Shown here: one piece after another, positions 1 through 64,000 of the stretch
Layout of the letters: every line of letters begins with the position of its first letter
Position numbering within the stretch: position 1 is the stretch's first letter
DNA from: Vittaforma corneae ATCC 50505
Taxonomy: Eukaryota; Microsporidia; Nosematidae
DNA: 64,000 nt
Direction of reading: 5' to 3'
NCBI RefSeq assembly: GCF_000231115.1
Contig: NW_006889840.1
Location: forward strand, 49,575-113,574
Position numbers and translations under genes: made by a program
Notes under the pieces: generated by a model
Seen by the model: only the letters and a program-made list of their open reading frames with translations
Told to the model about the DNA's origin: nothing
Database searches by the model: none

Positions 1-676
1 GGAATACCTACTAATGTCCCAATGTTATACGACAAATTCTTATTTTTTATGTCAGTGACTGTTTGCAATTTCTCACTTGCGGCTTTTAGCGACACAAATG
101 CCTCATTGATTTTCCTTACGATTCTTACTAGGCTGTCACCATCAACGCCCAAGACCCTGAAATCGTCAATAATAACATCTCGGAGGAACACAAAGAAATT
201 GTTGGTCCTGCTGAATCTAGAATAATAGATTGTCAGATCAAGTGTCATCAAGCATAGATTCCGCTCTTTCTTGAATTAATGCCGGCCTGTTTTAGCATAG
301 GATTATCTGCAGATCCATGGGCAAGAGTGTCCTTGTGAAAAAAATTTGTGTCTATGAGCCTCTGGAATTGTTTCTGGACAGCGCTCAAATCTACATCCCA
401 GGCTGCAGCTGTGATATTCCTTGTTGGCTTGAATCTGCTATCCATACAGCTTAGCAATGGCATTACCTTATTTTCAAAATCAACATAGCCGTCTTCTTTT
501 TGGCATGTATCTTCATTGAAATACTGAATAAATCTTCTAGCATTTAAGAGCTGTATATCTGAATATTCACGGTAAAACTCGCTCACCAGCGCCTCCAGCC
601 CTTCTTGAGGTGTTTCTTCAATCGCACAGAATAGTGGCACGAATGCAATGATGCACGGAACTGAGCGATATTTCAT
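1..676 (-). CDS. Predicted secreted protein, unrecognised, partial at left edge, frame broken
   Basis: The first ATG (674-676) opens a hydrophobic N-terminus, MKYRSVPCIIAFVPLFCAIE, typical of a signal peptide, followed by a charged helical-looking region. This frame stops at 248, but another frame is open from about 270 to the window edge and reads as protein-like sequence (for example FFVFLRDVIIDDF). Adding one A to the short A run at 267-269 (minus-strand sense) would join the two frames, so a single-base loss is likely. The C-terminus lies outside the window. Unlike most neighbours there is no CCC run just upstream of the ATG. I do not recognise a family. A secreted lineage-specific protein is the most that can be said. 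Confidence 0.55.
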
Positions 677-1098
677 TCTAAAATACAATGCATTGGTATA
701 TAAATTTTAAAAGAATCCTAACAAACCTATCAATTATATCTTTTAAAATAAAGGAGATTTTAGCAAGTTTGCAATGATAATTACTCATTTCTGAAGAAAT
801 AGTGCACTTTCTACTTAGAAAACCGCAATACGCCCTTTCAATGTGATTGTTGAGTTTTACAGATGCATCAGTACTAATTAATGAAATATATTATGGTCTA
901 CGGAAGATGTTAAATACAATGGCAAATAAAATTTAATATGCTAAACACTATATGATGATACATACGATGAATAAAGGACTTTATAACTCAGTCAAAAGAT
1001 AGACACATGGGGTTTGTGGCCTTGATAGCATGCAAGATTGTATTGGCCAGGATTAAGACCATTCGGCCATTATTTCGGTATATTGCCAAACGCTTGAT
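677..1098. other. Intergenic, about 420 bases, nothing recognised
   Basis: A+T-rich spacer upstream of the secreted-protein gene and downstream of the Rgp1-like gene. I see no ORF of useful length, tRNA-like fold or repeat. Confidence 0.6.
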
Positions 1099-2610
1099 TT
1101 AATTGCTAATTGACGTTATGGTATTTGGTGATAAAACAGTTAAAGGCACCCTGATCTCCGAGCCATCCATTTCAATCTTTAGCACATACAACACCTCAAA
1201 AGCAAAGGTTTTGAGTGTAAATCCATCAATATCAAATTCAAAAATTTTCTTCAAGCAATTATCAGAATCAAATGTTACTGAATAGATGCTCTGGGCGTCT
1301 ATAAGCCTTCCATCTGCCATATCTTCTCTCCAAATCTGGACTTGCGTGTTCCTTACATTCTTCAAATAGACTATCTTCACATAGCTTTGGCTTTGAATGA
1401 ACCTCGGATGGTAGATTGATGCTAACTTACCATCCTCGCCCATCACAACGTATGAGCTTTCATCATTCTGTATTTGAAGAACATTTCTTTCTGAAAATAC
1501 AGGCGTTCTAGTATTTTGTTGGATCTTCTGCAACGTTTTTAGCATTTCTGACTCAATTTTGCATTTTTCTTCAAACATTTTTGACAAAATTTGACCTAAA
1601 CTCCGTTTCAACTCGTCTGAAATTGGTCTTGCCATATCTTCCTTTTCGCACTTTTCTAATACTGAATTATCTGGTCTATGTGCTTGCTTGATGGCTTCAT
1701 CGACAATATTCTCGGCTACAGATCTAACTTCATCAAGCAACTGCTCAGGAAAGCTGTTTAACAAATCTAAGTGTTTAGCTTCGTCCATGTTTCGTATTGG
1801 AAGAGGTTCTGAAATACTATCAATGGTGCTGTCTTCTTCTTTTTTATCTTTATTGTCTGATTGTTGCCATTGTGAATTACTGGTGCTCACATCTTTTTTA
1901 ATACTAGTCTTATTGCCTATGGCTATACCATCCGAAAACAGCTCTGATGGTTCTTCAGAGCTTAGGACCACATTGTTGTTTTGCATACTATTTGTATCAC
2001 TATCTGATGCCATTTTAAGCTGCTTATCGGCCGCTGCCGACTCTAAGTCTGCAAGGTCTATCGATGGCGAAGAGACGGGCGTGCCGTATTCCATCTTTCT
2101 CTCTATAAATGAGACAGATTCCGGCCTGTTGCTTGTATCATTATTCTCTAAGGTATAGTTGAAGTAGTTCAGCGGATTGTCGCCTATATTCATATTATCC
2201 AGTAATATCCGGCAGACCGTTGCTCTATTTTTTATAAATTCGTCTTCCTCTATGATTCCCAGCTCTATATATATAGGATCTCGATAATTAAAATCTTCGA
2301 TATTGTTGTTGAATATATTTATTGGAAAAGTAAAGCCTTGTTTCTTATCTTTGTAAACCATTGTACAGTCGGCCCTATACTCAACTTTAAAGTTTTTGCT
2401 TTGGAATGTGGGGATGATGTTTCTTGGAATTTTAAAATAAAGCTCGTCTTTCACAAACTTGCTTGTGCTGGCTAAATGCTGAATTCTAACACTGTTTGTC
2501 TCTATAAATCCGTTGATCTTCACAGCGAATCCAAAGCAGTCTTCTTCCTCTCTTACAAATTCAAATTTGCAGATTTCACCTCCGTAGTTGTTCGAGATAA
2601 AGACTTTCAT
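1099..2610 (-). CDS. Rgp1-like arrestin-fold protein (Ric1-Rgp1 GEF subunit)
   Basis: The 503-residue protein starts at ATG 2610 (MKVFISNNYGG), which has a CCC run five bases upstream; the longer open frame has no better start. Residues about 55-100 contain LYFKIPRNIIPTFQSKNFKV followed by a strand ending in FPINIFNN. This resembles the Rgp1 segment where proline-rich PPSF/Y plus a lysine-containing strand precede the Golgi arrestin-like sheet. The C-terminal 120 residues are again beta-rich (YVKIVYLKN, FAFEVLYVLKIEMDG). The middle is acidic, Ser-rich and probably disordered. In yeast and animals Rgp1 pairs with Ric1 to activate Ypt6/Rab6 at the Golgi. No Ric1 is in this window. Another arrestin-fold protein is possible. 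Confidence 0.45.
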   Translation of the reverse strand: MKVFISNNYGGEICKFEFVREEEDCFGFAVKINGFIETNSVRIQHLASTSKFVKDELYFKIPRNIIPTFQSKNFKVEYRADCTMVYKDKKQGFTFPINIFNNNIEDFNYRDPIYIELGIIEEDEFIKNRATVCRILLDNMNIGDNPLNYFNYTLENNDTSNRPESVSFIERKMEYGTPVSSPSIDLADLESAAADKQLKMASDSDTNSMQNNNVVLSSEEPSELFSDGIAIGNKTSIKKDVSTSNSQWQQSDNKDKKEEDSTIDSISEPLPIRNMDEAKHLDLLNSFPEQLLDEVRSVAENIVDEAIKQAHRPDNSVLEKCEKEDMARPISDELKRSLGQILSKMFEEKCKIESEMLKTLQKIQQNTRTPVFSERNVLQIQNDESSYVVMGEDGKLASIYHPRFIQSQSYVKIVYLKNVRNTQVQIWREDMADGRLIDAQSIYSVTFDSDNCLKKIFEFDIDGFTLKTFAFEVLYVLKIEMDGSEIRVPLTVLSPNTITSISN

Positions 2611-2856
2611 AAGGGTCCACAGAGTGCTAAAGTGAACAGCAAAACTGCAGCAGCACTGTTGAAGTGATAGAGCTTTATTAGTAGGATATGCAATATGGAT
2701 GCTGACATGATGCGCTTCGTAACGAATTGCAACCAATCAAATAGCCACTCATCATACATATCTGTAAAGTGTATCAGATACACCATACCCATTTTGCATG
2801 TTGTTTATTAAATTGACATTTTTCTGTTTTGATTATTTTTATTTATTATCCCTGAT

Positions 2857-3603
2857 ATGTTCACGATGACTTGGAAATCCAGATTGAAATCAAAAGCCAG
2901 GGAGATTGTATTTTCCACAAGACAGCAGCAACTATCGCCAGATGTTGTGCAGAAGTACTGCGAGCTAAAATTAAGCTTTGACCAGATATTAAAAAAATTA
3001 GATGGGCCACTGGAAAATCAGCAGTCTATTGAAATATGCAAAGAAATGCTGAATTTTTATCGCTGTGCTGAGGAAGTATTGCAAATATTCATTAACGAAT
3101 GCTTTAAAAGCCGATTCATGGCAAAAATTCAGAAAAAACGGGAAATCTTTGACTTGGCAGACAAAATATTTAAATTATTGATGCTGTTTGACCTGATAAA
3201 ATCCAGAAGCTTGAAGGTCTTCTCGATATATTCAGAAATGCGAGTAAAAAACGACGAAATGCTCTACAGCCTTGTGGATGATGTTGAGGATGATAGAATT
3301 TCAATTTTCAACATGATCAGTTTGCCAATGGCACGGCTATTTCTGTCCATGTTTTCGTCCCAAACATTTGACTTGAAAATCCCATTCTTTTTAGGCAAAG
3401 TTTCAAAGATTCACTTGAACAGCGAAAACCAGGAAAAACTGGGCATTTTTATTTATATATGTGAAATTCACCAGTGGAAATATACGTTTATTTTCTTGAT
3501 AGCGCTTTTTGGGCGTGCAACAGAAAAAGGTGGATTTAATATTAATGAAGAGTCGTTAAAAAATATACAAGGATACTTGGAAATGATGAAGCAACAACTA
3601 TAA
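2857..3603 (+). CDS. CYRI/FAM49-like protein (DUF1394), tentative
   Basis: This 248-residue helical protein starts at 2857 with TCCCTG seven bases upstream. Its order of helices resembles CYRI (CYFIP-related Rac1 interactor). An N-terminal amphipathic helix with a leucine/lysine pattern is followed by a helix containing LADKIFKLLMLFD, then RISIFNMISLPMARLFLSMF, which parallels the CYRI helix around RMSLFYAE..PMLKTL. A C-terminal block, IFLIALFGRATEKGGFNI, parallels ILYDHVHPVGAF. CYRI proteins bind Rac1-GTP and restrain SCAR/WAVE. The myristoylated Gly2 of animal CYRI is absent. The call rests on remembered pattern only, and the protein could be an unrelated helical repeat. Confidence 0.35.
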   Translation: MFTMTWKSRLKSKAREIVFSTRQQQLSPDVVQKYCELKLSFDQILKKLDGPLENQQSIEICKEMLNFYRCAEEVLQIFINECFKSRFMAKIQKKREIFDLADKIFKLLMLFDLIKSRSLKVFSIYSEMRVKNDEMLYSLVDDVEDDRISIFNMISLPMARLFLSMFSSQTFDLKIPFFLGKVSKIHLNSENQEKLGIFIYICEIHQWKYTFIFLIALFGRATEKGGFNINEESLKNIQGYLEMMKQQL

Positions 3604-3858
3604 CCTATTTTGCAACATTCATCAATGAATTTGTGCCAGTTTAATGCCATGTGCAAAGCAAAATGCTTTTATAGCTGTTCCTAAATATTGGCATAAACTC
3701 CATCTGTCAACTCTATTCATTGAAATTTATCCTCATACTAAAACCAAAGTACTTCGAATACGGGATTTTGCTTCTTTTATGGTTTGATTATTGCTGGTTG
3801 TGGGATTGTCCTCCATCAATACGTTATTTTTAAGAAAAGGCATTTAATGGGAACCCTT

Positions 3859-5275
3859 CTAGATTTTATTTATTTCCTTTAGTTCATGTAAAACTGTCTT
3901 TAAATTTGCATACGTGATCTTCTCAACTTTATCAAAAGGATTAATGTCGTCCAGCACAATCTTTACATCTTTCGGCTCTAGCATGTAGAAATCATCCTTG
4001 TCTTTGAGTACAATGCTGTAATCTAAAAGTATCAAAAGATAGCCACGGTATTTTCCAATATGGGTATTCAGAGGATTATCCAGCACAGTTGGCCTTTGAA
4101 TATTGCTATCATCTGTGCCATTAGAGTCCATGTCGTTATTGATCTTGTTCTGGGATGTCAGGTCAGGATTGAATTTTTGGTTTTTCAAAAAGCTTTGCGA
4201 ATCATGGATAATGGATTTCAGAGTGTCAGTAAAATAGGACACGTTGATCAAGAAAAGAAGGAAATCAAGTCTAGGCTCAAGAGAGTTAGAATCTGCAAAG
4301 TTCAAAAATCCCAGAACCTTTTCGGATTCGCAGTCTATACTTAAATTCTGTACAAAAGCTTTCAACTGCAGCTTCCAATTATCCATTTCTATGTTTGATC
4401 GTTTTTTTGCTTGGCTGACTGTAGCGTCTAATCTATATTCTGGCAGTCCTTTGACCAGTTGTGATAGCTCGTTAATAAATCTCATACCGTAGTTTCCCAC
4501 ATCTTTTTCAATGCACTCTACTAAAAATTTATGAATACCCATAATAACCCGCGAATTATACTCTTGATCCAGCATCTCCTTTGCAAATGATGAAGCGAGC
4601 CTGGTCTTATATTATTAAATATCTGAAACTTACTAAAATAGCCGTAAATAGTGATCAGCTTTCTTAGGTTTTGTCCCTGAAAACCGCTGACTTCGATCTT
4701 TCTCAATTTTTTAATATCAAACTTAGATGCTGAATCTCTGGATTGCTCGGCTGGCAAAGCATGGTCACTTCTTCTTTCATAACTGACTAACGGGTTTTTG
4801 AGCTCAATCCCCTGAAATATATTCGGATGGCACTCTCTTTCAGACATTCTATGGGTGGTTTTGAAGTATATTTTCCAAAACCCTGATTTATTGGCAGCAT
4901 GGCTCCAAATCCTGGCTGCGAAATTTTTTCAAACACGTTTTCAATAACTATTCTCCCCAGTGGTGTTGAGGTTGTAATACATTCCAGGAAATAATAAACA
5001 TCATTGTAGTCAAATATATAGCGCCTCTTTATTTCCTGGAACGGAACCTCGACAGTTGTACCGTCTTCAAGCTGAACCGTATAAATGTGTTTTGTGCACT
5101 TAACAATCTTTCCATACAACTCCCTGGAAGGTACGACAACATTCTCGTTCAGCATAAAACGTGAAAACAGAGTGTTTACAATCATCTCGGCTATCTTTTG
5201 TATGCCACACTCACTATTCTGCATGAATGTCTTCACAATGAAACGCTTGATTATATTGCTTTCAATCATTACCAC
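3859..5275 (-). CDS. Acf1/Itc1-like ISWI-complex subunit with DDT domain, split over three frames
   Basis: Three overlapping minus-strand frames read as one protein of roughly 470 residues: 5275 to about 4800, about 4840 to 4580, and about 4610 to 3859. The first has a region around residues 65-110 (RRYIFDYNDVYYFLECITTS) like the segment of Acf1/BAZ1A that precedes the DDT domain. The DDT-like domain itself (NLRKLITIYGYFSKFQIF, then SSFAKEMLDQEYNSRVIMGI) spans the junction of frames two and three, which argues they belong together. The start at 5275 has CCC about 15 bases upstream. The WAC domain expected at the N-terminus is missing and no PHD or bromodomain is seen. In other eukaryotes such proteins position nucleosomes with the ISWI ATPase. 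The frame breaks are probably small indels near 4800-4850 and 4580-4610. Confidence 0.5.
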
Positions 5276-5838
5276 AAGGGAAAATTTTTGTTTAAAATTT
5301 ATAACGCAAGAAAAATTTTAACTTAACAACATTGATAATTGAAAGTGACATGATTAAATTGACTGCGGGCATTCCCATCTTTTTTGAGCCTATATTTTGT
5401 GTGTTTTATTGTGCTGTTGACACTTTTAATTTATTTAAAAGAAAACAGAATGGACTGAAAACTAAACAGGTAAATGATTAACTGCATATACAGCTATAAA
5501 TACATTTTTCCTGTATGTTGCATACATACAAGATAAACAGTACATTTGAAGACATATTCATACCAGATACTCCGCAATCATTTAGCCGGCTATAAAAATA
5601 CCCACTCATACCTGAAAAGTAAGCCTGTCTAGTTAGTCACTAATCTGCCAATATCATCGTAAAACACGCTTTTTCCACAACATCGAATTGTAGAGATGTC
5701 TGATTAATACAATTATTAAAATCACAAACAAATCACATTGATTTAAAATTTCCAAACCTAGCAAATTGATCGGTACGAAACACTTTGAATGGCACAACCT
5801 GAAAATACACATGAACACCATTGAAATTCAGATCAAGT
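5276..5838. other. Intergenic, about 560 bases, nothing firm
   Basis: Spacer between the Acf1-like start and the NatD-like stop. It holds a 43-codon plus-strand ORF at 5350-5481 with a hydrophobic stretch but no CCC motif and no recognised similarity, so it is not called. No RNA gene is apparent. Confidence 0.5.
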
Positions 5839-6279
5839 CTAGTTCTGTTTGAACATTTCATAGCATCTTTCATTAGCCTGAATATCGTGAAATTGAAACC
5901 CCTTGGAAAGATAAAACTTCTGAGCTCTTGCGTTGCGTTTGTGTACGAAGAGTATGAGCAGCTTGCCCTTCTGATCTCTGAATAGCTCCTCCATCAGCTT
6001 TGAGCCAATTCCACACGATCTCTTGTCTTTAGCAACGTGTATTTCGTAGAGTATGCAGTATTCTCTCTCGACTCTATACATGAGAAAGCCTTGAATGCAA
6101 CTTTGAGCATCCTCATCCACTCTAGAAATAATGAAATTATTAAGTTTATTGGACATGCTCTTTGTTTTAGAGTGTTTTAAAAGCGAACTGCCCACGTAGG
6201 CCTTGATTCCCTCTATTATTAATTCTACTGTTCGGAAAATGTCATCGTTTGATAAGCTTCTGGTCTTTTCTAGAATCAT
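5839..6279 (-). CDS. NatD/Naa40-like N-terminal acetyltransferase (GNAT fold)
   Basis: This 146-residue protein is a single GNAT domain. It shows the beta4 region GFLMYRVEREYCILYEIHV, the acetyl-CoA loop (KRSCGIGSKLMEELF, a variant of Q/RxxGxG/A) and a C-terminal NARAQKFYLSKGFQF motif. The LYEIHV strand and the KGFQF-type end resemble Naa40 (Nat4), which acetylates the N-terminus of histones H4 and H2A. Usual family length is about 200-285 residues, so this one is trimmed at the N-terminus. The start at 6279 has CCC about 10 bases upstream on the coding strand (CTACCCTGCACAAATG). Another GNAT such as a Naa10-type or Rim-type enzyme cannot be excluded. Confidence 0.55.
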   Translation of the reverse strand: MILEKTRSLSNDDIFRTVELIIEGIKAYVGSSLLKHSKTKSMSNKLNNFIISRVDEDAQSCIQGFLMYRVEREYCILYEIHVAKDKRSCGIGSKLMEELFRDQKGKLLILFVHKRNARAQKFYLSKGFQFHDIQANERCYEMFKQN

Positions 6280-6789
6280 TTGTGCAGGGTAGTAGCCAAG
6301 AGAATTTGGATGGATACACTTGAAACAGACTATCTTGTGCTTAGATCGTACTTCAAACTAATGTGGTTCAGCACACAGTTAATAAAAACACGGGAAACTT
6401 TTGAATACATGCCTGTCATCCTGCTGTCATTCATTGCTCTTGATTGTAAACAATACAAAATTTCAGGAAATATTAAAATTTTAAATTAACAATTTGATCT
6501 AAATAATTGGACCAATAAGTATATTTCACAAATGCTTTGCACATATGATTAGTTGTAGCCAATGCTGATTGAATAGAGCATTTATTTGCTTTATTGGATA
6601 TTTCAGGGAAGTATTACATGGATGACATCAAGTGTACAAATGTATATAATAAAAGACATGTGCCATTCATGCTGGGATTGTACATCATCGGATCATCAGA
6701 GTCTAATTCTATTGGCTCGAATTTCATTTTTACGTATTCTAATAAACTTTTCAAACAAACATTTAAATAAAAATTTTACCCATCCCCAA
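6280..6789. other. Divergent intergenic region between NatD-like gene and PDI
   Basis: About 510 bases between divergent starts. The plus-strand open frame continues upstream of the PDI start but lacks signal-like sequence there, so it is treated as non-coding. CCC runs mark both gene starts (6291-6293 on the minus-strand gene side, 6780-6787 on the PDI side). Confidence 0.5.
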
Positions 6790-8172
6790 ATGTTTGCCCA
6801 TTTTGCAATCATAGCTGCGAGAATGGTGAAGATTATGGCACCCGAAGATGGTGTTGCCAACGATCTTATCACAAATTCTGCACGCAAGACAGATGTAGAA
6901 TACGTTGTAGATAGCCAATTGCCAAAGGGCCAATATAACTTACAGCTAGAAGAGCTTTCTATCAATGGTGCGAGTCTGGAAGACATCAAAAAGTACATGT
7001 CTACATGCTCAAGTCTTCGTTCAATATCATCTGAAGAAATAAAGAATGTCATCAATGCACTTTCGTTCAAAAAGGCAGACGATGAAATTAGCGATCTCAA
7101 GTCAGGTGCCTATACCTTTGCTCTTATATTTGCAAATGATGTTGAGTCACTCAAGAACCTTGAGGGAGTTGATAGGATTCAACACATAAGATTCTACCTA
7201 TTTACTAAGAAGGAAGATGCCGACAAGTACGGAGTACCGTTCCCAGGTGTTTTGGCCTACAGTACGGCCGACAGAAATTGGCTGAAAATGCCCTTCCGTG
7301 GAAAATTAGATGCATTGGTTGCTTCGATATCCATACCTGCCTTTTCTCCCATCAGTCAGGAGAATTTCAGGTATTTCCAATCTCTTGACCAGAAATTATT
7401 CTATGTCATTGACAGCGCTAGATCGTTTGAAGAGAACAAGAATGACTTCAATGAAGTTGCAAAACAATGCTCTAGCTTTGCAAAATTTATTTTCTTTACT
7501 CCCGAGGATGTGCCTGCTCTTATTCCATTGCTGAAGTTGCAAAGCTCAGACTATCCTATTCTGCTATCTCTGGCACGTGAGGGCAAGGGAATTGTAAGAT
7601 CACTCAAGCCTGAGACATTCTTGAATGGTGTGCAGAGCCTTATTACCCAGAGTGCCGAAAAGATCGTCTTTTCATCTAACATTCCTGAGGACAATGAGTC
7701 TAGGCCAGTCAAGGTTCTCAGCACTGAAACACTTCCTCAAGTGCTGTCATCAAGCGACAAAGATGTATTGATTGCGTTTACATCTCCGTCCTGCAAGTTC
7801 TGCCAAGCACTTGAGCCTGAATTGAAGGATTTTGGAAAGATTTTGTCCGAGCGTAATGTCCCGATACTCGTAGGAAACTACAATATCATGGAAAATGAAG
7901 AGCCAGCTAGCCAGTTCGAAATTGCTGGTGTGCCAACTATTTATTTCCTAAAGAAAGGAGCCAGCACCCCAAGTAAAGTTCCATCCAACATACGAAGCGT
8001 TCCACAGCTTCTTGAGTACATCTCAAAGGAAGGCACAACATCTAAGATCAATCTCGACGAGTATAGCGAATATCTGAAGGTTCAAGAAAAAGCTGAGCCA
8101 TCAGAGTCTGAGCATTCCGAGCATGCTCACAAAGAGGAGTCCGAAGAAGATGGCCAGAAGGAAATACTATAA
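6790..8172 (+). CDS. Protein disulfide isomerase with a single CxxC thioredoxin site
   Basis: The 460-residue protein starts at 6790, directly after a double CCC run, with the N-terminal stretch MFAHFAIIAARMVKIMA as a weak ER signal. Three degenerate thioredoxin-like modules occupy residues about 40-310 without CxxC. The last domain (about 315-425) carries the active site SPSCKFC at residues 332-338 and the cis-proline loop AGVPTIYFLKKG. The C-terminus is acidic (EHAHKEESEEDGQKEIL) and ends in KEIL, close to but not the canonical KDEL/HDEL retrieval signal. The protein is expected in the ER lumen for oxidative folding of secreted proteins. Canonical PDI has two CGHC sites, so this form has lost the first and changed the second to CKFC. 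The gene is complete. Confidence 0.85.
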   Translation: MFAHFAIIAARMVKIMAPEDGVANDLITNSARKTDVEYVVDSQLPKGQYNLQLEELSINGASLEDIKKYMSTCSSLRSISSEEIKNVINALSFKKADDEISDLKSGAYTFALIFANDVESLKNLEGVDRIQHIRFYLFTKKEDADKYGVPFPGVLAYSTADRNWLKMPFRGKLDALVASISIPAFSPISQENFRYFQSLDQKLFYVIDSARSFEENKNDFNEVAKQCSSFAKFIFFTPEDVPALIPLLKLQSSDYPILLSLAREGKGIVRSLKPETFLNGVQSLITQSAEKIVFSSNIPEDNESRPVKVLSTETLPQVLSSSDKDVLIAFTSPSCKFCQALEPELKDFGKILSERNVPILVGNYNIMENEEPASQFEIAGVPTIYFLKKGASTPSKVPSNIRSVPQLLEYISKEGTTSKINLDEYSEYLKVQEKAEPSESEHSEHAHKEESEEDGQKEIL

Positions 8173-8356
8173 ATTCTTTGCTTTTTAATGCTTTAGTTCT
8201 TGGCTATGTTGTTAAATCATATTTTTACTTAATGTTAAAACTGCTAGCTAACTTTATTAGAGTTGGTGCAGCAGAGCGCTCTAAGAACTTAACACAAGAA
8301 TATTTAATTGAATGCTATTGGCAGCATGTCCATTCCAACAACTTTTTCATTTAATT

Positions 8357-8899
8357 TTATTTTTGCTTCTCAACCAACTTCTTCATTCTCATCTTCCCTG
8401 GCGAATCCGCTTCAACAGCATATGTATGTGCATTTTCGATGTTCTGTGCTTCTCTTACTGTAATGTTAAACTTCCTACCACCGCTTACAATCCTTCTCTT
8501 TGCAAACTTCTTTGCTGCATCATATGGAAATCTTTGATTAACTGTTGATATTTCACCTGCCCAGCTCTCAACAGGCTTTCCTTGCTCATCCAATAGAACC
8601 CAATCTCTGCCTTCGGTATGATGGTATGATGTTTCTTTCTTAATAAGTTTGTATTTATTAACCAAATCGACTATTCTTCTTTCCTTTATAAAAACATTTC
8701 CGTACTTGTTCAGAATCTTCTTCCAGCTTTTCTTTCCAAACTCACCTACACCGCTCATCAATGCATCAGTCTCTGCATTGCTCCATGGATGTTTTTCCCT
8801 CGGAGCTGTCCTAAAATGTTTCAATTCGACATCTTGTATCTTTGGCTTGGTATGATTTAAATTTATTTTTGGAACGTTGCTTTCCACTTTTCCTTTCAT
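8357..8899 (-). CDS. Myb/SANT protein of telobox type
   Basis: This 180-residue protein starts at 8899, four bases after a CCCC run. Residues about 38-85 form one Myb-like repeat: PWSNAETDALMSGVGEFGKK, then a tryptophan in SWKKILNKYG, then RRIVDLVNKYKLI. The last element is in the place of the telobox VDLKDKWRN of telomere-binding Myb proteins. A second basic block (AAKKFAKRRIVSGGRKFNI) follows. The protein is likely nuclear and DNA-binding. A role in binding telomere repeats or as a general transcription factor is plausible but not shown here. No other domain is visible. Confidence 0.6.
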   Translation of the reverse strand: MKGKVESNVPKINLNHTKPKIQDVELKHFRTAPREKHPWSNAETDALMSGVGEFGKKSWKKILNKYGNVFIKERRIVDLVNKYKLIKKETSYHHTEGRDWVLLDEQGKPVESWAGEISTVNQRFPYDAAKKFAKRRIVSGGRKFNITVREAQNIENAHTYAVEADSPGKMRMKKLVEKQK

Positions 8900-9024
8900 T
8901 GGGGTGGAAGTATAAAAGCCAAGAGAATGGATTTGTATAGGAAAAAATCTGCTGTAGGCAGATAAACATTAAAGCATGCATCCAACCTCAACTAAAAAAG
9001 AACCAATGGTTTATTGTGCAGGTG

Positions 9025-10515
9025 CTATGTGCCAAAAACATCGACGGACTCGACGTAAGGGTTAGTTTCAAGCATCTCCTTCAATTCGGCCTCGCTCATA
9101 AGTCCATTTGCCATCAAGTAGTTAACTCCGCCTTTTAGCAGGTCAACAGAACTAATTTTAGACAAAGCCCAGCGGATATTGTCGACTTTTTCATTTTTGA
9201 CTGAAAGTATAAAAAATTGATTCATGGAGTTAGCATCGCTCAATGCTACACGCTTTAGGGAAAGAAGGGTGTTATCAATGTCATTCAGCTTGTAATAGCA
9301 GTAGCCTAAATTTTTGGCAATCTGCTCATTTGTCGGATTCTCACTTCTCAACTCCTTAAGTATCTTTATTGCTTCGCTGATTCTGTCTGCTTCAATCAAT
9401 CCGCAGGCATACGAAAACCTGACTTTTTCATCCTGTGGTGTCAATAAAAGCGCATTTTCAAATGCCTGAATTGCGGCATCGTACTCTTTTCTTTTGAAAT
9501 AAAATAAGCCTTTAAGATGGAGCGGTTTTGGACATCTAAACGCCTGAAAGGCCCGATCAAAATATGCAGGATCCTGGTACAAGTGGGCAAGCTTGATATA
9601 GAGATCACATAGCATAAGCCTGTCTTCCCGCTCATTTGAATTGCCAATCATCGTAATGAATTGACCAATCTCTCCGGCAGCTTCTTCTGACCTTCTTAAT
9701 CCTATCAAACAATCAATTTTCTCAATATAAAGTGGATACGGCTGAAGACAGTCATAGGCTTCCTTAAAATAGCGTCTGTTTTTATATGCAAGGCCTAGCT
9801 GTATTAGCACATCAAATTTGAATGTTATTGGATATGCAAACATTGCTTCATCGATCTGCACGCTTGTATTCTTGATCTTGTCTAATTCTTCGGTTGAATT
9901 GCTAATTTCCGCCAGCATTACAAGAAAAGCTCTAAGAAAATACGCATTTAGCTCATTCTCCGTCATCAAAACTCTATTCAAATATGCCTTTAGCTTAAAC
10001 TTTTTTAATGTTTCATTGTCTTCGTTTCTAAGAATGTCAACAATTTTGATATAGCAGTAAATTAACTCTACGCATTGTAGTGGCTGAACTGTAAAATCCT
10101 CGTACGTATATCCATCGGCTGCATATTCTAAGCGTGTTTGCGATATTGTATTCCTACATTCAAGAACAGAAGTATTAATTTCAGCACCTGTTCTTGTTTT
10201 GGCTTTTGCGCCTATAACTTCGCATGCAAAATTGGTGTCTAGAGCTTCCAATGCATCAGAAATGTTATTAAAAGACAGGAACATAAGGGCCCTTTCAAAC
10301 TTGGAAAGATGTTCGCATATTTCAAACGGCTCTGGCCGATTTAGACAGAGATTTCGAATATATAGAAATCTGCATTTATAAATTGGATCAGAAAAACAAT
10401 CTGGATCAGTTAATAAGAAAGAAGACTTGTAAACACCTTCTCTGAAGATTTTGGAATGATTTTCTGAACATGCTTCATTGATGTTTAGCTCTAAAAAGCT
10501 TGCGAATTGGTCCAT
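9025..10515 (-). CDS. TPR protein, TTC27/Emw1-like
   Basis: The 496-residue protein starts at ATG 10515 (MDQFASFLELN), preceded immediately by CCC; an ATG ten codons upstream lacks the motif. The N-terminal half is helical and includes VIGAKAKTRTGAEI, in the place of the basic GKRT-type motif of TTC27. The C-terminal half has tandem TPRs, for example LHLKGLFYFKRKEYDAAIQA and IAKNLGYCYYKLNDIDNTL. Usual family length is about 840-900 residues, so this is a reduced version. In yeast Emw1 is essential and linked to cell-wall maintenance; its molecular role is poorly known. Another TPR protein is the alternative. Confidence 0.55.
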   Translation of the reverse strand: MDQFASFLELNINEACSENHSKIFREGVYKSSFLLTDPDCFSDPIYKCRFLYIRNLCLNRPEPFEICEHLSKFERALMFLSFNNISDALEALDTNFACEVIGAKAKTRTGAEINTSVLECRNTISQTRLEYAADGYTYEDFTVQPLQCVELIYCYIKIVDILRNEDNETLKKFKLKAYLNRVLMTENELNAYFLRAFLVMLAEISNSTEELDKIKNTSVQIDEAMFAYPITFKFDVLIQLGLAYKNRRYFKEAYDCLQPYPLYIEKIDCLIGLRRSEEAAGEIGQFITMIGNSNEREDRLMLCDLYIKLAHLYQDPAYFDRAFQAFRCPKPLHLKGLFYFKRKEYDAAIQAFENALLLTPQDEKVRFSYACGLIEADRISEAIKILKELRSENPTNEQIAKNLGYCYYKLNDIDNTLLSLKRVALSDANSMNQFFILSVKNEKVDNIRWALSKISSVDLLKGGVNYLMANGLMSEAELKEMLETNPYVESVDVFGT

Positions 10516-10875
10516 GGGCAGAAAACGGAACGAATTGAAGGACAAGACTTGTAATGAGAAGGATGATGTTCAGCAGATTGCTAGCATCATGTCGGTGCTA
10601 AGCCCATAGCTTAGCAAACTAGAAATGGTACAAGCACGTCAATCAATGCTAAACTTGACCATCGGAGCAGACCAACTTTGGAGACATCCTTTAATGCTGC
10701 AGCATAATGCAGTTGGATATGCACGACACTACTGTATAGTAGCAAAATACACAAATTTTAACCAACTAATAAAACTTTAGCTTTACAGTAGTAAAACAAT
10801 TCAAGCATTGGCACTAGCTAACTTAAAATCCTTAATGACAAGAGGAGCTGTCTGTATTTATCCTATTTATTTGTA
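10516..10875. other. Intergenic, about 360 bases, nothing recognised
   Basis: Spacer between two minus-strand genes (TPR protein start and GAPDH stop). No ORF with a CCC motif, no tRNA-like fold. Confidence 0.5.
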
Positions 10876-11873
<998 letters not shown>

Positions 11874-12253
11874 GCAAAAGGGTGCTGCAAAAAAATTTAA
11901 ATCAAATTTAAAGACCAATAAAGCTGAAACTAATAAACCAATCAGATTGCAGAGCAGTGAATGGTTTGAGACTGCACATGGGCAGGCTATAGATTGCTAC
12001 TCTATGCCATGAGCCAGTCAGCTTCAAAGGGAAAGTTAAGGCAATCCCAACACCATTTCCTAAAAATTTTAAATAATCAAAGCTTATGAACGGCAGCAAT
12101 AATATATGCAAAATAGATCCTTATCTTCAAAGGCAATCACATACGCCCATTTAGATGCTCCACTAATTTCATGCACAGCTTATAAAAACCGTATGTGATC
12201 AATAAATAACAAATGTGCCCATCTTATTAGACTAGCATATATTATATTTTTAT
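11874..12253. other. Intergenic, about 380 bases, nothing recognised
   Basis: A+T-rich spacer between the GAPDH start and the Dhh1 stop. Short open frames on both strands have no CCC-linked start and no recognisable sequence. Confidence 0.5.
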
Positions 12254-13723
12254 TTAATTTCTGCAAAACTTTTTAAGCTCATTGCCAGTGCATGGAGCCA
12301 CCGGAGTACCGACAAACTGTGCATAGGAATGGATAAGCTGGAGCTGCGATTTGTGAATGATGCTTATGCAACACCCTTTCTTTCCGAATCGGCCTGCTCT
12401 GCCTATTCTATGCAAGTAGCTTTCCGACGACATCGGCAACTCAAAATTAATAACAACATTCACTCCTTGAACGTCTGTTCCTCTGGTTGTGATGTCAGAA
12501 CTTACAAGTATTTTGGTTTTATTTTTTGAAAAATTGTGAAAAATCTGATTTCTTTCATCCTGGCTTAGGTTTGAATGAATAAAGTAGCAACTGACCCCCA
12601 TCTCAGTTATTTTCTTTGCTAAAATTTGGCAATGGTTGATAGAATTGACGTAAATAATACACTGGTCGATATCAAGACATGCCAGTAGTGATTTGAGACA
12701 AGGCAACTTAGTCTCTGTATCAACAACACAGTAAAACTGGGCAATGTTAAACAATGCATACTCGTTATTTACCTTGATTAATTTAGGATTGCTCAAGTTG
12801 ACATTGATAAATGATTTTGCAGACTGTGGAAACGTTGCTGAAAATAAGCACATTTGCTTTTTCTTTGGCAGCAGCTGGAGAAGGCTGTATATGTCTTCAA
12901 AGAACAAGGAGTCGAGAAGCTTGTCGGCTTCATCAAAAACAACTAACAGATTATTGTCTATTTGGCAAAGTTTCTTAGACAAAATGGAGTATAATCTGCC
13001 GGGCGAGCCAATAAGCAGCTGGACTCCAGAAGATACTCTGATAATATCGTCTTTAATATTTGACCCACCTATGAGTGGCGCGCTTTTTATGTTCAAATCC
13101 TTACACAGCGATCTTGCGAATCTGGCTATTTGTAGCGCAAGCTCCCTGGTAGGTGCAACAATAATTGCTTGGAGATTATTGCTTTCAATATTAATCTTTT
13201 CTATAATGGGAATTAGAAATGACAGGGACTTGCCACTGCCATTCTTGGCTCTAACAAGCACATCATTTCCTGCCAGTATGTTCGGGATGCTTTGATACTG
13301 AACAGGTGATGGGAAATTATATCCCAGCGAGGTAAGAACCTTAATTGACTTTACCGATAAATTGAGATCACTCCACTTTACGTTTTTGTACTTTAGAAGC
13401 TCCTTTGAAATGACCTCCTCGGGGTTGGCTGATATTCTAAGACTTTGGATGCTGCTTTGAAGTGATGTCTCTCCCTCCTCATTGGATGACTCAAGTCCTG
13501 GATTCTGGTACTCCTTCTTTTTTGATTCATTACTTTTGAGATTTTCTTGATGCGAAAAAGTTTTTTGGATTTTTGCTGAATCCTTCCGTGAAGAGCTTGA
13601 GCCTGTGTATCCATCACCGGCTGCAATTGTGCTTTTTTTTATTTCCTCATTGCTTCTTGCCTGAAGATCCTTTTTGATTACTGTCTTGCTTGTGAGTTTT
13701 CTTGTCTTATTTTCAGCTTGCAT
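12254..13723 (-). CDS. DHH1: DEAD-box RNA helicase Dhh1/DDX6
   Basis: The 489-residue protein starts at 13723 (MQAENKTRKLTSK), directly after CCCC; the frame is open further upstream but without a supported start. A charged Ser/Lys-rich N-terminus of about 110 residues precedes the helicase core. Motifs in order: Q-motif region (FPSPVQYQSIP), I (ARAKNGSGKS, a DDX6-type variant with K before NGSGKS), Ia PTRELA, II FDEADKLL, III FSATF, then IHSNLSQDERN, TTRGTDVQGVNVVINF and HRIGRAGRFG. The AKNG signature and the overall spacing match Dhh1/DDX6/Me31B. It acts in mRNA decapping and translational repression with CCR4-NOT; Caf40 is also encoded in this window (58476). Confidence 0.88.
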   Translation of the reverse strand: MQAENKTRKLTSKTVIKKDLQARSNEEIKKSTIAAGDGYTGSSSSRKDSAKIQKTFSHQENLKSNESKKKEYQNPGLESSNEEGETSLQSSIQSLRISANPEEVISKELLKYKNVKWSDLNLSVKSIKVLTSLGYNFPSPVQYQSIPNILAGNDVLVRAKNGSGKSLSFLIPIIEKINIESNNLQAIIVAPTRELALQIARFARSLCKDLNIKSAPLIGGSNIKDDIIRVSSGVQLLIGSPGRLYSILSKKLCQIDNNLLVVFDEADKLLDSLFFEDIYSLLQLLPKKKQMCLFSATFPQSAKSFINVNLSNPKLIKVNNEYALFNIAQFYCVVDTETKLPCLKSLLACLDIDQCIIYVNSINHCQILAKKITEMGVSCYFIHSNLSQDERNQIFHNFSKNKTKILVSSDITTRGTDVQGVNVVINFELPMSSESYLHRIGRAGRFGKKGCCISIIHKSQLQLIHSYAQFVGTPVAPCTGNELKKFCRN

Positions 13724-14121
13724 GGGGAATTTTTGAATATTTTTTATAAATTCATAGCTGTTTTTGTTTTTGACAATATGTAAAACAATAACAAGCAACA
13801 TTGAAACACGACGTTTGGATATAAATGCAGATTTACAAGTTGATTTAGAAGTTTGTTTGGGGCGTTCAGCACCAAAATAGTCCATGGAATGCTTGGTGAG
13901 GCGATTGAGACAGATCAAATATGGCTTATCAAAACTGCACAGGGCTGCTGAGTAGAAATCAAAGCCAGAAGCGAAATCTGCACTGCCCAATTTTAATGCA
14001 TATATCTAAATACAGTTTTCAATATCAACTCTAATAAAAGGTTGTTTTTAAATTTAAAGCGTGTAACCGCATCAAATCTATGCCGATAAGGCTATTTCAT
14101 GATTTATTTGTTTTCTAACCC
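13724..14121. other. Divergent intergenic region between Dhh1 and Sec18
   Basis: About 400 bases. The minus-strand frame remains open up to 13990 but lacks domain content and a CCC-linked ATG, so it is not included in Dhh1. The Sec18 side has CCC immediately before its ATG. Confidence 0.5.
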
Positions 14122-16175
14122 ATGGCTAAAGTCCAAGAATTTACATCTCTGACAATTCATAAAACCACACTTGTGCAGTCAAAGGTGAATCTAGTATACA
14201 TCAACCCAAGAATACCCCACAACGATACGGATTTTATTCTTCTTGACACCACCTATCTCTATGCCTTCCAAGCAGATCCAGATATACCACCCCACAATAT
14301 TGCACTAAGCAAGATTCAGCGTGAGTTTGTAAATAAGACAGTAAGCACAGATAAAATAGACATTGACTTTATAGACAGAAAATACATCGATTCTATCAAT
14401 GTAATTAAGTTTAGTGTTGAGACTATAAACATGTGCAACATAGATATTGATGCTGGTGTTTTGAAAGATGCTATAAGGAGCAGCTACGAAGGCTTTCCAT
14501 TTAACACCTCCCAGAAGCTGTATTTAACCGCAGAGTCACACCCAGATATCATCTTTGTGCTTGGTGTTGTGGAGATAATCTGCGATACAAAACAACCATA
14601 TGGTATTCTTGTTGATTCTACGGACATATCAGTCTCATCGACCTCAACAAGAGTTAACATTACCAACAATATGTCTGGAAATCTTTTGCTGGATCCCAGC
14701 TTTAGTTTTGAACATTTGGGAATAGGCGGGTTGAAGAAGGAGTTTGAGCAGATGTTTAGGCGAGCGTTTGTCCAGAGACTATTTGGACCTTCAGTTATAA
14801 AGAAAATGGGAATCCCGCATGTCAAGGGAATAATGCTATATGGCCCTCCGGGAACTGGCAAGACGCTAATTGCCAGAAAGCTTGGATCCTTATTGAATGC
14901 GAGGCCACCGAAGATTGTCAATGGGCCTGAAATATTAAACAAGTATGTTGGACAGAGCGAAGAAAACATACGAAATCTATTCAAAGATGCAGAAGATGAA
15001 TGGGAAAAAATGAAAGAAGAGTCTCAGCTTCACATCATAATTTTTGATGAGATAGATGCTATTTGCAAGAGAAGAGGCTCTGGTGGGCCATCGGGGGTTG
15101 GGGACCAGGTTGTAAACCAGCTGCTAAGCAAGATTGATGGTGTTGAGTCACTCGATAATATTCTAGTGATAGGAATGACCAATCGATTGGATTTGATAGA
15201 CGATGCCCTACTGCGGCCAGGCAGATTTGAAATTCATCTTGAGATATCGTTACCCGATGAGCCGGCAAGGCTTGAGATCTTCCAGATTCACACAAAGCAA
15301 ATGAGTGGCAACAACTACCTAGACAAGAATGTGGACTTTCCACAGCTTTCCAAAATGTCTAAGAACTACACTGGGGCAGAGATAGCAGCAGTGGTTCGAG
15401 GAGCAAGCTCCTTTGCATTAGAAAGGAAGGTCAAGAGTGAAGAGGGCAACAGGCTTGTAGCTGATGAGAACATTTTAATAACGATGGAGGATATGCTTAA
15501 TGCACTTAACGAAATTAAGCCCGCTTTCGGATTCAATGAGGAGGAATTTGAGACATTTAACAGAGTTTTCTATGAAACAGATAATATTACTGCCGCTGTC
15601 AATATTGGAAAGGTGTACATTTCAGCACTTAGAAATACAAATTTATACAATACCAACTCCCTATTGTTCTATGGAGATAATGGGTCTGGAAAAACCACGT
15701 TGGCTGTAAGGGTGGCGCTTCAGAGCAGTTTCCGCTGATTCGAATAATCAGCCCAAGACAAATGGTAGGAATGAGCGAGAATGAGAAGGTGAATTGTATC
15801 AAGGAGAAGTTCATGGAGGCGTACAAGTCGGAGGAGGCCATTGTGATATTTGACGACATTGAGGGGCTTATTGAGTATGTTGGAATTGGCCCGAGATTTT
15901 CAAATTCGATTCTCCAAGCCATAAAAATATTCGCAAAGGCCGAGGACAAGAACAAACTGTTTGTTTTGGGCACCACCTCTATGCCCGATGTTCTCAAAGA
16001 ATGTGGAATTTATGACTGCTTTTCTCACTCTTTCCATATTTCAAATATTACTTTAGAAGACTATGAACAGCTGTGCAGACAAAACTCTGAGTTTAGAAAT
16101 ATTAGATTTGAAGAGGAAGTGCCCCTGAAAAAGATTATGGCAGAATTATCTCATCCTGATATGTCGATGAAATGA
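14122..16175 (+). CDS. SEC18: NSF/Sec18 AAA ATPase, one frameshift in D2
   Basis: Starts at 14122, directly after CCC. An N-domain of about 170 residues precedes two AAA modules. D1 has Walker A GPPGTGKT (about residues 241-248), Walker B IIIFDEIDAI and the pore-side RPGRFE region. D2 has Walker A GDNGSGKTT (about 519-527). The first frame stops at 15738 right after VALQSS. The next frame (PLIRIISPRQMVGMSE, IVIFDDIEGLIEYV) continues to 16175. Adding one T to the T run at 15729-15731 restores SSFPLIRIISP, the conserved D2 strand. The combined length is about 685 residues against about 750 in yeast. It disassembles SNARE complexes during vesicle fusion. An intron (GTAAGG...CAG, 23 bases) would delete conserved residues, so an indel is preferred. 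Confidence 0.9.
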
Positions 16176-16292
16176 GCCAGACGCATAGAATTTATTAAAA
16201 AATTTAATATTCTTTTGAGCTGTGCGCTGCCATATTTATCCTGTTCTTTATTTGAGCTTTTACCTAACAAAATAAAGACGTCTTCTTGTGTT

Positions 16293-16487
16293 CTATCTTG
16301 GTTCTTTGTCCAATGACATGATTTTTGAAACTCTTTCTTTGATTCCGGCTGCTGCTTCCTGTGTTATGAAAATTCTACAATCGTCTATTTCCTCAATTAC
16401 AAACTTCTCATTTTCACCAAGCTTCAGAATCACTTCTTTTATACTTGGCTCTGTTTCAATCAGACTTCCCTTGACCGCCTTTACCAT
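16293..16487 (-). CDS. TFB5: TFIIH subunit Tfb5/TTDA (GTF2H5)
   Basis: This 64-residue protein matches the whole family: it begins MVKAVKGSLIETEPSIKEVI, corresponding to the KG.LIECDPA/SIK start of Tfb5/GTF2H5, followed by FVIEEIDDCRIFI, in the place of the conserved (I/L)(Q/E)ELDDTH strand, and a C-terminal helix. Family length is 68-75 residues. A CCCCC run lies four bases upstream of the ATG. It stabilises the TFIIH core and stimulates XPB in nucleotide-excision repair. Its divergent neighbour encodes the Rad2/XPG nuclease of the same pathway, 130 bases away. Confidence 0.85.
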   Translation of the reverse strand: MVKAVKGSLIETEPSIKEVILKLGENEKFVIEEIDDCRIFITQEAAAGIKERVSKIMSLDKEPR

Positions 16488-16490
16488 AGC

Positions 16491-16495
16491 GGGGG
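16491..16495 (-). promoter_or_regulatory. CCC-type start-proximal motif of TFB5
   Basis: Five C residues on the coding strand, three bases before the TFB5 ATG; one of the clearest examples of the motif seen upstream of most genes here. Confidence 0.6.
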
Positions 16496-16616
16496 TAATG
16501 GAAAAACAGAATACATAAAATAGCGATTGGCTATTCCATCACATAGGGCAAAGGAACACTGTCATTCTAAGCCACCATTCCCGTGTATGTATAAATAGCA
16601 ACTATTATGTCCCTTA

Positions 16617-18458
16617 ATGGGCGTGAGAAATCTATGGAAAATCCTTGAGCCGTGTGCAAAGAAGGCTGAATTTAAAAACAAAACATTAGCAGTTGACACA
16701 AGCATATGGATGCATCATTACAAGTCCATTCCAGATAATATGGTCGTATTTTCTATTTCAAAGCGTATATTCAAGATTCTTTACAATAAAATACAGCCAG
16801 TATTTGTATTCGATGGTAAACCACCAGCAGCTAAAAAGGAAACAGTTGAAAAAAGAAAGCAAAATGAATTGAAATCGCTAATCAGAAAGATAGTTCTTAA
16901 CAAAAGATGTAGTAAATGTGGTGAGCTGCTGAAAGTTTGCAGGCATATCAATGATTTTGATGAACCAGAGCTAAAAAAATTGGACGAAGAAGCCATTAAT
17001 AAATTAAAACATCACAATTATAACTGGGGTGAGCTTTCAAGCGAGACAAATGACATTGTGGAAGATGGGAAATATGAGTCTGTGATAGACAATGGCCAGC
17101 AGTATGTTGACTCTTCGATTTCAAACTTTGACTACGAAAGTATACGGAATCTTTCAAAGCAACAGCAACTAGAAAAGCTGATTGATCTTAGATCAAAAAG
17201 AAAGCTGCCCATGGTTTTTGACAATTCGGATTTTTCTAGTTTTTGCGAATCACAGCTTGAAAATGTTAAAAAAAGAAACAAAATTACATCTCTGATCAGA
17301 AATCTTAACAAAGATGCAAGGAAAACCATTCAATCAGACTGGACTGGATATTCAGAGCTTAGGAAGGATGAAGTAAACATTTTCAAGGCATTTTACTATA
17401 AAGAGGAGGAAGAAGAGCAACACAATCATTCAAAAGAAAGATCAGAGAGCTCTGAAGTTGAGCGCTTGTTTGAAAAGCATCAAAGCGATGGATGGGATGA
17501 TGTGTTTGAGAAGTATGCCATCCATTCTTTAAAGAGCACCGAGTGTGATGTGAAAAGGCAGGCCAATTTCAATCTGGCGCTCCTAAATACTGTGAATGAT
17601 GCTAGTAGCACGGTTTTGTCAAACCACAGGATGGTTCATGAGCAAAATTGCATCAGAGATGAGATGGAAATTCGAAACCTTTCTAGTCTCGACGATGCAG
17701 GGATTGGCGTGAAGTTTTGTGGTCTCAAAGAATATATTAGAGAGGGCATTGTTGAAGACAATGTTTCCAAGGAAGATATTTGTGAGTCCTCAGTTGACGC
17801 AGCTGATTATTTTGATGATTCGAATGACGACTATGCACATCATAGTTTTGAAAGGGAATATGGTCCGTCTGCTAATAGCATAGAATGTGATTTGTCAATT
17901 TCAAACAATGATCTGCAAAGGGTCCAAAGACTGATTATTGAACTTCTTGACATACTTGAGCTTCCACACATCGAATGCATTGGCGAGACAGATGCGCAAT
18001 GCGGATATTTGTTTAGGAAAAGACTAATTGACGGTGTGGTGTCGGAAGACAATGATATGGTACTCCATGGAGTAACAGTTTACAAAAATTTCTTTAGAAA
18101 AGACAAAGACATCCTGTCTTTTTCATATCAAGATGTTATTGAACAGTTGGGTTTGGACCAGGATTCCTTGATCAAAATGAGCTATCTTCTGGGTTCTGAT
18201 TACTGTATTGGAGTAAAGAGAGTAGGCATAAAATCAGTATTTGACAGGCTGAAGGATGTTTCTGAGGCAGAAGTTTTATTTCTTAAAGCAATTTACACGG
18301 ATGAAAACGTAAAGAAAGTTGATAAGGTGGTTTTTGGATCGCTAAACATAGACAAGTTCAGGCACTACTTGCTGGCAAAGGGATTTGAGCAGCATAAAAT
18401 TGATGAATTACTATTGTATTGTAAAAAGATCATGGAAAACTGCAAGCCAGAATACTAG
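16617..18458 (+). CDS. RAD2: Rad2/XPG structure-specific endonuclease
   Basis: This 613-residue protein starts MGVRNLWKILEP at 16617, with CCC five bases upstream. The N-nuclease motifs are AVDTSIW (Asp27) and VFDGKPP (Asp66). After a long acidic spacer (about residues 120-430) come the I-domain motifs: GETDAQCGYL (usually GEAEAQCA), VSEDNDMVLHG (usually TDDSDIFLFG) and the helix-two-turn-helix YLLGSDYCIGVKRVGI. The spacer between N and I domains is typical for Rad2/XPG and not for Fen1 or Exo1. A CxxC...CxH cluster (residues 98-110) sits at the end of the N-domain and looks like a small zinc-binding insertion. It makes the 3' incision in nucleotide-excision repair and works with TFIIH. Confidence 0.85.
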   Translation: MGVRNLWKILEPCAKKAEFKNKTLAVDTSIWMHHYKSIPDNMVVFSISKRIFKILYNKIQPVFVFDGKPPAAKKETVEKRKQNELKSLIRKIVLNKRCSKCGELLKVCRHINDFDEPELKKLDEEAINKLKHHNYNWGELSSETNDIVEDGKYESVIDNGQQYVDSSISNFDYESIRNLSKQQQLEKLIDLRSKRKLPMVFDNSDFSSFCESQLENVKKRNKITSLIRNLNKDARKTIQSDWTGYSELRKDEVNIFKAFYYKEEEEEQHNHSKERSESSEVERLFEKHQSDGWDDVFEKYAIHSLKSTECDVKRQANFNLALLNTVNDASSTVLSNHRMVHEQNCIRDEMEIRNLSSLDDAGIGVKFCGLKEYIREGIVEDNVSKEDICESSVDAADYFDDSNDDYAHHSFEREYGPSANSIECDLSISNNDLQRVQRLIIELLDILELPHIECIGETDAQCGYLFRKRLIDGVVSEDNDMVLHGVTVYKNFFRKDKDILSFSYQDVIEQLGLDQDSLIKMSYLLGSDYCIGVKRVGIKSVFDRLKDVSEAEVLFLKAIYTDENVKKVDKVVFGSLNIDKFRHYLLAKGFEQHKIDELLLYCKKIMENCKPEY

Positions 18459-18760
18459 GAGGCATATCTAGTTGCCTGAAGTTTCTTTGCGGGGTTCTGT
18501 GTAATTTTGTCAGTGGATCTTTTAGATGCAAGTGAGTGCTGATTCAATCAGTCCTTCCGAGCAGAATAGCATTTGAATATTCGCTTGGTTCCTGATACAT
18601 ACTAGCTTAAATTTGTGGTCTAATTAGCTACGGTAAATCAGTAAATAGCATCAAAAATGGATTTGTTTCTTGTATCCTATAAAATAGTATCAAAGCTGTT
18701 GTAGTTCTCTAGTAACTGAAAGCTTAGACTGTTCCCAAAAATTTCCAATCCTTCAGCTGA
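18459..18760. other. Intergenic, about 300 bases, nothing recognised
   Basis: Spacer between two plus-strand genes. The first half is less A+T-rich than usual but I could not assign a structured RNA. Confidence 0.45.
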
Positions 18761-21076
18761 ATGAAAAAAGTGAAGAGCAGGAACAAAGAAATAATTGAAG
18801 TAGTAAAAGAGTGGAGTAGGATACACTGTCTCAAAGACTTTGCTGCATTAGAGCATCAAATGTCTCAGCATATGGACTTTTGTGCTGAATTTTCTCCAAC
18901 AATGCTTAAAATCCTGTTCATTTGCTACAACTTCGATCAAGATGAAACACTTGCCAACAAGTTACTGACTGATCTAATTCCGGATTCTACTCTTGACGAG
19001 CTTGTGGTAATCTTCAACAAAATCACAGACTTTTCTGATACTTTTATTGAATACTGCAAGCAATACTCAAAGGTTAAAAAGCTAAAGCCAGTAGTTTCCA
19101 GAATATTCAGGAATCTCAAAATCACGCATGAAGATGCATACATCTACCACTTTGAAGATATGGAAGAATCCTTAAAGGCACAATATATTCGCAAGTTATT
19201 TAAAACAATTAACACTGTTGAATTTAAAAATACCAAGACTATTATAGCCCCGCTTATTGAAGAATATGCCCATCTGTTACCTGAAATCAGCGAGCTCGGC
19301 TACCAAAATATAAAAAGAATAGTAAAGCTGTGTATTTTCCAGAACAAATTTTCATATCTGCACCACTCAGAGACAATGCGGATAGAATATTTCACCAGGA
19401 TTGAGCATTTTCCTGGTATTTACAGGTTTCTATACTTTAACCAGTTCATTGTTGATCCTGTAAACATTAAAAGGATCGGCGAGATATTTTTAGAAAAAAT
19501 GGAAATTTTAAAGCATGATTCAGCATTGTTCAGTTCATATATTGACATGCTGTATAACGGGCTGGTATATCGAATGTGCAGAGCTAAGAATTTTCAAAGA
19601 AGACATCTTGGCACAGTCTTATTGACAGCTCTGCTTGAATATAGCCCTGGCATGATAGACAGCAGTTTAATAATAGATTTGATCTATGATTTGTCATCTG
19701 AAATTAGAAAAATAGCGTCACAATTCCGAAAGTGGATTGTTATCGATATCACGCATCACATAAAGAATCTCACTGCATCGGAGAATTATAAAGTATATGG
19801 TGCATCCATCATTTTACAGGATATTGATCCTGAAATTATATGGGCAGAGCTAGCAAATAGAGTCTCTGCAGATGACAACAGGATTTTTGGGCTGATGTGC
19901 TGCCTTAATCTTATGAACTACACCAGAGACAAATATTCGTCAATAGTCTTTAGCCTGTATGAAAAGTATAAAAGCATTGATGATGAAAAATACACAAAAA
20001 ACTGTGGCATGCTGTCGTGGAATGTACTGAGGGAGTGCTGTATTCACTTTAAGAATATTAAAAGAAATGATCTGCTGATGGGCTGTATGCTCCAAACAGA
20101 TCACCTGGGCCTGGTTTGTCTGATTAAAGAAATTGCAAGCATTGAAGGCCTGGACATTAAGCATTATATCAGCAAAGGAGTCAATGAAATTCTCCATAGA
20201 AATGCTACTGTCAGAAAGAGCGGCGGCTTGTCTCAGTACTTTGCTCTGCTAAATAGGGATCCAACAAATTACTGTCTGATTAAGCGAAGCCTTTTTGATC
20301 TGATAGGCATGGTTAAAAACTCTCACATTGTCCTGAAAGATGTCAAGATACATATACTCTTTCATACGCTGAATGTCTTTGCTACGCTGTTTGATGATTA
20401 CTCCGAGGATCATTCATTTTACTTAAAACTGGGACTTTCATGCCTCGACAATCCATCTTTTTGTGTTAAGAATTGTGGATTTGTGCTGCTTAGCACACTT
20501 TTTAAGAAAGTACTAACTTCGCAAAAATCCTTTGATGTCTTTTTTCTGACTAGAAAAGACCTTAGGCTGTATCTCCGCGACACATTGCAGGTATCTATTG
20601 GCCAAAAGAATGTGTATTCCATTTTCTTTATACTTTTCATATTTCAAAATATAAAAATACTGCATCAAGAAGAGAAAGCTTTGGTTTCAAGGTGTTCGTC
20701 AATTGGAGAATTTGTAAGTTTAAAAGTGAGAGATATTTCTGCTGACATGCATAATGATTGTGCGTCTTTGTGTGAGTCCTCAAGCTTTGATGTTCCCATA
20801 GACCAGCCTGAGGAGAGCATCCTTGCCTGTATTCTAATTTATCTTAACAAACACGATGACAGAGTGAAGGAACTTATAGCCAAGAGATATAAGGTTAAAG
20901 ATGCATCCTTTCAGTATCTTATTCATAAGATCATCTCGATTGTTAAGAAGACTGGATGTGGAGAAGCAGTAAAAACCAATATAATCCAATACCAGGTCAT
21001 GGCAAGAAACAGCCAGCGCTTCGAAGATGTTTATAGGCCTGATCTTGATTTTGATTTTATTTTTGAGCTTCTATAA
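18761..21076 (+). CDS. TRM732: Trm732/THADA (DUF2428) tRNA-methylation partner
   Basis: This 771-residue all-helical HEAT/ARM-like protein has the DUF2428 signatures in order: LSWNVLRECCIHF (compare SW..(W/M)KE..), then ATVRKSGGLSQYFALL (the conserved RRSAGLP-type arginine and glycine), then PSFCVKNCGFVLLSTLF (the conserved W.VRNS.t.LFs element). In yeast Trm732 brings Trm7 to position 32 of tRNA-Phe, -Trp and -Leu. THADA is about 1950 residues and yeast Trm732 about 1420, so this is strongly shortened. The start at 18761 has TCCTTC about ten bases upstream. A tRNA-Trp gene, one of the known substrates, is in the same window. Confidence 0.7.
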   Translation: MKKVKSRNKEIIEVVKEWSRIHCLKDFAALEHQMSQHMDFCAEFSPTMLKILFICYNFDQDETLANKLLTDLIPDSTLDELVVIFNKITDFSDTFIEYCKQYSKVKKLKPVVSRIFRNLKITHEDAYIYHFEDMEESLKAQYIRKLFKTINTVEFKNTKTIIAPLIEEYAHLLPEISELGYQNIKRIVKLCIFQNKFSYLHHSETMRIEYFTRIEHFPGIYRFLYFNQFIVDPVNIKRIGEIFLEKMEILKHDSALFSSYIDMLYNGLVYRMCRAKNFQRRHLGTVLLTALLEYSPGMIDSSLIIDLIYDLSSEIRKIASQFRKWIVIDITHHIKNLTASENYKVYGASIILQDIDPEIIWAELANRVSADDNRIFGLMCCLNLMNYTRDKYSSIVFSLYEKYKSIDDEKYTKNCGMLSWNVLRECCIHFKNIKRNDLLMGCMLQTDHLGLVCLIKEIASIEGLDIKHYISKGVNEILHRNATVRKSGGLSQYFALLNRDPTNYCLIKRSLFDLIGMVKNSHIVLKDVKIHILFHTLNVFATLFDDYSEDHSFYLKLGLSCLDNPSFCVKNCGFVLLSTLFKKVLTSQKSFDVFFLTRKDLRLYLRDTLQVSIGQKNVYSIFFILFIFQNIKILHQEEKALVSRCSSIGEFVSLKVRDISADMHNDCASLCESSSFDVPIDQPEESILACILIYLNKHDDRVKELIAKRYKVKDASFQYLIHKIISIVKKTGCGEAVKTNIIQYQVMARNSQRFEDVYRPDLDFDFIFELL

Positions 21077-21339
21077 AGCAATCCCAAAATAAATAGACGT
21101 TTGTATAAGAGCACTATTGTTTACAATTTAACTCTGTATTTTATTCCAGCCTTTGGTTTATGCAAATGTGACAAAAGCATAATAGTTTATACTGCAATCC
21201 ATTTTTCTCCACGGCTATTCTACATGTGCATGGCATCTAACATTTCTGGCGTTATCTGTCTACATCCAGGAGGTGTCACACTTTGCAACATACTGTTTGG
21301 TCTTTTCATTCGAAATCCTCAAAGTTTCCAACCCACAGT

Positions 21340-22608
21340 ATGAACAAAAGAAACATGTACTCCGTCCCCGATCTATCAACAAAAGATATAATATCATATC
21401 TTGCAGAGCTGAACATCAATATATCACCCGCTGACATACTCAAACCATCTATTGCAGTAACGTCTGCAATCTACGATTCGCTTTTGGAGGCCTTCGAGGG
21501 CAAGGGTCTGCCAGATGGAGATGAGCCTCTCCAGGTGATAAAGCAAGTCCAGAGAATGGGCAATTTGCTCGGCAAAATTGGAATCGGCAACTTTACAGTT
21601 AGAGACGTCAACCCAGACTCGCGTAGGCTTGTCCAGATTCTCTCTACACTTATTAATTTTGGTATGTATCGTGACAGCAAAAAGCAGATATACGAGCAAG
21701 CCAGTAAAATAGCCGATGATAATTTTGCAGTAAAGAAAAGACTTGAATCCCAGCTTGCATCCACAAAGGAAGCAATAGAAAAGGTGCAAACGGAGTTGGC
21801 CGAGAATGCTAAATTAAAGGAAAATCTTGAAAACGAAATATCCAATCTGGAGAGTGAGCTTAAGGAGTTCTACAAGTATCAAAAAGAGAAGATGAATGAA
21901 GTGAGTCTCTTAAAAACTGAAAAGATTGAAATTGGAGATAAGCTCTGCTCCTGCCAGCTGCTTGAGCATAATCTAAAACAGGAAATAACTTGTCTCCGCA
22001 CCCAAATTGTGAGCGATCCAACAAAGCTGCTAGAGCTCGTTGAAGAAATGAGAAGCTTGATTGAAAAGGAAAAGGAATCTATACGGAATATTGAAAAAAG
22101 CATCCAAGAGCAAAGCTTGGTTCTAAACAAGCAGAATAAGTACTGGGAGCAAGTAGTGAAGATGCATTCCATAGTAAAAGAACTAAATGTAATCGAGGAA
22201 AGAATTGAGAAGTTTGAACAAAACATTTTAATGTCAGAAAGCAAGCTCAAAAACTGGGACAGCAGCATAAATGCCCTGAAGATTAGGATAAATCACATTG
22301 AAAGACAGGTGTCGCATCTCGAAAGCAAAATTTTTAATCTTCAAAGTAGAGACAAAAAGGTTTCCGAGGAAATTTCAGCAAAGATAGCAAACTTGAGGAT
22401 GAAGTATGATTCGGTAAATTCAGAAAGAGAGCAGTTGCTAGAAAAGGTGAGAAACAATAACAAACTGGTCCAAGACGTGCTGTTTGAAAAGGTAAAGAAG
22501 AGTGGAGAACATGAAAGAGAGTGTGCAGAGATTGCTGGGCTGCTTGTAAATTTAAATGGGGAAATTGAGTTATTTTTCAATGAATTGAAGAATGTAGTCA
22601 ATCAGTAA
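21340..22608 (+). CDS. NUF2: Kinetochore protein Nuf2 (NDC80 complex)
   Basis: The 422-residue protein starts at ATG 21340 after CCCACAGT. The N-terminal calponin-homology domain runs from about 5 to 120: DLSTKDIISYLAELNIN, then IGIGNFTVRDVNPDSRRL and LSTLINFGMYRD, the Nuf2 N-domain pattern. The remaining 300 residues are continuous coiled coil with no globular end, as expected for the subunit that pairs with Ndc80. It links kinetochores to microtubules. The gene for Spc25, another subunit of the same complex, lies 1.6 kb downstream. Confidence 0.85.
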   Translation: MNKRNMYSVPDLSTKDIISYLAELNINISPADILKPSIAVTSAIYDSLLEAFEGKGLPDGDEPLQVIKQVQRMGNLLGKIGIGNFTVRDVNPDSRRLVQILSTLINFGMYRDSKKQIYEQASKIADDNFAVKKRLESQLASTKEAIEKVQTELAENAKLKENLENEISNLESELKEFYKYQKEKMNEVSLLKTEKIEIGDKLCSCQLLEHNLKQEITCLRTQIVSDPTKLLELVEEMRSLIEKEKESIRNIEKSIQEQSLVLNKQNKYWEQVVKMHSIVKELNVIEERIEKFEQNILMSESKLKNWDSSINALKIRINHIERQVSHLESKIFNLQSRDKKVSEEISAKIANLRMKYDSVNSEREQLLEKVRNNNKLVQDVLFEKVKKSGEHERECAEIAGLLVNLNGEIELFFNELKNVVNQ

Positions 22609-22760
22609 ATAAAAAATGGATTTAATATTGTCACTGCTTTTGTTAAAACTGTGCATCTTAAAGGCTGGAGCTATTGTAATAAAGTCTTATTTGGCGTAGT
22701 TCATTGATCTGATTTCACTACATCAGCTTCTCCACGTCTTTTGCTTCCTTTGCTTTTTTA

Positions 22761-22764
22761 CCCC
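22761..22764 (+). promoter_or_regulatory. CCCC start-proximal motif of the 79-residue ORF
   Basis: CCCC six bases before the ATG at 22771; it favours that ATG over the upstream non-ATG open frame. Confidence 0.5.
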
Positions 22765-22770
22765 AGACTG

Positions 22771-23010
22771 ATGATGCTCCAGAAAGCCAGCAAAGAGCAC
22801 TCAAATTTGGTAAAAACAGCATCTAAGTTTCTTTCGCCATCTCTAAAAGACTACTTCATACGAAAAGCAAATAAAAGCTTTGAAAAGGCTAAAACTTCAG
22901 ATAAAAACGAAATCCAAAAGTATATTGCAGAGCAAAAGGAACTCAGTGAATCACTGGACAGGGTTGTTGGAATATACAACATGTACAGAGACGATACCAC
23001 GACACTGTAG
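22771..23010 (+). CDS. Small helical protein, 79 residues, unrecognised
   Basis: ATG 22771 follows a CCCC run, and the sequence is charged and helical throughout (SFEKAKTSDKNEIQKYIAEQ, then a heptad-like ELSESLDRVVGIYNMYR). Size and helix pattern are loosely like the LYR/FMC1 group of small mitochondrial assembly factors, but no LYR motif is visible, and I would not assign it there. It sits between Nuf2 and Yif1 on the same strand. The clean promoter motif and protein-like composition support a real gene. Confidence 0.5.
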   Translation: MMLQKASKEHSNLVKTASKFLSPSLKDYFIRKANKSFEKAKTSDKNEIQKYIAEQKELSESLDRVVGIYNMYRDDTTTL

Positions 23011-23275
23011 CATAGCTAATGACCTGCATATATCTTTACCATACAGGCATCAATAAGGTAGGTAATCAAAAGTGTTTTCCTGACTTTCCTGTTATGTTCA
23101 TTGCAAATGTTAGCATAGTGGGTTGGCAAGTAGTTGGCTTTTATAAACTCAGACGTAATGCACACCAATCGTCCTACTTTGAAGCTTCCGGCACATAGAA
23201 TGAATATGTACTTGGTTGTGGGTTTTGCTTGTTCTGTTTAGATTATTTTTATTTTTGGATGTCCCTACCCCATTC

Positions 23276-23890
23276 ATGGAATTTGCTCTTGGAAAGCAGG
23301 CCCTGCAGTCTGGGGCTTCTGCCCTCAACTCAGAGCTTTCTAAAGTTAACTGTGGTGCATTCAGAAAGTATTTTGATGTTACAGATTCCAATATTCTTTC
23401 AAAGCTCCTTCTAGTCATAGTTCCTTTCTACTACAAAGAAGATTCATTGAGCAGCTCGCTTTACAAACCCGAGATGTACATCCCATCGATGTCTATTATA
23501 ACCTTGGTTCTTTTTAAGGGTTTTCTTCTGGGACTGTCCAACAAGTTTCATCCTGAAATCCTGGGAATGACCTTTACAAGAACTATCATAATTCACCTTG
23601 CAGTCTGCCTTTTGTACAAGGTCGTTTGCTATTTCTTCGATGTTTCAATTGATATAAAAGACCTCTTCTGTTTCGTTGGGTACAAGTTTTTAATAATCCT
23701 GTTTATCAAGCTTTTTAGGTTGGTTATGTTTGGAAAACTATTGTCCTTGTATTTTCTAGTTGCACACTTCTTCTTTTTGAGTAGAAGCTTGAAGGGGTCG
23801 ATTATTTCCACAAACTCACCGAAAACTCATCTTTATCTTCTCTTTGCGATTGTGGGAATGGACGTGCTCATTTCATTTTTGATGTCGTAA
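23276..23890 (+). CDS. YIF1: Yif1-like ER-Golgi membrane protein
   Basis: The 204-residue protein starts at 23276 with CCCC five bases upstream. The soluble N-part contains KVNCGAFRKYFDVTDSNIL, the counterpart of the Yif1 LKYYF.VdN.YV.kKL segment, then a loop with LYKPEMYIPSMSI (conserved DLYIP) and LLGLSNKFHPEILGM (conserved G.f.PE.LG). Four to five hydrophobic membrane segments follow, including LFCFVGYKFLIILF. Yif1 forms a complex with Yip1 and Rab GTPases in ER-to-Golgi traffic. The open frame extends upstream and would add a DVPTPF segment like the family's DPxxNFA, but no ATG supports it, so an upstream start by other means is possible. Confidence 0.8.
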   Translation: MEFALGKQALQSGASALNSELSKVNCGAFRKYFDVTDSNILSKLLLVIVPFYYKEDSLSSSLYKPEMYIPSMSIITLVLFKGFLLGLSNKFHPEILGMTFTRTIIIHLAVCLLYKVVCYFFDVSIDIKDLFCFVGYKFLIILFIKLFRLVMFGKLLSLYFLVAHFFFLSRSLKGSIISTNSPKTHLYLLFAIVGMDVLISFLMS

Positions 23891-24192
23891 ATATGATTGT
23901 CTGTCTACAGAATACACTATGAATCCAAAAAATGAGCTTGCTGACAAAAGTATATATTTATTTGCTGGATATGAGCATGTAAGGGGGCTTTGATCAATTC
24001 ATATAGGCATGATGGAAAGTGGGGGAAATATCCAGCAGCCATAGAGACTATGCTTTGCAATGGTGAATATATTAAACTGATCGAATCCTCATGCAAGGCT
24101 GCAAACAGGAAGCCAGCTGAGGCAATATATTAATGAAATGTGTTAAGTGTAATTACAATAAAACGTATGGTTATGCTAATTTACTAACGTGC
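23891..24192. other. Convergent intergenic, about 300 bases, nothing recognised
   Basis: Spacer between convergent Yif1 and Spc25 genes; no ORF or RNA gene seen. Confidence 0.5.
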
Positions 24193-24870
24193 TTATAGTC
24201 TCTGTTTTAACTGATCTCTTACACATTTTACAAATTCATAAAAGTTTCTCTTCTCTTTAAATAAATAGTTGAGTTTATCAATATTGATTTCAGGTACACT
24301 TCCCGTCACACAGTCTTCATTTGTAAAATCCAAAACCATATAGCACTCCGAGCCAAGATTGTTGTATGATATTTTCACTACGTTCTCCTTTATTTTGACT
24401 ATTTCCAATCCCAAGTACCTCTTATAAGCCTCGTTCATTTCCTTGTGTTCGTTTTCTTTTAGCTCTGCCTTGCCTTTAAGCTGCTGTGATTTCAACAGCA
24501 GCATTTTATACTTTTCTTCGACATCCTGTCGTCTTTCTCTTAAGCTCCTATTCAGGACCTCTAACTCGTCTGCCTGTCTTTGAAACTCCTGATTCTCCTT
24601 ATCCAGCTTGCCAATGTCTGCTTCCTCCTTCTCTAAGGATTTTCTTAGCATCACCTTTCTATTTATAAGCGACTGCGCTTCCCTGTTTGAATCTTCGAAC
24701 GCGGCCAGAAGAGCTGAGTTTTGAATGGAAAAGTCCCTACACTGGTCCTGCTGTTTCCTTTTTAAGTCTGCAGCATCCCTTTTGAGATTTTCATGTTTGG
24801 ATTGTAAGTTTTGCCATATGTCATTGAGAATTGTCCTAATGTTTTTGCTTGTAGCCTCTGACTGATCCAT
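24193..24870 (-). CDS. SPC25: Kinetochore protein Spc25 (NDC80 complex)
   Basis: The 225-residue protein starts at 24870 (MDQSEATSKN), directly after CCC; the frame is open 20 codons further but without ATG. Residues 1-140 are coiled coil. The C-terminal globular domain begins YKRYLGLEIVKIKENVVKIS and contains ECYMVLDFTNED and a final helix RNFYEFVKCVRDQLKQRL. This is the RWD-like fold and sequence pattern of Spc25 (FE.yLGLei...F.l), and the length equals yeast Spc25 (221). It joins Spc24 to anchor the Ndc80-Nuf2 rod to the inner kinetochore. No Spc24 is in the window. Confidence 0.85.
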   Translation of the reverse strand: MDQSEATSKNIRTILNDIWQNLQSKHENLKRDAADLKRKQQDQCRDFSIQNSALLAAFEDSNREAQSLINRKVMLRKSLEKEEADIGKLDKENQEFQRQADELEVLNRSLRERRQDVEEKYKMLLLKSQQLKGKAELKENEHKEMNEAYKRYLGLEIVKIKENVVKISYNNLGSECYMVLDFTNEDCVTGSVPEINIDKLNYLFKEKRNFYEFVKCVRDQLKQRL

Positions 24871-25077
24871 GGGCAAAGAACCTTTGTAAACAATGGATGG
24901 ATAAAGATTGACTGAAGGTGGCTGGTGCAATATGAATATTCCTACTAAATCACCCAGCTATTCGTCCATCAACAAACAATAATTAGTTGATCGAAATTCG
25001 CCATGGCTACCAGTGGCATGGAAAAGACTCTTTATTGAAGCTTATCCCAGAATATGAAAGAGTATATTTATTTCTCG

Positions 25078-25082
25078 CCCCC
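25078..25082 (+). promoter_or_regulatory. CCCCC start-proximal motif of VID27
   Basis: Five C residues six bases before the ATG at 25089, which decides between this ATG and the longer open frame. Confidence 0.55.
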
Positions 25083-25088
25083 TGGTTA

Positions 25089-26771
25089 ATGCTAAGTACA
25101 CTTAAGAAAATGTTAAGCAAAAAGATCGAAGAAAAAGGAACACTGAAAGTACAAAACGAAGCATTCAATGATGTGTCGCTTTGTGCTGAGAATGATAAAC
25201 TGACTTTTAAAGGCTGTAATCTTTCAGCGTTGCCCATTTCTGAGCTCTCAGATATACAGCCTAGGGACGGATCATTCACATTCATCTGCGATAACAAAAA
25301 GTTCTGGTTTGAGTCTAAAAAGAATACAGAGCTGTTTCGAATACTTAAACAGTTAGTACCAAGTAGGACCATCTTCAACTCAAATAGGATTGTATATTAT
25401 GTGTATAACACCGAAAATAGAAAATTTGAACTGTATGATCAACCCTGTGAAGCTAAGATTGTGCATGACTCTGAATATTATCTAAGAATCGAAGACGAGG
25501 CATCTATTCAACACTACGAACAGATCAACACCAACACGCAATATTACATGGATCAATCCAATCACAGCTTTGTCTGGTCTGTCTACAACAAAGGAATGTT
25601 TCATACCTTTTGCATTGAGTTTGAGGACCATATTAACTTCCTTGAGTTTGTATCTAAATACACCGAATGTTGTTATAAATCAGTCAACGAAGGCGATCAG
25701 TTCAAGTATTTTGAAAACATGGCAGTTATGAATCCCGTGCAAAGTCAACAGGATACCAATATCCCTGAGGACAAAGAGGAGGAGTGGATGGAGTTCGAAG
25801 ACGAGAAGCCAAAAGATACAGAATTTAATAGGGACACCAAAGCCAATGAGCATCTTGTCATAGGCAACGATCTTGTGTTTGTAACACGAGGATCTTCGCT
25901 GGGAGTATTTGACACTCAGCAAAATGATTTAAAATTCAGAACCCACATCCAAAAGGTACTGAATGACCCGCAAAAAATAATCACACACAACCAAAACCAA
26001 TCTCTTCTAGTCTTGGACAGGGGTCAAAGGGATAAACTCCAAGTCTTAGATCTTAACAAGGGCGAAGTGGTTGAAAAATGGGACATTAAGGAAGAAATGA
26101 ATGACTATTTTGACAGCGTGAAATACAACAATGAAGGCACATTGGTGGGAATGACAGACCACTCGCTATTTAGAATCGATCCAAGGATGAAGGACAAGGT
26201 TGCAGAGAAGAACACATATAAAACTAAAAATGAATTTTCATGTGGAATAGCCACAGAGACAGGTGATGTGGCAGTTGCATCCAGAAAGGGCGATCTTAGA
26301 CTTTATAACAAAATAGACAAGCGGGCCAAGTCTCTTCTTCCTGGATTTGGTGATGAAATTCTTGGAATTGATTCCAGTAAAGATGGCACAATGATTCTTT
26401 GCACATGCAAGAACTATATTCTTGTTTTCGCTGCGACTTCTGACTATTCTAAGTCCATTGGAAAGAACAAGCCGACACCTAAAAGACTCCAGCTAAAGCC
26501 CCAGCACCTTAGCTTGATCAAGGACGAAGTCTCTTTTATTCCTGCTAAGTTTGATCAGGATGACACAATGATTGTTACAAGTACTGGTAGATTTGTGGTC
26601 AAGTGGAGAGTGAAGGATGTTAAAGCGGGCAATCTGTATGATTATTCTCTCAAGGCACTCTACGATGTAATCGTTGATGAAAACTTTGTATTCAAAGGCG
26701 AGGACATCATTGTTGCACTTCCGAATGATGTTAAAAAGGTGACAGAGCAGGAGCTGAGAAGACCAAAGTGA
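25089..26771 (+). CDS. VID27: Vid27 family protein
   Basis: The 560-residue protein starts at 25089 (MLSTLKKMLSKK, like the MNILKK start of yeast Vid27). An N-terminal PH-like region is followed by a second module and an acidic linker (DKEEEWMEFEDEK). The C-terminal beta-propeller (from about residue 255) carries the Vid27 signatures HSLFRIDPRMKDKVAE, TKNEFSCGIATETGDVAVAS, GDLRLYNKIDKRAKSLLPG and ILCTCKNYILVF. Yeast Vid27 has 782 residues. It is a cytoplasmic protein first found through vacuolar import and degradation; its biochemical role is uncertain. The gene is complete and intact. Confidence 0.88.
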   Translation: MLSTLKKMLSKKIEEKGTLKVQNEAFNDVSLCAENDKLTFKGCNLSALPISELSDIQPRDGSFTFICDNKKFWFESKKNTELFRILKQLVPSRTIFNSNRIVYYVYNTENRKFELYDQPCEAKIVHDSEYYLRIEDEASIQHYEQINTNTQYYMDQSNHSFVWSVYNKGMFHTFCIEFEDHINFLEFVSKYTECCYKSVNEGDQFKYFENMAVMNPVQSQQDTNIPEDKEEEWMEFEDEKPKDTEFNRDTKANEHLVIGNDLVFVTRGSSLGVFDTQQNDLKFRTHIQKVLNDPQKIITHNQNQSLLVLDRGQRDKLQVLDLNKGEVVEKWDIKEEMNDYFDSVKYNNEGTLVGMTDHSLFRIDPRMKDKVAEKNTYKTKNEFSCGIATETGDVAVASRKGDLRLYNKIDKRAKSLLPGFGDEILGIDSSKDGTMILCTCKNYILVFAATSDYSKSIGKNKPTPKRLQLKPQHLSLIKDEVSFIPAKFDQDDTMIVTSTGRFVVKWRVKDVKAGNLYDYSLKALYDVIVDENFVFKGEDIIVALPNDVKKVTEQELRRPK

Positions 26772-27096
26772 AAGTGGAATGGTAAATTTATATGCATTCA
26801 AAAATCTTCAATTTTGGGAGCTTTGTGCTAGTTATTTAAACTAATACAATTGTACAGTTTTATTTTGATTTAGCGTGCAACTTTAAACTGCAATGTAGCT
26901 TAAGCAGTGAAAAGTTGATATATTGTTTACTGGCTATTTATAGCTTTGTAAAATATTACTTGTCGATCATTTTATATCTTCATATAGTACTGCGTGCATG
27001 TTATCTTTCAAACGTCATTTTCTGTTTCTTAATCAATTTTTTGATTATCCTTCCTATCAGTCTTAAAAATTTTTAACCAAAATTTTGCCCATCAAA
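26772..27096. other. Intergenic, about 325 bases, nothing recognised
   Basis: Very A+T-rich spacer with AAAATTTT-like runs at 27068-27085 upstream of the next start; no ORF or RNA gene seen. Confidence 0.5.
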
Positions 27097-27684
27097 ATGG
27101 CAATAAGAGCACCCGAACTTTTCTGTCTTCCACCAGGTATTGGTTCAAGATGTCCCACAGATAACAGCTCTGAGATAATCTATCTTCTCAAGTCTATGCT
27201 CAGTCCGTTTGTGTTCTCATCTGTGGTTGTGCTTGTCTTCATCATTTGTCTATTTTTGCATTCTAAATCAAGGATTTTCAGCACCAAAGCTGAGAGAAAG
27301 ATTCGAGTCTATATGACAGCTGCATGTGGAGTCACTCTTGTTAAATCAGCATATCTCTTGGTATTACTTGTAAATAACGCTTTTTTTCCTGAATCAGCTG
27401 CAAATGTGATAAGCAGTACTTGTCTATTGATAATTGCAATTGATATAATTCTACTCGCTCTAGCAGCTAATTATGCTGTATTCAATACAACCAAAGATGA
27501 GTACTTTGCATCTGGTATTGTTATTGCTTTCATAACCTGTATGGCTGTCTTTGCTTCTATTAGAAGCCATACTAATATTGGCTTGGCTCTTTGGGATTTC
27601 ATAATAGGATTTTTATTGTTGTGTGTTTCCACCTTTGTGGGTATCATAGCATATCTGAAGAGTATTGTAACCGTTAGGAATTAA
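27097..27684 (+). CDS. Polytopic membrane protein, 195 residues, unrecognised
   Basis: ATG 27097 has CCC seven bases upstream. Five hydrophobic segments can be seen: around residues 36-54 (PFVFSSVVVLVFIICLFL), 72-90, 103-125 (CLLIIAIDIILLALAANYAV), 135-152 and 163-185. The N-terminal 30 residues contain two cysteines (LFCLPPG, RCPTD) that would face outside or the lumen. No family comes to mind; a small transporter-like or receptor-like protein is possible. The gene is complete and lies between Vid27 and another unknown gene on the same strand. Confidence 0.6.
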   Translation: MAIRAPELFCLPPGIGSRCPTDNSSEIIYLLKSMLSPFVFSSVVVLVFIICLFLHSKSRIFSTKAERKIRVYMTAACGVTLVKSAYLLVLLVNNAFFPESAANVISSTCLLIIAIDIILLALAANYAVFNTTKDEYFASGIVIAFITCMAVFASIRSHTNIGLALWDFIIGFLLLCVSTFVGIIAYLKSIVTVRN

Positions 27685-27875
27685 GTAAAGTTTACGTTAA
27701 AAACCATCTTGATACTGTTTTGTGGCTATCTTAAAGTTTTTTGCATTTGGTACTATTTTATACTATCTCCCTCAAAGACGGTTTCGTATCTTTTGTCGAG
27801 TAGATTTGGTAAGCCACGGAAGTTGTCTATCATTTTTTAACAGATAAACTGTTAGTGCGTCATTGCTTATCCCCC

Positions 27876-28628
27876 ATGCTAAGAGAACAGGCACTAGTCA
27901 AAATTCTTGAATATGGCAAGATGCCTATGAGAGAGGCGCTAACACAGGTGTGTATTTTTCTTGGAGTCGAGTTCTACTATGAACAAGAAAATGGGCTCTT
28001 CACACTTTCAACGGAGAGTTTTGTTTTGGATATTTCAAACAGTGAGTGCAATTTAATTTTTGTGGAAGACCTCCTGAACTCCAAATTGGGATACATTCAG
28101 CTGTACATATCCCACTTCCTCAGCAGAAAACACATATTTTACTATCTTTTAAAATACTTGATTAGCTGTACCAGAAATACACACTCAAGCTTTGGCTATA
28201 ATGCTGGCATAGGCCCAGAAGCTTCCTTGGAAAAACACAAGTGCATTTGTTCTTGTATTTTCACAGACCATTATTGCCAAAGCTTCAACTTAAATACAGT
28301 TTCAGAGGGCTTTAATATTTTTACGCATTCAAAGATAGACCTACCACTTGAGTACTATTTCTATGAGCCTGGTACAGTGTTACAAAAAGTCGAGCTAAGT
28401 AGCTTGTATTATAACTTAGCTAAAATAATTACGCCTGAATATTTTGACAAAAGATACTACGACTTTCTGGTAAATTCTGAAAAGACCTTTTATGAGAATG
28501 GGAGTGTTAGGGTTGTAGCTAATTCTGTGTATACAAATGGAGAGCGATCTCCTGTCGCCAGTCTGGCTTTTTTGCGTGGATGCACTCTAAAGGAAAGCTT
28601 GAACTTTGCCAAAACTTTGGAAAAATGA
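27876..28628 (+). CDS. Unrecognised protein, 250 residues, possibly Mediator Med1-like
   Basis: ATG 27876 follows a run of CCCCC directly. The sequence is mixed alpha/beta with ALTQVCIFLGVEFYYEQENG, then LFTLSTESFVLDISNSECNL and IFVEDLLNS. This order (helix, Leu-rich strand, alternate strand with I/V.D) loosely resembles the N-terminal part of fungal Med1, but the similarity is weak and remembered, not computed. Cys-rich stretch KCICSCIFTDHYC is unusual. It is downstream of a membrane-protein gene and 130 bases before the reductase gene, same strand. Confidence 0.45.
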   Translation: MLREQALVKILEYGKMPMREALTQVCIFLGVEFYYEQENGLFTLSTESFVLDISNSECNLIFVEDLLNSKLGYIQLYISHFLSRKHIFYYLLKYLISCTRNTHSSFGYNAGIGPEASLEKHKCICSCIFTDHYCQSFNLNTVSEGFNIFTHSKIDLPLEYYFYEPGTVLQKVELSSLYYNLAKIITPEYFDKRYYDFLVNSEKTFYENGSVRVVANSVYTNGERSPVASLAFLRGCTLKESLNFAKTLEK

Positions 28629-28755
28629 CTAAGTGATATGTCACGTATTTTATAATTTATACACAGGGAAAGCCCTGGATGCTTGCTTTAATACACTTCA
28701 ATTTATAACTGGTTTTTGCTATTTTAGCTTTTCGCATCCCAAATACAGAGCTGTG

Positions 28756-29955
28756 ATGAGCCCAAAAGTGAATTACACCTTTACAAGTCAATTTCAGAGA
28801 CTGAAGGTGGGAGCGGCTTGCAATGCCAATGAAAAATTGAAAATAGAGCCAAGCACATTAAAGAATAGCGATTCATTTATTTTCAGCTCGAGCGAATGCC
28901 CAGTTTTCCAAAGAGCACAGTTAACTGAAATCAAGAAAATCCCAACCGTCTGGAAAGAAACATTCAAAATCCAGTTGGATTCTGCCATAGAGTACATGCC
29001 GTGTGATTCGATAGGCCTTCTCGTTCCGAACTCTGACCAAATTGTGGATGGGATTTGTAAATACTGCAAGTTCGATAATCAGAGGCTGAAAATTGAAAGA
29101 AAAGGTGCAAACGGCTTTATTTTTGATGGAATGCTGAGGGACTTCATCAAATATAGAATGGATGTTAACACCATTCCGAAGAAGAAGTTCCTTCTGGAGC
29201 TTTCAAAAAGTTCTAAAAAGAAAAATGAGCTGGAGTATATTTGCAGTTCTGAAGGCTCAAGAGATTACATGAGTATCGGGCTTAGAATGAGTACTTTGCT
29301 AGATATTTTAGAGGAGTTTGAGTGTGAGCCCACGCCTGAGGAGTTTCTTCTGCACTGTGAGATTCTTAAACCAAGATATTACAGCTTGATTCATGAAAAA
29401 GGTCCTGCAGAAATTCTTCTAGGCGTCATTTCAAAGCCCATTGACGGTGAAGTCGTTTATGGTCATGTTTCAAGGTTTATAATGGAAATCTACACAGAAA
29501 AGCTTAGACTGTTATCAGACAGACCTGACACAGATGCATCTTGTTCAATACCCATAGAATACTGCATTAGACAAAATAAGCTTTTTGAGGGATTTTCTTC
29601 CAAAAACGTTGTTTGTTTTTGCACTGGAACGGGCATTGCTCCCTTTATTTCATTTTACAGAAGATTTCTGTTAACAGGCACTGTTGAGAGATTAAAACTG
29701 GTGTATGGTTTTAGATTTGACCAGGATAATCTTCTTAACTACTACGATGTCAACTGCGACGATGTGACACTGGCCAAATCTAGCATGGGAATGCATGTCT
29801 ATGATTTTGTAGACGCAATATCAGAGTTCCAAAACGACTGCAATGTATTTATATGTGGAAACATGAAAATGCAAAGAGACTTATTCCTTAGGATAAAATC
29901 AAGATACCCAAATCTTGTCGAAAACAAAAGGATTTACTTTGATAACTGGACATGA
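28756..29955 (+). CDS. Diflavin reductase-like FAD/NADPH protein lacking the FMN domain
   Basis: The 399-residue protein starts at 28756 (MSPKVNYTF) with CCC about 14 bases upstream. The FAD-binding part ends in the signature RYYSLIHE (family RxYSI/A). The NADPH-binding part has FCTGTGIAPFISFYRRF (GTGIAPF), then FICGNMKMQRDL (C-G-x-x-x-M) and the end IYFDNWT, whose tryptophan replaces the terminal W stacking on FAD. This is the ferredoxin-NADP reductase-type half found in P450 reductase, Tah18 and Met-synthase reductase. All of these normally have an N-terminal flavodoxin (FMN) domain, which is absent; the segment before residue 100 is connecting-domain-like. Tah18 in cytosolic Fe-S assembly is one candidate role. 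Confidence 0.65.
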   Translation: MSPKVNYTFTSQFQRLKVGAACNANEKLKIEPSTLKNSDSFIFSSSECPVFQRAQLTEIKKIPTVWKETFKIQLDSAIEYMPCDSIGLLVPNSDQIVDGICKYCKFDNQRLKIERKGANGFIFDGMLRDFIKYRMDVNTIPKKKFLLELSKSSKKKNELEYICSSEGSRDYMSIGLRMSTLLDILEEFECEPTPEEFLLHCEILKPRYYSLIHEKGPAEILLGVISKPIDGEVVYGHVSRFIMEIYTEKLRLLSDRPDTDASCSIPIEYCIRQNKLFEGFSSKNVVCFCTGTGIAPFISFYRRFLLTGTVERLKLVYGFRFDQDNLLNYYDVNCDDVTLAKSSMGMHVYDFVDAISEFQNDCNVFICGNMKMQRDLFLRIKSRYPNLVENKRIYFDNWT

Positions 29956-30043
29956 ACAAATAAAAGATTTAGCTTTACAGTTCAATTTAATAACCACATT
30001 CTACTACAAAACGAGGCTTGCTCATAACGGTAGTCTGGCGCTC

Positions 30044-31375
30044 TTATCTTTTATATTTGAATATGACGGCTATAATGATTGCAATAACCAAAACCAGAAT
30101 CGATGCAGTTTTGAGGACTAAGTGAGTTGATGTTGAGTATTTCTTGCATCCTATTTCACCTGTAAGAATACAAAAATAAATCTTAGAGTCGTCAAGGCCC
30201 ACGCCTGATATTGGAATTGTAGCCACACTGTGCTTCTGTGAATACACTCCATCAACATAAATAATGACATCGCCCTGTGCAGTAGCAACACATGTTGTGT
30301 CATTGAATTGTGCAATGGCTGTTATCTTCGGAAGCTCATACCTTTTACTTGACTGGTCTATAAAATATAGATGTCCCTCCTTCTCCCTATTGGCAAAAAA
30401 GATTATTCGGCTCTTTTGCACAATAAAATTAGACAATTTGCCTTCAATTTCATACTTCTGATTATGGAAAACAAAAGTGTTCTTATCATTTTCGTTGATC
30501 ACTTTGTGGATCGAGTTTCCAAAAATGAAAAACTTAAACCAATCCTCTGGAATATCCTGGGTGCAGTGATCGTTGAGTGCGACCACCTCATCTTTCTTCT
30601 TGTACAGTTTGTAAACATATTCTTCTGCCAGATTCTCGGTGTCTTCATGGAATTTTTTAATTTTGAAGTTTAAGGTAGGCTTATTCTGGTGGATGATGTT
30701 GTGAAATCCAGCAATAATGTTATTTTTTAGTAAAATCAAATGTTCAGACAAGTGTGCCTGCCTGATTTTATTATTTGACACACAGCATAAGCTGAACTTC
30801 CCATCAAATCGAAGAAGATAGAAGTTCTTGTCACCAATCCCAGCCACAAAAATAGGATTCTTTTGAAGACTGCTTAGTACTTCCTTTTTGGTTCTAGTGT
30901 CTCCTTCGTTTTTGTTTTCACTACCATCGCCACCTGTCTTACTTTTATTGTCATCGCCATTTTTGCTAACAATATTTTCGTTTTCTGCTTCTTCGTTTAC
31001 GCTTTGGATGTCATTTTTATTACCATCTTCCATCGCGCCTTTCTCCTCACTTGTAGTGGATAATTCTTCAGCACAAGCATCTTCACTATCACTCGGGTCG
31101 AACTCTTCAGCAATAGCAGGCCTTTCTCTAATCAACAGCCTTTCCATTTGACCATCCTGTTCTTCCTCACAAGATGTATAAACTTGAAGATGAAGTATAA
31201 AATCATCAGTTTGGAAGAAATCTTCAAAATCCCCTAGTTCCTTGGAAATATTCTCCTTTCTAAACGCAACAACACCGTTTTGTTTTCCATAATCCTTGTT
31301 TCCGCCGCCTCCTGCAACAAATACATAGTTTTTTGTCGTCTTTAGAGTGAATGTTGGGAAATCAACGCAAGTCAT
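30044..31375 (-). CDS. Sec12-like Sar1 exchange factor
   Basis: ATG 31375 (MTCVDFPTF) has CCC three bases upstream; an ATG ten codons upstream (31405) lacks it. The 443-residue protein has the N-terminal signature YVFVAGGGGNKDYGKQNGVV, the GGGG potassium-binding loop of the Sec12/PREB beta-propeller. A long acidic Ser/Glu insertion (about residues 90-165) follows, then further propeller strands (IAQFNDTTCVATAQGDVII, SVATIPISGVGLDDSKIYF). The C-terminus has one membrane span (LKTASILVLVIAIIIAVIF) followed by KYKR. This is the topology of Sec12: cytosolic propeller with one tail span in the ER. It activates Sar1 to start COPII budding. Confidence 0.72.
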   Translation of the reverse strand: MTCVDFPTFTLKTTKNYVFVAGGGGNKDYGKQNGVVAFRKENISKELGDFEDFFQTDDFILHLQVYTSCEEEQDGQMERLLIRERPAIAEEFDPSDSEDACAEELSTTSEEKGAMEDGNKNDIQSVNEEAENENIVSKNGDDNKSKTGGDGSENKNEGDTRTKKEVLSSLQKNPIFVAGIGDKNFYLLRFDGKFSLCCVSNNKIRQAHLSEHLILLKNNIIAGFHNIIHQNKPTLNFKIKKFHEDTENLAEEYVYKLYKKKDEVVALNDHCTQDIPEDWFKFFIFGNSIHKVINENDKNTFVFHNQKYEIEGKLSNFIVQKSRIIFFANREKEGHLYFIDQSSKRYELPKITAIAQFNDTTCVATAQGDVIIYVDGVYSQKHSVATIPISGVGLDDSKIYFCILTGEIGCKKYSTSTHLVLKTASILVLVIAIIIAVIFKYKR

Positions 31376-31798
31376 TTGGGTTTTAAAAATGGAATGCCAA
31401 AACATTTCAGTAAAACACAGTGTTTGAACGTAAAAAATTGACTAGGATGGAATATAGAATGTGAAACATCGTGCAACGTTATGAACCAGTACCTGTTCGT
31501 ATTGAATCACTACTATTGCTTTAAGCAATTAGTTTGCCATGCCTGCATTTCAAAGTTTAGTCATGGAGCAGCAATGCGGGTTGCAAAGCTTTCTTTGTGT
31601 TGAGATCGCGTCCGCTTGTGTTGGTGCATTTTACCTGTAAACAAACATTTTTGATCTGTCATTAACTAAAACAGACTTGGACGCATAGTATTATACAAAT
31701 AGCATATGGCTTAAAATTTATCAGCTATGCAGTTTATATGTTTAGGCATTGGCAGCTTTGTTGGTGTGTCTCTTTTGTCTTAACAAAATTTTAAGACC
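31376..31798. other. Divergent intergenic region between Sec12-like and MYST genes
   Basis: About 420 bases with no ORF or RNA gene seen. Confidence 0.5.
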
Positions 31799-32901
31799 AT
31801 GGATCCAAATGAAATAGCAGTGGGAAGTAAAGTGCCAATAATAAGCCCCGTGGGCCAAGAAAACCAAATAAAAGTGCGAAATAATATCCAAGAAACATGA
31901 GGATGGCAGGCTCATGTTTTACATACACTACATAGGACTCAATAGGAGATATGACAAATGGATTGAGAGTTCAGAACTAATTTTGAACAACCCTTCCGAG
32001 ATAGAACTCCCCAGAAAGAAAAAAAAGTTTGAGGAGAAGGCACCACCGACAGAAAATAAACACACAACACCAAGATCTCATTTAGAAGATGAGTTTCGGA
32101 TTAAAAACATAGACAAAATCTGTATCAGAAACTACCTTGTTGATACATGGTATTTTAGTCCATATCCAAAGGATGTTATTAGAAATGGAACTGTCTATCT
32201 GTGCGAATTTTGTCTGTACTACTTTTCAACACAGGAACAGCTCAGTGAACACTGTTTAGGATGTGAGCTAAGACATCCCCCAGGTACAAAAATATATGAA
32301 GAAGGTGAGCTGAGCTTTTTTGAATTAGATGGCTATATACAGAAGAACTACTGTAGAAATCTAGCACTGTTATCCAAGCTTTTTTTGGATCATAAATCCT
32401 TGTACTATGATGTTGATGTATTTATGTTCTATGTTTTATGTCACAAGGATGAATATGGATATCAAATTGTCGGTTATTTTTCCAAAGAAAAGTGTTCAGA
32501 GCAGGGATACAATCTTGCATGTATTTTGACACTGCCATATGAGCAAAGAAAGGGCTATGGCAAGGTCCTTATTGATTTTTCATACATGCTGTCTAAGAAG
32601 GATAAGAAAATTGCAAGTCCTGAAAAGCCTCTAAGTGACCTGGGGCTTCTTTCGTATCGAGCATATTGGCTTGAGGTAATTTTGGAAGAGCTTGTCCAAT
32701 GTAAGGATATAAGTATAAAAGGCACTATCACAGAAGACGTGCATTACTGAGGAGGACATACTCGGAACATTGATTGCAAATAAAATGATAAAGTACTATG
32801 GAGATGACTTGGTGATAGCGATCGACGACAAGCTTCATTCAAAGATGCTTAAAGGCAGATCAAACAAAGTGAGTGAAGCATTTTTGCTAATAAACTATTG
32901 A
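31799..32901 (+). CDS. ESA1: MYST histone acetyltransferase (Esa1-like), two frameshifts
   Basis: Three frames read as one protein. The first (ATG 31799, MDPNEIAVGSKVPI) gives the start of the chromo-barrel, the second from about 31895 (FYIHYIGLNRRYDKWI) its end, and the third (EEDILGTLIANKMIKYYGDD) the C-terminal helix to TGA at 32899-32901. The middle frame holds the C2HC zinc finger (YLCEFCLYYFSTQEQLSEHC), the acetyl-CoA loop NLACILTLPYEQRKGYG with the catalytic-site cysteine, and the catalytic glutamate in SPEKPLSDLGLLSYRAYW. Total about 365 residues against 445 in yeast Esa1. Breaks lie near 31890-31895 and 32738-32745; each is removed by dropping one base. It acetylates histone H4 in NuA4; an ING-type partner is at 50588. 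Confidence 0.85.
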
Positions 32902-32967
32902 GAAAATGGATGTACTAAGAAGCATGTTAGATCTCTGTCAAAAAGACGTTTTGGTTTGAGAATATCG

Positions 32968-33435
32968 CTATTTAATTGTGGAGTGTCTTGAATCACAAGA
33001 TTCAATGGTTCTGTCTGATTGATTGTCATCACCATCAATTGTTCCATCACTTTCATCAGTGTTGCTTATGCTCTCATCACATCCAACAATGCTTTCTCTG
33101 TCGGAGCTTTTTTCATACAGCTTGTATAGTTCCGACATGCTCACATATACATTAGTATCGCCTTCTGTCGATAGTTTGTCGGGAATTTCATAGAAATATG
33201 CGCCGTAGAAAAAATATATGGTGATCTCGACAGCCAACAATATTGGCTCTGATTTGAGAATGTATATGAGTGGATTGAATGGAATGTATTGTAAAATGTT
33301 TTTAATAATGGCTGTTAGTAGTCCTAGCATGGTAAGGGCAACAAAAATTAAATTTATAAATTTGATAGGTTGGCACAAAACTATTGTACGACTCTTTTCA
33401 ACAGCTATTTCTATAAAAAGACTAAGAATACCCAT
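32968..33435 (-). CDS. Small membrane protein with acidic Ser/Asp-rich tail, unrecognised
   Basis: The frame is open to 33528 but several ATGs compete (33498, 33465, 33435). I prefer 33435, preceded by CACGCC, which avoids closer packing with the EED start at 33511. From there about 155 residues: hydrophobic segments MGILSLFIEIAV, FINLIFVALTMLGLLTAI and ILLAVEITIYFFYGAYF, then a cytosolic-type tail rich in Ser, Asp and Glu (DESDGTIDGDDNQSDRTIES). No family recognised. It is convergent with the MYST gene, 66 bases away. Confidence 0.5.
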   Translation of the reverse strand: MGILSLFIEIAVEKSRTIVLCQPIKFINLIFVALTMLGLLTAIIKNILQYIPFNPLIYILKSEPILLAVEITIYFFYGAYFYEIPDKLSTEGDTNVYVSMSELYKLYEKSSDRESIVGCDESISNTDESDGTIDGDDNQSDRTIESCDSRHSTIK

Positions 33436-33510
33436 TGGCGTGCTGAAAATCGCCAACAAACCCATCTTCTCTTTGAGCCATACCAAGATTTCTTCCATCC
33501 AGACCCAGAT

Positions 33511-34485
33511 ATGTTCAAAGAATTCCACAGTCTAAAGCTGGAGCATCTAAGATGCCTAAAAGAAGTGGGGATAGTCGCAGCATTTGGATACAGAACATGT
33601 ATTGTTATGAACGATGAGCTGGAGACTCTCTGCAGATTTATAGATGCAAATAAGGATGAAAAGTACTACTGTGGAGAGTTCTTTGAAAATAAAATGAGTA
33701 ACTTCTGCTCTCCAAACAAGTATTTTCTGGTTTTGGGTGGTGAAACAGGCGTGATTAAAATATTAGACATACAAGAAGGCGTGCTGGCAACATTTCTTAC
33801 TGGACACACAGGCGCAGTTTGTGATATTAAAATTCTTGGCAACCATATTGTTAGTAGTGGAGAAGACAGCTCAATAAGAATATGGAGCCTGAGGTCTCTT
33901 AAATGCATCGGTGTTTGCGGTGGGATATTTGGGCATAAAGACCATATTCTATCAATCGACATACTATTCGACCGCTCCATGATTGTTAGTTCGGGAACTG
34001 ACTGCGTGATCAAGCAATGGAAAATTGATGATTTTAAAAAGAGATACTTGAATTATGAGCCATTCACCTCATTCAACAATATCCATTGTTGTCCTATCAG
34101 CAAGATTAAGTACTATGGCAATATGATTGTTTCTCTGTGTAACAACACCATCTCCATGGTTTTCAATAACAGAGAGAAGATTGACAGCAGCCTTAACTTC
34201 AACAAAAACGATCCTATTTTTATCGGGAGCATAGATTTATTTAACAACTGTAAAACGTTTGACATTTTGGGACACATTCTTCTAGGAATGGGCAGCAATG
34301 GAGATGTCTACATTTTCGATTTAAGAAGCATAGCGGAGGAGAGCATGCCATTGCTGATGTCCACAAATGTCAATGCTGCCGAAGATTTTATATTTATGAA
34401 TGACCTTCTGTACATTTCATCTGGCAATGCTATTCACAGAATAAAGCTTGATCTTTCGTATTTCAATGACAAGTATACAGTCTAG
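33511..34485 (+). CDS. EED: EED/ESC-like WD-repeat protein (PRC2 subunit)
   Basis: The 324-residue protein starts at 33511 with CCC six bases upstream. The WD repeats follow EED closely in their linkers: FLVLGGETGVIKILDIQEG (EED: LAVAGSRGIIRIINP), FLTGHTGAVCDIKILG (HYVGHGNAINELKFHP), IVSSGEDSSIRIWSLRSLKC (LLSVSKDHALRLWNI), then CGGIFGHKDHILSIDI (FGGVEGHRDEVLSADY), which is characteristic of EED, and IVSSGTDCVIKQWKIDD. EED scaffolds PRC2 and reads H3K27me3. The N-terminal tail and part of the first blade are missing compared with animal EED (441 residues). The putative catalytic partner is encoded 0.85 kb downstream on the other strand. Confidence 0.72.
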   Translation: MFKEFHSLKLEHLRCLKEVGIVAAFGYRTCIVMNDELETLCRFIDANKDEKYYCGEFFENKMSNFCSPNKYFLVLGGETGVIKILDIQEGVLATFLTGHTGAVCDIKILGNHIVSSGEDSSIRIWSLRSLKCIGVCGGIFGHKDHILSIDILFDRSMIVSSGTDCVIKQWKIDDFKKRYLNYEPFTSFNNIHCCPISKIKYYGNMIVSLCNNTISMVFNNREKIDSSLNFNKNDPIFIGSIDLFNNCKTFDILGHILLGMGSNGDVYIFDLRSIAEESMPLLMSTNVNAAEDFIFMNDLLYISSGNAIHRIKLDLSYFNDKYTV

Positions 34486-34612
34486 GAAAAGAACAAGCTA
34501 TCTATCACTTGGAAGAGATCTTATAAGAGTTCTTCATGCCTTAGCAACATCCCACAGTCCAGAAAGATGCTTATAGAGTGGTTTTGGCTAATGCAACAGC
34601 CGTGATTGGAGT

Positions 34613-35221
34613 CTACCTATTAAATATGTATACTAAAATTCCATACGAGGCGATCTTTGAAATTAGTACCGTTGAGCAGATTTTAAGATGATCCTCGTCA
34701 AAGCATTTGAGTGCACAGACATTTGAGCAGCAATTCAATATTTCCAGTATGGCATAAAATTGAATTTCTTTATACTCCCACACTGCAAAAACTATTTTAA
34801 AAAGATTATAAAATGAGCTAAAGTGGATTGAGTAAAGTAATTTGAAAAACGGAACGCTGCCTAGCAGAGTGTAGAGGAGAAGAGTGTAGAATGCTTGGCT
34901 CGTCACCTGGAAAAGAACGTTGCCAAAATATAAATTCACCTCGAGCTCTTCTATTTGCATTTTTGAAATACTCACGTTCGAAAAGTGCAGCAAAATGTTG
35001 GGAATCAGCTGCCAAATGTAAATACAAACAAACCTGTCCAGAGTAATTTTATGGTTGATTAAATAGTGTCGGAACACTTGGTCTTTCAAAAGCAAACAGT
35101 CGATATGCTTGAATGTGTCATTTGCTTGAGTGTACTTGTCTATCTTTTTACCACAGAATGTACATATGATTTTCTTGTTTTCTGAATCCACGCTCCTTCT
35201 TCTACACTCAACACAAAACAT
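34613..35221 (-). CDS. ARV1: Arv1-like ER membrane protein
   Basis: The 202-residue protein starts at 35221 (MFCVEC), with TCCTC just upstream. The Arv1 homology domain is at the N-terminus: CVEC...CTFC with spacing CxxC-18-CxxC, then KKIDKYTQANDTFKHIDCLL and LKDQVFRHYLIN (Arv1: DKY.E.D......d..l.k..ayRHll.N). Four hydrophobic stretches follow in the rest. Arv1 acts in ER sterol and GPI-intermediate transport. The start decision rests on the first ATG with a CC-rich upstream site. It lies between the EED-like and EZH-like genes but has no evident relation to them. Confidence 0.78.
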   Translation of the reverse strand: MFCVECRRRSVDSENKKIICTFCGKKIDKYTQANDTFKHIDCLLLKDQVFRHYLINHKITLDRFVCIYIWQLIPNILLHFSNVSISKMQIEELEVNLYFGNVLFQVTSQAFYTLLLYTLLGSVPFFKLLYSIHFSSFYNLFKIVFAVWEYKEIQFYAILEILNCCSNVCALKCFDEDHLKICSTVLISKIASYGILVYIFNR

Positions 35222-35332
35222 GAGGATTTGTGAATGTTCATAGTTTATTATCAAAAACAGACTTTGTTGGCAGAGGCAGAAGCGGTAATTTTAACGATTT
35301 CGTTAGCATATCTGATGGAAGCAAGCTGTGGC

Positions 35333-36765
35333 TCAGTCTATAATTCCATGCTTTTTCTTTTGGGTGTCTGTGAATTGATAGTCAAATAAAAACTCCTCGC
35401 CTTTGTATATGTCTCTTAGACTGTAAAATACAATCTTGACATTTCCATGTGAAACAAGTATTTTTGACTTAAGGTTTGCATTGGAAACCGAGTGGTTTAT
35501 AAATCTGCTTTTATTGCCCATGAAAAACGAGTCTATAGAATATAAGCAATCAGAATGCTGAAATACCGCATTGAAAAGATAGGAAAGCTTGTTCATCTCG
35601 TAGAAATTTCCCCTCCTTTCGGCCTCCTTATCGGTTATTAGCTCACCTGTGTACTCCACTACAAAACTGTTCGCTGGAACAAACTCTTCGGCAAAAAGGC
35701 CTAATCCATGCTTGGAGGACTTACAGATTGAAGCTTTGCGTGTAATGTGTTGTGCTACTGGCATGTTTTCACATTCCAGCTTGCCCCGCTTGCTAGGCAT
35801 GTGCAGAAATCAGTGCATTCACGATTCGAGAGGTAGCAAACGCAATTTTCATTGCACTTTTTACAGTCGCAAAATATTACATTTGTACAGTTAGAACATT
35901 GACAGAAAGACTCGCACAAAGTTCCGCTAGTGCTGCAGCAGCACTTGCCATTAGAACATCTGCCAGTATGTCTACACGGCTGATAAAACTGTTTTGGATC
36001 TGTGCAATTGTTTGAAAGCGATATGGTTTTCGTATGAGGAATGTTTGATTGGTGGACAAAAGTGCACGGAATAATCGAGTTATGTCTCAGAGATAAAATT
36101 TTACTCACTACACAGGTTTTTAATGCCAGTTTTTTTATTAAAGGATCCGATGAAATTTCATTAAACAGAATTCGAGGCAGCCGCACGGATTCCCGAGGTT
36201 TTCTAGAACAAATACAGCTGCTAACTTCATTATGCTTTACTATCTTGGGATTGTGCCTGCTGTGAATTCCACATCCAAAAACTAAACAAATTGAGCAAAA
36301 TAGGTCGCCGATGTTCAGCTTTGCTTCTCTATTTTTAATTCTGAGGAAATCTTCTCGGTTTCTTCCAAATTGGCTTCGTATGAAGTTCAATGCCTTTTGT
36401 TCGAAACCTTGCTTTTCAAAAATCCTCAAAAACATCAAGTCGATCATGTCATCCCTGTCGAAAGACTTAGAGCCAAACACAGTGCCCTCGAACCATGTAA
36501 TTGACGAGGGTTGTGTTGTGTGCACTGTTGGAACATATCGTAAGATTGGATCCTCCTTTGTAAATAAGTTTATAGGTGTTACTGCCATGAAATTTGATTT
36601 CGGCGATGATGGAATAAATGGAATCACCGACTTGTCTCTTTTGAATATTGGATAATCTATGCCCATTCGCTGTGTGTTTGTATTTACAAATGCGGCATTG
36701 TCTCTTAATAGGAGCGCTGTCAATTGTGTGTATTTGGCTTTTATCTGTCTGTAATGTTCGTGCAT
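35333..36765 (-). CDS. EZH: E(z)/EZH-like SET-domain histone methyltransferase, one frameshift
   Basis: ATG 36765 follows CCC directly. The N-terminal 160 residues are divergent, followed by the pre-CXC zinc site (FCSICLVFGCGIHSRHNP). The CXC domain follows with 16 or more cysteines: FYQPCRHTGRCSNGKC, LCESFCQCSNC and CDCKKCNENCVCYLSNRECT. The frame then ends at 35755, and the SET domain runs in the next frame from about 35790: GLGLFAEEFVPANSFVVEYTG (Tyr of EYTG), GNKSRFINHSVSNANL (NHS) and GEEFLFDYQF (FDY). Adding one G to the four-G run (35787-35784) joins them as CLASGGKLECENM. Total about 470 residues against 746 in human EZH2. The CXC-SET order is typical of EZH, which trimethylates H3K27 in PRC2. 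Confidence 0.82.
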
Positions 36766-37053
36766 GGGATGGCAGCGAGCAAAACTTAATCACACAGTTC
36801 TGCTATGGATTCGATGAGATATACTTGGCCTAGTTCGATTAACAGCCATATTTATGCCTTTAAACTAAGCGTCCAACGATTCTATATTAAAAGCCTATTG
36901 GGCTTTGTTATGTAGTGAAATGTCTATTAAATTTTTAACGGAAAAGTGCTTGGAAAACCGGTTGGAGCGTGTTGGGATAAGACAAGTATGTATGTTTAAC
37001 AAGCTTAATATTTTGCAAAGTGGCTAGTTAATTAACAATTTATTGTGAAATAT

Positions 37054-37727
37054 TTAGTGCATGCAGAAATTAGCTTCCGGCTTAATATTATATTTTTCTA
37101 TAAGTTTTTTTTTGATGCAAATTCGCTTTCCGTCGCTATGTTCAAAAAATTTCTGGATCTCCTCAATCGGCTCGCCATAGACTTTATACCCACAAAACTT
37201 TCTAACACAGAGCTTTCCTTTGTTGACTCCCACTCTTACTTGGAAAAAGGCTATTTCGCTGTAATGCCAGCAAATAAATCTTTACAAAACTTGATTGCAT
37301 TTTCAAAATGCTGAAAAGCCAGGTGGAAAGAATCTCCTTCGTTGGCAACCATGTGCCCGCCATACCTTTTTAGCAAAGAAAATATCATCTTGTAGTGTGC
37401 AACGATGCACTGTCTCATTTTCAGAGGTTGCTCGTTAAATAGGCGAGTGTTGTCAATGATATCTGTTAAAACTATAACTGGACTTTTGAGAGAAAAGGGC
37501 ACACTCTCATCAGTATTTTTTAAACACTCTTTTTCTTCATTTAAATCTACTTTTGCGCTCATCAGCTTCAAGTCGGATTGCGGTTGGGTTCTAATCTTTT
37601 GCTCATTTGCATTATTTATTCTCAAGACAAAAATAATACTACTGACAATGTAATAAAACTGTCTGTAGACCACTCTAATGATCAGATGCATGAAGCTTGT
37701 GGTTCTGAACCGTGTCTTTTTCAGCAT
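37054..37727 (-). CDS. Class III nucleotidyl cyclase-like protein, degenerate, one frameshift
   Basis: ATG 37727 (MLKKTRFRTTSF) has CCC about 11 bases upstream; the frame is open further but without good starts. One hydrophobic segment (residues about 13-33, HLIIRVVYRQFYYIVSSIIF) precedes the cyclase domain. That domain has VIVLTDIIDNTRLF (metal Asp in TDI), LKRYGGHMVANEGDSFHLAF (EGDxF) and, in a second frame after about 37260, FFQVRVGVNKGKL (vRiGIhtG) and CGYKVYGEPIEEIQK, ending at 37054. In active cyclases the last site reads YGxxVNxAAR; here the Asn and Arg are Glu and Lys. The pattern resembles the catalytic domain of fungal Cyr1. The frame shift near 37258-37263 needs one base added. Function may be lost or regulatory. 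Confidence 0.65.
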
Positions 37728-38994
37728 CACGTTCGAGAGGGCATAGAAATATCCTCTTTTAAATTTATTTTTCTGATGAAAAATTTTTAGATATTTAAGT
37801 GTATAATGATTGGAACTAGAAAAGAACAGTGGAAGAGTGCAAAAAATATGGAAGATGTCGCATGCTTTCTCTTCAACAACCACAAAAATTTTTTGCCTAG
37901 CGAATTTTACTGCATGACAGGGCAATGATAGGTTCTGCTGGAGTAGATATCAAAAACTATATCTCGAAAAGATGTGCGTACTAAGCTTTGGAAGGGAATG
38001 GTGCCAGTTGGATGGCGTTGAAATGCTATTTCATGTGCTTGTTTCTTCGGTTGTTTGAATGGTTTTTCGTATTTATTTAGAAAGAATTGCTCAAAGAATT
38101 TAATAACTGTGAAAATTTTGTTAAGAAGTCCATCCAAGAAATATCATAAAATGTTAATATATTTCTAAAAACAAATATTTTAGGGAGGAAATAAAATTGC
38201 TCCAGGCACTTGACTGGCACCTCTTACTTCAAAATCACGGAACTGCTGTTGAATAACTCTCATGAACAAGTACACAATTCTGGCAAACAGAATGGGACAT
38301 CTACAAAATTATATAGCCTAAATAATGGTATTTGCCAACAAAGAAAGTACTGATAAGCTTAATTGGCAGGACTGTCCATCCAAATCTTAGGACTTTTTTA
38401 CTTTTGATAGATATTGACCAGTGAAAAATTTTACAAAATTCACAGAAAATAGAAATGTTTAAGCTTAATAGTCAGCATGACTACTTTTGACAGGATTCAT
38501 CCCCCTAGCACATTTCCACGCTTATAACAGCTCTATGATGTGAAGGATCATCCATTCTCTCGTAGCAACAATCTCATTTCTGCCAATAAAATATCTTCTC
38601 GAATCCACTGGTTGTTATAAGCACATAGCTAAACTGAGTTCAAAATATAAGACTAAGATGGTTAATTAAGCTTGTTATTGCATGCCTCTTAAAGGACTCG
38701 TCTGTAATTTTGAACATATTCTGAATCCTTATCGAATCGGAGCATGAACCCTTTAAAACTGATGACTCGGATTAGTTATTGTCCAGAAGCTAAGACAAGA
38801 AGACTTATTTACTATTCCATCAGTAATGACTAGACTGCCCATTCTGTTATAACCAAAGCACCCCGACCGTTGACTGCATTTTTGAATTTTACAGCTGAAG
38901 CAATATTCTTAGTGCTCATTATTGCAGTCTAAACAAAATTGGCTAAATATTTATCTAAACACTCTTAAATCGCTTATTGATCATCCTGTATTAT
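37728..38994. other. Long intergenic region, about 1.27 kb, with possible 5' extension of the cyclase gene
   Basis: A minus-strand frame at 37907-38137 reads MDGLLNKIFTVIKFFEQFFL and then polar sequence. The cyclase frame stays open back to about 37950, so an earlier start joined by a further frameshift is possible. From 38138 to 38994 I see no ORF, tRNA fold or repeat. It is one of the longest non-coding stretches in the window. Confidence 0.45.
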
Positions 38995-41900
38995 TTATAC
39001 AACCATATCGATTAATTGCCTGAATAGGGGAATTTCTAGCATGTCTCTCTTGCTCCCCACCAACGTTAGCTTTGTTCTTGCCCGCGTAAGTGCTACATTA
39101 AGCCTTTCTCTGCTTTCTATGATTTCACATTTTTCAACAGGATCAAAAATAACAATGATCTCATCACTTTCGCTCCCTTGAAACCTATCAATTGTTGTAA
39201 CAATAACGTCTTTGTTAATATTGGAAATCTCCCGCACCTTCGAGTTGAAATAACATAAAATAGCACAGTTCTTGACTTCTTTAACAGTTTTGAGCACATC
39301 GACCCTGTCTGAATCAAGAAACACAACAGTGCTAAGCCCACCAAAGCCAATTAATCTATTGTCGTAAAACAGCGTGTTGCTAAGCTTCATTATCAAATCC
39401 CCCATTCTATATTGGCGTGTTAATGTCGAGCAATGATCTATCAAAAACTCAAAAAGGCTCAAATTTAGATCACGGCTTTTTTTGCATAGGGGCTTAAGCT
39501 GGAGATGATCGCCAACAATACAGAACCTGTCCGCAATCGATATTGGAATGAGAGACAGGAGCAGATGCATTTGTGATCCTTCATCAATCACACAATAGTC
39601 AAATTTTCTATTTAAATACACTGGATCACCAAATGAGTAACAGGTTCCTGCCACCAAATCTATATCTTTAAAATGTTGTGCTAATTCAGCATAGCTCTTG
39701 AATTTCAAGTCTTCTTTTTTTGCACGATAGCATTTGACTTTTCCGACCTTTTTCAAAATGTTGTGAATTGCAAGGTGAGTATAACAGACAAGTAGTACTT
39801 TCTTTCCGTATGAAATTAAAATTCTAATCAAAAGAGATATCACAGTGCTCTTTCCAGTGCCTGGCATTCCATGTATTATTTTATAGTTTTCACAATTCAG
39901 AGACAAAAACAATGCCTGTCTTTGCTCGTCATTTAATTTTAAAAACTCATCTTTAAATCCCTCGGGAATGGGATATTGGCTGCTTTTGCTGAATCTGCCC
40001 TGATTCTGTGTATTAAAGTATTGGGAGCAATCAAAGGGCGGGGACGTCTCGTTGAAAAGAACTTTTGGTTTTTCATGCAAGCTGCTGGATGTGCTTTGCG
40101 ATGCTTTAACTTCCGAGCTAATCAAATTACTACACGAGTCGTTCTTATACACTCCATCATCCTTGCTGCTATCCCTAGCCTCCTTGTTCCTTTTAGCATT
40201 TGGAACTGATGGTGCATTTTCAAGAACATTGTCATCTGCATTAATATCTATTCCATGTTCTATACTTTGATTGTTATACGGCGTTTTGAATACAAACTCA
40301 TTATACAAATCAGAATCCTGTCTAATATTTTCAATTTCGCTGGAGAATACATCTTCCAAAAACTTTGTTTTCAAGGAATTAGAAATGCTTTGCGAGCACC
40401 TCTTCTGATGCACTGTGCATGTGCTAACTATACTTTCTTTTATAGTCTGAGTTGGCTGGTCTAGCGATTTAATACTTACATGTGGCTTTTTGGTATTATA
40501 TTCACAACAGTTGGTAGAGCTAAAATCACTTTCTAGATCTAAACTGGTAAGCTCGACATTATCGGAGGACGTGGCCATCGCATCAGAATCTATCGAGCAT
40601 GAATCTGCATGTGATTTAATGCTCATCTCGCACTTTACTTCAAGTCCATGCTCCTGTCCAGGTAGCAAAAATGAATCAATACCCTGGCCTTTGCAATCTT
40701 TTCTCAAAAACTTGGGAAAGGCTATTTGAACCAGTGACCAGCGCATAAATGTAAGAAAATTGGTATCGTCATCAAGGCAAACTAGCATATTCTTTTCTAA
40801 ATTAATGTTTTCTCTCAGAATTATGACGATATGATCGTTTTCATAAGCCTCAACCAAGCCCAAAGTTATAAAGTTGTGATTCACAGTGTAAAGATATACA
40901 AATTCGTTCAAAAGCAACCTTTCCGACACTTTCAAGCACAGCCTCTCTTGGTTCTGTGATGTTTTATTGGCCTTAAAAAATGACTTTTCTCTACAGGCTT
41001 CTAGTTCTATTGCCTCTAATTGCTTCCTGAGAAAATGCGAAGATGGAAGCAATTTTATTTTGTTTAAAATTGCACATGGATATGTTTCTGGGCAGTCACA
41101 ATTTGATAGGCATTTATTAGTTGCTATATCGTTCCTAAGTTTTAATAAATGTACAATTTCTTCGTGTTGTAAATCAATATCAACAAAATCGCCTGATTTT
41201 ACATAGTACAGCAGTGGTGTGTAGGTGTTGGTCCTCAACTTTGCATCACTCATACTGTTCTGGTGGTCATGGGCACTGCGCCTATTCTTCATATCAGTCT
41301 CCATCATTAATAATGAATATAGTATGGCTTGTGAGCGGTGTTCTAAACTCAGAAACTTCCCTGTTTTAATTTCAATGACAAAGTTAGAATCCAAACAGTC
41401 AATGCTTCCCTTCAGTCCATAGACAGTTGAAAAAACTTTGTGCTCAACTTTTTCAACCTGGAAATTTCTATCCAGAAACCTGATGATGTTTTTAATATTC
41501 TTGAGAATTTCATTCAAGGCTTCTTTATCAGAAATATTGCAAGAATACAACAATATAAGATTGTCCATGATGATAGATTTTGCTGTGCTTACAAGAAATG
41601 TCAAAGTGGCCTTCTTCTCAATCAGAGCCATTTGAATTAGCTTGTGAATTAATATTCCAAGCACAAGGCTAGGATGAGCAAATTCAAATGACAAATCAGA
41701 AACCAAAGTTTGGAGAAGGGGAATGTTGATACACTTCAATGCTGCACAAAGTGACGTTACTGTCAGAAGATCGTCTTCGATTAATATTGTGTTCCTTGTG
41801 CTATTTACATAAAATACCGTTTTATCTAAAGTAAAATTTCCATCAATTTGATCTGAAGAATCAAGTATGAAGTCGTCGCAGCTAAATGACTCTGCATTCT

Positions 41901-42240
41901 CCTCAGCTCCTGTGCAACACAGACAAGGTGCGACAGTCACTTTCTGCCCAATCTGAAATTTAGACTCAGCAAAAATGCCAGAAACAATGGCTATTTGACT
42001 TGGGCCATATAAAATTTTTCTTCCCTGGCTGTCCAATTCAATTTTTTCTATTGTGAATTTGTTTTGAGGTTCCTTGGTATATTGCTGGTTGGCTGAGCTG
42101 TGAAAGAGTGGTGCATCATTCCAAAAGGATATTGCCTCATTCTTGTGTTGCGAAGTGTCTGTGATTCTAAATTTCTGAGTTTTCTGCGAGCCCGCCCAGT
42201 TTACTTCATTGATTGAGGTTTCTCTGTTAGAATGTGGCAT
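38995..42240 (-). CDS. DNA2: Dna2 nuclease-helicase
   Basis: The 1081-residue protein starts at 42240 (MPHSNRETS), directly after CCC. N-terminal OB-like and nuclease domain: cysteine pair region (APCLCCTGAEENAE), HPSLVLGILIHKLIQMAL helix, the RecB-type nuclease signature GLKGSIDCLDSNFVIEIKTG with HRSQAILYSLLM, and Fe-S cysteines (CLSNCDCPETYPC). Helicase domain: Walker A IHGMPGTGKST, YTHLAIHNILKK, the DE-box CVIDEGSQMHLLLSLIPI, RQYRMGDLIMKL, and the C-terminal motif SESDEIIVIFD with RERLNVALTRARTKLTLVG. The two-domain order is diagnostic of Dna2 (flap processing and end resection). An acidic Ser-rich linker (about residues 540-720) separates them. Confidence 0.9.
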   Translation of the reverse strand: MPHSNRETSINEVNWAGSQKTQKFRITDTSQHKNEAISFWNDAPLFHSSANQQYTKEPQNKFTIEKIELDSQGRKILYGPSQIAIVSGIFAESKFQIGQKVTVAPCLCCTGAEENAESFSCDDFILDSSDQIDGNFTLDKTVFYVNSTRNTILIEDDLLTVTSLCAALKCINIPLLQTLVSDLSFEFAHPSLVLGILIHKLIQMALIEKKATLTFLVSTAKSIIMDNLILLYSCNISDKEALNEILKNIKNIIRFLDRNFQVEKVEHKVFSTVYGLKGSIDCLDSNFVIEIKTGKFLSLEHRSQAILYSLLMMETDMKNRRSAHDHQNSMSDAKLRTNTYTPLLYYVKSGDFVDIDLQHEEIVHLLKLRNDIATNKCLSNCDCPETYPCAILNKIKLLPSSHFLRKQLEAIELEACREKSFFKANKTSQNQERLCLKVSERLLLNEFVYLYTVNHNFITLGLVEAYENDHIVIILRENINLEKNMLVCLDDDTNFLTFMRWSLVQIAFPKFLRKDCKGQGIDSFLLPGQEHGLEVKCEMSIKSHADSCSIDSDAMATSSDNVELTSLDLESDFSSTNCCEYNTKKPHVSIKSLDQPTQTIKESIVSTCTVHQKRCSQSISNSLKTKFLEDVFSSEIENIRQDSDLYNEFVFKTPYNNQSIEHGIDINADDNVLENAPSVPNAKRNKEARDSSKDDGVYKNDSCSNLISSEVKASQSTSSSLHEKPKVLFNETSPPFDCSQYFNTQNQGRFSKSSQYPIPEGFKDEFLKLNDEQRQALFLSLNCENYKIIHGMPGTGKSTVISLLIRILISYGKKVLLVCYTHLAIHNILKKVGKVKCYRAKKEDLKFKSYAELAQHFKDIDLVAGTCYSFGDPVYLNRKFDYCVIDEGSQMHLLLSLIPISIADRFCIVGDHLQLKPLCKKSRDLNLSLFEFLIDHCSTLTRQYRMGDLIMKLSNTLFYDNRLIGFGGLSTVVFLDSDRVDVLKTVKEVKNCAILCYFNSKVREISNINKDVIVTTIDRFQGSESDEIIVIFDPVEKCEIIESRERLNVALTRARTKLTLVGSKRDMLEIPLFRQLIDMVV

Positions 42241-42608
42241 GGGTTTCAAAGCTATCAAAATCAAATATAGAAAAGACCAGTAGCAATACAAATAGAAGTC
42301 AGCTGCAGTTTATAACCAAGGGGTAGTTGAAAGGAAATCAATATAAAACTATGATCAGAACTGGCAAGACATAATAGTAAGTTGACTAGTGTTAAAGTAG
42401 AGGTAAATGGCATGTTGTTTCCGAAATCTTCTGCATTTTGTGAAGTCTGCTTTATTTATTTAAACTAAATGTTATGAATAGGCTGTTACCAATTAAGCAT
42501 ACGTGCCAATCTCTTCTGCACTAAATATTTATGTTGTTCCCATACACTTTGGAGTAGTTGTAATATAAAAATGTTGGGCTTGGTGTGGATAGTCTTTAAT
42601 TTAAACCT
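42241..42608. other. Intergenic, about 370 bases, nothing recognised
   Basis: Spacer between two minus-strand genes (Dna2 and the Mrc1-like protein); A+T-rich, no ORF or RNA gene seen. Confidence 0.5.
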
Positions 42609-43448
42609 TTATTGCATTTTTGAATGGCTTTTCTCTATAAAGCCTGTGTTTTTAGTCTCCTCCTTTCTGGTGAGCTTTTGAATGACTGCATCGGCATTAT
42701 TAAAAACATTGCTTGGATCAATTTTAACCTTCCTGTTCAAATTAGCTGATGTAAACAGCGAGACATCTTCAATGTTAGAGGGGTCGTCTACCACTTCGTT
42801 TTGGTCAAACTTAAACTCCTCAATCTCGGGAAATTCATCGTTTGATTCAAATTCCAGTAGCTCAAACTCATGTGATACTTTGGCCCTGTCCTTCCTTACG
42901 AATTTTTCTTTTAATTTCCTTAATACTTTTTCATCGTTTTCTCGTTGCTCATTCAAAAAGTGATCAAGCTTAATTTTGTTGTCAACGGTATTGTCAATTA
43001 TCTCACTCAAGTCCTGGTCTTTTGACTCCTCTTCATTTTCATCACCCGAGTATTCAGCTTCAAGATCCAGGTAATCGCAAAGCCTTGTCCTGGCAGGCTG
43101 CTGTTCTTTCTGGTACTTATCTTCATATATTTCAGACAATTCAGATGCAATGCTTATGACCTTGTCGTCAAGTGGGTCTTCGTTGTTTGATAGACTTGCA
43201 TTTTCTATACTTTCGTTCTCTGCACTTTCCGAAATCAAGTTCTCAAAATTTTCCTCTCCAAGAGCATTTGAGCTATCGAAAAAAAGAATCTCAACGCCTG
43301 GTGTTTCTTTCTTTAAAATCTTGCTTCTAACTTTTTGTTGAACAAAAGCTATTTCTAGCTCTTTATAGACTTCTTCTCTTTTGTCTTCGTATCGTTTTAG
43401 TGCTTCTTTCAATTGCTCGTTTTCCAAATACTCATACTCTGTGCTCAT
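42609..43448 (-). CDS. Acidic Mrc1/claspin-like protein, tentative
   Basis: The 279-residue protein is very acidic with a coiled N-terminus. The stretch RLCDYLDLEAEYSGDENEEE is close to the claspin/Mrc1 element (AYLDLEAEVSGSDEE type), followed by further DE-rich sequence (DLSEIIDN) and basic-helical blocks. It is much shorter than claspin (1339) or Mrc1 (1096). If the call is right, it would mediate the replication checkpoint and fork speed. Its neighbour is Dna2 on the same strand, a factor of the same process. The call rests on one short motif and on composition, so a generic acidic nuclear protein is the alternative. Confidence 0.4.
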   Translation of the reverse strand: MSTEYEYLENEQLKEALKRYEDKREEVYKELEIAFVQQKVRSKILKKETPGVEILFFDSSNALGEENFENLISESAENESIENASLSNNEDPLDDKVISIASELSEIYEDKYQKEQQPARTRLCDYLDLEAEYSGDENEEESKDQDLSEIIDNTVDNKIKLDHFLNEQRENDEKVLRKLKEKFVRKDRAKVSHEFELLEFESNDEFPEIEEFKFDQNEVVDDPSNIEDVSLFTSANLNRKVKIDPSNVFNNADAVIQKLTRKEETKNTGFIEKSHSKMQ

Positions 43449-43714
43449 TAGTTCTAGAAGGATACTGTGCCAGCATTTCTATAACTACAGCCATTTGTGA
43501 AATCACTTACACGTCTTTAACTCATGAAAAGGCCCTGTTGCTAAGCCAGTACGTTTTGCCTTTGAATACACTTGTTAACTAAGAGCCCAACGGATTTTCA
43601 ACGATTAATATACATCTATGGAAATAAAATGTGTTTTATGAAATATTAATCCATACAATAAGCTCTTTACTGACTGAAGTGCTATTTTGAATCAACTTGT
43701 TTCTTCACCCAAAA

Positions 43715-45811
43715 ATGGAGAATCTAGCAGTTAAAAATTTAGTAAATGCTGTTTCTGAATTCCTAGACAACAGACAAGAGAGCAGGTACAGGCCCATGGA
43801 CATATTGTCATTGAGTATCAACTGCATATCCCACAAGAAGGAGTCCATTTCCCAGTTCAAAGTGATATTGTCCAAAAAATTTGAGGAAGAGCTGGACATA
43901 ATCCAGAAAAGGCTTGATGTGTACAAAAACCTTACCTTCAACATTGATAGCACATCGGATTTTGTTAATATGATTTCACAGGTCTATCAATCATCCGAGA
44001 ACCCTGCCGTTAATTTAGTTGATGATGCTGTTTGTCTTCATGGCACCTGTCTTTTAAGCATAAAGAGTGTTAAGGCCTTCAGAAACATCATAGAATCTAA
44101 TATAAAAGAAATGAAGCTTCTCTCCAACTGTCTTTTGCCTTTGACAGACAAAGTATATTTTCTGGATCAGAAAATTGATTATTTTGAGTATATTTTTAAG
44201 AAAATGCTATTTAAGGTGTTGAAAAGAAACTTAGAAGCTGTAAAGCTACTGTTCAAATACTGTCTACTGATCTGTAAAAGAGTCTCTGATGTGCCTTTGA
44301 TAGAGCCTTTTTTAGATGATCTAAAATATTTATTTAATATTTTAAAGAAATTTGGAATCAAAAAGAATATTTTGAAGAGTTCAAAGCCATTATTGATTGA
44401 GCAGGATATTTCTCTTCTTTCCAGTAATAGAAACGATTTTAATATGGTTTCAAACTATTTTGAATCCCAAAAATGTGTGTTCTCTGTAAAATTTGCAAAA
44501 AGAATTGAAAAAGGTGTGCTTTATACTTTATATTCTGATATGAGCGATGCCTTAATAGCTAAAAACTTAAAATGTCTGGACAGATGCCGTTCAATATACT
44601 CAATATTTCAAAAAGCAGGATTAAAGAGTAAGCTTATGAATGCCTTTTCCCTACTCTTACCCCAGAGATTAAGCGCCAAATTATTTACTAGCCTAGTTGA
44701 CCTGTTTAAGTTAATCGAGGACATTTTAGAAAATTTTAACGATAAAAGCTTTGAAGATTGCTATTTGACATACTTTGTACACATTCTGGAATCACTTCCC
44801 AATTGTGCAGAGATTGCTGACTATGTTGATGACGTTATGAAAAGCAATATTTCTAATGTAGTAAATGACAAGGTTTCTGATTTGATCATTGATATTACAG
44901 GAAAATCCGGAAACCCAGAAACTTTTTTGGCTGAACTACAGAAAAGGCTTGCAATTAGATTGCTAGGTTATAGACGTGGAATTATAAACAGCACATCACC
45001 AACAAACATCGCACAGGCTTTTATTGAGAGAGAGCTGGTGTTTTTAAGGAAATTCAAAAAAATGCACTCAGAAAACATGACAAAGATGATAGGCGATGTG
45101 CAAGCGTTCATAAATCAGAAAAGTGCAAATGCCCACAGCTTTCTACTCATGACTATGTGTAAATGGCCTATGTTTAAAATTGAGGATGTTAACATTTCCC
45201 CAGACTGCCCAATTTCAAAGTATAAATCCGATGTTTTTGATATGTTGAAAGCTGATAGAAAAACAGTAAGTTGGGTTGACACACTGTCCACAGTTTCAAT
45301 CTCTATATTCGATAAAGTCATAACGCTATCGCTTTTTCAATATTCTATCATATTGAAGTTGATTGAAAATGGATCTAAAATAGACAGTGCAGTGTATGAT
45401 CAAATTTTTAATATGAAGCCCAAATTCTGTACATATTACTTAAAAGAAGGTGATTTTTTTGTTTCCAAGACATACAAGCCACAGATTGACTATCTTCTTG
45501 ATGATCTTATTGTTATGCAAAATGATCTATACATTTTAAATCCATTTTTTACGAAATTAAACTATACTGGATTTGAACCTGAGTTCCAGTCGCCAATCTC
45601 GATAGAAAACGACGATGCTTCATACAATCACCAGGCATACAATGAAGCAAGGATTGCAAGACTCTTGAAAAGACACAAAAGCAGCAGTTTGACTGATTTA
45701 TTATCAAATATTGATGATGTCACAGAAGACGATCTTAGAAAGGCTCTTGCAAGGCTTCAAGAGAAAGAAGTAGTGGAAGTTGTAGGTCAGAATGTCAAGT
45801 ATTGTCCATGA
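43715..45811 (+). CDS. Cullin-family scaffold protein
   Basis: The 698-residue protein starts at 43715 after CCCAAAA. The N-terminal part is built of cullin-repeat helices (LKYLFNILKKFGI). The cullin-homology core begins about residue 410: FLAELQKRLAIRLLGYRRGI, FLRKFKKMHSENMTKMIGDVQAF (compare KLE.MfkD...S) and MCKWPMFKIEDVNI (WP motif). The winged-helix end ARIARLLKRHKSSSLTDLL resembles the NEDD8 site segment (IVRIMKxRK), with lysine in RLLK. This suggests a cullin 1/3/4-type ubiquitin ligase scaffold, though an APC2-like protein remains possible. Gene intact. Confidence 0.78.
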   Translation: MENLAVKNLVNAVSEFLDNRQESRYRPMDILSLSINCISHKKESISQFKVILSKKFEEELDIIQKRLDVYKNLTFNIDSTSDFVNMISQVYQSSENPAVNLVDDAVCLHGTCLLSIKSVKAFRNIIESNIKEMKLLSNCLLPLTDKVYFLDQKIDYFEYIFKKMLFKVLKRNLEAVKLLFKYCLLICKRVSDVPLIEPFLDDLKYLFNILKKFGIKKNILKSSKPLLIEQDISLLSSNRNDFNMVSNYFESQKCVFSVKFAKRIEKGVLYTLYSDMSDALIAKNLKCLDRCRSIYSIFQKAGLKSKLMNAFSLLLPQRLSAKLFTSLVDLFKLIEDILENFNDKSFEDCYLTYFVHILESLPNCAEIADYVDDVMKSNISNVVNDKVSDLIIDITGKSGNPETFLAELQKRLAIRLLGYRRGIINSTSPTNIAQAFIERELVFLRKFKKMHSENMTKMIGDVQAFINQKSANAHSFLLMTMCKWPMFKIEDVNISPDCPISKYKSDVFDMLKADRKTVSWVDTLSTVSISIFDKVITLSLFQYSIILKLIENGSKIDSAVYDQIFNMKPKFCTYYLKEGDFFVSKTYKPQIDYLLDDLIVMQNDLYILNPFFTKLNYTGFEPEFQSPISIENDDASYNHQAYNEARIARLLKRHKSSSLTDLLSNIDDVTEDDLRKALARLQEKEVVEVVGQNVKYCP

Positions 45812-45962
45812 ATATTAATGTGCTTTAATCAAGTGTTGCTAGGTCTTCATATCGCCTTGCTTAAGAGCTCCGACAATGATTTTAATATTAAATGATTGAC
45901 TTGTATTGAAGTTTTACTATAGGCGGTTTGTCTTTTTATACACTTCAAAAAAGCAAAACCAA

Positions 45963-46034
45963 TGACCGCAGCCCGATTCGAACGGACGACCTTCTGGACT
46001 GGAATCAGAAGCGCTACCACTGCGCCATGCGGTC
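45963..46034 (-). tRNA. trnW: tRNA-Trp (CCA)
   Basis: A full cloverleaf folds on the minus strand: acceptor GACCGCA/TGCGGTC (7 perfect pairs), D arm GCGC/GCGC with a loop AGTGGTA, anticodon arm TCTGA/CCAGA with loop TTCCAGT (anticodon CCA), variable AGGTC, T arm GTCCG/CGGGC with loop TTCGAAT, discriminator A. No intron. The sequence is close to animal tRNA-Trp. Two oddities: position 31 A faces 39 C (mismatch) and position 32 is T, where many tRNA-Trp have C. Both positions sit in the loop modified by the Trm7/Trm732 pathway. Confidence 0.93.
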
Positions 46035-46274
46035 TTTCCATGTGAATTTTATAGCTATTTGATATGCACTTGAATAAGATCGTTGAAAGACATGTGCTTG
46101 ACTGATCTTACCAATACTTTGTGTAGAAATCTTAAATGGACCTTGTGTGGACTTTTTTAGTTTAGAATTCGTTACAATACAAAAAGCCATGTGCCTACTG
46201 TCTTGCAATAAGCTACGGTTGAGTATACCGTTTATTTGTATATCTTTTAGCTTATTTTTCGAATATTCCCCACC

Positions 46275-47063
46275 ATGGTTAAACCAGCTGTGCCATGTGC
46301 CGACACGGAATGGCTGAAAAACATTTCGAAAACTAGCGGAATTTCATATGAAAAACTCTACGATCTGTATTATAAGTGTGGGTTTAGTAAAGAAAGATTA
46401 GTGCACAGTTTGGAAACAGAGCCAACACAGTCTTCAGAAAATGTGGTGCCTAAAATTGTTGTATTCTTGAATGGAATGCTTGTAAAGAATGTATTTTACG
46501 ACTTTGAAAATCCAAAAAACAGATGTTTGTTGAAGATGCTTGAACAAAATGAATTTGACAGGGACATTTTTGAACTAGCCTTTGGAAATGCAGGGAAGTA
46601 TGCCGACTTAATCATCGAAAGAAGAAATGAGGATTATACTGGCTCAATGGACATGACAGATCTAAAAAGAAACATTGAAAAGTCTACCGAATGTGAAATT
46701 AATAAAAAAAGAAAGGTTAAGAATGGGAAAGTTGACAGAATGACAGGTTATAATCTGTACTGTGGCCAGTTGGCACAGTCCAGCCCCGCCAATACCGATG
46801 ACGTGAGCGATGTGCCTGAGAAAATAATGATAGGTGAAAATTCAAGTGTAAAATTCAAGGCTATTTTTAGAAACAGAGAATCCATTGTGCTTGTTGATCC
46901 CGTTCTTAGAATTGTGGACATAACCACATTCTTTTTCGCACATTTTAAATTAAAAATATGCATTGTTACTCTAGCAGGCGCAATTCTCGATGAAAGTGAG
47001 TCTGTGCTGATTCTTAAAAACAGCATGGTGGAAATTCAAGAACACACAACACATGCAAGCTAA
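46275..47063 (+). CDS. Shp1/p47-like Cdc48 adaptor (UBA-like, SEP, UBX)
   Basis: The 262-residue protein starts at 46275, two bases after CCCC/ACC. The N-terminal 45 residues resemble a UBA-like helix bundle (YEKLYDLYYKCGFSKERLVH). A SEP domain follows (KIVVFLNGMLVKNVFYDFEN, then NEFDRDIFELAF, compare LWKNGF.vdDGelR.ydDP...f). The C-terminal 70 residues fit a UBX fold (SVKFKAIFRNRESIVLVDPV, VDITTFFFAHF). This UBA-SEP-UBX order is that of Shp1/p47, which directs Cdc48/p97 to membrane fusion and degradation substrates. The family is usually 370-420 residues. The UBX core is divergent (no clear FPR loop). Confidence 0.65.
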   Translation: MVKPAVPCADTEWLKNISKTSGISYEKLYDLYYKCGFSKERLVHSLETEPTQSSENVVPKIVVFLNGMLVKNVFYDFENPKNRCLLKMLEQNEFDRDIFELAFGNAGKYADLIIERRNEDYTGSMDMTDLKRNIEKSTECEINKKRKVKNGKVDRMTGYNLYCGQLAQSSPANTDDVSDVPEKIMIGENSSVKFKAIFRNRESIVLVDPVLRIVDITTFFFAHFKLKICIVTLAGAILDESESVLILKNSMVEIQEHTTHAS

Positions 47064-47168
47064 AAACAGTTAAGGTAGTTGACAATTGTTCACAAATAAA
47101 GTTCCTGTCAGGCAAAATTTATTGGGGTTCTCAACTGTAAACTTGAAGGGATGACCCAGAACATACTA

Positions 47169-47786
47169 TTAATTCTGAACCGCCTTTTCGCATCGTTCTT
47201 GAATTTCTTGGTCTAAAATAAAATCCACGTTCTTTGATTTAGCTTTGATTTCTGCCATGATCTTTTTATTGTACTTTAAACCCAGACAAATGATTGAGTC
47301 CTGTTCGAATGCAGCCAGAACAGCCTCCATTAAGTACTGGGTCAAATCCACAATGCAGAATATCTTGTTTAATCTTAAAAGAATGTACTCCCATTGAATG
47401 CCTGTGTTTGGATTCTGCTTTTCAACTAAAAACTTAACGGCCAGTGCACTTTGATACAAATTTACACAGTTAAAATCAAACTTGAGAAACTCGAGAATTT
47501 CTGCTTCAAACTCTAAAATCCTATCTAAATAGAATCTGTTTGAAAATTCCCCTACTTTGTGTATTATTCTGTTCAAATATCCGTGTATGTCTTCAAACTT
47601 GCAGGCCAAAAATATGCACGTTTGGGATTTAAAGCAGCAGGCATCAAACAGTGAGAGTGCATTTACAAACTCGTTGTTCTTGAAATACTCCTGCAGTCTG
47701 CAGTTTAATTGAAGTGATGTACTGCGTACCTTCAATGGAAAATTCATTCTCGTAGTCCAGTTGAGAATCAAATTTTGAGTGAGCAT
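47169..47786 (-). CDS. Cyclin-fold protein (cyclin C/H type)
   Basis: The 205-residue protein starts at 47786 (MLTQNLILNW), two bases after CCCTGA. A cyclin box is visible: CIFLACKFEDIHGYLNRIIH (the alpha3-like LACK(v/f)EE element of transcriptional cyclins), then ILEFEAEILEFLKFDFN (compare E..LL..L.F.L), and a second set of helices (YLMEAVLAAFEQDSIICLGL). The lack of a long N-terminus and the LACKFED motif favour cyclin H (TFIIH/CAK) or cyclin C (Mediator). Choosing between them would need a tree. Intact gene. Confidence 0.55.
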   Translation of the reverse strand: MLTQNLILNWTTRMNFPLKVRSTSLQLNCRLQEYFKNNEFVNALSLFDACCFKSQTCIFLACKFEDIHGYLNRIIHKVGEFSNRFYLDRILEFEAEILEFLKFDFNCVNLYQSALAVKFLVEKQNPNTGIQWEYILLRLNKIFCIVDLTQYLMEAVLAAFEQDSIICLGLKYNKKIMAEIKAKSKNVDFILDQEIQERCEKAVQN

Positions 47787-48055
47787 TCAGGGTTAAAAAT
47801 ATTACCAGAGTATTTGAAGTGAAGTTCGGCTGTTTAGCCAAACACATGGTTAAAACAGTGCAATAGGGCTTTGTCAATCCAACACGTTAACGATATTGAG
47901 CACTTGAGTATAAAAATACACAACGGTTTTTACTATGGTGCAAATAGAACTACTTGCAAATATTGCATGCCTGCCGGCTAAGAGCGTTACCTTGTTAATA
48001 TGAAAATATCCAGAAAAAATAAATAGCAACGCATTATTGGAAATAACATTTCTGT

Positions 48056-49227
48056 TTACTTTAATATCTTTCTAAGAGAATCTTCACTGGCACCATCCCT
48101 CTTCATTATTTTAGAAACAGCCATCTCAAAATCTTCCTGTGTTACGTGCACTCGTCTCTCTCTCAATGCAAACATTCCTGCCTCAGTGCATACAGCCTTG
48201 ACTTCTGCACCGCTGCATCCAACTAGCTTCTCGGAAATCATTTCCAGATTTATTCCTTTCGTTAGATTCATCTTTCTAGAATGAATCTTTAATATTTCAA
48301 GCCGTGCACTCGACTTAGGCGCTGGAAACTCAATCTTACGATCTATTCGTCCGGGTCTTAGAAGAGCTGGATCAAGTATATCGATCCTGTTGGTTGCCAT
48401 TATAACCTTAATTTTATTGCATGCCTCAAACCCATCAAGTTGGTTTAAAAGCTCAAGCATTGTTCTTTGAACTTCACTGTCACCACTCTTGCCATCCGTA
48501 CGTGCAGATCCAATCGAATCTATTTCATCCATAAAGATTATCGAAGGTGCATGTTCTCTTGCCATTACAAAAAGTTCCCTCACTAGCCGTGAACCCTCGC
48601 CAATATATTTTTGAACTAGTTCAGAACCTGAAACTCTAATAAACTTACATTGTGTGTGATGTGCTACTGCTCTAGCAAGGAGCGTTTTGCCCGTTCCAGG
48701 TGGTCCATATAGCAACACACCCTTAGGCTGTGCGATTCCAAGGTTCTCAAATAATTCTGGATGCTTGATTGGCATCTCAATTACTTCTCGAATTTCCTTA
48801 ATTTGCTCATCCAAGCCACCAATCATCGAGTATGTGCTGTCTGGCACTTTTTCCACCATCATTAATGATACAATTGGATCTACCGAGGTAGGTAATATTC
48901 GATGAATATCGTACGTGTCAGATCTAAGTGCTACTCTTGTTCCCGGCTTAAGACTGTCGTAATCAACTCCATCTTCCACGTTTACAGTGTATTTACCATC
49001 TGGCTGCGTTTTTACCAAACACTTTTTCTTCCCCATCTTATTTACGACGGTGCCAACACTAGAGGATGCTTCCTGAACAATTGAGATTTCATCTCTTATG
49101 CTCCTTACCTGCTGATTGAGAGAGTTTCTTTGCTGCTCCAATTTTTTAAGTCATTTTCAAGTATTCTGATTTCAGCATCTAAAATTTCTTGTTTGATTCT
49201 GTAGAATTTTTCGCAGTAAGACTCCAT
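48056..49227 (-). CDS. RPT6: 26S proteasome ATPase Rpt6 (PSMC5/Sug1), one frameshift near the start
   Basis: The core matches Rpt6 nearly word for word: [20 protein letters not shown], Walker A GPPGTGKT (about 175-182), [13 protein letters not shown], Walker [12 protein letters not shown] and [18 protein letters not shown]. The core frame lacks an ATG at its beginning. ATG 49227 ([13 protein letters not shown]), after CCCC, opens the missing coiled-coil N-terminus in another frame. Adding one A to the six-A run (49147-49142) joins them as [13 protein letters not shown]. Full length is about 390 residues, as in other eukaryotes (406). It unfolds substrates in the 19S base. The break is very likely an artefact. 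Confidence 0.92.
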
Positions 49228-50146
49228 TGGGGCAAGCCTAGTAAAGATTATTTAGAATAGCACATAAATATTAAAAGCCACATTCAACAAAACCAATAAG
49301 AATTGCACCTACTTTTAATAAAGCTGAGTTGTAGACAATATTGCACGCTTTTCAAAACTATCAAGACTAGTAAAGTTCTTTCAGAGGAAAGAATATATTA
49401 AAAGGCCAAGCTTGGCTGACTATCGTAATTATCATTAAAATACTGCTATGAAGCATGGAGGATCTCTTTTCTACGATATTGCTTACGTACAGGATAAGAC
49501 CATAGAATCCATTCCAGTGTTTTGACGTTGTACAGACGACTTAAAGCTGCAGTTTGTGGCAGACTTCTTCTTATGTGAGCATACAAAAAATAGCACGGTT
49601 ATTCACTAAAATACAAATATGCTGGTACATCTTAAAGGAGAAGTGCTCTATGCTTCACCCATCTGAATATACTTTTTAGATTTTATAGTGTTTTGGATGT
49701 CCAGAAATGTCTTGTTTAATCTGGATATGATGTACAATCTCTTATGATCTAATATGCATGCTTAAAATGACACCTTTCAATTTCTTTGGTATCAAAATTT
49801 TAATGGAATTGTAACAATGTTGAGTGCCTAAAACAAGGCAGATTGCTGTGTTCAATACTTATCGCTACACTTTTATTTTGATAATATGAAAAGGATGTTA
49901 AAACTTGTGGGATTGGATTTGTCTCAAGCATTTTACCTAATTGTGGGTGTGCTAAACTGTCACACACCTGACACTGGCTTTTAAATTATTGCACAATATG
50001 AATAAAAGGTTTAAAATTGGCAGACTCTACTTGAGCGGTGTTCTGTCCCCACAGCATCTGTTAAATCATTGTCGTACTGTAGCAAACACATATTAATTTA
50101 TTTAATTGCACGTTACTGTCTTTAGATGGGCTAGTTCTTTGTATTG
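49228..50146. other. Long intergenic region, about 920 bases, nothing recognised
   Basis: Between the Rpt6 start and a small minus-strand gene. No ORF above 60 codons, no tRNA-like fold, no obvious repeat. CCC runs are present (49658, 50047) but no ATG follows closely. Confidence 0.45.
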
Positions 50147-50383
50147 CTAGTAGCTTTTGTTATACTCTAATTCCCTGCTTACTTTTATACTTTTCAAGGT
50201 AAACATCAAAAACAAATACGCTATGGTCAAAAAGAAAATAGCGGGAATCCTAAAGCACAGAGTTGTAGGTATGTATGGAATGTTGACAAAGAATCCCAAG
50301 TGCACAATCATAAATGCTCCTGTCAGAAGAAGAATGATCATTAAAGAATAGAATCTTCTTGTAGAACGTAAGTTTTCTAGCAT
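50147..50383 (-). CDS. Small membrane protein, about 78 residues, unrecognised
   Basis: ATG 50383 (MLENLRSTRRFYSL) starts a protein with two hydrophobic segments: MIILLLTGAFMIVHLGFFV and AIFFLTIAYLFLMFTL, separated by a short loop (NIPYIPTTLCFRIP), and a charged tail (KSIKVSRELEYNKSY). The two-span topology fits small ER proteins such as Vma21, but no signature supports it. There is no CCC run upstream, so the gene is less certain. Confidence 0.4.
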   Translation of the reverse strand: MLENLRSTRRFYSLMIILLLTGAFMIVHLGFFVNIPYIPTTLCFRIPAIFFLTIAYLFLMFTLKSIKVSRELEYNKSY

Positions 50384-50587
50384 TGCACACGAATGGAACG
50401 GACCATTATGTATATACACAAATATAGTATATTTTCATAAAACCCTTGTATAGATATACTAAAAACACTGAGCCTAGTCCACATGTGCATGAGAACGTCT
50501 TGCTCTCACCAAATTATCAACTGATGGCGTTTTTCTAGCATTCCTTCTTGCTACTTTAACTGGATTTTCTTATCCTCAAGTAAATAC

Positions 50588-51118
50588 ATGACACCAATGG
50601 ATGTCTTCGATAGTATGCTGGAGTCTATCCAGCAGTTTCCCCTGGAATGTAGCAATTTTGAGAGACATATTAAAAGACTCAATAAAGACCAGTTCAAATA
50701 CTCGATTCTATTTGATAAAATGATTCAAAGACTCATTTCTCCACAGGACCCCAAGCTTTTGAAAGTAGAGAGAAAGCTCAGAAAAATTGTGAAGAAAAAA
50801 ATAGAACTAACAAATAATTTTCAAAATGCAGTAGAAAAACAGCAACAAAAATTAGAAGAGCTGGTAAAGATTTCAAATATTGACATGATGAATTTTAACT
50901 TTTCTCCCCTTTCAGGTAATATTCAGCCTGTTATTAAATTAAGTAGCATCCCGCAGGGAAATGGCAAATATTGCATTTGCAATGACAAAGCATTTGGAAA
51001 TATGATTTGCTGTGATAATCCTGCATGTGCAATCAAATGGTATCATTTCAGATGTGTTAATTTGATAATCAGCCCAAGGACTACATGGACATGTCCAAGG
51101 TGTTCAGCAATGAAATAA
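50588..51118 (+). CDS. YNG2: ING-family PHD protein (Yng2-like)
   Basis: The 176-residue protein has an N-terminal coiled-coil ING domain (LESIQQFPLECSNFERHIKR) and a C-terminal PHD finger (about residues 128-174). The finger reads YCICNDKAFGNMICCDNPAC, then WYHFRCV and WTCPRC, giving the C4HC3 ligands. The start at 50588 is 15 bases after TATCCTC; the second ATG nine bases on is an alternative. Length is shorter than yeast Yng2 (282) by loss of the middle linker. In yeast Yng2 is the H3K4me3-reading subunit of NuA4, whose catalytic subunit Esa1 is also encoded here (31799). Yng1/Pho23 are other options. Confidence 0.78.
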   Translation: MTPMDVFDSMLESIQQFPLECSNFERHIKRLNKDQFKYSILFDKMIQRLISPQDPKLLKVERKLRKIVKKKIELTNNFQNAVEKQQQKLEELVKISNIDMMNFNFSPLSGNIQPVIKLSSIPQGNGKYCICNDKAFGNMICCDNPACAIKWYHFRCVNLIISPRTTWTCPRCSAMK

Positions 51119-51707
51119 AGTGTGACCTTAGCCTGTTATTAATTTAGAGTGGTAGCTGAATTGTTCCAAGTCCTTTTATTTGGGAAAATTTTTACCCCCA
51201 ATCAAAAAGCGCTCTGAAGCCACGGAAAGGGACTTATGTCTGGTTCTGCCATTTGGAGCATAGCATTGCTTGATGGAAGCGTGTACTTTCTTAGTGCGCG
51301 TGCCGAGATGGCAAATATTTTATTTTAATCTCTGTGCTTTCATGTTTTTATAGCTTTAGTATTTTTACATATGCTTGAGTAGCTTTGCCCATTCATTAAA
51401 TCTATTCGGAATTTCAGCACCAAAAGAACATGATTGTGCTGATGTACCTAAGAGTTTAGACTGCTTAGGCATGGCTCACAGTCTTGTGAAGGCTTGTTCT
51501 TTGTGATTATACCGGTAATTAAACTGCGTTTTGCATATTGGATTGTTGAAAGCCCGTATACTACAATAAACTCACTGCATCTAATATACTTTGCTTAATT
51601 TTGGTTAGAATTCAAGTGTTAAATAGTACTTGGCATTGCTGCTCAATAAGCTGTGTTGTAGTGGCTGTTGGTTTTATTTGTAAATTTACTTCTTTACTTG
51701 TGTCCTC
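51119..51707. other. Intergenic, about 590 bases, with a G+C-richer, possibly structured patch
   Basis: Most is A+T-rich, but 51170-51315 is richer in G and C. Arms at 51248-51254 and 51306-51312 can pair (seven pairs, one G-T), enclosing about 50 bases. A non-coding RNA is conceivable. I could not match it to SRP, RNase P or a spliceosomal RNA. Confidence 0.35.
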
Positions 51708-54700
51708 ATGGAAAATTTCTTTATAAAAGGAAAATCTCAACTGAATGTGAGCGACAAATCCATCTACGACAACTCAGCATTCATTGAAAATAGGTCTTTA
51801 AAGACTGAAAATACACGCATTGAACTGCCATTCACACCGATCTTTATGAGAAACTTAAGCTTTGACTATTTTCTAATTTCAAAAGATCAGACACTGTACA
51901 GAATTAACAAACACAAGAAGGAAATTGAAAATATCGGGATGATAACGGATAAAATACTGGCTATTGAGTGTGCCTATGACAAAATTGTGATTCTAACAGA
52001 CAAGGAGATTCTGCTATTCAATGCATACTTCAATTTGGAGAACAGTGTCGAGTTAGAATCTGTCATTGTAAGGAAATCAGAGAACCAGTCAAATACCATT
52101 TATGATTCTGATATTTCTGTGCCTTCCAATTCTACGTTTAAGATTAGGTTTGGAGACTGGGTGTTTGCTGTTATTTTCCCCTCGTTTTCCTTGATTTTTG
52201 ATTTTGATTTGAAAACCCTTGGTATAATTGATGAAAGTATTGTTGATGCTGTTTTCATAAAAAAATATAATAAGTTTGCATGCTTGCATTTTTCTTCAAA
52301 GAAAATTAGGTTTTTTGAGCCTAATGGACTGGAGCATGGAGATTCGTTAGATGCTTTTGGAGACTCTTTGTGTATTCTAAAAGTCGGTGGTGGCGTATTG
52401 TTAATAGCTAATGAGTCTGGTGTTTCTGGATATTACATGAAGAATTTTTTCTGGTACAAAAAATTTACATTAAAAGGCAAATTCTATGGGATTGAAGACA
52501 ATTCAATCATAATGAAGGAGAATGGATATCTGTGCAGGTATTATGTCTATAGGGAACTATCCGATGGGCTTGTAATCAATGGAAATGAGCTATATTATTC
52601 CAATTTTCAAAGAGCAATTATTCCACCTCCATTTTATTACAAGAAAATTGCTGTTAACGATCAAATTCACTGTTTTTCTTTTAATAAAGGCAGTTTAGTC
52701 ATTGTTACAAGTTTGGAAATCCACTCCTTTTTAATAGATAAAAATGACAATATTACAAAGACAGGCAATCGGTCGTTCGCTGAGCTGAATATTGGACAGC
52801 CCTTATACGCTGACGTTGTAGAGATCGATGGTTCTCTAATTATTAGAACTAACGAAACCGTGGTCTATTTGAATAATAGACTGGAAAACTGTGTCTATGA
52901 CTTGCAGAATATCAAGGATATTTCTCCAAGTCAAATTCTGAAACTCTGCGATGTAAAGGGTAGCCTTGCAGTATTTTGTATGAGTGGACAGTTTTGCATG
53001 AATTCATTTTCTATCACTTTTGATTTCAAACTCACGTCAAACTTTGACATTCAATTCAACAGTGACTATACTAGAATCTACTTTTTATCTAATGGTGTCT
53101 TACAGTATAGTGGAATTGCTAATAACACCTTTAATAGGTTGGAACAGAGACTTTCAAATATGAGCTTGGATGAAAATTTAAGCCCATTTACTTACATGAC
53201 AGATGTTTCTTCATTCCTTATACACAAGCAGTATGTCTTGTGCATTATCAAGGATGCTCTTAATATTGTCAACTTAATAGATGGTGCTACATTTTCTAGC
53301 TATGCAGAGGATGACTTAGAACTTCTAACTGTAAGGGGGGAAAATATAATACTTTACACTCGCTTTGGTACCTTAGAAACTATTTCATGCAAGCTTTTCA
53401 GCTTGGACGTTGTTAGAAAACTTATTTCTGAAAACAAAATTGAAGAGGCTGCAAGAAAATGCGACAAAAACCATATCAAATATTCCGTGTTTTTTGAGAG
53501 TGGAGAGTTTCCATCTGAAAACATTCGGTTTTTTGATGACTCCCAAGCTCTATCAATGTTTGAATGTATGGCAATCCCTGAATCGACATGTTTGCTAAGC
53601 TGTGAATATTTGGAGAGACTGGATTTGAACTTTGACTATGATTCTATTCTCAAAAACATGACTTGCACTGAATACAACAACTCATGCATCGATGTGGATA
53701 TTATTTTGCCATTTTTTGAAGGGTTCAAAAACTTTCCAACCAGAATCAATTCATATGAAAATCTGAAAAACTGTGAGTTTTTGTTTGAGCCTTTAAAACA
53801 TACACAAGCTATTACATTAGAGCCATCATTTTCAAATGTAAATGCTCTTTTGAGGGGGCTAAATCCGAGAAAGCATTTTTCAACAATTATTAATATTTTC
53901 ATCGCTCTTAACAGGATTGATCTTTGCTTTTACCTGTCTGATTTGTCAAAGGCTGTCAAAATTTTACTTACAAAGCTATCTCCAGAAACTATTTGCAAAT
54001 CCTCATTAGCTACCTTTGATATTGAAAAAATAATTGATATTCATAAATTGTGCCAGAGGGACTACTCCACTTTTGTGTCCTTCCATAATTCATCAAAAAA
54101 TGCTAAATTCTCTGTGTATGACTATTTAGAAAAGTGGAAACTTGCATTGTTCTATCTGGTTGAAGAATCCCTTGAAGCATGTCCAACCCTCACTGCTGAC
54201 TCCCCTGAGTTCACTCAAATTGGTGACTATGCTGTCAAGCACAACCTATTTGATCAATTACTTATGTACACATTCTACAATGTGTTTAAATTTAATTTTT
54301 ATGAGTTTGTTGCAAAGCATAAACAGCCACTTGATTCATTTTATTTATATAAACTATCGGGCAATGTGTCCACCGCTCTTAGAATTGCCAAGGATCATCT
54401 ATTTTGGAAGGAGGCACTCGAATTAGACCATACACACGATGTTTGTTTCTATTTTGCCAATCTCCTAGTTCAAAATAGCCGTTTTTCAGAAGTCGCTGAA
54501 ATCGTTGAAAAGTACTTCAAAGATTACAGCAGTGCAATAGAATTATATTTAAAGGGCCGATGTATCTCAAAAGCTTTGAGTCTTTATAAACGGGTTGATT
54601 TTGAGTCGGGAATGACGTATGACAATATCAAAAAGAAAATGGCGAAGGAGAAGGTTGCTAGTTTGATCCGATCTACTTCAATTTCCTATTTAAAGAATGA

Positions 54701-55130
54701 CTTTATAGTTCTCAACAATCTTTTGGAGTCTCTGGGCAAATATAAAGATAGATTAGCTGTTGTAAGAGAGAGATTAAATGAAAACATGGCCGGGACACAG
54801 ACAACATTTTCATATTCTTCTTTGAAAAGTTCTAAAAAAGCACTTTTGAAGGATAGGCCCGGCGGTATATTTGAAAATGAGTATGTCATGAATAAAATCC
54901 GAACTATTGCATTGGACATTAACAAATGGAGAATTCAAGCTGAAGACCTTTTAGATGTATTTAATGAGTTTGGAGAATCTTCAGCTTCAGAGTCATTGCA
55001 CCGACACTTTGACCCAGTTAAAACTACCTTAAAGAAGGAAATCAATACTATTTGGGATTATCGAAGAACAGACATTGATTTTGAATTGCCAAACGTTGCA
55101 AAGCCAGAACTTTCTGGTTATTTCGATTAA
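51708..55130 (+). CDS. ELP1: Elongator subunit Elp1/Iki3
   Basis: The 1140-residue protein starts at 51708 after TCCTC. The N-terminal two-thirds is a divergent WD/propeller region (strands such as YDKIVILTDKEILLFNAYF). The C-terminal part is helical: FWKEALELDHTHDVCFYFAN, SRFSEVAEIVEKYFKDYSSA and IELYLKGRCISKALSLYKRV. It ends with the Elp1 basic stretch and helix (SLKSSKKALLKDRPGGIFEN, then YVMNKIRTIALDINKWRIQA). The last two elements match the order of Elp1 (ser/basic tRNA-binding patch and dimerisation helix). Yeast Elp1 has 1349 residues. The complex makes the cm5U-type modifications at U34 of tRNA. Confidence 0.72.
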   Translation: MENFFIKGKSQLNVSDKSIYDNSAFIENRSLKTENTRIELPFTPIFMRNLSFDYFLISKDQTLYRINKHKKEIENIGMITDKILAIECAYDKIVILTDKEILLFNAYFNLENSVELESVIVRKSENQSNTIYDSDISVPSNSTFKIRFGDWVFAVIFPSFSLIFDFDLKTLGIIDESIVDAVFIKKYNKFACLHFSSKKIRFFEPNGLEHGDSLDAFGDSLCILKVGGGVLLIANESGVSGYYMKNFFWYKKFTLKGKFYGIEDNSIIMKENGYLCRYYVYRELSDGLVINGNELYYSNFQRAIIPPPFYYKKIAVNDQIHCFSFNKGSLVIVTSLEIHSFLIDKNDNITKTGNRSFAELNIGQPLYADVVEIDGSLIIRTNETVVYLNNRLENCVYDLQNIKDISPSQILKLCDVKGSLAVFCMSGQFCMNSFSITFDFKLTSNFDIQFNSDYTRIYFLSNGVLQYSGIANNTFNRLEQRLSNMSLDENLSPFTYMTDVSSFLIHKQYVLCIIKDALNIVNLIDGATFSSYAEDDLELLTVRGENIILYTRFGTLETISCKLFSLDVVRKLISENKIEEAARKCDKNHIKYSVFFESGEFPSENIRFFDDSQALSMFECMAIPESTCLLSCEYLERLDLNFDYDSILKNMTCTEYNNSCIDVDIILPFFEGFKNFPTRINSYENLKNCEFLFEPLKHTQAITLEPSFSNVNALLRGLNPRKHFSTIINIFIALNRIDLCFYLSDLSKAVKILLTKLSPETICKSSLATFDIEKIIDIHKLCQRDYSTFVSFHNSSKNAKFSVYDYLEKWKLALFYLVEESLEACPTLTADSPEFTQIGDYAVKHNLFDQLLMYTFYNVFKFNFYEFVAKHKQPLDSFYLYKLSGNVSTALRIAKDHLFWKEALELDHTHDVCFYFANLLVQNSRFSEVAEIVEKYFKDYSSAIELYLKGRCISKALSLYKRVDFESGMTYDNIKKKMAKEKVASLIRSTSISYLKNDFIVLNNLLESLGKYKDRLAVVRERLNENMAGTQTTFSYSSLKSSKKALLKDRPGGIFENEYVMNKIRTIALDINKWRIQAEDLLDVFNEFGESSASESLHRHFDPVKTTLKKEINTIWDYRRTDIDFELPNVAKPELSGYFD

Positions 55131-55421
55131 ATCAATTGTCATACTCTGAAAAGCTGTTACTGCTCATTCATTTAAAAGGTTAATTTATGGATTGATGGTT
55201 GAGTACAAATTTAGGAACTGCTATTTACCTTAAGACTGGTGTTTGAAGGCTTTTGATTCATTGTTAGTCGCATTCCATGTCGTTATTGGTTGTTTTATAT
55301 CCAACTGTTGTTTGATTAACCAAAATAATCGTTAGATTTCTGATTGGCTAATTTTTAATATTCTAATTTGCCAGTTGGAAAGGAGTTGGGTCTATCAAAA
55401 AAGCGTGTATAACTCCTTTAC
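55131..55421. other. Intergenic, about 290 bases, nothing recognised
   Basis: Spacer between two plus-strand genes; no ORF or RNA gene seen. Confidence 0.5.
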
Positions 55422-56075
55422 ATGGGTGATTGTTTGGAAGAAGAAGTGTGTAGAATCTGCTATTCTGAGATAAATCCGGTTACAAAGAAAAAAGATCTTA
55501 TTGCACCCTGTAAATGCAATGGGTCTGTGAAATATGTCCATTTTACATGTCTGAAACTGTGGAGAATGAGGGGAAAGGCATTTGGGGACATGGGAAAGTG
55601 TGAGCAGTGTCATGGAACATACAACATACCCGGAGAAAGAGTTGTCTATTCGTGTCTTATATCTCTTTCTTCAATATTTCTCATCAGTTCAGTATATTTA
55701 TTTGTTAGTTTAATAATCAGAAAAACAGGTGAAACTATCGCAGAAATAATTGAAGAATCGTGCGGTACATTGCCTTTAGAATCAAATATGTGCATATGTG
55801 AATTTGATAAGTCCCATTATCTGTCCTGTCTTATGTTTTTACTATCAATTTACAAAATGATGACAAATCCAGGATTGTTGATGATAGGTGGATATATTTT
55901 CTCGTATTTTACTGTAGCAGTGTACCATCTTGCGTACAGCAGACTGCTTTTCTTTTGCATATCATTTAAATTCCTCATAGACGTCTATCTTGAAACATAT
56001 AAAATGATTGATGGGTTTTACTATTATCTACTCAATCTGAATTGGGAGAAAAAGTACCTAAAAAGAAATTTATAA
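55422..56075 (+). CDS. RING-CH (MARCH-type) membrane E3 ligase
   Basis: The 217-residue protein starts at 55422 (MGDCLEEEVC), ten bases after TCC. The N-terminal RING-CH finger has ligands C4HC3: EVCRICYSEINPVTKKKDLI, then APCKCNGSVKYVHFTCLKLW and KCEQCHGTY. The GSxxYVHxxCLxxW pattern is diagnostic. At least two clear membrane segments follow (YSCLISLSSIFLISSVYLFV and LLMIGGYIFSYFTVAVYHLA) and probably a third (LLFFCISFKFLIDVYL). MARCH-type ligases ubiquitinate membrane proteins or, as Doa10, act in ER degradation. It is much shorter than Doa10. Confidence 0.8.
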   Translation: MGDCLEEEVCRICYSEINPVTKKKDLIAPCKCNGSVKYVHFTCLKLWRMRGKAFGDMGKCEQCHGTYNIPGERVVYSCLISLSSIFLISSVYLFVSLIIRKTGETIAEIIEESCGTLPLESNMCICEFDKSHYLSCLMFLLSIYKMMTNPGLLMIGGYIFSYFTVAVYHLAYSRLLFFCISFKFLIDVYLETYKMIDGFYYYLLNLNWEKKYLKRNL

Positions 56076-56401
56076 GGTATAATAAGAGCATTAAATTAGT
56101 TATTTTAAATGGTTTTTATGCACATTTGGCATAAAAATTAAGCTTAATCAAGAATCAAAGTCATAAAATTGACTCCTACCAGCAGTCATTGTAAGGATGT
56201 ATTCATAAATTGTTATGCAATACTGCTATATTAAAATGGCAGTTATTATATTAACAAAACCGTTATTTATGATAAACTACGTTAGAAAGAGTGCAATGTA
56301 CTGAAGAGTATCAGTCCTTAAAGAAGAATCAGTAAATGAAAGCACTCTAAAAACAAACAGTTCTCAACAGTTAAATCAAACTTTTAAATTTATTGCTTTG
56401 G
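56076..56401. other. Convergent intergenic, about 325 bases, nothing recognised
   Basis: A+T-rich spacer between the convergent RING-CH and secreted coiled-coil genes; no ORF or RNA gene seen. Confidence 0.5.
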
Positions 56402-58051
56402 TTAATCATACAATGCGAATAGTGGCAGATGGCTGCTATCTTCAATCTCTTTCTTTTCAATCTCCAGCCTGTTTTGTGCCTCAATTTCGTCATTTCTTTT
56501 TCTTTCTACTTCTTCGACTCTTTCTTTAAGGTTTGAAAAGTCTTTTTCAATTTGTTCTATTAATTTATCATACTCTGATAATTTCCTTTTACTAAGATTA
56601 ATGCCATCCTGCTGTACATCTCCTTTTTTGCTAAAGCTATCAAGCCTGGACTGAAATATTTTGTGCTGATCAGACAGAAGTAAATATCGATTTTTCTCTT
56701 CACTTAATGCCTTTTCAAGCTTTATTATTTCAACTTCTTCTAATTTCATCTGTCCTGAATTTTTATTGATTTCATCCTGTAGATTTTTAATAGCTCTTTC
56801 ACTATTTTCTAAGGTGATTTGGTTTGAATCAATACTAGACTTAACGCCATCTCTTTCATTCTTAAGCTTTGTTAGCTTGTCTAAGAGCTTATTCTGCAAT
56901 TCCTGTAATACTTTTAGCTTCTTTTCAATATCAACCTGTCTTTCTTTAGACTCCAACAATTTGTAATCAATGTAGGTTCTTCTATGTTTATCTGCTGAGA
57001 TAATATCTGAGTTGTGCTTCTTTAAATATCCTGTGCCTTTTACATGCGGTACAACAATTTTTGAAACCTCCATCGCAATCTTTTCAACTTCATCAGGGGA
57101 AGTTTCATTATCAACACTAGCCTTTTTCTCAGGTACTGTTACACTCACTGGTTCGATTACTTTAATAGGCTCTTTAACTGTCCTTGTAACGGTCTTGGTT
57201 GATATACTCCTAGTAGGTGTTTTAGTCATCGGCTCAACGGGCTCTTTAATAACTGATCTAATAGGTTCGTTATCAAATATCGATTCGTCAATATCCTTAT
57301 CAATTTCAGGCGTACTCAACTCTGTTGTTGGAATATCTAACTGTATAGAGTCTATGGATGCTGTTCTAGTTGGTCTACTAGTGGACGAATGTTGCTTAGA
57401 TCCTTTATCAGGTGTAGTTCTACTTGAAATAGGGCTATTTGATTTCCTTGACCTAGTTATTGACTTACTTCTTGGCAGATCATTTAAAATATCACTAGGA
57501 ACATCATCGGGTAAATTTGTGTTTCTACTAGAAGTGCTTATATTGGGGAAGTAGATTGGACTAAGTATGGATGGCTGGCTGTTTGGAGTTTCCATATCAT
57601 AGTTTCTAACTGTATCAGGCCGAGATACTTGCTTTGAAGGTGGTGTAGGTTTTGGTAAAGGGTTAAATCTACCACTCTGAGGAATGCTCGGGAAACTTTG
57701 TGCTAATGGTAAATTATTGGGTTGAATTACAGGGAGTTTTCTTCTAATTTTCATCGTCCTCCGTGGAAATACCATGTTTGGCGCTTTCATTTGTGGTGTG
57801 ATTCTTTGTACTAAATTTATGCGCTGTGGATTGACTTTATTATATTTTACAAAATTCATGGGCATGCCTTTTAGTCTTTGTGTAGGTTCTACAACACTTA
57901 CACTTTCTCCATATTGATTTTGAAGATTTCCTGACAGATTTGCTAAAGATCTGCTGCCGTCTGGCGTCTTGCCTAAGTTAAGATCGTCGATGAGAAGAAC
58001 TTGTGCACATATTAAAGATAGAAGTATGAATGCCATAGATTTGATGATCAT
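56402..58051 (-). CDS. Secreted basic/Ser-Thr-Pro-rich coiled-coil protein
   Basis: The 549-residue protein begins with a signal peptide (MIIKSMAFILLSLICAQVLL). Residues about 60-320 are low complexity, rich in Pro, Ser, Thr, Arg and Lys (RRTMKIRRKLPVIQPNN, PSKQVSRPDTVRN, TKTPTRSISTKTVTRTVKEP). Residues about 365-540 are coiled coil (LEIEKKEIEDSSH at the end). No membrane segment follows the signal. In microsporidia several polar-tube and spore-wall proteins combine a signal peptide, low-complexity polar sequence and coiled coil; this layout is compatible but no known family signature is seen. The start has no CCC run; a four-codon upstream ORF overlaps the ATG, and two inverted repeats lie upstream. 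Confidence 0.65.
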   Translation of the reverse strand: MIIKSMAFILLSLICAQVLLIDDLNLGKTPDGSRSLANLSGNLQNQYGESVSVVEPTQRLKGMPMNFVKYNKVNPQRINLVQRITPQMKAPNMVFPRRTMKIRRKLPVIQPNNLPLAQSFPSIPQSGRFNPLPKPTPPSKQVSRPDTVRNYDMETPNSQPSILSPIYFPNISTSSRNTNLPDDVPSDILNDLPRSKSITRSRKSNSPISSRTTPDKGSKQHSSTSRPTRTASIDSIQLDIPTTELSTPEIDKDIDESIFDNEPIRSVIKEPVEPMTKTPTRSISTKTVTRTVKEPIKVIEPVSVTVPEKKASVDNETSPDEVEKIAMEVSKIVVPHVKGTGYLKKHNSDIISADKHRRTYIDYKLLESKERQVDIEKKLKVLQELQNKLLDKLTKLKNERDGVKSSIDSNQITLENSERAIKNLQDEINKNSGQMKLEEVEIIKLEKALSEEKNRYLLLSDQHKIFQSRLDSFSKKGDVQQDGINLSKRKLSEYDKLIEQIEKDFSNLKERVEEVERKRNDEIEAQNRLEIEKKEIEDSSHLPLFALYD

Positions 58052-58084
58052 TTTATTTTCATGCTTATTTACAAATTTTATTTA

Positions 58085-58104
58085 CTGTTTCATTTGTGAA
58101 ACAG
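58085..58104. repeat. Inverted repeat, 8-base arms, 4-base loop
   Basis: Arms CTGTTTCA and TGAAACAG are perfectly complementary. It lies 34-53 bases upstream of the secreted-protein ATG and could be a protein-binding operator. Confidence 0.75.
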
Positions 58105-58147
58105 ATTTACATCGAATACTTGAAGTTAAGAAGATGTAAATGGTTGG

Positions 58148-58188
58148 GTTTAAATCAAAACAAGCCAAGTGCTTGTTTTGATTTAAAC
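58148..58188. repeat. Perfect 18-base inverted repeat, 5-base loop
   Basis: Arms GTTTAAATCAAAACAAGC (58148-58165) and its exact complement (58171-58188) flank CAAGT. A perfect 18-base stem is unlikely by chance in a 64 kb sequence. It is in a divergent intergenic region, so a terminator is not expected; a regulatory palindrome, a transposon footprint or a small hairpin RNA are options. Confidence 0.9.
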
Positions 58189-58475
58189 TTTAAATTATAC
58201 TTTTCAATTTCTGTTTCAAAGTTGGTATTTTTATAATTTTGGCTATGAATTCGTCTTTAAACGTCATAAATACCTATCATTTATGCTAATAGGCTTTTGC
58301 CAGTTTTTGCTTGATACTGTTGTTATGCTTTGAACTGTCTTAATTATGGTAATTAATTAACAACATCAACTTAAATTCTCCACAAATATGAATGCATAAT
58401 AAAAATGCTTTGTTAACGTACTGTTGCATGGTATTTTGCTTACTTAGTTTTTATCCCTGAAAATTGAAAGACACA

Positions 58476-59255
58476 ATGGAACAAAATGTAGAAAAATTAA
58501 GAAAAGATTTACTCCTAGAGGAAAATACATTAAAAACCCTTGAGAAGGTTCTCTCTGTTGTGGAGTCCAGCTCAAAAGCTTGTGAACTTTTTTGGAAAGC
58601 AGACGAACTGGTTTTTGTTCTTTTTCAAAACTTTATTGATTCATTCTACACGCTAAACACCGAGCTTTTCGACGAAGGAGAAATGCATAAAATAAAGCTT
58701 TGTATTGATATACTGACAAACATTGCTCAGAAAATAAAAATAGAAGAGTTCTTCCTAAAACTTCAACTTGATTATTACATTTATCCTTTTTTAATGTCGT
58801 CAGGTGATGAATCCATTAAAATATCCACCTTGAAACTGTTCTCAGCACTTCTCAAAGATGAAAGACACGAAGGCATGCGTATTAGTGAGTTACTCCCTCT
58901 TATTCTTAAGATTGTTGATTCTGGCAGTGAAGAATGCCAGATTTTGGCTTTAGAAACACTTGGTCTTGTACTAATCGGAAATGGATTGGACTATGCTGTG
59001 CAGACAATTGATAGGTTTAGAGCTATTGATGTTGTTTTGAACCCATTGGTTAAAAGATCAGTGCTGTCAAAAAATTTGATATTTTTGAAACAATTATTAA
59101 AAATATACACAAGACTGTGTGATCACAACAATGTAAGAATGAAGGTTAGGGAGAAGCCGCCTGAAGGTTTAGATTCTAAAGAAATGATGTCGCTTTGTGA
59201 AAGAGATGAGGAACTGTTAAGTATTTGGACAAAATTCATGCATACATTAAATTAA
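58476..59255 (+). CDS. CAF40: CCR4-NOT subunit Caf40/CNOT9 (Rcd1)
   Basis: The 259-residue protein starts at 58476 (MEQNVEKLRKD). It has the armadillo-like CNOT9 pattern: ELFWKADELVFVLFQNFIDS (compare LW.s.G....LLQEI...), LDYYIYPFLMS (compare I.LFLYPFL.t), STLKLFSALLKDE, PLILKIVDSGSEECQ (PLCLRIMESGSELSKTVA) and LDYAVQTIDRFRAI (LAYICQT.ERF). The same order and spacing as Rcd1 through the whole length make the call secure. It is a subunit of the deadenylase complex and binds RNA-linked partners. Dhh1 (12254) works with the same complex. Confidence 0.88.
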   Translation: MEQNVEKLRKDLLLEENTLKTLEKVLSVVESSSKACELFWKADELVFVLFQNFIDSFYTLNTELFDEGEMHKIKLCIDILTNIAQKIKIEEFFLKLQLDYYIYPFLMSSGDESIKISTLKLFSALLKDERHEGMRISELLPLILKIVDSGSEECQILALETLGLVLIGNGLDYAVQTIDRFRAIDVVLNPLVKRSVLSKNLIFLKQLLKIYTRLCDHNNVRMKVREKPPEGLDSKEMMSLCERDEELLSIWTKFMHTLN

Positions 59256-59505
59256 ATATTATTTTGTAAATAAATTTATCACTTGTGTTTTAATATCAGA
59301 ACTATTAAATTTTTAGATTTAAAATTATGTAATATGGATAGATTTTATTTGGAAAATTATTGTTTTTATGTCAATAATGCTTGGGCTTTCAATCTTTTTT
59401 TATTATCAAGGTTTTACAGGTTTGGTGCATTCGTCATTCGTTAGGATTAAATAACCTACGTTCTATCTTAGCTCCGTGTTAAAAATAGTGCCTTCTTCTT
59501 GCCCA

Positions 59506-62087
59506 ATGAGAGAGGCTGAGTACCAAAGACTCAAAGATCTGTTTGAGAAGGATGACGGATTTATTCCTACACCAAAGAAGACATATGAAGCAATGTCCCT
59601 TGAATTATCTTCAATTGAGAGTACGATTAGAATATTCTTGTATCTCAGAAGTCTAAAAGTTCAGAATCAGTCAGTTCTGGTGTGCAGTCTTGAAGAGCAA
59701 TACACAACCATTCTTAAAAGCATCCCAAGAAACTTCAAACAATTTTACTCCAACTATGAAAATATAACAGCACAAAATAAAAAAATAGCAATAATATGTG
59801 CAAGAGAAGTTAAAAGAAGTTTATCTAGAACCTCAAAGACAAACCCGACACTCAAAAGTAAAAGAATTAATAAAGAACTAAGCTGTTCGATTAAGAAGTT
59901 AACAAGAGAAGAGATCAACAAACAGAAGAAAGAAGAAAAAGAGGAAGAGCAGAAGAGGAGGCGAGAAGAGAGGAAAAGGAGGAATTAAGACAGAAAAGAA
60001 AGTTCAATTATTTAATGAGTCAGACAGAAGCGTTTGCTGGTTTCTTTTTAAATAAGAAAAGAAAGATTGATGATGCGATGGATGATTCTGCGGCAATGAA
60101 GGCAGCACAAGAACAGCTGGCGCATTTGAGAGAATTTGATGAGCAAAATAAAAGTCCTGGATCTGTGAAGCATAGGAATGAAGAGATAGAAGAATATGAA
60201 TATCAATCGGTTCAACAACCTAAAATACTAAAAGCTAGATTGAAGGATCATCAACTTAAGGGTCTGAATTGGCTGGTAAATCTGTATAATCAGGGTATTA
60301 ACGGCATACTAGCAGATGATATGGGATTGGGAAAGACTATTCAGTCCATCTCTCTTTTATGTCATTTGTTTGAGAGTGAAGGTATACACGGTCCTTTTCT
60401 AATCGTAACACCCTCAAGCACCCTTCATAACTGGTCAAAAGAGTTAGAAAGATTTGCACCTGTCCTTAAGGTTTTAAATTACTGGGGTAATATTCAGGAA
60501 AGGAGAGATATGAGAAAGCTCCTTAAGAAATCCAATGTTGTGATCACGTCATACCAAATTGCAGTATCTGATGAGGCTATAATTGGAAAGATCAGATGGC
60601 AATATATGATTTTGGATGAAGCACAGGCAATTAAAAGTATAAATTCTCAGCGATGGAAGATTCTGCTTGGATTCAAATCTCGTAGTAGACTGCTTCTTAC
60701 AGGCACACCCATTCAAAATAATATGCAGGAACTTTGGTCTCTTCTCCATTTTATAATGCCTACTCTTTTTGACTCTCTTTCTGAATTTAGTGAATGGTTT
60801 AGTAAAGATATTGAAAATAAGGATAAAGTTGAAGAGGAGCAGATAAACAAGCTACACACTATTTTAAAGCCATTTATGTTGAGAAGAAATAAAAATGATA
60901 TTAAAGATGAAATTGGTGGTAAGGAAATAATCACAGTTCCTTGTGAAATGAGTATTCGTCAGAAAGTTTTGTATGATGAAATTATTAATAGTAAGCTTGA
61001 TTACGAAAATATTATAATGCAGTTAAAGAAAGTATGCAACCATCCTGACCTTTTTGAGAAGCTTGAGCCCACGGCTTCTTTTTGTATTAGTGCTATTGGT
61101 GAAAATGGCAGCGTAAGTTATAGGTCGCATTTTAAAAGGTATATTTCTGAAAAACTGGCCGAGCCTGTCTGTTTGGGCGTGAACAAGCTGTGTGGCTTCG
61201 ATGCTCCTCCATCGTCTTCCTATTTAATGAGTATCTTCAATGGATCTAGCTACATGCTAAGATTGACCAATAGGATCTTTCAATATAAACTTGACTCTTG
61301 TATTAATTTTCAAGAGAAGCTAATCCAAAAGGACATGACAGTTGATCAGTATTCTGATCTTTATAAAATATATTGTTCAAAGAGAGATGATATGTTGGAT
61401 TATAGGGAGTTTATATTAAACGATATAGTTAGGAGAAGAGAGCAGATTGAAAGTAGCTTAAAAAGATTTAAATTTATTAATGAGAAAATATTGGATAAAC
61501 ATGAATCAACTAACATTGACAAAGAGCCTATTTTTGTGTCTGAAAGTAGAATTGATCGTCAGATCTTTGTTCCACCTTTGAACACTTTTATTTCAGATTC
61601 TGGAAAACTTTTTATGATTGATATTCTGTTAAAAAAATTAAAAGAAGAATGTCATCGAGTTCTAATATATTTTCAAATGACAAAAATGATGGATTTATTT
61701 GAAGAATATTTAGTAAAACGAGAATATAACTATTTAAGATTGGATGGATCATCCAAGATTAGTCAACGTAAAGAGCTTGTTGAGCAATGGCAATCCAACG
61801 AAGATGTATTTATTTTTATATTAAGTACTAGGGCTGGCGGGGTTGGTATCAATCTTACTGCTGCAGATACTGTTATTTTTTATGATAGTGATTGGAATCC
61901 AACTGTTGATCAGCAAGCTATGGATAGAGTTCACAGGCTAGGACAGACGAAAGATGTCACGGTGTACAGGTTAGTTACTCAGAACAGCGTGGAAGAGAAA
62001 GTTATGGAAAGGGCCAATAAGAAAGAGGAAGTACAGAAAATTGTTATCAAGGGAAATGTATTTGAAGGACTATATCTTGACAAATGA
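59506..62087 (+). CDS. INO80: INO80 chromatin-remodelling ATPase, one frameshift
   Basis: ATG 59506 follows CCC. The first frame (to 59988) ends in a Lys/Glu/Arg-rich helix. The second frame contains, just upstream of 60015, ELRQKRKFNYLMSQTEAFAG, which is the DBINO/HSA junction of Ino80 (kkRQ.kLNFLi.QTElysHF), showing one gene broken near 59950-59975. The ATPase follows: NGILADDMGLGKTIQSISLL (motif I), LILDEAQAIK-type DEAQ box, LLTGTPIQNNMQELWSLLHF, VCNHPDLFE. An insertion region comes next, then LDGSSKISQRKELVEQW, STRAGGVGINLTAADTVIFY and DRVHRLGQTKDVTVYRL. It has about 855 residues against 1489 in yeast. It slides and spaces nucleosomes and exchanges H2A.Z. Confidence 0.87.
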
Positions 62088-62391
62088 AGACAATTCGAGT
62101 AAATTTTTGTATTTTCGTTAAGTATTTTGTCTTCATGGGATATGATGGTGGTTACTAAGATAATTTTTGTTGTTTATATGCATAATAACTACGGCCTTTC
62201 GAATTTTGAAAACTGATTGTTTAAATTTTAACAGTAAGATAAAGATATAAACTTAAATATACTTTTTCGTTACTCTTTGGTTATATTTTATACCAATACT
62301 GTAAATAATCTTTAAACGTCATTCTGTGATATTTTCTTTGACTTTCTTTTCTCTATTTTTATTTCTTAATCACAAAAAGTAAAGAACCCTC
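62088..62391. other. Intergenic, about 300 bases, nothing recognised
   Basis: A+T-rich spacer with poly-T runs before the next start; no ORF or RNA gene seen. Confidence 0.5.
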
Positions 62392-63159
62392 ATGTCGAGT
62401 TTCAGAGATGAAGATAAAAACGATAATAGAAACATACTGAATCTTCCATCTAGTTTCACAAAAATGGATGCAATTCGTGCCTTTGCAAAGTTAAAAAATG
62501 AGTTGGAAATGAGAATTAAGCAAGAAAATTTGAGCGAGAACGAATTGAGAGAAACTGAAGAAAAATTAGCTGCAGGGCGTATGCAATGTTTAGCTATTTT
62601 AAGTATGCATGACATTACCTGCTGTGGTGAAACTTGTTGTGATGGAGATGGTTGTGACAAAGAGAATTGTGACCAAGATCAAAACATCTGTGGTGAAACT
62701 TGTTGCGATGAAAATTATTCCAGTGAAGAGTGTTACACTACTGAATGTGATTGTAATGAATGCAGTGAAAATGCCGATGTATGGAATAATCATAAGGAAA
62801 ATTTGTGTACTAATAACTGTAGTTGCTGTCAAGGAAGTAACTTTAGTGCTACTGAAGAGTGTTTAGTTAATAACTATTGTGGATGCCAAAATGAGAACGC
62901 CCAGAATGTTGGCATTAAAAACATGAAATCTGATGATGTTGTCGATGTTTTAGAGAACAATATGCGTTGTGTCTCTAATTATAATAAGGAAGATAAAATT
63001 CATGGAAATGAAGATTTGATGTGTGTAAAAATTCAGGATGCTGAGATACAAGCAGAGGAATCTTTAAAAGCACAACATGATCAGTGCGAATTAGTTGTGC
63101 AAGACGTTGATGATGAAAAGAAAAAGGGGCTGTGCGGCCTCGGTTGGTTCTGTTTCTAA
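62392..63159 (+). CDS. Cysteine-rich protein, 255 residues, unrecognised
   Basis: ATG 62392 has CCC three bases upstream. The N-terminal 70 residues are helical and charged (FTKMDAIRAFAKLKNELEMR). Residues about 78-168 contain about 20 cysteines with Gly, Asp, Glu and Asn; two copies of CGETCCD are spaced about 23 residues apart, encoded by near-identical DNA. The C-terminus is KKKGLCGLGWFCF. There is no signal peptide, so it is probably cytosolic or nuclear. The cysteine density suggests metal binding or a disulfide-crosslinked structural protein. A C-terminal pair of cysteines beside aromatic residues could be lipid-modified. No known family comes to mind. Confidence 0.6.
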   Translation: MSSFRDEDKNDNRNILNLPSSFTKMDAIRAFAKLKNELEMRIKQENLSENELRETEEKLAAGRMQCLAILSMHDITCCGETCCDGDGCDKENCDQDQNICGETCCDENYSSEECYTTECDCNECSENADVWNNHKENLCTNNCSCCQGSNFSATEECLVNNYCGCQNENAQNVGIKNMKSDDVVDVLENNMRCVSNYNKEDKIHGNEDLMCVKIQDAEIQAEESLKAQHDQCELVVQDVDDEKKKGLCGLGWFCF

Positions 63160-63416
63160 TGATAAATTTTTATCAAAGTTTTTAGTTTAAATCTTCTATG
63201 TTTTATAACAATTGGTTTTGTGAGTATTCTTGATGTAGATTTAAGTAAGTGCTATTGTTACTTGACTTTAACAATAAATTTTGATATTTCGGTGCATTGT
63301 TCAAGTTCATTTTGAAATAATTGATATGCAGTCAAACATTGAATAGTTTAAATATATTACATATGTTGGTGCTTAGTATTTTATCATAAAATTTATTATT
63401 GTATTTATCCTCTTAA

Positions 63417-63743
63417 ATGGTGGATGAAGAAGATGAAAAAATCTTGTTGAAAAGAGAATCAGCTAAGTATGAAGAAAGAATCAAAAAGTCTAAAATAAGA
63501 GAGGGAATGTTTAAGAAAAAATCAGAAGGATACAACAAAATAAAAGCTGAGAGTGTGCCAATAATAAAAACATTCCTAGGCTATGTGCTTGAATTATATC
63601 CCGATGAAATACATCTGATTTCAGACATTTTAGTTCAATCTGTTAAACGTAATGATGTAGATGAAAAGATTAATGTGATTTTGACTAAAAAAATTAAGAA
63701 TTTGGAAGAAATTAAGAATATATTGGGATCCGTTGATACATGA
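63417..63743 (+). CDS. Small helical protein, 108 residues, unrecognised
   Basis: ATG 63417 follows CCTCTTAA. The N-terminal 45 residues are highly charged (KLLKRES type, RIKKSKIREGMFKKK), then a helical domain with IIKTFLGYVLELYPDEIHLI and DVDEKINVILTKKIKNLEEI. The domain has some resemblance to a PWI-type bundle in helix order, but the key PWI residues are not present. No other evidence. Confidence 0.45.
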   Translation: MVDEEDEKILLKRESAKYEERIKKSKIREGMFKKKSEGYNKIKAESVPIIKTFLGYVLELYPDEIHLISDILVQSVKRNDVDEKINVILTKKIKNLEEIKNILGSVDT

Positions 63744-64000
63744 ATGGTTCAGTTTAAGATAGTGAAATGGTGTGTATTTGACAATAAGATAATAATGTTG
63801 TTCTATGTTATGTGTGATATTTAAATAAATTTTTTAGTTACTTATAAATAAAATATACAAGAAAGTATTTTCATTAAATAATAGTGAAATTATTGTGATG
63901 GTTGTTTGTTTAGGAATTTTTAATAAAACTATTAGAAGAAAACAATTAATATTTTGACAGTTTTTAATTGATCCTAGGATTGGCTCCTTCCACTGGTGCA
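63744..64000. other. Right-edge intergenic, nothing recognised
   Basis: A+T-rich to the window edge; no ORF reaching the edge was recognised. Confidence 0.5.

Follow-up and report, generated by a model that had tools for sequence, protein, structure and literature searches.

Neighbouring E(z)-like and EED-like genes of a microsporidian probably encode a compact PRC2-type histone methyltransferase

The window, by which we mean the whole stretch of DNA analysed (64,000 nucleotides), belongs to contig C7 in an assembly of 2.90 Mb and 35 contigs. The original prediction placed an EED-like and an E(z)-like gene on opposite strands with ARV1 between them, and the ORFs and Pfam matches confirmed both coordinates and layout:

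33511..34485, plus strand: EED-like seven-blade WD40 protein, 324 aa (ATG at 33511, stop at 34485)
34613..35254, minus strand: ARV1-like membrane protein, outside the complex (Pfam Arv1, E=1e-9)
35333..35800, minus strand: 3' part of the E(z)/EZH-like gene, SET domain, 155 aa (Pfam SET, PF00856, E=3.1e-21)
35755..36765, minus strand: 5' part of the E(z)/EZH-like gene, 336 aa, CXC at its end (PDB matches, relatives and abutting frames)

The stretch GGIFGHKDHILSIDI lies within the EED-like ORF (33511-34485, plus strand). Antisense to the start of this ORF runs a 186-aa ORF (32968-33528, minus strand) that has hydrophobic stretches and no Pfam match at E≤1. All named relatives of the EED-like and EZH-like proteins are microsporidian (Glugoides, Pancytospora, Enterospora, Enteropsectra and Nucleospora), and in GenBank, proteins of Pancytospora, Enteropsectra and Enterospora are entered as EED and EZH2/EZ. 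To judge by matching contig sizes (13823, 6709, 14561 and 44111), the two genes probably share a contig in four of the six closest relatives. As for the other two, one EZH contig is 1.7 kb long, and Glugoides had no EED row on the matching contig among those listed. The Rfam model of microsporidian small-subunit rRNA, RF02542, for which 5 of 49 candidates were scored, matched two loci across model positions 1-1311, each with a score near 1150 bits. Since this model also matches 9 of 14 prokaryote controls, we based the microsporidian call on the full-length match of an SSU of roughly 1260 bases. Together with the named relatives, it bears out the microsporidian host that the original prediction had made a proviso.

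The 5' part of the EZH-like gene comprises an N-terminal region, a conserved DDPILRYVP region, a zinc motif resembling the MCSS region of EZH, and the CXC domain. The CXC domain on which the predicted identity depended was recovered by PDB comparison (EZH1, E=1e-6); of 16 PDB matches with E≤1, EZH1 and EZH2 made up 15. With Pfam, the window ORF had no CXC match at E≤1, and PF21509 scored 24 bits in relative P0048, under its cut-off of 27. The zinc motif/SANT region (N-terminus to CXC) aligned weakly to EZH1 (2.2 and 6.1 bits), and VIA aligned the P0002 model to EZH chains 6c23_K and 7kso_A from residue 168 or 171. Six full-length relatives of the 5' part were found (44-71% identity). In one relative, P0002, a helix is predicted at residues 2-30, a candidate for the EED-binding N-terminal helix.

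The SET ORF carries the motifs EYTGE, RFINHS and LFDY. Like its six closest relatives, it ends in [KR]HGIxD shortly past the SET domain, and it has no post-SET cysteines. Its best PDB match was EZH2 (79 bits, versus 67.5 for SUV39H2), but a SET-only tree of 51 rows did not settle its family (p-AU 0.408 with EZH and 0.244 with SUV39). Because EZH, SET1 and the microsporidian group were not resolved from one another, we did not count this tree as proof of family. The EZH alignment held 40 of 46 rows, excluding P0001 and P0064-P0068; the latter five were included in the tree. Homology and the CXC-SET architecture support the E(z)/EZH identity of the gene, as does the predicted EZH fold, obtained for the intact relative P0002.

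The WD protein is 79% identical to relative P0009; at the sequence level, its similarity to relatives, like that of both EZH-like parts, is far beyond chance. The claim that EED would be its best match held by predicted fold, where EED ranked first with a clear margin, but not in the sequence-only PDB rankings. EED was absent among the best 60 of 462 matches in the single-sequence search, with designed repeats and FBXW7 on top, and a profile search placed it higher, yet not first. It was thus the fold comparison that settled the assignment: as modelled, the WD protein is a WD40 propeller whose closest fold is EED.

We then compared the aromatic cage for reading H3K27me3, which we take to consist of F97, Y148, W364 and Y365 of EED. 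The alignment comprised the window protein and 18 of 21 other relatives; its own copy, P0008, and P0027-P0029 (E 2e-13 to 2e-8) were excluded. In three MAFFT modes, W364 was replaced by F, still aromatic, in all 19 sequences, Y365 corresponded to Y, F or W in none of the 19, Y148 was Y in 10 of 19, and F97 had no aromatic counterpart. HMMER placed a gap at W364-Y365 instead of the F. At the level of sequence alignment, then, neither aligner keeps the W364-Y365 pair. As the EED cage is not conserved, we regard an HP1-like protein as the candidate reader of the mark. Its gene (C9:84168-84314) encodes chromo and chromo-shadow domains, although no SUV39-type enzyme was detected in this genome. F, W and Y seem to be kept in its sequence at what are presumably the cage positions of the HP1 chromodomain.

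A search of the genome with PF00856 returned two SET genes (2 candidates scored), the EZH-like one and a SET1/MLL-like one with post-SET. An RBBP4-like gene is present at C2:160462-160668 (E=9.7e-19); RBBP4/p55 also serves other complexes. Canonical H3 (C3:109304) has QSARKST around K9; around the K27-equivalent, which is K33 when Met is not counted and is followed by Thr, it reads KSARKTST. The ARK context is kept at both. Two further H3-like proteins were observed. One of 135 aa (C3:57310-57654) is divergent, has no ARKS context at K9 and has a rewritten K27 region; the other (C5:1746-2102), whose N-terminal tail is long and variable, resembles CENP-A.

SUZ12, already reported as missing from the window, had no match in the genome either (VEFS, PF09733, E≤10). 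Neither did RAWUL (PF16207), JmjC (PF02373) or, as a feature of SUV39/Clr4, the pre-SET domain (PF05033, E≤1), and the window SET ORF has no post-SET. These absences are weak, since no control genome matched the SUZ12, RAWUL or pre-SET models and a single control matched JmjC, below its cut-off; six-frame profile searches of a frame-broken assembly give lower bounds.

Taken together, these data indicate that the two genes probably encode a compact microsporidian histone methyltransferase of PRC2 type, with E(z)/EZH as its catalytic subunit and EED as its scaffold. The EZH protein would dock on EED through its long N-terminal helix, and the SET domain would methylate H3K27 and possibly H3K9 too. 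The mark would be read by the HP1-like chromodomain protein and not by EED. In this genome, repressive histone methylation would be written mainly or solely by this complex, with subtelomeric or rRNA chromatin as examples of silencing targets. The E(z)-EED enzyme looks like the sole candidate writer of silencing histone methylation in the 2.9-million-base genome, and a Polycomb writer as the only repressive methyltransferase, with HP1 as reader, is plausible. Of the PRC2 originally predicted, the EED and E(z)/EZH identities are supported, but the function (an assembled PRC2, H3K27me3 and facultative heterochromatin) is so far a prediction, given that SUZ12 was undetected and the EED cage is not conserved.

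The E(z)-derived enzyme might instead have become a general heterochromatin writer on both H3K9 and H3K27, read by HP1 and replacing a lost SUV39/Clr4, a reading that we consider possible but rather doubtful. It would account for the detection of only two SET genes, the missing pre-SET match and the presence of an HP1-like protein, and the K9 and K27-equivalent contexts of H3 are nearly identical. There is also a precedent in the ciliate Ezl1 complex, in which an E(z) homologue writes heterochromatin and activity on both K9 and K27 has been reported (EZL1, reviewed in passages of PMC8788455). Unlike in the ciliate, dual specificity is hypothetical here, and the absence of SUV39 comes from six-frame Pfam searches of a frame-broken assembly with a pre-SET model that matched no control. 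By a similarly tentative extension, a compact E(z)-EED may have replaced SUV39/Clr4 as the sole heterochromatin-type methyltransferase throughout this clade, perhaps including Encephalitozoon, with methyl-lysine no longer read by EED but by HP1.

The EZH-like gene is split between two overlapping ORFs. Aligned to P0002, the closest intact relative, the 5' ORF extends up to residue 325 (72% identity) and the SET ORF starts from residue 324 (88% identity), so that they read as a single gene, interrupted by one frame break but with no sequence lost. Three more conserved genes of the window seem to continue in another frame:

11166-11918: GAPDH, whose C-terminal domain breaks off at position 90 of 158
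31914..32750, plus strand: MYST histone acetyltransferase, a neighbour (MOZ_SAS, E=7e-69, and zf-MYST), 5' end outside this frame; its chromo-barrel starts only at profile position 33
59476-62087: INO80-like gene, DBINO and SNF2 in different frames

We came upon these breaks in a Pfam scan of 36 window ORFs, which was no systematic survey. With three more genes apparently broken alike, assembly indels are the simplest reading, and an indel introduced in sequencing or assembly most likely accounts for the break in the EZH-like gene. Programmed frameshifting was set aside, as both parts form one protein in the six closest relatives and the three other genes look broken. A single break between CXC and SET could also mark a recent pseudogene, in a system that is dying in this species. 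We consider this unlikely, because the two parts jointly span all of P0002 without a gap, the SET part has kept its high identity and a short tree branch (0.037), and the other frame-broken genes point to the assembly.

The loss of the EED cage positions and the undetected SUZ12 would also fit homologues that have departed from histone silencing, for example a methyltransferase acting on non-histone substrates with a WD scaffold. The retention of the EZH architecture and of RBBP4-like, HP1-like and H3 genes, the last with the K27 context, makes such a departure quite improbable. That the WD protein is another WD40 protein adjoining the EZH gene by chance is hardly credible: designed repeats, FBXW7, WDR3 and others outrank EED in total sequence score, and the best Pfam model is the WDR3 propeller, under its cut-off, but EED leads the fold ranking clearly, the alignment to EED is uninterrupted, and one relative is named EED in GenBank.

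The closest solved structures of both proteins belong to the human and Chaetomium PRC2 core (EZH2-EED), which likewise pairs a CXC-SET catalytic subunit with an EED propeller. In contrast to these complexes, where EZH has 746 aa, the six closest relatives here have an EZH of 468-477 aa, EED has neither the W364-Y365 pair nor a fixed Y148, and SUZ12 was not detected. In Cryptococcus neoformans, Ezh2 is a subunit of PRC2. This complex also includes Eed1, Bnd1 and Ccc1, and it resembles the complex proposed here as a fungal PRC2 that lacks an obvious SUZ12 and has a chromodomain protein as reader; unlike our genome, where no such gene was found, Cryptococcus also owns the H3K9 enzyme Clr4 (passages of PMC8788455). 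More recently, a case has been made that Bnd1 is a SUZ12 that has diverged, and SUZ12 differs strongly in sequence in various species (passages of PMC10638273); SUZ12 may therefore be hidden in this microsporidian too.

In Encephalitozoon, a gene listed as 'Clr4/EZH2' appears with HP1 and INO80, and the authors read it as the H3K9 enzyme Clr4 and argue for H3K9me (passages of PMC10158259). In three species, 170-190 tag units separate its locus tag from that of INO80 (PMC10158259, Table 1), and in our window about 23 kb separate EZH from the INO80-like gene. This comparison of listings and locus tags suggests, without showing it, that 'Clr4/EZH2' is the same gene. A gene listed as cullin sits between the two in Encephalitozoon (same table). 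The 704-aa ORF at 43697-45811, between EZH and INO80 in the window, was considered as a divergent cullin and rejected: Pfam gave no cullin match at E≤10 and PDB nothing useful. This ORF has no Pfam or PDB relatives.

The pair is partly described already, through E(z)-type genes (passages of PMC9692433) and the EED and EZH2/EZ names in GenBank. In that paper, Basidiomycota, Chytridiomycetes and Microsporidia are the sources of several E(z)-type genes, and several Microsporidia are said to have no SET-domain gene at all. PRC2 has been surveyed across eukaryotes (PMC10638273, PMC10538959, PMC8788455 and PMC9018016); in the portions available of these surveys, PMC10538959 names microsporidia once, on SNF2 counts, and we found no mention of them in the other three. 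Beyond E(z) and 'Clr4/EZH2', our searches of open-licence literature turned up nothing in print on a microsporidian EED or PRC2.

Microsporidia have some of the smallest nuclear genomes and retain few regulators. That EZH, EED and genes resembling RBBP4 and HP1 have been retained suggests that these parasites depend on silencing to some degree. Should E(z) be the only repressive writer, it would test the minimum size of a Polycomb system and whether the K9 and K27 pathways can merge. It would also test whether microsporidian heterochromatin at subtelomeric and rRNA loci, until now attributed by inference to H3K9me and Clr4 (passages of PMC10158259), is Polycomb-based instead. If the compact E(z)-EED enzyme did take the place of SUV39/Clr4, the published 'Clr4/H3K9me' picture would need rewriting.
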